Origin: Candidatus Aminicenantota bacterium
GTDB lineage: Bacteria; Acidobacteriota; Aminicenantia; Aminicenantales; Saccharicenantaceae
DNA: 33,623 nucleotides
NCBI GenBank assembly: GCA_002877915.1
Contig: PNJE01000063.1
Span: 1-33,623 of the forward strand
Reading direction: 5' to 3'
Within the stretch, counting starts at the first letter, position 1. Every line of letters begins with the position of its first letter. The notes under the pieces were generated by a model, which searched no databases, had not been told where the DNA came from, and saw only the letters and a program-made list of their open reading frames with translations. A program made the translations under genes and the position numbers. Below, piece by piece: positions 1-33,623 of the stretch.

Positions 1-1358
1 TTCCCGCCGGCATTGTCGGCAATAGGTCCATAAGCATCGGTCGCCAGAGTGATGCCGAGAGTCGAAAGCATGCCGACCGCCGCAATGCCTATTCCATAGA
101 GCCCGTGCCCGACATCCAGAAAATTAAAATTAGAGGCGAAAAGATAAGCCAGGACAGTTCCAATGGCTACAGAAATTACGGGGATATAGGTTGAGAGCAT
201 GCCTGTGCCGATTCCAGTAATGATAACTGTCCCCGCCCCGGTGGCTGCACTATCGGCAATCCTTTGAGTTGGCTTGAAAGAATGCGAGGTGAAATACTCA
301 GTGGACTTCCCGATGATTATCCCGGCAATCAGGCCAGAAAGTATGGCCAGCCAGATTCCAATTGAGAGATTCAGCCAGCGGACTATAAAATAAGATCCAA
401 TCATGATCAGGAGAGAACTGGCATTAATTCCCCGGCCGAGAGCATTTATTAAGTCCTTTTGGGTAGCTCCTTCTTTAGTTCTTACTAAAAAAATCCCCAG
501 GATAGACAAGATGGTCCCTATCCCGGCCACGATCATAGGAGCGATAACCGAATTAAGTTGAAGAGCACCCTGTCCGGCGAAGGCTGAAGCTCCCAGGGCG
601 GCAGTCGCCAGAATGGAGCCAGCATAAGATTCATAGAGGTCGGCTCCCATGCCAGCTACATCGCCCACATTGTCCCCGACATTGTCAGCAATAACCGCTG
701 GATTCCTGGGATCATCCTCAGGGATGTTAGACTCAATTTTGCCCACCAGGTCGGCCCCGACATCAGCCGCCTTAGTGTAAATTCCACCGCCTACCCTGGC
801 AAACAGAGCCTGGGTTGAAGCTCCCATGCCAAAGGTAATCATCGTGGTGGTGATTAAAATTAAATTATGAGAATCAGAAATCGGGTAAAAATGCTTTAAA
901 ATCAAAAACCACATGGAAATATCAAAAAGGGCCAGGCCAACTACTACCAGCCCCATAACCGCTCCACTTCTAAAAGCAATTTTTAAGGCACTGTCTAAAG
1001 AATTCCGGGCAGCATTGGCTGTTCGGGCGGAGGCATAAGTCGCTGTTTTCATGCCAAAATATCCGGATAGGGCGGAGAAAAAACCTCCGGTCAGAAAAGC
1101 CACTGGCACCCAGTTGTTCTGGACTTTCAGAACGAACGCCAGGAAAGCCAGTAAAACAACCAGGCAGGCAAAAACTATTGCCACCACCTTATATTGTTGT
1201 TTGAGATAAGCCATGGCTCCCTTCCGGACATAAGAAGCAATTTTAGCCATTCTCTCAGTTCCTTCATCTTTTTTCTTCATCTGGTGATAAAACAGCCAGG
1301 CAAAAAATAAAGCAGAAATTGAAGCCAATGGAGCAATCCAGAAAGCTAAATTGATCAT
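1..1358 (-). CDS. hppA: Membrane-bound proton/sodium-translocating pyrophosphatase (partial, C-terminus beyond window start)
   Basis: Own reverse-strand translation: [57 protein letters not shown]...[63 protein letters not shown]...[12 protein letters not shown]. These are M-PPase signature motifs. AGGAGG precedes the ATG at 1358. Absent from the ORF track because it runs off the edge. Confidence 0.95.
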   Translation of the reverse strand, partial: [452 protein letters not shown]

Positions 1359-1628
1359 CTTTTTCCTCCTGTCAGGTTGGTAATTGATTTATTTAAATTT
1401 GGCATTATTTCCCCGGAAATTTTAAGCTGTAAATTTAACACAAAAAAAATTACCTGTCAAAAAGATGGCCGGCCTTTTGCCCAGCGCCAATTTAATATTT
1501 TTTCACCCGGTTTCTTTTTTCCCGCCCTTATCTACTTCTTTCGAGCCAGTATTCGTAAGAAAAAACTGATCAGCCATATTTTTTGTTGATTTTAATAATT
1601 ATTCTAAGTAAATTAGATTCAGGATTAA

Positions 1629-2366
1629 ATGAAAATTTATGTTGGTACCTCAGGCTGGAGCTATCCCGACTGGAAGACCAGATTTTACCCTCCAGAACTA
1701 AAATCTTCAGAGTGGTTAGAATTCTATTCCCGACACCTGGAAACAGTGGAAATCAATATGACTTTTTACCGGTCTCCCCGGCCGGAAACCTTGAGGTCCT
1801 GGGCTAAAAATACCCCGGAAAGTTTTAAATTCAGTCTAAAGGCCAATCGCCAGATAACTCATCTGAAAAAGCTGATAAAAGTCGAGCATGATCTGGAACA
1901 TTTTGCTTTCTTAGCCAAGCAGATAGGTCCCAAAATAGGCGGCCTCCTTTATCAGCTTCCACCTTCTATCACCAAAAACCTGGATTTGTTGGAAGCTTTT
2001 CTCAAATCACTGCCGACGGGCTTTAACCAAGTGATTGAATTCAGGCATCCCAGCTGGTATACTCCCGAGGTTTATCATCTAATGTCGAACTATCAAGCTG
2101 TTTTTTGCACAGTTTCTTCTAAACTGGTACCCCCAGAAGTGGTGGTGACTTCAGAGGTTGCCTACTTTCGATTCCATGGCCTGACCGGCGGCTATCGCTA
2201 CCGCTATTCAGAAGAGGAATTAAAAAAGTGGGCTGAAGCCATCAACCGAATCCAGGCCAAAGAAATTTACGTTTATTTTAATAATGATTACCAGGCCCAT
2301 GCGGTGTTTAATGCTTTAAATCTAAAAAAATTTCTGGGAATAAATAGCTCCTCTAATTCTAAATAA
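1629..2366 (+). CDS. DUF72 domain-containing protein (YecE-like)
   Basis: ORF with MKIYVGTSGWSYPDWKTRFYP...FSLKANRQITH...YVYFNNDYQAHAVFNA, typical of DUF72. Confidence 0.92.
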   Translation: MKIYVGTSGWSYPDWKTRFYPPELKSSEWLEFYSRHLETVEINMTFYRSPRPETLRSWAKNTPESFKFSLKANRQITHLKKLIKVEHDLEHFAFLAKQIGPKIGGLLYQLPPSITKNLDLLEAFLKSLPTGFNQVIEFRHPSWYTPEVYHLMSNYQAVFCTVSSKLVPPEVVVTSEVAYFRFHGLTGGYRYRYSEEELKKWAEAINRIQAKEIYVYFNNDYQAHAVFNALNLKKFLGINSSSNSK

Positions 2367-2661
2367 AGGCCCTCTTAGCCAGAATCATTGATTCTGCTGG
2401 CCTTCTCACTGCCTTTAAAAAGATTTGAACCAAATCAACTGATTTCGCTTTAAAAGGAACTAAAGCCTGGGGTAATTTTTTAACCGACGGTCAACCAGCG
2501 CAAAAAATTTATGCGGCCTTTAATTTTTAAAGCTCTTCCCCAGCTTGAGCGGATAAATAAGAAAAATAAGGTTCTTAATAAACTGATCTGAAGTTTGATT
2601 TTATTATTAAGCTGACTTAAACTGATTCAGTAATAAATGGACCTAAATACAGGAGAGAAAA

Positions 2662-3261
2662 ATGAAAAAAACTCTTCTCGGATTGCTCTTGGTCTTATTT
2701 TGCTTTTTGCCTTTCAGCTCAGCTTTTTCTCAGAATAAGCCTATGGCCAAGGAGCCAGTATTATTGACTTCCTGCGGGCAAAGTCCAGGGCCCGTGATCA
2801 TCAAAGTAGTTTTGCAAAAACTAAATATTCCTTTTGACTATAATCCTTTAGCCACCGCCGCCGATCTACAAAAAAAGAAATCGGCCGGCCTTCCTTATGG
2901 TTCGGTGATTATTGTTATGGGGGCCAGCCTTAAGGGCATGGGAGCAGCAGGAATTTCAATAGAAGATGAAATAAAAAGAATCTCCCAGCTAATCCAGGAG
3001 GCCAAGAAGGAAAATATTACCATAATCGGAGGGCATGTCGAAGGAATGAAGCGAAGGGCTCAGGGAGCCGCCGCTGGAGATACCACCGATGAACAAAGTA
3101 TTGAGGCGGTAGCTCCCAATTCTGATATTATGTTAATAAATAAAGAAGGCAATACTGATGGGCGATTTACCACTATTGCCCAGTCAAAAAAGATTCCCTT
3201 GATTGAGGTCGAAAAGAACGTCGAATTACTTCAGGCTCTGAGCAAAATTTATGGGAAATAA
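2662..3261 (+). CDS. Secreted DUF6305-like protein
   Basis: Signal peptide; LLTSCGQSPGPVIIKVVLQKLNIPFDYNPLATAADL core; AGGAGAGAAAA upstream of the ATG. Family assigned from memory. Confidence 0.75.
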   Translation: MKKTLLGLLLVLFCFLPFSSAFSQNKPMAKEPVLLTSCGQSPGPVIIKVVLQKLNIPFDYNPLATAADLQKKKSAGLPYGSVIIVMGASLKGMGAAGISIEDEIKRISQLIQEAKKENITIIGGHVEGMKRRAQGAAAGDTTDEQSIEAVAPNSDIMLINKEGNTDGRFTTIAQSKKIPLIEVEKNVELLQALSKIYGK

Positions 3262-3302
3262 ACCTGGCCTTCCCAAGTTTCCGAATCTTTAATTAAATTT
3301 AA

Positions 3303-5384
3303 TTATTTCTTCTTTATTTCCACGAAACCGGCCTTTTCCAGAGCCTGGAAATATTTTTCCACCTCCAGCAGAGGCAAGGGATCATATTCAGCTGAAGCCG
3401 CATTTCTGATATCAAGAATCGAACGTCGTCCATCTATAAAATTTCGCAGTTCAAACTCGGCCTGGTAGATGAGAGGTGAAACCTGAAGATTCATTTCTCT
3501 TAGTTTCATCAGAACGGCCCAGGGGTCAGTCCCTTCCGATTGAGGTTTTCTTACTGGAATCAACCGGCTTAAGCGAACCTCTTCCGAGCTTAAAGCTAAT
3601 TTTTCTGGTTTTATCTTTTTTTCGGCGCAGGTTAATTGATAAATATTTTCGAGCTCCCTCAGCCAGTCTTCTTTTAACTTTTCTAAACCGACAATTTTCA
3701 TTTTTAAATCATTAGCAAAATCCGGGCTGTTTCCGGCGAAAAATTTGACTGAACTCAGAGCCTCTTTCTCCCTTAAAAAAGCCTGTTCTATTATATTAAC
3801 CGCTTCCTTTCTGGCAGCAGCCAGATTTTTGCCTTCGGCCCTGAGTATCAGATCTTCGGCCCGGCCTTTTTCTTCACCCAGACGCTGCATTCCCCGAGAG
3901 GAAACTTCATTTAATATGCTTTCAGCTTCTCCGGAGCCGGCATTAGCCAAAAAAATAACTGAGGCCACCGTCAGAGTCACCACTCGTTTAAGCTGGGTGG
4001 AATCAGATTTGTCAGGTAGATCACCGCTCGTGTGATACCACATATCTGGCCAGCAAATAAACATGACCGCGGGAACTCGGACCGAACCATCAATAAAGAC
4101 AATATGGTCGCTGCCCCCAGAGAATCGGTCAATAGAAAAATAGAAGGGGTCACGGCTGCCAGCCGGAGAGAGCACCGCCATTCCTTTCCAGCCGGCATCC
4201 TGAGCCTGACGCTGACTGGCTCCTAACCACTCGACAAAGGACGCTTCTACATCATTCAAATAAGTCGGCAGAGAATAAGGAGTGGTTTCCAGCCGGAAGG
4301 CACTAAGATTTTTGACCAGGGCTTCACCCACCATGTCCTCATTAAGGTTGGCAAAAAAGTGCTTGGCAATTTCTGGGTACTTTTCGAGATAGGCCCTGGT
4401 GCCAGAAATTTCGGGAACAAATAAAAATCTCACCGACCGCTTGAGAGGAGGAATCCGACCATCAGCCATCAATTTTTTTATTACCCGACCGGCTTCCAGG
4501 ATGGCTACGCAACCCGAGGCATCATCATTAGCTCCCTGTTTGGCAAAGCCCTCAAAAAGATGGGCGGTAAGCACCAGTTCCTCTTCTGGTTTTTCGCTCC
4601 CTTTAATTAGCCCCATGCCCATTTCTTCTTTATAGGGAACCATCTGGCTTTTAACCACCGCTCTCATTCTAACGTTAATTTTTCTTTCCAAAAGTTGTTT
4701 TAGCTGCCAGTAAGTTCTTTCTGAAACCATGAAAGCAAAAGCAGGCCGGCTATGGCTGTCGCTTCGGATTGAATTCCAGCCAAGCTGGTCCCGATCATAT
4801 TCCGGATGGCTGGAGGAACAGGCAATAATTCCCAGGGCACCATATTTCTCGACAGCCAGACTTCGGGCTCTCTCGGGAGAACCATAAACCAGGACAATCT
4901 TTCCTTTAACCTCTTTATCTTTATAATAGGCCTCGCTGGAGCCTGGCCCGACATCGATCAGCTCAGCCGTAATATCAGTAGAAACGCTTCCGGGACATAA
5001 AGAAGCGGGCATTTCTTTAAGATCGGCTATTTTCTCTTTTTGAGGTTCAAGCATCCAGAGCTCGGCTTCTTCCGCATCCCAGGTGGTATTTTCTCGGGTT
5101 GGTAAATCCACTATGGCCGCTTCGTCATAACCATATTCTTTTAGCTTTTCCAGGATAAACCTGGTTTCAAAATAACCATTTTTATACTCATCAGCCTTCC
5201 GGTTACGATTTACTCCAGTCAAGAAAATTTCATTCTGAAGCGCCAGCTCACCGGAAGATTCGTTAATTATTTCTTGAAGAAGAGAAAGGGGTAAAAGAGT
5301 ACGGGGAAGTTTTTCCTGCGGCTGAGCTAAGACCGATGAAGCCAGAATTAAAACCACGGCTAAGGCTATAGCGTTTTTCTTCAT
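3303..5384 (-). CDS. Secreted M28-family metallopeptidase with PA-like insert and C-terminal winged-helix-like tail
   Basis: Signal peptide; TAHLFEGFAKQGANDDASGCVAILEAGRV (M28 HxxD-like/DD metal region), FVPEISGT, GGSDHIVF, WYHTSGDLPDKSD; C-terminal LRNFIDGRRSILDIRNAASAEYDPLPLLEVEKYFQALEKAGFVEI. Confidence 0.85.
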   Translation of the reverse strand: MKKNAIALAVVLILASSVLAQPQEKLPRTLLPLSLLQEIINESSGELALQNEIFLTGVNRNRKADEYKNGYFETRFILEKLKEYGYDEAAIVDLPTRENTTWDAEEAELWMLEPQKEKIADLKEMPASLCPGSVSTDITAELIDVGPGSSEAYYKDKEVKGKIVLVYGSPERARSLAVEKYGALGIIACSSSHPEYDRDQLGWNSIRSDSHSRPAFAFMVSERTYWQLKQLLERKINVRMRAVVKSQMVPYKEEMGMGLIKGSEKPEEELVLTAHLFEGFAKQGANDDASGCVAILEAGRVIKKLMADGRIPPLKRSVRFLFVPEISGTRAYLEKYPEIAKHFFANLNEDMVGEALVKNLSAFRLETTPYSLPTYLNDVEASFVEWLGASQRQAQDAGWKGMAVLSPAGSRDPFYFSIDRFSGGSDHIVFIDGSVRVPAVMFICWPDMWYHTSGDLPDKSDSTQLKRVVTLTVASVIFLANAGSGEAESILNEVSSRGMQRLGEEKGRAEDLILRAEGKNLAAARKEAVNIIEQAFLREKEALSSVKFFAGNSPDFANDLKMKIVGLEKLKEDWLRELENIYQLTCAEKKIKPEKLALSSEEVRLSRLIPVRKPQSEGTDPWAVLMKLREMNLQVSPLIYQAEFELRNFIDGRRSILDIRNAASAEYDPLPLLEVEKYFQALEKAGFVEIKKK

Positions 5385-5526
5385 CTTTTATTCTCCTTAA
5401 ATGGAATACAAAAAGAAAACAATTTTAATTTATTTGTCCGCCGGAAGCAAAGAAAAAGTTTAATTTGTTATTTGGCTTTTCCTTCTGTTAAAATACCATT
5501 GAAAGATTAAATAAAAAGGAAGAAAA

Positions 5527-6105
5527 ATGGTCCCAGTTTCGACGGTTAAAGCTATCGTGACTATCCTTCTGGTCATTGATATCTTTTGGCTACTCTACAT
5601 AATTATCCGGGGATACACCGAAAGCTTACTAAGAACTATCATCTTCGGCCTTATCCTGGGACTCTGCCTCGGTTATTTACAGAACACCAAGTTAGAAAAG
5701 CTGAGTTTCCAGGCGATTAAAAACGACCTCTTCCCAACAAAGGTGCGAACTTATGCTTATACCAAAGATGAACAAAATGATTTATATTCCTATAAAGTTG
5801 TGTACACTTTTCTTGAGCCACCGCCAGAGCTCAAAGTAGAGATGGACCCGAATGGAAAAACTTTTACTATTAGTGACCTTGAATCTGTTAACCAAGTTCT
5901 GGATCAACTTAACCTGCCAAGGGTTAGCGGAGGGGGAAAGGAGCTTTTATCCATTACCGGCAACCAGACCGATCTCGGTCTTTACCGCTGGGACAACTAT
6001 GAAAAAGGAACCCTGACTCTCGAACGAGGCCTGTATCAAAATAAACAAAATATGAAAAGCTATTATTGTATTACTCGAATTACCATAGATAGCCGAAAGT
6101 ATTGA
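5527..6105 (+). CDS. Hypothetical protein with N-terminal transmembrane segments
   Basis: ORF with two hydrophobic N-terminal segments and a soluble C-terminal part; RBS AAGGAAGAAAA before the ATG; precedes the permease on the same strand. Confidence 0.65.
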   Translation: MVPVSTVKAIVTILLVIDIFWLLYIIIRGYTESLLRTIIFGLILGLCLGYLQNTKLEKLSFQAIKNDLFPTKVRTYAYTKDEQNDLYSYKVVYTFLEPPPELKVEMDPNGKTFTISDLESVNQVLDQLNLPRVSGGGKELLSITGNQTDLGLYRWDNYEKGTLTLERGLYQNKQNMKSYYCITRITIDSRKY

Positions 6106-6121
6106 GCTGTCTTCGGCTAAA

Positions 6122-7432
6122 TTGAAAAGAGATGATTTAATGTCTTCTACCGCCAGCGCCTTGATAATTTTAGTGGCGATAACAGCCACTTATCTTCTGG
6201 CCAGGCTTTTCAGGCTCTCTACCGAGCTATCTCTTTTTTCCGCCGCTCTTTCTGGTGCCATTATTGGAGGCTACGGAATTCCCGCCCGCCACCTGGCTGA
6301 AGGAGCAATGACCTATCTTGATATCTGTTTAATTTTTTTGACCGCTACCCTTTTTATGAACCTCCTCCAAGCGGCTGGAGGGGTGGCTTTTGCCGTCAGG
6401 GCTATTCTTCAGAAATTTTATCGCCGGAAGTTTATCCTCTTTCTCCTTCTGACTCTCTTGCTTTTGATACCGGGAGCTCTGACTGGAGCCGGTAGCATTA
6501 CAGTCTTAATTACTGGTTCTCTGGTGGCAGTCGTTCTAAGATACATGGGACTCCCAGATATTAAAATAGCCGCCATAATTTTTATAATTGCCGGTCTGAG
6601 CGCTGCCGCTCCACCAGTCAGCCTCTGGGCTATGTTAACGGCTGCTGGAATTAATATGCCTTATGTGGGCTTTTTCCTCCCGCTCCTCATCCCCTGTCTC
6701 CTCGGAGCTCTTTTTACTATTTTCATTCTTGGCTGGAAAGCTCAACCGGTTGACCTCGAAAAAGCTCTGGCCGAAATTCCAGTACCCCCAGAAAAAATGA
6801 ATTGGTGGCGCCTGGGCCTTCCTTTTTTGGTCTTTTTGGCTTTAATCTTGGCTGGCAGAATTTTCCCTTTCAGCTTTCCGATTCTGGGATTACCTTTAAT
6901 TTTTGCTCTAACTGCTTTAACCGCTTATTGGCTTTCTCCGGTGAGGCTTAATCTCTGGAAAATTTCCCTGAAGACAGCAGATCAGTTACTGCCTTTAATA
7001 GGGACCTTGACCTGTGTTGGCATCCTAATCCAGATAATGACTTTAACCGGGGTAAGAGGTTTAATTTCAGTTTCGGTCGTGACCCTGCCAGCGATAATAG
7101 TAATAGCCACACTCTTTCTTACTTTGCCGGTTTCAGAGGCGGTTTTAATGTGGGGAGCAGCTCCAGTTTTGGGCGTTCCCCTGGCTCTGCTATTTAACAC
7201 CCGGGGAATGAATCCGATTGTCGCTTTAGCTGGGATGAGCCTTATCTGGCCTCTGGGAGATGCCCTGCCGCCAACAGCTATAATCGGCCGCCTGACAATG
7301 GAGGTAGTAGGAACCAGAAAGTCTTACTATCAGTTTCTTAAACAATGCCTTATCCCCGGAGCGCTAATAATTCTGCTGGGAATGTTAATGGTAATTTTTA
7401 GCCATAAACTTAGTTTCTTGACAGTTTTTTAA
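6122..7432 (+). CDS. TRAP/DctM-like large permease subunit-type transporter
   Basis: About 11 hydrophobic segments; GAGSITVLITGS, LSAAAPPVSLWAMLTAAGINMPYVGFFLP, WPLGDALPPTAIIGRL resemble DctM/ion transporter families. Confidence 0.65.
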   Translation: MKRDDLMSSTASALIILVAITATYLLARLFRLSTELSLFSAALSGAIIGGYGIPARHLAEGAMTYLDICLIFLTATLFMNLLQAAGGVAFAVRAILQKFYRRKFILFLLLTLLLLIPGALTGAGSITVLITGSLVAVVLRYMGLPDIKIAAIIFIIAGLSAAAPPVSLWAMLTAAGINMPYVGFFLPLLIPCLLGALFTIFILGWKAQPVDLEKALAEIPVPPEKMNWWRLGLPFLVFLALILAGRIFPFSFPILGLPLIFALTALTAYWLSPVRLNLWKISLKTADQLLPLIGTLTCVGILIQIMTLTGVRGLISVSVVTLPAIIVIATLFLTLPVSEAVLMWGAAPVLGVPLALLFNTRGMNPIVALAGMSLIWPLGDALPPTAIIGRLTMEVVGTRKSYYQFLKQCLIPGALIILLGMLMVIFSHKLSFLTVF

Positions 7433-7442
7433 GGGGTAGATT

Positions 7443-7598
7443 ATGTCAGCCATAATTACCATTCTTTATTATTTTATGCTTGGCTTTTTCTCAGCCTGCT
7501 TTATCTGGAACTTCAGGAAAACTAAAGACTGGCAGCAGGAGATTCTTTATCTTATTATTCTCCTGCCTTTTTTGCTTCGCCTTTTCCGCTTGAAGTGA
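7443..7598 (+). CDS. 51-aa predicted membrane microprotein
   Basis: Own translation: MSAIITILYYFMLGFFSACFIWNFRKTKDWQQEILYLIILLPFLLRLFRLK*. Lies between permease and M14 genes with an upstream AAGGGG; below the ORF-track size cutoff. Confidence 0.65.
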   Translation: MSAIITILYYFMLGFFSACFIWNFRKTKDWQQEILYLIILLPFLLRLFRLK

Positions 7599-7605
7599 GG
7601 TTTCT

Positions 7606-8775
7606 ATGAAATTGGCACCTGGCCGTTTTAGAAAAATTATTATAGTGGTCATCTTTTTTGTCTGGTTCATTTTGTCAGGCCAGAGTTTTTATCAGAGCCG
7701 TCATCTTAAAGAACCGTTAGTTGTCGGGGAAGAGCTATTCCAAGTAAAAAGATTGAGCGATTATTTTCCTGGAATAAATGGTAGCTTCAATGATGCTAAA
7801 ATTTATATCCTGGGCCAGAATAAAAATGGAGGCTCGATTTTGATTTTAGGGGGTGCCCATCCAGAAGAACCGGCTGGGCGACTGGCTGCCTGGCTTATCA
7901 TTGAAAATGTTAGAGTGAAGAAAGGCCGCGTTTTGGTTATACCTACGGCCAATCCAAGCGCTTCCACTTCTACCCGGCCGGGTGGAGCTTACCCGCCAGA
8001 TTATTCGATTAAAACTCCTTGGGGGGAACAAAAGTTCCGCCAGGGGGACCGCTGGTCCAATCCACTGGACCAATGGCCGGATCCGGAAGTTTATATTCAT
8101 TATCCCTCCAGACAGCAGCTGGCTTATATGGATATCAGAAATCAGAACCGAACCTGGCCCGGGCGACCGAACGGAACTATGACTGAAAAAACCTGTTATG
8201 CTATGACCCAGCTTATTCTTAAAGAAAAAATTGACCTGGTAATCGATTTGCACGAAGCTGAGCTTCAATATCCGGTTATCAGCACTATCGTAGTTCACCC
8301 GAAAGGCCAGGATATCGCTGCCCTCGCTTCGATGATGATCAGCAGCGAGGAAGGTTTCAACATTGGGGTGGAGTTTTCTCCCGAAGCCCTCAGAGGACTC
8401 TCGCACAGAGAAATAGGTGATCATACCCCGGCCATTCCTTTCCTTATGGAAACGCCCGAACCATTTCTGGATGCTACCCGAGGGAAAACCGACCAGGAAC
8501 TTCTTTTGACCGGGAAAGATGAATTCGTAATGAAAGCTGGAAAACATGGACTTCTTTTTGAAAAGCTGGATAAAAATGGCTGGCCAATTGACGTGCGAGT
8601 CGGACGGCATCTCTCCTCCATCATTCAAATTATAAAAGTCTGGACTGAATCAAACGCCGACCGCCCGATTCTGATAGAAAATGTTCCTCATTACCAGGAT
8701 CTGATCAAGAATGGAATAGGATTTTATCTGAAAGACCCTTCTAAGGCAGAATCCGGCCGTGTTTTTTATGAATAA
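7606..8775 (+). CDS. M14-family zinc carboxypeptidase / succinylglutamate desuccinylase-aspartoacylase-like protein, membrane anchored
   Basis: N-terminal TM; LILGGAHPEEPAGRLAAW (HxxE zinc motif), VIPTANPSA, DLVIDLHEAELQYP. Confidence 0.8.
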   Translation: MKLAPGRFRKIIIVVIFFVWFILSGQSFYQSRHLKEPLVVGEELFQVKRLSDYFPGINGSFNDAKIYILGQNKNGGSILILGGAHPEEPAGRLAAWLIIENVRVKKGRVLVIPTANPSASTSTRPGGAYPPDYSIKTPWGEQKFRQGDRWSNPLDQWPDPEVYIHYPSRQQLAYMDIRNQNRTWPGRPNGTMTEKTCYAMTQLILKEKIDLVIDLHEAELQYPVISTIVVHPKGQDIAALASMMISSEEGFNIGVEFSPEALRGLSHREIGDHTPAIPFLMETPEPFLDATRGKTDQELLLTGKDEFVMKAGKHGLLFEKLDKNGWPIDVRVGRHLSSIIQIIKVWTESNADRPILIENVPHYQDLIKNGIGFYLKDPSKAESGRVFYE

Positions 8776-9850
8776 AAGCCGGAAAGACCAAAGCCGATAA
8801 GAAAAGAACAAAAAGATAAGAAAAGACAAAAAGATATAGAGATGATTTTTTAGATCTCTCCTCAGGCCAATTAATCCCCTGGCCAGGTTGAGGCAAAGGC
8901 TGAGGATCCCAGGGCAGATTATAACGTTGAACTAAACTCCGAATATTAAGCAGGTGAATTACCGGAATGCCCTTAGCCGACATTTCCTGGATTAGGCCGC
9001 GCTTTTCAGGTGGCGGTAATTTTTTTACATTGGCAAGTCCAGGCGGTAATTCCAGAATGGATGAATCTCTACCCAAATTTACTAAGCTGCCACCCGCATT
9101 GATAAATGCCTTTATCCCACCCGGTGAATTTATTTCATAAAGATACAGATGTTTCTGAACCTTTTCTTGGAATTTTTCACCTTCCAGAAATTTAATTCCT
9201 AAATGGGCGGCTTTTTCTCTGAGTTTCAATTTCAAATCTTCGGGAAATTCTCTTCCCGAATCATCTTCCCCTCCCCAAGAAATCGCCAGAAAGTGGTAAT
9301 GATCAAAGCCAGCTAATCGCCAGCATTCCTCCAGGTCGAGAATAGAAAATTCAGGATTATTAGCCCCCCACTGAGAAGCTCCGACCGAAGCAATAATCGT
9401 AAGGTTAGCCTTGAGAGCCTCAGCCGCACAAATAGAAGCGAGGATTAGAGCCGGGAAAGAACCCGAAGCCCCGAGGGCAAAGTAATCTCCTTCTTTTACT
9501 CCGGCTTTTTCCAGCAGATGAACCAGGAGGGCGGCCATATTGGGATTAGTGGTGGTTCTTTTAGCCTCGAGATTTCCAAGGGTGGTGGTTAGGGGACTAT
9601 GTTCCAGGCCAATTAAACCGGTTTTATTCAGGTCAAAAAAGTTTTTCTCCGGCTGTAATCCCCTTTTTTTTTCGCAGGAAAAGGTTATTTTTTCAGCTTC
9701 CAACATAAGCCGAGCAGCTTTAATTTCAGTTAGCTTTGCCCCATTATTTTTAGGCCGAGGTTGAATCATTCCTAAATAAAGAAAATAAAAAATGAGGCTG
9801 ACGGCAGCTAACAGATAAAGTGTTATAGAGTTTATTTTTGGTTTAGGCAT
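8741..9850 (-). CDS. pgsW: Poly-gamma-glutamate system protein (PgsW-like)
   Basis: N- and C-terminal TM segments; LEHSPLTTTLGNLEAKRTTTNPNMAALLVHLLEKAGVKEGDYFALGASGSFPALILA...ASQWGANNPEF; immediately downstream of pgsC (TGATG overlap). Confidence 0.85.
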   Translation of the reverse strand: MPKPKINSITLYLLAAVSLIFYFLYLGMIQPRPKNNGAKLTEIKAARLMLEAEKITFSCEKKRGLQPEKNFFDLNKTGLIGLEHSPLTTTLGNLEAKRTTTNPNMAALLVHLLEKAGVKEGDYFALGASGSFPALILASICAAEALKANLTIIASVGASQWGANNPEFSILDLEECWRLAGFDHYHFLAISWGGEDDSGREFPEDLKLKLREKAAHLGIKFLEGEKFQEKVQKHLYLYEINSPGGIKAFINAGGSLVNLGRDSSILELPPGLANVKKLPPPEKRGLIQEMSAKGIPVIHLLNIRSLVQRYNLPWDPQPLPQPGQGINWPEERSKKSSLYLFVFSYLFVLFLSALVFPAFIHKKHGRILP

Positions 9851-10284
9851 CAGTATAACAGCCGGCTGATAAAAAAAGTCAAAACAGAAACCACTATCAG
9901 AGAAGCCAAGGTTGGCAGCATTTTTTGTCTTTCTAAATTAGAAGTTAGGATTCCTGGCACTACCCAGCCAATAACCCTTAACCCGATTGGTTCAGAAAAA
10001 AGGTGGGGCAAAATTAGAGCCCAGACCTGGCCCAATAGGGCACCGCCCAGAATCATAAAAACAAACCGCCGGCGGCCAAACAAAATAAAATAGCGAAATA
10101 GCCAGCGATAAATTACCAGCAATAATAGCGCCACCAGGATGGTGGCCACCGGCCTCCAGGGCTGATCAAGATAAAGAGAAAAATAGGCTGGCACAATTAA
10201 CCCGCCAGGAGATACACCTGTTATTTCTACATAAATCAAAGAAAGTACCAGACCAAGAAATAGGCTATTATAATTTAAGGGCAT
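9850..10284 (-). CDS. pgsC: Poly-gamma-glutamate biosynthesis protein PgsC/CapC-like
   Basis: Multi-TM protein with YVEITGVSPGGLIVPAYFSLYLDQP and VIGWVVPGILTSNLERQ, the PgsC/CapC signatures; overlaps pgsB 3' end. Confidence 0.9.
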   Translation of the reverse strand: MPLNYNSLFLGLVLSLIYVEITGVSPGGLIVPAYFSLYLDQPWRPVATILVALLLLVIYRWLFRYFILFGRRRFVFMILGGALLGQVWALILPHLFSEPIGLRVIGWVVPGILTSNLERQKMLPTLASLIVVSVLTFFISRLLY

Positions 10285-11527
10285 GAGCCGTCCTTTCCAG
10301 ATAATCTATTATTTCCTGACCGGGGCCGACAATATTGCCCAGGCCGAAAATAACTACGTGTCCGACCGAAGACCTGGTCAAATTATCGCCAGTTTCCAAA
10401 GCTGAATTCAAGGAAGAGCTGGATAATTCGGACGGGGGAAAGGAAAATGGTTGAGAGGAACCAACAGAAGCCTTAAAAATTTTAAGCTGGGAAATTGCTT
10501 CTTTAAGAATTTTTTCCGGCTTCTTTTCTTTAATTATTCTGACTCGGCTTTCAAGTGAACATCTTTTTCTCCTCAAATACCTGGCTGCCGCCTGGCTGCC
10601 AGGACCAGAGAAAGCCAGAAGTTGCCAATGGCTTTTTATAAAGCTTTCTTTTTCCCCAGATTCTAGAAGATAATCGAGCCATTGCCGAGTTCGATCTCCT
10701 CGGTCTGGACGAAGAATCAAGACCGCCGCCATCGGCCGGCTTTCCCAGCCCATTTTCTTAATAATCATTTTCATGGCTTCCTCGGTTGACTTGGGATCAT
10801 TAGCGGCAAAGAGGCTGACAAAATTAAAGGTTAGGCCTTCACCCTCAAATGTTTTCTCCCAGGCTCGGAGACAGCCATAATCCGGATGGACCTGAATTAA
10901 TCCTTCCCGAATTTCTTCTTCTTTCAAACCAAACTCTTTTAAAACGGCTATCGCCAATCGGACATTAACCTCAAATTCCGGGTAAGGTAGCGAACGAACC
11001 AGGTCAGTTGAAAATGAATTTTTATCGATTTTAAAGAGTGAGGAACAAGCCTTTCGGGCCAAATTTTCAACCGGCTCAATAGCTTCCTCACCTGGAGTAA
11101 AAATTTTCAATGACTTTAAAAAAGCTGAAGAGAGAGAGACGGCAATTTGTTCTTCAGTTTGACCCAGTTCTTCAAGGTGATCAGGTCTGATATTGCTTAA
11201 AACCAAAATCTCCGGTTTAATCAGATGGCTACTTTCTACCCGCAAACACTCTGGTCGAATGCTCATCATTTCGGTTACCAGAAAATCGACCTTTTCTCTA
11301 ACTGCCTTTCTGATGAGTCTCTTCTGCTCGAGAATAGTCGGCTGCCCTCTTCTCTTTATTTGCTCTTCTTGACCATCAGGATAGATTAAAACGGGCTTGG
11401 AACCGGTAGTCTTGGCCATAACTCTATAACCTGCCCCCCTTAACCCGGCAGCAATCAGTCTGGTGATGCTGGATTTTCCCCTGATGCCGGTGATAGCCAG
11501 GCGATGAGGGATTTTACCCAGGGCCAT
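10268..11527 (-). CDS. pgsB: Poly-gamma-glutamate synthase PgsB/CapB-like (Mur-ligase-like ATPase)
   Basis: ITGIRGKSSITRLIAAGLRGAGYRVMAKTTGSKPVLIYPDG...LVTEMMSIRPECLRVE...VLSNIRPDHLEELG; P-loop and CapB motifs. Confidence 0.9.
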   Translation of the reverse strand: MALGKIPHRLAITGIRGKSSITRLIAAGLRGAGYRVMAKTTGSKPVLIYPDGQEEQIKRRGQPTILEQKRLIRKAVREKVDFLVTEMMSIRPECLRVESSHLIKPEILVLSNIRPDHLEELGQTEEQIAVSLSSAFLKSLKIFTPGEEAIEPVENLARKACSSLFKIDKNSFSTDLVRSLPYPEFEVNVRLAIAVLKEFGLKEEEIREGLIQVHPDYGCLRAWEKTFEGEGLTFNFVSLFAANDPKSTEEAMKMIIKKMGWESRPMAAVLILRPDRGDRTRQWLDYLLESGEKESFIKSHWQLLAFSGPGSQAAARYLRRKRCSLESRVRIIKEKKPEKILKEAISQLKIFKASVGSSQPFSFPPSELSSSSLNSALETGDNLTRSSVGHVVIFGLGNIVGPGQEIIDYLERTAHALKL

Positions 11528-11594
11528 GGCAGCCTGCTTCCCAAAAAAGGTAGGCCGCCAATCCGAAGAAAGAAATCAGAAGAAAAGTATTCAT
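11514..11594 (-). CDS. 26-aa hydrophobic ORF overlapping the pgsB start (candidate detached PgsB membrane anchor)
   Basis: Own translation: MNTFLLISFFGLAAYLFWEAGCHGPG*. Its stop lies 12 nt inside pgsB in a different frame. Confidence 0.45.
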   Translation of the reverse strand: MNTFLLISFFGLAAYLFWEAGCHGPG

Positions 11595-11600
11595 AGGAAA

Positions 11601-12002
11601 TTAAAAATTTATCTTAATTAACCGGGCTTTTATCTCATCTATTTCCCTGGGCCAATCGATGCTCAGGACCATGCTACTAACCTTGATAATAGGGATGGCA
11701 TCTTTGATTCTTACACCCAGGTTTTTCTCTGACAAATAAAGAGCTGGCTTGACAGGCATAACAATTTCCTCTTTTGGAATTAATTCATTTATTCCCCTGT
11801 TGCCTCTGAAATGTCCAATTACCTGCCCCCGCCGACCTTTAAATCTCCTGAGATCCAAAAGCGAGTCTTTAGCTTCATTTCTTTTACCCTTTTCTATCAG
11901 ATCTTCTCTAATGAGTTTAATAAAAATGGGCCAGCAGTGCAATTTATAATATTCTGAGGGGCAAAAAAATTCTTTCCGATATTCCAGAAATTTGATTCTC
12001 AA
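11601..12002 (-). CDS. Hypothetical protein (weak)
   Basis: 133-aa ORF, TTG start, no clear RBS, no recognised domain; could be a gene fragment. Confidence 0.3.
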   Translation of the reverse strand: MRIKFLEYRKEFFCPSEYYKLHCWPIFIKLIREDLIEKGKRNEAKDSLLDLRRFKGRRGQVIGHFRGNRGINELIPKEEIVMPVKPALYLSEKNLGVRIKDAIPIIKVSSMVLSIDWPREIDEIKARLIKINF

Positions 12003-12198
12003 AGTCTAGAAAACTTAATCGCCTGTCCTGGGAGCAATGGTCCAGTTTATTTCGACACCGGGTTAAAAAATTAAATCCAATCCAGAGGTGGTAAAACTAT
12101 CACTTCTGGGAAAATAAGACAGATTAAAAAATACCCTGGCTTCCGCCTAAAAAATTCTGTCCAAAATAGCTTCTAACCTGATTTTTTGGGCTTGAACT

Positions 12199-12236
12199 AA
12201 AAAAAGAAATAGAGGGGTGCCGCCGTGCACCCCTCT
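12199..12236 (-). terminator. Rho-independent terminator
   Basis: Perfect 10-bp stem AGAGGGGTGC (12211-12220) / GCACCCCTCT (12227-12236), 6-nt loop, followed on the minus strand by ATTTCTTTTTTT. Confidence 0.85.
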
Positions 12237-12239
12237 GAT

Positions 12240-12473
12240 TTAATTGAAGGAAGGGGGAATGGAAAGAAGGGCAAAGAAGGGCAAAAAGGAGGCAATTATA
12301 AAATTTTTGGTGCGCTCATCGTCTTTAAGGGAAAATAAAAGTGAGGGAGAAATTGGATTCTTTGGCTCATGTATCTTCGACTTCTCCCTCCCTAATCCAG
12401 CAAAATAATCTATATATATTGGCTTTCTATCATTAGCCTTTATATCCATTTTCTTCATCAACATTTTTCGCAC
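12240..12473 (-). CDS. Small ORF (or RNA) in a short RpoN-type transcription unit
   Basis: 77-aa ORF (GTG at 12473, or internal ATG at 12464) bounded by a perfect -24/-12 promoter upstream and a strong terminator downstream; protein not recognised. Confidence 0.45.
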   Translation of the reverse strand: MRKMLMKKMDIKANDRKPIYIDYFAGLGREKSKIHEPKNPISPSLLFSLKDDERTKNFIIASFLPFFALLSIPPSFN

Positions 12474-12487
12474 CCGCCTTTATAAGT

Positions 12488-12503
12488 AGCAAATTTCGTG
12501 CCA
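12488..12503 (-). promoter_or_regulatory. Sigma-54 (RpoN) promoter, perfect -24/-12
   Basis: Minus strand TGGCACG-AAAT-TTGCT, exact match to TGGCACG-N4-TTGCW with correct GG-N10-GC spacing. Confidence 0.85.
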
Positions 12504-12649
12504 ATTTTTATAAGAGAAAACTTGAAAAATTATAAAAAAAGTCATAAAAAAAATTACATCGAGCGTAAAGATATTTTACGAACCCGCAATTTTAATAACT
12601 TGAGAATTAATTAAAACTCCGGGAAGTTCAGCTTTTTCGGTTCATAGAA

Positions 12650-13012
12650 TCAAGCTTTTAAAAGCTCGTCTATGGTGTCAGTAAAGGCTTTAAGATCAAG
12701 AGGCTTGATAAAGAGATGGCTTACTCCCACTTGTTGAAGTTCATCAGATTTTAGCTGTTCGGGAAAGGCGGAGATTAGAATAACCTTTCCCTGGTAACCA
12801 GCTCGCCTGAATTCCTGAACCATCTGTAGGCCATTTTTATGTGGTAGCCGGAAATCGGCAATAATTAGATCGACCGGTGCACTTTGAAATCTGGCCAGAG
12901 CTTCCTGGGCATCCCTGGCTAAATAAACATTATATTTAGAAGTCAAAAGAAGAAAAAAAGTTTTTCTTATTGATTCATCGTCATCGACAATCACAATTTT
13001 TTTTTCCAGCAT
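12650..13012 (-). CDS. Stand-alone receiver-domain response regulator
   Basis: KIVIVDDDESIRKTF...DLIIADFRLPHKNGLQMV...VILISAFPE...FIKPLDLKAF; no output domain. Confidence 0.93.
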   Translation of the reverse strand: MLEKKIVIVDDDESIRKTFFLLLTSKYNVYLARDAQEALARFQSAPVDLIIADFRLPHKNGLQMVQEFRRAGYQGKVILISAFPEQLKSDELQQVGVSHLFIKPLDLKAFTDTIDELLKA

Positions 13013-13036
13013 GAATCCACCTGATTTAAAGGGAAG

Positions 13037-13052
13037 AGCATTTTTCGTGCCA
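13037..13052 (-). promoter_or_regulatory. Sigma-54 (RpoN)-like promoter upstream of the receiver gene
   Basis: Minus strand TGGCACG-AAAA-ATGCT: one mismatch from consensus, correct spacing, about 25 nt upstream of the 13012 ATG. Confidence 0.75.
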
Positions 13053-13161
13053 AAATGGATTAGATAAGCTCAGGCAGAAAAATAGTCAAAAAACTATTCT
13101 AACCGCAAATTTCTTTTCTCAGCGTTAATTTTTTTTACAAAAAAGATTAAATTCAGCTTAT

Positions 13162-14532
13162 TTAGTCAGATTCGGAATTTTCTACTTTGAGGTTATAATC
13201 CTTTATTTTCTTATCAAGCGTTGGGCGGCTGATATCAAGGATCTGGCAGGCTTTGGTTTTGCTGCCCTTAGTCACTTCCAGCACCTGCTGAATATACCTT
13301 TTCTCCACTTCCCATAGGGGAACAAGCTCTCCGGGAGAAAAAATATTTTTCTCTTCTGGAGGTTTAGTCGCAGGCTCAAAGGGCAAATTTTCCTTCAATA
13401 CTATGTCGCCCTTGGCCAGGATTACTGCCCGGGTGAGAGCATTTTCCAATTCTCTAACATTTCCTTTCCAGGGCTGATTCATTAAATATTCCATAACTTC
13501 GGGCGGTACCTTGCGCACATTCTTCTTGAGTTCACGGTTAATCTTTTCCAGAAGATAAGCCACCAATTCTGGGATATCCTCACGCCTTTCCCTTAGAGGA
13601 GGCAAAGTGATCTCTACCACCTTTAAACGATAATAAAGGTCCTCTCTGAATTTTCCCTGCCTGACTAATTCTTTCAAATTCTGATTGGTAGCTGCTATGA
13701 TGCGGGCTTCTGTTTTCAATATCCTTTCTCCCCCGACCTTCATGAAGTCCCGAGTTTCGATAACCCTCAGGAGCTTCGATTGAAGATTGGGAGAGATGTC
13801 TCCGATTTCATCGAGAAAAAGGGTGCCCTTGCCAGCTATCTCAAATTTTCCCCGGGTCTCGGCCACAGCATCAGTAAAAGCCCCCTTAACATGACCAAAG
13901 AGCTCCGATTCTAACAGGGTGTCGGAAATAGCCGAGCAATTAATAACGATAAAGGGTTCATCCTTGAATGGACTATTATAATGAATGGCTTTAGCCACTA
14001 GCTCTTTTCCGGTGCCACTTTCCCCCTGGATCAAAACATTGGTCCTGGTGTTGGCCACCGAGCCAATCAACTTGAAGACCTCTCGCATCTGGGGAGACCG
14101 ACCAATTATATTATCTATTTGATATTCCTTCTGCTTTTCCTCAACCAGATAGCTAACTTTTTCCTCCAAGGACCTCATCTGAAAGGCTTTATCAATGGTT
14201 AGGTCGAGTTCCAGGTAATCCAGGGGCTTAACTAAATATTCAAAAGCACCGGCTTTTATTGCTTCTACTGTTGTTCTCATATCATCAAAAGCGGTCATAA
14301 TCACCACGGAAGTGTTCTTGTTTTCATTCTTGATCTGCTTTAAAACATCCAGTCCATTTATATCCGGCAGCTTGACATCAAGTAGAACCAGCTCTGGCTG
14401 AAAATGGTGAAAAATTTCCAATCCCTCTTCACCACTTTCGGCTATCTTAACTTCAAATCCCCTCTTTTTAAGATGAGACCCCAAGGTACGGCTGACCAAA
14501 GGGTCATCTTCCACCACTAAAATCATTGTCAT
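13162..14532 (-). CDS. NtrC-family sigma-54-dependent response regulator (REC-AAA+-Fis HTH)
   Basis: REC domain; GESGTGKE Walker A; ELFGHVKGAFTDA; GTLFLDEIGD Walker B; C-terminal SKTKACQILDISRPTLDKKIKDY HTH. Confidence 0.96.
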   Translation of the reverse strand: MTMILVVEDDPLVSRTLGSHLKKRGFEVKIAESGEEGLEIFHHFQPELVLLDVKLPDINGLDVLKQIKNENKNTSVVIMTAFDDMRTTVEAIKAGAFEYLVKPLDYLELDLTIDKAFQMRSLEEKVSYLVEEKQKEYQIDNIIGRSPQMREVFKLIGSVANTRTNVLIQGESGTGKELVAKAIHYNSPFKDEPFIVINCSAISDTLLESELFGHVKGAFTDAVAETRGKFEIAGKGTLFLDEIGDISPNLQSKLLRVIETRDFMKVGGERILKTEARIIAATNQNLKELVRQGKFREDLYYRLKVVEITLPPLRERREDIPELVAYLLEKINRELKKNVRKVPPEVMEYLMNQPWKGNVRELENALTRAVILAKGDIVLKENLPFEPATKPPEEKNIFSPGELVPLWEVEKRYIQQVLEVTKGSKTKACQILDISRPTLDKKIKDYNLKVENSESD

Positions 14533-16013
14533 GATAATTTCTCCTTAGCCGGGGATTGGTAGGGAAGAGTAATTAGGAAGCAGCTGCCTGGTCCCTCTTT
14601 CTCCACTACTTTAATTGAGCCTCCATGTTGCTCTAAAATCCGGCGGGCATTGGCCAGCCCCAGTCCAGCCCCGGAGCTTTTCGTGGTAAAAAAGGGATCA
14701 AATATATTCTCCCAATCTTTTGGTGGGATACCACAGCCATTATCGCTGATTCGAATCTCTAACTGCGGCTCAGGCCGCCCCCTATTAAGCTCCAAGGAAA
14801 TTTCAATCTCCCCACCTTCTTCTACTGCCTCCAGGGCATTCCGTAGAACATTTAAAAAAACCTGCCTCAATTTATCTCCATCCACGTAGACCAAGGGCAG
14901 GTCCTTTCCCAAGTTTTTCTTCAAAACCACTTTTTTTTCATTAAGAGCCGGCTGGAGAATTTTGAGCGACTCTTCCAGAATTTCTTCCATCGAAAAATAA
15001 TCAAGATTAAGAACCGTCGCCCGGGTAAAGGTGAGTAGTTCTTTAATAAACTTTTCGATCTGCTCGATTCCTTCCTGAGCAATGGCCAGGTGCTCTCTTT
15101 CCACTTTATCCAGCTGCTCATTTTCAGCCAGTTTCTGAATATTTAATTTAACCGAGGTCAAGGGATTACGGATTTCATGGGCAATAGTGGCTGACAGCCG
15201 GCCGATGGAAGCCAGTTTTTCAGCCTGCACTAAGCGCCGATTTGTTTCTTCCATTTTCTGCCTGGCAACGTATAACTGCTCAGCCATTTCATTAAAACTA
15301 CGGGTAAGCTCGCCTACTTCATCTGAGGAAATCACCGGTATTCGGTAGGAAAAATCGCCCCTGGAAATTTGCTTAGTCCCCTCCACTAAATTAAGGATCG
15401 GCCTGGTAATTCTCCGGGCTAAAATATTCGCCCCGAATACTGTCAGAACGAGGATTATAAGGCCAAAACCCATCAGAACCAACCGGGTCTGGTAGATCCT
15501 CTGAAAAACATCATCCAGCTTGAGGCCGATTTTAACCGAGCCCCATTTAGTATCCGAGCCGGGGACAAAAACGGGGATTTCAATTTCCATCACTTCATGA
15601 ATCAGGCCGTTAATCTCCAGTTTAAAATTATGGTAAAAAATTGCTTCGGGGGAAACACTCCCAGCGCAATTTGTTCGGTTAATCACTTCGGAATTGCCGG
15701 CGATATTTTCGCTGATTACCACCGGTCGTCCATCCCGATCATAAAAAATTACGTAAGCCAAGTCATCCCGGACGAGACCCGAAATATTCTCATCAATTGA
15801 TTCTAAATCCCAAAGAGCCAGCCGCCGGGCATTCATTTCGGCAATGTACCTGATCATCACCAGGCCCCGATTTCGCTTCTCCTGATAAATGGCCTGGACT
15901 TCCCTTCTCTGAATCAAAAACAAAACTCCGGACATTAGCAAAATAAGTATGACCGATGTCCAGAACACTAATTGAGCATAAATTGAAACCCGAAATTTTC
16001 TTCTTGGGCTCAT
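14529..16013 (-). CDS. Sensor histidine kinase (periplasmic sensor, HAMP, HisKA, HATPase)
   Basis: Two TMs flanking a sensor region; HAMP ARRITRPILNLVEGTKQISRGDFSYRIP; ATIAHEIRNPLTSVKLNIQKL; DNGCGIPPKDWENIFDPFFTTKSSGAGLGLANARRIL. 4-nt overlaps with both neighbours. Confidence 0.96.
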   Translation of the reverse strand: MSPRRKFRVSIYAQLVFWTSVILILLMSGVLFLIQRREVQAIYQEKRNRGLVMIRYIAEMNARRLALWDLESIDENISGLVRDDLAYVIFYDRDGRPVVISENIAGNSEVINRTNCAGSVSPEAIFYHNFKLEINGLIHEVMEIEIPVFVPGSDTKWGSVKIGLKLDDVFQRIYQTRLVLMGFGLIILVLTVFGANILARRITRPILNLVEGTKQISRGDFSYRIPVISSDEVGELTRSFNEMAEQLYVARQKMEETNRRLVQAEKLASIGRLSATIAHEIRNPLTSVKLNIQKLAENEQLDKVEREHLAIAQEGIEQIEKFIKELLTFTRATVLNLDYFSMEEILEESLKILQPALNEKKVVLKKNLGKDLPLVYVDGDKLRQVFLNVLRNALEAVEEGGEIEISLELNRGRPEPQLEIRISDNGCGIPPKDWENIFDPFFTTKSSGAGLGLANARRILEQHGGSIKVVEKEGPGSCFLITLPYQSPAKEKLS

Positions 16014-17620
16014 CGGTCTATCCAGGCATCTCTCAAGTTAAGATAAAAAAAGCCCAGAGGCTGGGCTTTTAAGTTCTTAATATATGGTTGATAGGCCATC
16101 CTCTGGTTAAAGTAATAAAGAGGAATGGCCGGCAAGTCAGCTTTAAGAAGAGTCTCTATCTGCCGGAAAATACTTAGCCGACGGTCAAAACCTGACAAGT
16201 TGCTTTGGGTCTCAAGCAACTCATCTACCTGCTGGTTCTGATAATGGAAATAAAGGCTGTTAAAATAAGATCGCGAGTAAAAAAGTGGCGAAATTAAAAA
16301 CTCGGGGTCTGGCAAATTTACCAGCCAGTCAAAATAAACGAGATAAGGAGTCTGTTCATTTTTAATTTCGCTCAAGGATTTAATTGGCCTTAACTCCAGG
16401 TTGATGCTAGCCGGTCGGAGATCCTCTCTTAATTCCTGATAAATATTCTGAACAAGCTCTTTCAGGGGAAATTCAAAATACAAATAAACGGTCAGCGGCT
16501 TAGCTGGATTGCCCAGTCCGGCTTCAGACAAGGTATTATAAATCCGACTTAAATCTGCCTCTTCCTCTCGCTGAATTGGTAAGAAACCGGGCAAAAATGG
16601 AGGTATAAAATTATTAAGCACCTGAGCAAAATAGGCTGGAGAAGAAACTAACCCCGCCAGCCGGCTTTTGTCGATAAATCCAGCCAAGGCTTTTCTGATT
16701 TCCGGACGGTCAAAGGGTGGCTGGTGACAGTTGAAAAAAAGATAGGCTAAATGATTGGAACTATTTTCGATAACCTGATATTTATTTTTAGAAATCCTAT
16801 AAGACAGGTAAGGAACAACTTGGACCTCGTCTCTGAAAAAGTCATCTAAAAGAAAATAAGGGCTGATTTCAATCGTCTGGAGATAAGGTTTCCGCCCGAA
16901 ATATTTTTCATTTCTGGCCAGGCTGATGCCGATAATATCCAAACGAGAGTTTCTAAGCCAGAAATCGAATTTAAACGGGCCCGCTCCGATCGGCTTTTCA
17001 AAAAATCTTCTCTTTTCCTTAAGTATCAGGTTGCGGGGAAGAATTTTGGCAAAGCTGGCGGCTAAAAAATAAAAATTATTTATATTAGGAGATTTCCAAT
17101 CAATTTCCAGGGTCTGGCTGTCAAGTACCTTTAACCCGAGGACTTCTGAAGCCGCTCCTTGCCAAAATTCCTCTCCCCCTTCTATTCTCGAAGCAAACAA
17201 ATAAAAAAGAGGATTTCCTTTGAGCTGGAAGAGCCTCTCATATGAAAATTTTACATCTTCGGCCGTCACTGGTTGGCCATTATGGAAAACAGCTCCTTTC
17301 CTCAAATAAAAGATTACTTTTTGTCCGCCTTCTGAAATTGTCCAGTAGTCAGCCAGGCCAGGGAAAAGGCTCAAATTGCGGTCAAGCCTTAATAAACCTT
17401 CATATAGGTTTTCAATAACTTCCGGGTAACCATTCCCAGCCGGATCCAGGTCCATATTGAGAGTGCGCCCATAAGCCTTGATTCTTAAAATGCCTCCGGG
17501 CCGGGGCTGGTCAAAGCTGAAGGAAGGAGCTGGCAGATTAATACCTGGATAAACAAAAAATAAAAGCAGAAGGATTCCCAGATAATATAGAGGCCAACGG
17601 GAAGAAGGACTTCGACTCAT
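16010..17620 (-). CDS. ABC-type oligopeptide-binding protein (SBP_bac_5), N-terminally membrane anchored
   Basis: Hydrophobic N-terminus without lipobox; ENLYEGLLRLDRNLSLFPGLADYWTISEGGQKVIFYLRKGAVFHNGQPVTAEDVKFSYERLF. Confidence 0.93.
   Translation of the reverse strand: MSRSPSSRWPLYYLGILLLLFFVYPGINLPAPSFSFDQPRPGGILRIKAYGRTLNMDLDPAGNGYPEVIENLYEGLLRLDRNLSLFPGLADYWTISEGGQKVIFYLRKGAVFHNGQPVTAEDVKFSYERLFQLKGNPLFYLFASRIEGGEEFWQGAASEVLGLKVLDSQTLEIDWKSPNINNFYFLAASFAKILPRNLILKEKRRFFEKPIGAGPFKFDFWLRNSRLDIIGISLARNEKYFGRKPYLQTIEISPYFLLDDFFRDEVQVVPYLSYRISKNKYQVIENSSNHLAYLFFNCHQPPFDRPEIRKALAGFIDKSRLAGLVSSPAYFAQVLNNFIPPFLPGFLPIQREEEADLSRIYNTLSEAGLGNPAKPLTVYLYFEFPLKELVQNIYQELREDLRPASINLELRPIKSLSEIKNEQTPYLVYFDWLVNLPDPEFLISPLFYSRSYFNSLYFHYQNQQVDELLETQSNLSGFDRRLSIFRQIETLLKADLPAIPLYYFNQRMAYQPYIKNLKAQPLGFFYLNLRDAWIDR
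16045..16070 (-). terminator. Terminator-like hairpin inside the SBP gene 3' end
   Basis: Perfect 10-bp stem AAAAGCCCAG/CTGGGCTTTT with 3-nt loop; minus-strand hairpin is followed by a T7 run (CTGGGCTTTTTTTATC). Confidence 0.65.
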
Positions 17621-17720
17621 TACCTATAAATGATAGCTTAATCTGAAGTTAAAATCATCTTTTGTTAATTAAGCTAATAGAAAATTTTCGCCAATCTTAT
17701 CTCAGGCTTTCTTTAATTTT

Positions 17721-17746
17721 ATTATTATTTAAGATTATTATTTAAG
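17721..17746. repeat. Perfect 13-bp tandem duplication (ATTATTATTTAAG)2
   Basis: Two exact adjacent copies, 17721-17733 and 17734-17746. Confidence 0.9.
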
Positions 17747-17768
17747 GCGGCGCTTTAGTTTATCGACC

Positions 17769-17788
17769 AAAAAAGGCCCCCGAAGCCT
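17769..17788 (-). terminator. Probable terminator downstream of the M19 dipeptidase
   Basis: Minus strand AGGC-TTCGGGG-GCCT followed by a T-run; short GC stem. Confidence 0.45.
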
Positions 17789-17842
17789 GGCTAAAACTGG
17801 AAGTTTATTTACCCAGTCTCTTATTCATTTATAATTTATTTT

Positions 17843-19132
17843 TCAATTCCCTGAAGCTTTGAGCCTTTTAGAAACTTCTTCAACCTTATGAAAAACCCGG
17901 AAGAAATTTTCTCCCCATATTTTCCGGAGATCTTTTTCTGAATAGCCCCGTCGGAGAAGCTCAGCTGTTACCTGGTACATTTCACTCACGTCATTACAAC
18001 CAAGAACTCCTCCCCCGCCATCAAAATCAGTACCGATTCCAACGTAATCGACTCCGACCAGCTTGACTACATGATCAATATGATCGACCAGATCCTTCAC
18101 TGTGGCCAAGTCAGCCGGGTATTTTCTATTTAATTCCTGCATTTCTTCCATAATTTTTTGGCGCTCGGCCTCATCCTGAATATTTCTCCAGTTGCCATAT
18201 TTGGCTCTAAACTCAGCCAGAGCTTTATCCCGTTCCGGGTTTGGCTTCGGAGTTTTCACATAGGCGGAAAGAAAGCAGATCTGAATTACTCCTCCCTTTT
18301 TAGCCAAGGCTTTGATCATATCATCGGTTAAATTTCTGGGATTATCACAAACTGCTCTGGAGCAACTATGAGAAGCAATTATCGGCGCCTGGCTGACGGC
18401 CAGAACATCATAAAAGCTCTTATCTGAGGCATGTGAAATATCCACGATCATCCCCAACCGATTGCATTCTCTGATGACCTGTCGGCCGAACTCGCTCAGC
18501 CCTTTATCCTGGTGGTTACCGGGATCGGTTGAGGAATCACAAATATCATTATTAGAAGTATGACACAGGGTGATATAGCGAACCCCAAGGTCATAAAAAT
18601 GCTTAACCAGGCTTAGGTCCTGCCCAATGGCATATCCATTTTCTATTCCTAAAAAGGCGGTTAGCTTCCCTTCCTTTTTCAGACGGTAAGCATCTTCTGG
18701 TCGAAAACCCAGACCAATTACCTGGGGGTTATCGGCCACCATTTTCTTTACCGCCTGGATTAATTCTTCGGCTCTCTGTTTAGCCTGGGCATAGCCGGCT
18801 TCAGTTCTTGGCCCTTGAGCGACGAAAGCTGCAAAAAATTCGCAGTCCAGGCCGCCTTCTTTCATCCGGGGCAAATCAATTTTGCCACTGTTAGCAAGAT
18901 TCGGGTCATGCCGTTCCGCTGGATTCCAGTTCCCTCTAAGCAGCATCATAGCGGTATCACAGTGAGTATCAACGGTAATCATTTTTTTCTGTATTAATTT
19001 GGCTTTCTGCACCCAGGGGTCTTCTGATGAGCCAGCTGCCTGGTAGACGCCAGCAGCCAGCGAAAAGATAAAAACTGAAAACAATAAGAAGAATACTTTG
19101 GTTTGGTTCATGTTTTTATTTAAACCTTTCAT
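17843..19132 (-). CDS. Membrane dipeptidase (M19, renal dipeptidase family)
   Basis: TVDTHCDTAMMLLRG, LGIENGYAIG, YITLCHTSNN, VDISHASDKSFYDVL, IIASHSCSRAVCDNPRNLTDDMIKALAKKGGVIQI, YVGIGTDFDGGG; signal peptide. Confidence 0.97.
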   Translation of the reverse strand: MKGLNKNMNQTKVFFLLFSVFIFSLAAGVYQAAGSSEDPWVQKAKLIQKKMITVDTHCDTAMMLLRGNWNPAERHDPNLANSGKIDLPRMKEGGLDCEFFAAFVAQGPRTEAGYAQAKQRAEELIQAVKKMVADNPQVIGLGFRPEDAYRLKKEGKLTAFLGIENGYAIGQDLSLVKHFYDLGVRYITLCHTSNNDICDSSTDPGNHQDKGLSEFGRQVIRECNRLGMIVDISHASDKSFYDVLAVSQAPIIASHSCSRAVCDNPRNLTDDMIKALAKKGGVIQICFLSAYVKTPKPNPERDKALAEFRAKYGNWRNIQDEAERQKIMEEMQELNRKYPADLATVKDLVDHIDHVVKLVGVDYVGIGTDFDGGGGVLGCNDVSEMYQVTAELLRRGYSEKDLRKIWGENFFRVFHKVEEVSKRLKASGN

Positions 19133-19186
19133 TTCTGGAAGTTGATTAATTTTTTATTTCCAGGCTCTAAAAACATTTAGCTCAAG

Positions 19187-19195
19187 ATTATATCA
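19187..19195 (-). promoter_or_regulatory. Extended -10 sigma-70-type promoter for the M19 gene
   Basis: Minus strand TGATATAAT in an AT-rich intergenic region upstream of 19132. Confidence 0.4.
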
Positions 19196-19235
19196 GAATA
19201 AATAATAATTTTTAAAATAATTTAGACCACCGGGG

Positions 19236-20210
19236 TCAGGATTTCTTCTGCAAAAGATAAAAGACGGCCTGGTGGTTTCCTTTTTCTGCCAGAAAATCGA
19301 TTATCTCATAACCTTTTTTAAAATAGTGCAAAAATAACTTCCGGGTTTGCAGGCGCCAGACAAGGGGGATCTGATGGATCTGAGAATCCTCAACTTGGGT
19401 AGCTCTCAGCATCAAGTAAAAATCAGCCGGGATAGGGACAAGAAGCTGTTCGGCTCCAATTTCAAGATTCAGGCCGGTACTAATTTCTAAAATTACCGGT
19501 CCATCTCGTCCGAGAACTTGTTGATAATTTACTTCGATGGCCCGGGGTAGCCTGTCAAGATAACCGGCCATTTCATTTTCCTTAATGGCAGGCTGATGTT
19601 TCTTCTTTAGATCCCAACAAGCAAAAAAACGGTCAGAAGGAACATCCTGGCGATTAAGCCTCCCGCCATACTCCCCATAAGGAGCCACCCGGTATTCCAG
19701 AACCTCCATCCCCAAGCGGCGAATATTACGATGGGCATTGACCGCCGTCAAGGGATCATAGGTACAGACTACGGTTGTTATTTTCAAAACTGAAAGGAGG
19801 ACCTCCTTCTGGAATTCTTTGATCAGTATCCCGAGACCGAAGTTAAGCCGGTCAGGGCGAACCCCCAGGAATTGAGAATAGAACCAGATATTTCCCGGTT
19901 GACTGAAACCAAGAGATTTATCTTTGATTCCAGCAAAACCATAGCTAAAGCCAACTAAATGGTCGGAATCATAGAGAAATCGGCCAGACCCGTCCTCTTC
20001 AAAAACACCAATAAACAGGCTGCTTCCTTCGTGAAGAAAATTCTCACACAAAAGATTCCGGGAGCCGGATAAATGGTCGGGCGCAAACTCCCAGACTACC
20101 TGCCTCAGCTCCTCGTATTTTTGGTAATCCTCAGCTTTGGAACTGCTTTCCACTCTGAAAAGAAACTTTTTCCCTTTGATTTCGATTATTTTTTCAGGAA
20201 GGTTTATCAT
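19236..20210 (-). CDS. GNAT-like protein of the COG3375 type (uncharacterised)
   Basis: LRQVVWEFAPDHLSGSRNLL...VGFSYGFAG...WFYSQFLGVRPDRLNFGLGILIKEFQKEVLL...CTYDPLTAVNAHRNIRRLGMEVLEYRVAPYGEYGGRLNRQDVPSDRFFACWDL. Confidence 0.8.
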   Translation of the reverse strand: MINLPEKIIEIKGKKFLFRVESSSKAEDYQKYEELRQVVWEFAPDHLSGSRNLLCENFLHEGSSLFIGVFEEDGSGRFLYDSDHLVGFSYGFAGIKDKSLGFSQPGNIWFYSQFLGVRPDRLNFGLGILIKEFQKEVLLSVLKITTVVCTYDPLTAVNAHRNIRRLGMEVLEYRVAPYGEYGGRLNRQDVPSDRFFACWDLKKKHQPAIKENEMAGYLDRLPRAIEVNYQQVLGRDGPVILEISTGLNLEIGAEQLLVPIPADFYLMLRATQVEDSQIHQIPLVWRLQTRKLFLHYFKKGYEIIDFLAEKGNHQAVFYLLQKKS

Positions 20211-20619
20211 GGCTGAATAATTTTACCAATCAGAAGCTTCTTTGTTAAACCTTTTTTTACCGAGAAGTTCTTATACTGTTGCTTAAGGCAAAATAAAAAT
20301 AAATATCAATATTCTTTCTGACCTTTAATCTTAAGCCGTTTTTTTAAAAAATCTATTTATCGAAAAGTTTATTTTTGTTAAGATTTTTTAGTATAATCAG
20401 AAACTTAAATGGAAAAAAGTTTTGCCTGGTATTCAATTTTATACGAGAGGAAATCTGTAATTTTGCCCTCATCGGCCAGGCTGAAGCCGACAGAGGCGAT
20501 AAAAATTCACCATAATCTTAAAGAATCTCCAACTGGAAATCTTTCTTTATCGTCTCAGGTCCTTATTTTTTTCCCGGGAGCATGCAAAGGCAATTATTTA
20601 GGAGTTATGGCTGAACAAA

Positions 20620-21330
20620 ATGACTGAAATTCCGGTCTTTAATCAGCTGCCGCTCAAGGAAACCAAGAAATCTAAACGGGTTAGAATATTAATTTTCTGT
20701 CTGGAAATAGTATTCGTAGGCGGTCTCCTGGCAACCTGGCTCCTGTCCAGGGCGATAAGGCAGAACAAGAGCTTATGGGTCCTTTTCTTTTATTGTTTTC
20801 CCTCCGAGTTCTTGATTTCTATTCTTCCCCATGAGCCAGTCCTTCTTTATTTCAGCAAATTTTATAGCCCGGCCACTGTGGCTCTGGTTTCGATTGTGGG
20901 AACAGTTCTGGCCGAAGCCCTCGACTATTCGGCCATTTTTATAATTAAGGAACATCGCTTTATCTCCAGGGCAAGAAAAAGCGCCTGGGGAGAAAAGTTT
21001 ATCAGGCTGTTTGGAAAAGCACCTACGGCCGCTCTCTGGCTGGCCGCTTTCTTCCCCGCTGTTCCTTTCTATCCTTTCCGTTTCCTGGTGGTCCTTTCTG
21101 ACTATCCTTTATGGAAATATCTGTTAGTCATATTTACTGCTCGCCTGCCCAAATTTTATCTCCTGGCTCTTGTGGGTCAAATCCTTAAAATTCCCGACCT
21201 CTGGATTATAGCCTTTTTTGTCATCCTGCTATTCTCGGCTTACCTACCAGCAGTTAGATTCCATAAAAAGAAAAAGATTAAAAAAGCCAGCCTGGCGGCG
21301 AGATCGGTCGAGGCCGGTTCTGAGCGTTAA
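20620..21330 (+). CDS. VTT/DedA-like membrane protein
   Basis: Multi-TM; FPSEFLISILPHEPVLLYFSKFYSPATVALVSIVGTVLAEALDY, FFPAVPFYPFRFLVVLSDYPLWKYL. Confidence 0.6.
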   Translation: MTEIPVFNQLPLKETKKSKRVRILIFCLEIVFVGGLLATWLLSRAIRQNKSLWVLFFYCFPSEFLISILPHEPVLLYFSKFYSPATVALVSIVGTVLAEALDYSAIFIIKEHRFISRARKSAWGEKFIRLFGKAPTAALWLAAFFPAVPFYPFRFLVVLSDYPLWKYLLVIFTARLPKFYLLALVGQILKIPDLWIIAFFVILLFSAYLPAVRFHKKKKIKKASLAARSVEAGSER

Positions 21331-21429
21331 GGGCAAAATTTAGCTCCTCTTAAACAATCAATTTTTCATTAATTTTGACAGGTTATTAAGAGAATGGTAT
21401 AAATACTTTTCCTTGCTCGGGTAACCATT

Positions 21430-22410
21430 ATGAAACTGACCCAAGAAAAAATGCTTAACAAAAATTTAGTTTGCCTAATTAATCCTCTGGCCGCTAATGA
21501 ACGTTGGAAAAGACGAAAAAGATTGCGAGAAGAACTCATTCGCCGGTTGCCAGGAAGCTGCCTGGATACTCCGCGGACCAAGGACGAAACAGTAGAGATG
21601 ACCAAGTCGGTTTGCGCCCAGGCCGAAGTAGTGGTAGCTGTGGGTGGTGATGGCACTATCGCTGACGTTCTCCAGGGGATATTTGAGGCTAAACGAAATG
21701 ATCAAATTATCTTCGGGGTGGTTCCTTTTGGCAGTGGTAACGCCTTCCGAGAATCTCTTGGACTTCCCCGGAATCCATTTAAAGCCATAAAATATCTGTC
21801 AGAAGGGGACCTCCTGACGATTGACCTGATCCAGGTTGAAGATCGGATAGCCGGTTTTGCCAGCGTTGGTTCTACAGCTGCAGTTACGGGTGAAAAACTC
21901 CGCCATTCAATACCCGGACTGATTGGCCATCTACTGGCTGCCCGGAAACTTCTTTTTTATAAGCGACAGCCAAAGGTCCTGGAACTCTATGAAGGAATAG
22001 ACGAAAAAGGGGGAAATTTTGATTATCTCCAGATTTCCTCTAAATTCTTAGATTGCATAATAGGGAATACCAATTACTTCGGCTATAGTTGGCTGGTGGC
22101 TCCCCAGGCCCGATTGGATGATGGTTATCTCGATATCACTTTATTTGAGATGCCACCGCTCCTCTATATTATTCTTTTCCCTTTGATTTATTTTGGCCTC
22201 CTCCAAAAAAAGTTAAGGCATTTTAAGGCTAAAGAAGTAGTAATTAATGGTCCCAACCTGGATATTCAATATAATGGTGAATATCTCGGCGCCCGGGATT
22301 CGGTCAGGATAAAAATATTGCCGAAGGCACTTAAGGTCCTCGGTAATCGGCGAAAAGCAGCTCGCTTCTTGATCCAGAAAGAAGATGAGCAGGAAAAACC
22401 GTCAGCCTGA
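21430..22410 (+). CDS. Diacylglycerol/sphingosine kinase-like lipid kinase (YegS/BmrU type)
   Basis: LINPLAANERWKRR, VVAVGGDGTIADVLQGI, FGVVPFGSGNAFRESLGLPRNPFKAI. Confidence 0.93.
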   Translation: MKLTQEKMLNKNLVCLINPLAANERWKRRKRLREELIRRLPGSCLDTPRTKDETVEMTKSVCAQAEVVVAVGGDGTIADVLQGIFEAKRNDQIIFGVVPFGSGNAFRESLGLPRNPFKAIKYLSEGDLLTIDLIQVEDRIAGFASVGSTAAVTGEKLRHSIPGLIGHLLAARKLLFYKRQPKVLELYEGIDEKGGNFDYLQISSKFLDCIIGNTNYFGYSWLVAPQARLDDGYLDITLFEMPPLLYIILFPLIYFGLLQKKLRHFKAKEVVINGPNLDIQYNGEYLGARDSVRIKILPKALKVLGNRRKAARFLIQKEDEQEKPSA

Positions 22411-22567
22411 GCAGCGCCAGAGAAAACATATTTTAGAGCTAAGTCTAACGATAAAGCCAGGGTCTTATCTTGACCAAATGCAGAATCTTCTTTACTGGCA
22501 TATCAAAAATCCATTCGTCCGATTTTATTTAATCGGCCTCGGGTAATAGCCTGTTCAAAAAAGAGTA

Positions 22568-23776
22568 TTACTTTTTAACTTCCTTTTTTTCATTTCCCCA
22601 GAGAGTTCCACCACCCATTGACTCCCGCCAGGCTTCCCGCCAGCGATGAATATCCACCACCCCAATAGCAGGCATATTTTGCCTGGCCTCTTTTGGCCTC
22701 AAAGCAGGAAAGGGCTTATGAGGCTCTTTCTGGTACCAGTAAGCCACCGTTACCAAATCAAGAGTTAGGCAGTTATTGTGACCATGCTCAATAGTGGCTT
22801 TTAACGATTTCTCAAAAGTGATCGGAGATTCCAGGAAAAAATGGTAACAATGGGTCCGGCCAAGCCAGCCAGTTTCATTGTTCGCCCGGGCGTAACCAAA
22901 GTAAGGATGCTGGTAAATTTCCTTCGGACTCCAGGAACAGTTAAAGAAATCTTCTGTGCCAGTACCATGAAGGGAAGGCGGCCATTTTTCTCCGTCAATA
23001 AAAAACATATCATCTCCCTCTCCGTACCACATAGGCGAAGGATTATCGACGTAATAATTAATTCCAACCAGCTGGCCTTTCCCTTCGATATCGGCAATGA
23101 CATAGTTCCTGGCACCATCAAGATTGGGAGGCTGGGGCCCAAGGACACCCCATTCATTTTCTCCTTCTGGCCCGGGCTCGGTAATCTGCCGGTTCCAGAA
23201 AGCATGAAACCGGCCAAGGTCCGGCGATATCGATTTATACTGTTCATAATCGAGGTAATAATAGAAAGCTTCAATTGGCTTATCAGACTGATTCTCAATG
23301 GTCACCAGGGCACCCTCACTAAACGGCATCGGAAAGTAGCAATTCAGGGCATTGCCCCCGAGAGGAGCAGCCGCCAGCGGCAGGCTAATAAAATTATATT
23401 TTTCGCCCCAGCCCTGGCCGAAAAAATCTCCAAGAGGACATTCAACGCTGGGGTCCTTTTCCCCATCCCAGTACATCCTCAAAACTGCATTGCGACGAAT
23501 CATCGGATCCTCGGAAGCTAAAGTTATCCAGATATGCTTGATAATTCCGGCTCCCGGAATGCGGGCCAGTTCAGCGATCTGTCCAGGTTCAATTCTGATA
23601 AAATCGGCATTTTTCCCTGTTCGATCATAGCTGGAAATTCTTTTTCTCTGGTAATTTTTCAACCGGGCTAAATCTTCCAGAAGAGAATTGCCAGAAATTT
23701 TTTCCTGGGCCAGACCCAAATTGAATAAAAATAGAAAAGCTCCGATAACGGCCAGAAATATCTTTTTCTTTTTCAT
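22568..23776 (-). CDS. DUF2961 domain-containing secreted protein
   Basis: Signal peptide; FIRIEPGQIAELARIPGAGIIKHIWITL, LRMYWDGEKDPSVECPLGDFFG, SLHGTGTEDFFNCSWSP. Confidence 0.93.
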   Translation of the reverse strand: MKKKKIFLAVIGAFLFLFNLGLAQEKISGNSLLEDLARLKNYQRKRISSYDRTGKNADFIRIEPGQIAELARIPGAGIIKHIWITLASEDPMIRRNAVLRMYWDGEKDPSVECPLGDFFGQGWGEKYNFISLPLAAAPLGGNALNCYFPMPFSEGALVTIENQSDKPIEAFYYYLDYEQYKSISPDLGRFHAFWNRQITEPGPEGENEWGVLGPQPPNLDGARNYVIADIEGKGQLVGINYYVDNPSPMWYGEGDDMFFIDGEKWPPSLHGTGTEDFFNCSWSPKEIYQHPYFGYARANNETGWLGRTHCYHFFLESPITFEKSLKATIEHGHNNCLTLDLVTVAYWYQKEPHKPFPALRPKEARQNMPAIGVVDIHRWREAWRESMGGGTLWGNEKKEVKK

Positions 23777-23926
23777 GGTTAACCTCCTTAATTTGATTTT
23801 TCATCCTTTCCTACTGATGATTATCCAACACGATGCCTTTTTCCGTCCAGAAAAAAGATTGAACTACACTAACTTTAAAATTATAATTCTGACTGAATAA
23901 AAGCCAGGCGGAGAAAGCTAAAGAAG

Positions 23927-24943
23927 ATGACGGTGGCGGTTACAGGAGGCACAGGATTTATTGGCCAGGTTTTAGTCAGGCGCCTGGTTGAAGCTGGAGA
24001 GAACGTCCGAGTGATCGTTAGGGCCAGTAGCCAGATAGATGAGCTAAAAAAATTGCCTTTGGAAATTGTCCGGTCAGACTTGGGCAAGGAAAGCTCGCTA
24101 ACAGAAGCACTATCTGGCTGCCAGCAGCTTTATCACTTAGCTGCTTATGCGCGAAACTGGTCTTCCGATCCGAAAGCTTTTTATCAGGTAAATGTCCAGG
24201 GACTAAAAAATATCCTGGAAGCAGCCAAAAAATCAGGGCTTAAGCGGGTGGTCTATGTGAGTTCATCGGTGGTTTACGGTCCAAGCCTAACTGATACTGT
24301 TTCCGAGGCCAGCGATAGAAAGGATTTTCCTTATCTCACTGAATACGAAGAGAGTAAAGCCCTTTCTGAAAGAATCATCCCGGAATATCTTAAGAGCGGA
24401 CTCGAAATCGTCATAGCCAAACCTACGAGGGTCTTTGGGCCGGGTAAGCTGACGGAAGCAAATTCGGTTACCAGAATGATTTATTGGTATCTCCGGTACC
24501 GAATCTGTCTTCTGCTCGACCAGGGCAAACAAATTGGCAATTATGTTTTTGTAGAAGATGTCGTCCGCGGTCTGAAGCTGATTATGGAAAAAGGTCGATC
24601 CGGTGAAAACTATATCCTCGGCGCAGAAAACATCTCTTTATCGGGCTTTTTTAATATCCTAAGAGAAGTTTCCGGCCGGAAAGCTTTGCGCTTTAAAATC
24701 TCTATTCCTCTGGCTTTATATTTAGCCCGGTTTGAATCCTGGAAAGCCAGGACTTTCGGCTGGTATCCGCTGATTACTGAAGGCTGGGTAAAAACCTTTC
24801 TTCAAAACTGGTCATTTTCTCACCGCAAAGCCAGCCTTGAACTTGGCTATGATCCGAGAAACCTAAGGGAAGGTCTCAGGCAGACGTGCGAATGGTTGGG
24901 GTTCCGCTCAAAGGAGACTGGAAATAATATCAAGGCAGAATAA
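23927..24943 (+). CDS. NAD(P)-dependent epimerase / extended SDR (dihydroflavonol reductase-like)
   Basis: VAVTGGTGFIGQVLVRRLVEAGENVRVIVR, YHLAAYARNW, YVSSSVVYG, YEESKALSE. Confidence 0.94.
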   Translation: MTVAVTGGTGFIGQVLVRRLVEAGENVRVIVRASSQIDELKKLPLEIVRSDLGKESSLTEALSGCQQLYHLAAYARNWSSDPKAFYQVNVQGLKNILEAAKKSGLKRVVYVSSSVVYGPSLTDTVSEASDRKDFPYLTEYEESKALSERIIPEYLKSGLEIVIAKPTRVFGPGKLTEANSVTRMIYWYLRYRICLLLDQGKQIGNYVFVEDVVRGLKLIMEKGRSGENYILGAENISLSGFFNILREVSGRKALRFKISIPLALYLARFESWKARTFGWYPLITEGWVKTFLQNWSFSHRKASLELGYDPRNLREGLRQTCEWLGFRSKETGNNIKAE

Positions 24944-25648
24944 ATGATTAAAAAAATGCCAGTGGAAAGCAACCGCCAAACTACAATTATTCTTTTGGTC
25001 ACGCCGTTTCTTCTGGCTTTCTACCGATATTTTGGAATGCCGGCTAATTATGATCAGCTTCTATCGGGCCGGTTTTCCGGAGCTTACCTATCAGGATTTT
25101 ACCGGGATTTTTTTAATTTTTTCATGGCCTTCATCCTGCTTTTTCTGATCCCAGCGCTAATTATCAAGCTGGTCTTCAAAGAAAAATTAAGGGCTTATGG
25201 ATTCGCTCGTGGCGACTTAAGACTGGGAATCAAATTGATAATAATCTCATTGCCTTTAATAGTTATTTCAGGCTGGGCCTCTGCCCGTCGGCTCGATTTT
25301 CAAAAAGAGTATTCTGCCTTTAAAATTAATCCGCTCACCTTAAAAGCCATAATCATTTATGCTCTGGCCTTTTTCTTTTATTACTTCGCTTTCGAGTTCT
25401 TTTTCCGGGGATTTCTGTTGCAGGGTTTAAAACCAGCCTTCGGTTCTCTGAATGCTCTCCTTATCCAGACGATTCCCTGTTGCTTAGTGCACCTCGGCAA
25501 GCCAGTAAGTGAAGTATTTGCTTCTATCGTTGCCAGCCTGCTCTTCGGCTACTTCGTCTTCCAGACGAGGTCGCTTTGGTATGTCATTATTATTCACTGG
25601 CTGGTTGGAGTTTGCCTGAACATTTTTATCGGTTTAACTTTAAATTGA
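24944..25648 (+). CDS. CPBP-family intramembrane glutamic endopeptidase
   Basis: EFFFRGFLLQGL, IPCCLVHLGKPVSEVFAS, IIIHWLVGVCLN motifs; starts directly after the epimerase stop. Confidence 0.9.
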   Translation: MIKKMPVESNRQTTIILLVTPFLLAFYRYFGMPANYDQLLSGRFSGAYLSGFYRDFFNFFMAFILLFLIPALIIKLVFKEKLRAYGFARGDLRLGIKLIIISLPLIVISGWASARRLDFQKEYSAFKINPLTLKAIIIYALAFFFYYFAFEFFFRGFLLQGLKPAFGSLNALLIQTIPCCLVHLGKPVSEVFASIVASLLFGYFVFQTRSLWYVIIIHWLVGVCLNIFIGLTLN

Positions 25649-26533
25649 TCCCCTTTCTGACCAATGGGAAAAAATAAATTGGGATAATAAAAAAGCCAGA
25701 AATCCAATTATAATTCCAGCCAGGACATCAATCCCATAGTGATACTGTCCATAAACTGTGCTGAGGAAAAAAAGAATAATAAGAGGAAATACTATCAGAA
25801 AAGTTTTCTTTCCAGCCCTCCAGGCATAAATAATCATTACCAGGCCAGCCGCACAGTGAGCTGAGGGAAAAGAGCCACCTTGATATTGGCCATGAGCCTC
25901 GACTACTTTCATCAAATTCCAGAAAAGGAAGCCCGAAGCTGGCTGATTAGAAAGGTAAAAGCGCGGGCTGGCCGCAGGCCAAAGAATAAAAATAATAAAG
26001 CAAAGAATATAGGCCAGCCCCAGCGTCAGGACATATCCTTCTGTTTCTTCAGGCCCGAATTTCCTGAAAAGCTGGTAGGCTAAAATTACTACCAGGGGCA
26101 AATAAAAAAAGTAAGAGAACATCATCAGCTCAGTCAGCCAGGGCTGATAATGAGAAACCACAGCCAAATTAGGTGAAAAACCAAATATCAATCGGTCAAG
26201 CTTCAATAGATGAGCATCAAACCAGGAATAGTTCAACAGGTGAACCAGGCTTCCTGCCAGCTTGTAAAGGTAGGCATAAACCGCCAGAGAAAAAGCTAAC
26301 CGCCCAAAAAGAGTCAGAGGTCGGGAGGAAAATCTAACCTGCCAGGAAGGAATTAAAAGCTGGAGAATAATGACCAGCAGGCTAAATGGCAAAAGATAAA
26401 TGGCTTTATTTTGGTGAAGGAAATAATCAATAATTATCAGAACCGAAAAAAAAGAAACTGATAAAATACTTAATTTTTCACTAGGCCATAGTTTTCCCCA
26501 AATGCCAGAATTTTCCGCAGGCCGGTAATTCAT
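25640..26533 (-). CDS. PAP2-superfamily phosphatase (inositolphosphotransferase Aur1/Ipt1-like)
   Basis: SFPSAHCAAGLVMII and YGQYHYGIDVLAGIIIGF motifs; multi-TM. Confidence 0.88.
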   Translation of the reverse strand: MNYRPAENSGIWGKLWPSEKLSILSVSFFSVLIIIDYFLHQNKAIYLLPFSLLVIILQLLIPSWQVRFSSRPLTLFGRLAFSLAVYAYLYKLAGSLVHLLNYSWFDAHLLKLDRLIFGFSPNLAVVSHYQPWLTELMMFSYFFYLPLVVILAYQLFRKFGPEETEGYVLTLGLAYILCFIIFILWPAASPRFYLSNQPASGFLFWNLMKVVEAHGQYQGGSFPSAHCAAGLVMIIYAWRAGKKTFLIVFPLIILFFLSTVYGQYHYGIDVLAGIIIGFLAFLLSQFIFSHWSERGSI

Positions 26534-26545
26534 TTAAGCCTGATT

Positions 26546-26947
26546 TTATCCCTTTATTGCTTTTACCTCAAACTGAGGGGGATGGAGGATATGGGCCTTA
26601 ACCGCACATTGGTCAGCGGCCCTGACCACCGCTTCCAAATATTTCTCGGGGAAACTGGCCGGTAAATGGATAACGATTTCGCTCTTTTCAATCATTTTTG
26701 AGGCCCCTGTTTCCATCGACATTGTTAAATAGATACCATCCGTTGGAAGATTTCTCTGGCGGCAGAAAGCCAGAACGTAATAACCGGCGCAGGTAGCAAT
26801 AGAAGCCAGAAAAAGATCAAAGGGAGCCGGGGCGGACCCTTCTCCTCCGGCATATGGAGGCTGGTCGGTGGTAATAATCATTCCCCGCACTTCAGCATTG
26901 ACCTTGAGGCCCCCGGGAAAAGTGACCTTAATTTCGTTCTTAGCCAT
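26546..26947 (-). CDS. OsmC-family protein
   Basis: PYAGGEGSAPAPFDLFLASIATCAGYYVLAFCRQRNLPTDGI; AADQCAVKAHIL (two conserved Cys). Confidence 0.93.
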   Translation of the reverse strand: MAKNEIKVTFPGGLKVNAEVRGMIITTDQPPYAGGEGSAPAPFDLFLASIATCAGYYVLAFCRQRNLPTDGIYLTMSMETGASKMIEKSEIVIHLPASFPEKYLEAVVRAADQCAVKAHILHPPQFEVKAIKG

Positions 26948-27124
26948 AAACTGCTCCTAAAAATACAAATAAGTTTTTTATTTTACACCTGTGGATAAAT
27001 CTGGCAATAGAAAATAATGAGATCGCAGAAAGCTAAATCGGCCGCTTCTCTCTTTTCCATAAAATAACCATCTAAATCACCCCTGGCGGGGATGTAAAAT
27101 TTTATAATAATCAGACTAAATATT

Positions 27125-27146
27125 ATGGTAAACTAATGGTAAGCTA
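27125..27146. repeat. Imperfect 11-bp tandem repeat upstream of the porin RBS
   Basis: ATGGTAAACTA / ATGGTAAGCTA, one mismatch. Confidence 0.7.
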
Positions 27147-27161
27147 AAAAAGGAGGATGCT

Positions 27162-27785
27162 ATGAAAAAAATTACCACTCGGACACTAATCGCTGCTTTC
27201 CTATTATTTTCAGTTTTTTCCTCGATTTCGTTGGCCAATGTCAGATTGGGACTAAGAGCTGGGGGAAATGCGGCCAAATTGACTGGGGCTGATGTCCAAG
27301 ACATAGGGAATACTTTAAAAAACAAAGTGGGCCTGGTCGGCGGTATCTTTCTGGCTTTCAACTTAGGGAAAATTATCACTATTGAGCCAGAATTCCTTTA
27401 TACCATGAAGGGAACTGATATGAGCGACCCGCAAACCGGTTACACGGGCAAGCTCTTTGGAGATTACCTCGAAATTCCCCTATTGCTCAAAATAAGACTT
27501 CCTTTCCCCGGGATCCAGCCAGCCATATTTGCCGGGCCATCAGTAGGGTTTAAGCTCAAAGAAAAATTAGAATATAATGGTCAGCCTGTCCCCTTAACCG
27601 AAAAAATCCTGCAAAATAATGACTACGGGGCTATTTTTGGAGCCGGGTTGGACTTCGGGCAACATTTTATGATCGATGTGCGTTACAGCCTTGGGCTAAA
27701 AAAAGTACTAACCGCAATCCAGGGCCAAACACCCCCAGATGTGAAAAACGGTGTTGGGTCAGCGACCATCGGTTTGGCTTTCTAA
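27162..27785 (+). CDS. Outer-membrane beta-barrel (porin-family) protein
   Basis: Signal peptide, VRLGLRAGGNAAKLTG, alternating beta-strand pattern, C-terminal phenylalanine (GSATIGLAF*). Confidence 0.88.
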   Translation: MKKITTRTLIAAFLLFSVFSSISLANVRLGLRAGGNAAKLTGADVQDIGNTLKNKVGLVGGIFLAFNLGKIITIEPEFLYTMKGTDMSDPQTGYTGKLFGDYLEIPLLLKIRLPFPGIQPAIFAGPSVGFKLKEKLEYNGQPVPLTEKILQNNDYGAIFGAGLDFGQHFMIDVRYSLGLKKVLTAIQGQTPPDVKNGVGSATIGLAF

Positions 27786-27799
27786 TTTCTAATTTCTAA
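27779..27799. repeat. Triple 7-bp tandem repeat (TTTCTAA)3 across the porin stop codon
   Basis: Exact copies at 27779-27785, 27786-27792, 27793-27799. Confidence 0.9.
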
Positions 27800-27817
27800 C
27801 GCTCCTGAGGCCAGGGG

Positions 27818-30289
27818 TCAATGAGCCCCAGGAAACTGAAGCTGTTCCTGGCGATGAGATTCGAAGCTGATGGAGAAAGTAGTTCCACCTTTTCTTTCGA
27901 CCTCAATTCGAGCTCCAATTTGTTCTCCAAGCAAATTAATTAACTGCAGCCCAAAGCTCTTGCTTTCGCGAATATTAATATTATCAGGCAAGCCGATGCC
28001 ATCATCACTTATTTTGAGCTGATAATTTTCAGGAGCTATTTTCTTTAAACTGATGACCACTCGCCCTTTTCTCTCACCAGGAAAAGCATGTTTAAAGCAA
28101 TTAGAAATGATTTCTGTGGACAAAAGCCCCAGGGGTATAGCCATTCCTATTTCTAAAAAAATATCATCCAGATTTATTTCCAGATTAATTTTATCCTCAC
28201 TTATTTTATGCACGTTGTAGAGGTGGATAACTAATTTATTAAGATAATCAGCAAAATTAATGCTGGCCAGGTTAGTTGACCGGTACAGGTGTTCATGAAC
28301 CAGAGCTATGCTGCGAATCCGATTCTGACATTCCTTGATAATCGAAGTAAATTCAGGCCGGTTGACAAAATGAGCTTGAAGATTAAGCAAACTGGAAATT
28401 ACCTGCATATTGTTCTTTACCCGGTGATGAATTTCGCGCAGAAGGACTTCTTTTTCCCGAAGAGAAATTTCGAGGGCTTTTTCCAGTTCCACTCTTGTGG
28501 TCAGGTCTCGCCCTATGCCGCAAAGGGCATATATTTCTCCTTTTTCATTTCTCAAGGGGACTTCAGTCACATTTAAAATTATCTTTTTATCTCCGAACCT
28601 CAATTCCACATCTTCCCTGACCACTTCCCCCGAAAAAACGCGTTCAAACCTTTTGGCCGCCTCTGACCAGTTCTCTTGGGGATAAAGTTCCTTGAAATTT
28701 CTCTTTTCAATCTGTTCCCGCTCTAAGCCAAAAGTTTTGGCCGCGGCCTGGTTAAAAAGAATTAATTCATAATTTTTATCCAGAACAAAAACTATATCAT
28801 CAGCGCTATCAACTACTGTCTGAAAAAGTTTTCTTTGCTCGGCCAGGGCCATTTCCGCTAATTTCTTCTCAGTTATATCTTCTACTGTTCCCTCGTAATA
28901 AAGCACGCGGCCGCTTTCATCCCTCATTGCCCTGGCGCTTTCTCTTACATAGACAAGGCTTCCGTCCTTTCTTTTCCAGGCGGCTTCAAGCCCCCGAATT
29001 TCGCCATTTTTTTCTATTTGCTCAATAAACTTTTTCCGCTCATAGCCCGGTTCACCTTCTTTTTCCAGGTTCCTGGAAGCCAGTTCTTCAAAGCTCTCAT
29101 AACCGAGCATTCTTACCAGGGTAGGGTTGGCTAGCAGAATCCGTCCGTCCGGTGTCGTCCGATAAAGTCCGAGGGTGGAGTTTTCAAAGAGGCTTCGAAA
29201 GTCTCGTTCGCTCTGATTGAGCTTATCTTCAGCCAATTTTTTATCTGTGACATCACGACTAAGCCCCACAATCCCGTAGACTTGTCCCTGATCATCAATA
29301 AACAGGGCCTTGTGAGATTCAAAATAACACAGTTGACCATTTTCTAAAGGTAAAGTTTCAAAGAAGACGCCCGCCCGTCCTGTCTGAATGACTTGTTCGT
29401 CAGACTGGCGGCACTGCCGGGCCAGTTCCTCAGGAAAAATCTCTTCATCTTTCTTGCCAATTATTTCTTCTTTCCTCCGCCCAGTCAGCTTTTCCATCGC
29501 CTGGTTGACTATAAGGTATCTCCCTGAAAGATCTTTAAAATAGATGGCATCAGGAAAGGCTTCCATCAGTTCGCTTATCCGGGCATAAGCCTGCCGCAGT
29601 TCGTCTTCTGCTTTTACCCTTTCAGTAACATCATGAATGATGCCATAGAAACCAGATGGTTCCCCAGAAGTATTTTTTTTCAGAGAAATTGAAAATTCAA
29701 CGTTATGAACTTTGCCATTAACATCCGTGACCTGGATTTCCACCCCACCTTTCGGCTGACCGGTCCGATAAACCTCATTGAATACAGGAAAAACCTTTTC
29801 TATGCTTATGGGCTCCAGAAAATCCCGGTAATTCCGGCCAATCATGTTCTTACGGTTTCTGCCCCAGGACTTAGCTAAGGATTCATTAACAAACACAAAA
29901 TTTCCTTTTAGGTCTACTTCATAATATCCGTCTCTCATTCCATCAAGTATTTCCCTCAGTTTCTGCTGCTCAATAAGAAGTTCTTCAGTTTTTCTTTTCT
30001 CCACCAAGGCAGATCCCAGAAACCTAGTCAAGAAATTTAGAAAATCGACCTCTCTCTTCGAAAAGGCCCTCTTCCGGCTATCATGGACATCCAGAAGCCC
30101 CAGAACCTCATTTTTTAACCTGATGGGAAAACAGGCTTCTGAACCTACCTTCACCCCGGGCACCGCTAAATAATCTTTATCTTGGCTGACATCATTGACC
30201 ACTACCGGCTGCCGTTCTCTCACCGCCTTGCCCATAAGTCTATTTTCTGGCGGTATCCGGCAGGAAAATCCACCGGTTCTGTTTTCCAT
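27818..30289 (-). CDS. Multi-PAS sensor histidine kinase (HisKA_2 type), N-terminal GAF portion out of frame
   Basis: GAF C-terminal half, repeated PAS/PAC (GIIHDVTERVKAEDELRQ, GIVGLSRDVTDKKLAEDKL, EGTVEDITEKKLAEMAL), LLREIHHRVKNNMQVISSLLNLQAHF. Confidence 0.92.
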   Translation of the reverse strand: MENRTGGFSCRIPPENRLMGKAVRERQPVVVNDVSQDKDYLAVPGVKVGSEACFPIRLKNEVLGLLDVHDSRKRAFSKREVDFLNFLTRFLGSALVEKRKTEELLIEQQKLREILDGMRDGYYEVDLKGNFVFVNESLAKSWGRNRKNMIGRNYRDFLEPISIEKVFPVFNEVYRTGQPKGGVEIQVTDVNGKVHNVEFSISLKKNTSGEPSGFYGIIHDVTERVKAEDELRQAYARISELMEAFPDAIYFKDLSGRYLIVNQAMEKLTGRRKEEIIGKKDEEIFPEELARQCRQSDEQVIQTGRAGVFFETLPLENGQLCYFESHKALFIDDQGQVYGIVGLSRDVTDKKLAEDKLNQSERDFRSLFENSTLGLYRTTPDGRILLANPTLVRMLGYESFEELASRNLEKEGEPGYERKKFIEQIEKNGEIRGLEAAWKRKDGSLVYVRESARAMRDESGRVLYYEGTVEDITEKKLAEMALAEQRKLFQTVVDSADDIVFVLDKNYELILFNQAAAKTFGLEREQIEKRNFKELYPQENWSEAAKRFERVFSGEVVREDVELRFGDKKIILNVTEVPLRNEKGEIYALCGIGRDLTTRVELEKALEISLREKEVLLREIHHRVKNNMQVISSLLNLQAHFVNRPEFTSIIKECQNRIRSIALVHEHLYRSTNLASINFADYLNKLVIHLYNVHKISEDKINLEINLDDIFLEIGMAIPLGLLSTEIISNCFKHAFPGERKGRVVISLKKIAPENYQLKISDDGIGLPDNINIRESKSFGLQLINLLGEQIGARIEVERKGGTTFSISFESHRQEQLQFPGAH

Positions 30290-30522
30290 CCCCGGACAAA
30301 AAACAATTCCTGGGTAGCCTCATCGTAGAGAAAAATAGTTACTCTCGTATGTCCAAAAGCTTTTCCTATAATGGCCGCGGTTTTCTCCAGGAATTTTTCA
30401 AGTTGGTGTTCTTCCTCAGCTGCTTCTTGAAGCTGGCGAAATAATGACAGGGCTGGCTCATCAAAAACAACCTCTTGGCTCTTTATCTTGGCTTTAATCA
30501 TTGTTTCTTTCGATTTCCCCAC
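30220..30522 (-). pseudogene. N-terminal GAF fragment of the same kinase in another frame
   Basis: LEKTAAIIGKAFGHTRVTIFLYDEATQELFFVRGWK is a GAF N-terminal half; the C-terminal half continues in the 27818..30289 ORF. Confidence 0.7.
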
Positions 30523-30751
30523 TGATATTGTTAATTATAATAAAAATAAAAACCAATTAACAATTGATTTCATGAAAAAATATTTAAGGCCAAAGAAGGC
30601 GGAGATAGCTTTATCATCTCCAGGCGATTCAAACTATTTTTCCAAAACATCAGCCATATTTAGATCTCACCTGTTCCTTTAACCTGCTCCGAAAGTACCA
30701 ACCCATTTCCAAGAGATCTTTTTTCTTTATATTCATTACTGGCGGGATTAA

Positions 30752-32065
30752 TTAAGCACCTAGATATTCAAAGGCCTTATCCATAGCCTTATGATCTCCA
30801 ACCAGAACCAGAATATCCCGCTTTTCTAGCCTGAAATCGGCTCCCGGAGCACTGAAGGTCTTTTCATTCCTAACCACCGATATTACCGTAACCCCGGTTT
30901 TCCCTCTCAAATCAAGTTCACCCAGGGTTTTATCGGCTATCAAGGAGTCATCGCTGACCAGGAATGTTTCTACCACTCCGGCTTCTAAATAATCATAGAT
31001 TTTTTCTGAAAGGCGGCGCGAAGAAGATTTGGCTCCTCTCCAGATTCCATAGCATTCACTGCGAATGACCTGCACCTGAGTGTTGATAATATTTCTTGGT
31101 AGATGAAATTTTTCGAGTACTCTGACGAAAATTTCAATTGAAGTTTCGAACTCTTCCGGGATGACTTCATCTGCTCCCAAGGAAAAAAGTTCTTCAATTT
31201 CTGTAGCAAACCACGTTCGGACAATAATAAAAATTTCAGGGTTGAGATTCCTGGCAATCTGGACTGCTCTTCTGGCGGCCGCCGGGTCGGAGATAGCCAC
31301 AACCAGCACTTTAGTCCTTTCCACTCCGGCTTCTCTTAAAATTAATGAACTGGAAGCATCTCCGAAAATAATTGGCTCACCAGCTTCCAGAGCGCGGCGA
31401 AATGATTCCGGGTTTAATTCCAAAATTAGATAAGGAATGCCCGTTTCCTTGAGGACCCTAACCAGATTTTGGCCATTCAATCCGAACCCAGCGATAATTA
31501 CATGTCCCGCAAGAGAAACCCCGCTGTTCTTATCAACCCGGACCTCTTTCCTTTTTTCTCGCCGGCTTATAATTTGTCCAAAAAAACGCGGTCCAAGTTC
31601 AATCAGCAATGGAGTGGCCATAATAGTTAAAACCGCTGAGGCCACAAAAACCTGAAAAATCTCCCTCTTCAGGAAACCATTTTCCCGACCTACGGTGGCC
31701 AGAACAAAAGAAAATTCGCCAATCTGGGCCAGCCCGCAACCCGTCTGCCAGGCTATTCGGACCGGAAATCTCATGGCTCTAACTGTAATTAAGACAATCA
31801 GAAACTTCACTATGATAATCCCAGCCACTACTGCCAGAACCAACCACCTGCTCGGCCAGATTCTTTTAATCTCAAGCATCAAGCCAATCAAAATGAAGAA
31901 CAAACTGTTAAAAACATCTCTAAAGGGGAGAATATCAGAAACCACCTGATGACTGTAATGAGACTCAGAAATGATGATCCCGCCTAAAAAGGCTCCCAAG
32001 GCCAACGAAAGTCCCAGAGAAGAAGTAAGATAAGCCAGGCCCAGGCAGACTAGAAGGGAAGACAT
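30752..32065 (-). pseudogene. C-terminal part of KefB-like cation:proton antiporter (TM half, TrkA-N, TrkA-C)
   Basis: SLGLSLALGAFLGGIIISESHYSHQVVSDILPFRDVFNSLFFILIGL; VIIAGFGLNGQNLVRVL (TrkA-N); C-terminal TrkA-C. Starts at the TAATG overlap with the upstream half. Confidence 0.8.
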
Positions 32066-32072
32066 TACATTA
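32063..32072. repeat. 5-bp tandem duplication (CATTA)2 = minus-strand (TAATG)2 at the antiporter split
   Basis: Plus strand CATTACATTA; removing one copy restores one continuous frame ...KEIFLMSSLLVCLGLAYLT... Confidence 0.9.
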
Positions 32073-32727
32073 AAAAGATCTCTTTTATCCTCGTTCTGAC
32101 AATAACAGAAGTTATCACTGGCATGACTTTCCTGGCGATTAAGTACACCGCCAGGACCGCCAGAATGCTGATTAAGAAACGGCTTCCCAGGCTTATCAGG
32201 GATACAGATTCTAAGTTGGCCAGAACGGGGATCAAGGCCAGCATCGGTACTATCGCCATATCTTGGAAAATAAGAATTCCGGTAGAAATCTGGCCAGAGG
32301 GAGAATTCAATTGATTCTTGTCGGCTAAAATTTTCAACACTACAGCTGTAGAGCTAAGAGCCACTAAAAAGCCGTATAAAATAGATTCCTGAAGGTGAAC
32401 TCCTGACAGCTTGACGATAAGAGTCACTACCGCAACTGTTAGCCCAACCTGGGAACTCCCGGCCACCCAGAAGAATTTCTGAATTTTCTGAAGTCGCTCT
32501 AAGGAAAACTCAATTCCGATAATAAAGAGGAGCATCATGACCCCGATTTCGGCCAGAGCATTAATTGTCCGGGTATCTTTCACCAGAGAAAACCCGCCTG
32601 GTCCAATTAGGACTCCAGTCATCAGGAATCCAACTACTGCCGGCAGTTTCAGACGGTGGAATATTACGGTAATCAGGACGGCAGCTATCAGAACAATTAC
32701 CAGTTCCCCCAGCAAAGAAAGATTCAT
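32065..32727 (-). pseudogene. N-terminal part of KefB-like cation:proton antiporter
   Basis: VVGFLMTGVLIGPGGFSLVKDTRTINALAEIGVMMLLFIIGIEFSLERL...VALSSTAVVLKIL...QDMAIVPMLALIPVL; ends ...TRIKEIFLM*. Confidence 0.8.
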
Positions 32728-32748
32728 AACTAAATTCCTTCGTCCTAA

Positions 32749-33420
32749 GCTATCTTAACGGATTTATCTGAAATCTTCCAGAAAATCAAGCCCCAGCCAC
32801 CAGATAACGGCTGAAATCTTATCACGATCAATATACGATGGTCAGCGTAGATCCTAAGAGCAATATTTTGACACTCAGCGATACTTCGGAGAACCTGGCC
32901 GAGATGCTGGCAGCTATCGGCAAGATTGACGTAAAGCCCAGGGGACCTTCTTTTTACTGTTCAGCTGGTGGTAGCCTCAGGATCTGAAGGAAACACCGAT
33001 CCTGAGCTCAAGAATGACACGCTGATGAGAGAATTCCAGAAGTTGCTGCGATATAAGAATTATCAGTTACTGGATTCTGCTATGGTTAGAGCCCTTGATG
33101 GTGAATATTCACAGATTAATTTCGGACCCAACAATCAATTTACTCTTTATCTAAAACCTAAGGTCTCAGAGGAAGCCTCCCAGGTTAACATAAACCTGCA
33201 AGTAAACTTAAATCAGATCAAAGTTCAAGAAGTGCTTTCAAACAATCAGATAGCCTGGATTAATATATCAACCAGTCCTCTTTCTCTGATAAGCAGCCAG
33301 CTTTACCTGAAATCTAAAGACAGGGCAGTGGTGGGCACATCCCGCCTGGAACAACACTCGAGCTCTCCTGTTAATAATAAAGGCCTCATTCTAATCATTA
33401 CCGGAAAAGTCCTCGACTGA
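32749..33420 (+). pseudogene. Decayed secretin N-domain-like protein (N-terminus missing, at least two frame changes)
   Basis: Consecutive segments in different frames: DLSEIFQKIKPQPPDNG* / LKSYHDQYTMVSVDPKSNILTLSDTSENLAEMLAAIGKIDVKPRGPSF / TVQLVVASGSEGNTDPELKNDTLMREFQKLLRYKNYQLLDSAMVRALDGE... Confidence 0.6.
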
Positions 33421-33623
33421 ATATCTAATCTCGAAGGCTCCTCTCCTCTAAAATAATTGAGTCAAATAGCCAGATTTGTTCTTATAAAACTTTTTTCTTG
33501 ACTAGTCCAGCCAAAAAAGTTAAAAAAATTGTGAAGGAGTGAGGTGCTCCCCATTCTTTGGACAGAAAATAGGCTGGTTTAAGGTACATTTTTGACCTGC
33601 CTGTCTTATCATCTTAAACATTT

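Follow-up and report, generated by a model that had tools for sequence, protein, structure and literature searches.

A probable sigma-54-controlled RNA unit of Candidatus Saccharicenans that would join a maintained reading frame to a base-pairing tract

A short minus-strand unit in a genome of Ca. Saccharicenans (Aminicenantia) probably specifies a sigma-54/NtrC-controlled RNA that is both coding and base-pairing and is new to the databases. It lies in a window of 33,623 nucleotides, the whole stretch of DNA analysed here, and comprises, in order, a UAS palindrome, a -24/-12 promoter, a short open reading frame (sORF), a C-rich tract and a terminator, with a predicted transcript of ~277 nt. 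The sequence-only reading of this locus had offered a microprotein or an sRNA as alternatives; the comparison of relatives indicates that it is probably both, the frame being maintained and its last 19 codons constrained at the RNA level. The upstream palindrome, an internal hairpin and the selective maintenance of the frame were not part of that reading. If the interpretation is true, no regulatory RNA has been described before in Aminicenantia, a lineage that is widespread and uncultured, to judge from the literature searched; a probable activator, its binding site and a small regulon would be known along with the RNA. It would also offer a natural case of a frame under strong selection whose peptide can drift almost freely and whose RNA seeds lie within the frame or immediately after it. 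A few point changes would then suffice to test directly if an sRNA can be controlled by the act of translation. The features of the unit are as follows.

12579-12199, minus strand: whole unit (UAS, promoter, RNA gene, terminator), from sequence and conservation
12565..12579, minus strand: UAS palindrome GTAAA-N5-TTTAC (GTAAAATATCTTTAC), probable NtrC-type activator site
12489..12503, minus strand: -24/-12 sigma-54 promoter TGGCACGAAATTTGC, exact match
12240..12473, minus strand: sORF of 77 codons (GTG 12473) or 74 codons (ATG 12464), ending in IIASFLPFFALLSIPPSFN and the stop
12341..12392, minus strand: 5' hairpin GGGAGGGAGA ... TCTCCCTCAC, 10-bp stem and inner 3 bp, from the consensus fold
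12289..12317, minus strand: small hairpin GAG-C-GCA / TGCCTC, from the consensus fold
12242..12293, minus strand: 52-nt pyrimidine tract GCCTCCTTTTTGCCCTTCTTTGCCCTTCTTTCCATTCCCCCTTCCTTCAATT with anti-Shine-Dalgarno-like seeds, from its invariance
12199..12236, minus strand: intrinsic terminator, AGAGGGGTGC-ACGGCG-GCACCCCTCT with a perfect 10-bp stem (12236-12211) and a T-rich tail, from sequence

The whole-genome search of the genus found the unit in 17 of the 18 other Saccharicenans species; in the 18th (G016) the contig stops shortly past the receiver gene, short of the expected place of the unit. The core was absent from all other genera of the class in a search of their whole genomes, and when 23 nt of the core were matched exactly against 85,462 species genomes, 17 contigs were found. 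All of these come from metagenome assemblies, whose labels are Ca. Saccharicenans, Ca. Aminicenantes, Acidobacteriota/Acidobacteria or, in one case, just 'uncultured bacterium'. The aligned copies share one order of parts: the palindrome, AT-rich DNA, the promoter, a short leader, a variable stretch of ~150 nt with a stem, GAGCGCACC, the pyrimidine tract and the terminator. The Rfam search of the unit returned no family at gathering level, and the folding energy of the whole transcript was ordinary (z -0.02). Several candidates were discarded: weak R1 matches in G073 and G099 were bare terminator look-alikes, and a G053 match from the first DNA search was a low-complexity T-rich stretch upstream of a different gene. 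An antisense gene on a strong plus-strand Shine-Dalgarno sequence was likewise rejected, because the copy in the window has no rightly placed ATG and the frame of a relative closes immediately (alignment by eye).

The promoter is an exact match at 12503-12489 of the minus strand, where the sequence-only reading had placed it; the motif with at most one mismatch is expected by chance 0.27 times in the window. TGGCA[C/T] and TTGC are conserved in each of the 16 relatives with a contig long enough to include the promoter, and the palindrome is kept in all 16 same-genus copies having upstream sequence. The features of a sigma-54 unit are in place: GG/GC conserved at fixed spacing, a probable upstream activator site and, in the genome, an AAA+ activator and rpoN (PF04552, E 2e-63). 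At the other end, the perfect 10-bp hairpin that had been noted was found again, its T-rich tail closing in T7, and its stem is nearly invariant in 16 genomes. Promoter, terminator and the 52-nt pyrimidine tract are all kept across the genus, well beyond what chance would give. As judged from sequence, the unit is independent, with its own promoter and terminator and with no conserved cis gene, as is characteristic of trans-acting sRNAs.

The 77-aa ORF starts at GTG 12473 or ATG 12464 as first described, without a clear Shine-Dalgarno sequence, and its stop (TAA, 12242-12240) lies 3 nt ahead of the terminator stem. None of the 17 complete copies, one from the window and 16 from relatives, has a stop in this frame; the other frames carry 1-7. 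The distances from start to core range from 138 to 156 nt, every one a multiple of three, and in G006, where ~115 nt were lost along with the 5' hairpin, the frame is still kept (37 codons). At one and the same site, the stop codon switches among TAA, TAG and TGA. From the open frame, the multiple-of-three lengths and the varying stop codon, it is very probable that selection maintains translation of the RNA. A purely non-coding sRNA, whose open frame would merely follow from its composition and structure, would agree with the tract being invariant at the RNA level, with the paired 5' hairpin and with an sORF that differs from genus to genus. It is nevertheless very unlikely in the face of the stop codons of three kinds, the lengths, and the aligned frame itself, whose 16 rows contain no stop whereas each of 20,000 column shuffles, which preserve the relatedness among the rows, contained at least 14.

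What selection preserves in this frame differs between its two parts. The first ~50 codons show pS 0.42 and pN 0.36 (all pairs), with dN/dS of ~0.8-1 and close pairs mostly at 0.5-1.2, while the last 19 codons show pS 0 and pN 0.005. This contrast indicates that the N-terminal peptide is nearly free to vary and that the constraint on the 3' part acts on the RNA. In view of a single close pair with dN/dS 0.38 there may be some selection on the peptide, and any constraint on the C-terminal peptide is confounded with that on the RNA. An ordinary sigma-54 small-protein gene, in which the conserved C-terminus INASFLPFFALLSIPPSFN would be a functional peptide and the RNA would have no regulatory role, draws on the same frame, stop and indel pattern, which strongly favours selection for translation, and on the near invariance of the C-terminal peptide. 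We consider it unlikely, as it accounts poorly for 19 final codons without a single synonymous substitution, for an N-terminal dN/dS near 1 and for sister genera that keep the C-rich tract and terminator yet encode an unrelated shorter peptide ending in PDTLP. Neither Pfam nor NCBIfam contained a match to the sORF peptide.

At the RNA level, the 52-nt tract is identical in all copies, and its synonymous divergence is 0, whereas the 5' portion of the ORF reaches 0.42. Its invariant core includes CCUCCUU, which bears out the earlier remark on anti-Shine-Dalgarno-like sequence, and CCCUCCUUCUUUU is kept in sister genera. The tract further holds repeated CCCUUCUUU units without predicted long stems. 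The 5' hairpin, seen in the alignment as GGGAGGGAGA/TCTCCCTCCC, has 97.1% of its cells paired and modest covariation (three pairs with changes on both sides), and it is missing in G006 (L033). In the small hairpin five of the six pairs never vary across copies; according to the consensus fold, some of the anti-Shine-Dalgarno motif could be hidden in this hairpin.

A diverged homologous unit lies downstream of the NtrC-type regulator, which is conserved across the family, in the sister genera g4 and g2. It has the palindrome and TGGCAY..TGC, followed by GATACCCTTCC[A/T]TAACCCTCCTTCTTTT and a related terminator, with 20-101 nt between in g4, and the sister-genus model (R2) independently recovers the Saccharicenans loci (E 2e-6 to 2e-4). 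All 12 of the 12 g4 copies, some of them close relatives, have an in-frame start that runs without a stop to PDTLP and the stop codon (one copy has NTLP instead). In each of the other frames 1 of 12 copies has this, and in 5,000 trials with shuffled sequence the mean was 3.9 copies, with no trial reaching all 12. This consistency also argues against a non-coding RNA. The g4 sORF has ~6 to 34 codons, encodes a peptide unrelated to that of Saccharicenans and stops immediately ahead of CCCTCC. Common to Saccharicenans and g4 are therefore the control region, an sORF, the anti-Shine-Dalgarno tract and the terminator; the CCCUUCUUU repeats are not kept in the sister genera, and in the single g2 genome no sORF stop was found ahead of the tract. 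R2 matches elsewhere in G129, G125 and G040 were set aside, having no -24/-12 site in the part read or lacking the NtrC neighbourhood. Separately, a comparably placed locus in G040, from another family (L160:2823-2990), combines a near-UAS and a -24/-12 site with pyrimidine-rich sequence and a hairpin resembling a terminator; no gene is obvious there, and the locus is a possible distant homologue of the RNA.

Taken as a dual coding and base-pairing RNA, the transcript would run from an sORF without a clear Shine-Dalgarno sequence into the invariant C-rich tract and the terminator. CCUCCUU resembles the 3' end of 16S rRNA, and because the core mimics that end, pairing with ribosome-binding sites is its likely mode of action. 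The tract would pair with Shine-Dalgarno/start regions of mRNAs and block their translation, probably, judging from complementarity, including the mRNA of an OPT oligopeptide transporter (PF03169). Among 489 ribosome-binding sites taken from 643 kb of one genome, that of the OPT gene ranked second by z (-3.6). The predicted pairing consists of 11 bp with AGGAGGGCAAA and, near the start codon, 6 bp with GGAGGC, and the segments of the RNA that would pair with this 5'-UTR are GCCUCC and UUUGCCCUUCU. Of the 17 copies read from Saccharicenans, most retain the OPT element AGGAGGGCAAATGGAG, which was not seen in sister genera. The OPT mRNA is a candidate target only: a ribosome-binding site would be conserved in any case, and the mean z over the 489 sites (-0.14) shows no overall pairing enrichment. 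A search across the genus for complementarity to the tract (20 nt, at most three mismatches) found nothing conserved except the gene itself. A peptide transporter as target would fit an operon headed by a peptide-type solute-binding protein.

CrcZ titrates Hfq/Crc, and C-rich repeats could similarly act as a sink for a protein that binds RNA (Hfq-like, cold-shock or S1-type) with no mRNA pairing at all. The repeated units in a tract without long stems would suit such a role, as would the Hfq-like protein found at borderline scores in all 19 genomes. The loss of the repeats in sister genera, the perfect anti-Shine-Dalgarno motif in the tract of two genera and the good fit to one ribosome-binding site make this explanation quite unlikely next to mRNA pairing.

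In the dual-function reading, translation of the sORF would place ribosomes on or beside the C-rich seeds, and the act of translation probably outweighs its product, because the frame is selected to stay open while most of the peptide drifts. A more specific and rather doubtful proposal is that translation gates the regulator, the sORF being retained for this purpose alone. Ribosomes traversing the anti-Shine-Dalgarno tract (Saccharicenans) or halting just before it (the sister genus) would mask the seeds, a drop in sORF translation would free them, and selection would then act on the frame and on ribosome position, not on the peptide.

Qrr, GlmY/GlmZ, NrsZ and CrcZ are sigma-54-dependent sRNAs of Proteobacteria. 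The present unit resembles them in its -24/-12 promoter, its putative NtrC-family activator and its intrinsic terminator; it differs in having the anti-Shine-Dalgarno tract inside a predicted translated ORF, in belonging to a different phylum and in its lack of an Rfam match at gathering level. The Firmicutes sRNAs RoxS/RsaE and FsrA have C-rich regions that pair with ribosome-binding sites (PMC8216469). Here too there is a C-rich region with predicted pairing to ribosome-binding sites, but this RNA is placed under sigma-54 control and an sORF crosses the tract, and its scores are at chance level and short of membership for both RsaE/RoxS (RF01820, 16.1 bits against the 79 needed) and FsrA (RF02273, 13 against 80). 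An sORF and a base-pairing segment on one transcript are the mark of dual-function RNAs such as VcdRP, SgrS/SgrT and SR1 (PMC8672173). The RNA shares this combination, the pairing segment being putative; unlike in those cases, the peptide is unconserved between genera and its N-terminal part nearly neutral, while the frame is kept. Among the described families that could be tested, the sequence belongs to none, and the literature searched contained no paper linking Aminicenantes with small RNAs.

The genes upstream of the unit, among them an apparently nutrient-sensing two-component system, bear on how it would be controlled.

12650..13012, minus strand: single-domain receiver protein (Response_reg, PF00072, E 3.5e-19)
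13052-13038, minus strand: -24/-12 site of the receiver gene, TGGCACGAAAAATGC
13138-13124, minus strand: UAS-like sequence of the receiver gene, GTAAAAAAAATTAAC
13162..14532, minus strand: NtrC-type sigma-54 activator (receiver, Sigma54_activat, Fis-type HTH), from Pfam
14529-16013, minus strand: histidine kinase, from Pfam and ORF coordinates
16010-17620, minus strand: SBP_bac_5 solute-binding protein, from Pfam and ORF coordinates

The histidine kinase and SBP_bac_5 genes overlap and form one operon with the NtrC gene (13162-17620). Orthologues of the activator have at least 74% identity in nearly all genomes of the family and ~76% in other families of the order. The receiver gene, which has its own sigma-54 promoter, is close to the unit in nearly all relatives and in G069 (L202) is preceded by a perfect UAS. 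SBP_bac_5 is apparently the sensor input of the sigma-54 system, and the palindrome is found upstream of the operon in many genera of the order.

On the other side of the unit the neighbours change: most relatives have a convergent opposite-strand NTPase gene next, others have a PgsB-like gene there, the window has an unassigned ORF, and no cis gene downstream is conserved across relatives. This bears on a cis-acting leader, in which the terminator would control a downstream gene. A short ORF with a stop 3 nt before the terminator stem does resemble leader-peptide attenuators, but with no constant same-strand gene to regulate we regard this as highly improbable. Farther downstream on the same strand (window 8741-11527) are a Mur-ligase-like gene (PgsB/CapB-type), CapC and a third gene, poly-gamma-glutamate-type capsule genes; a PgsB-like gene lies downstream of the unit in most relatives too.

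The combination of palindrome and promoter was sought as a pattern of the palindrome with a -24/-12 site 45-75 bp downstream, the reversed pattern serving as control. Most Saccharicenans genomes contain exactly two such pairs and the remainder one, and the control gave none. One is the RNA unit; the other precedes the gene of a secreted protein of ~350 aa, which had no Pfam or NCBIfam family match. This gene is monocistronic and the N-terminus of its product is signal-peptide-like (L184, G000:C124:5268-5348 and downstream; L172, L164); in sister genera and in another family, too, genes for similar proteins follow sites of this type (L195, L218-L220). Over the order, the sites occur in 72 of 95 genomes, again with no control matches. 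Among the loci read they often precede an SBP_bac_5 gene, and several, in other families and genera, lie ~3 kb upstream of an NtrC gene, at the head of the SBP-HK-NtrC operon; others stand in front of the receiver gene, of a TonB-like gene and of genes for ECF-type sigma factors (the last two by eye).

Through the positions of these sites the palindrome can be tied to the neighbouring NtrC-type regulator. Control of the unit by this regulator, as first proposed, is supported by conservation, by conserved linkage and by the shared UAS; we infer that the activator binds the palindrome. From the sites and the linkage, an active SBP-histidine kinase-NtrC system would occupy GTAAA-N5-TTTAC and switch on the -24/-12 promoter. 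ECF-type sigma genes (by eye) directly behind a UAS and a -24/-12 site in other genera (L194, L208) suggest a possible cascade from sigma-54 to ECF factors. At L035 (G000:C51:20442), a perfect TGGCACGCAATTTGC lies less than 200 nt upstream of the gene of a secreted carboxypeptidase-regulatory-like protein (by eye), which also has a strong AAAAGGAGG site and points to sigma-54 control of surface proteins outside this regulon.
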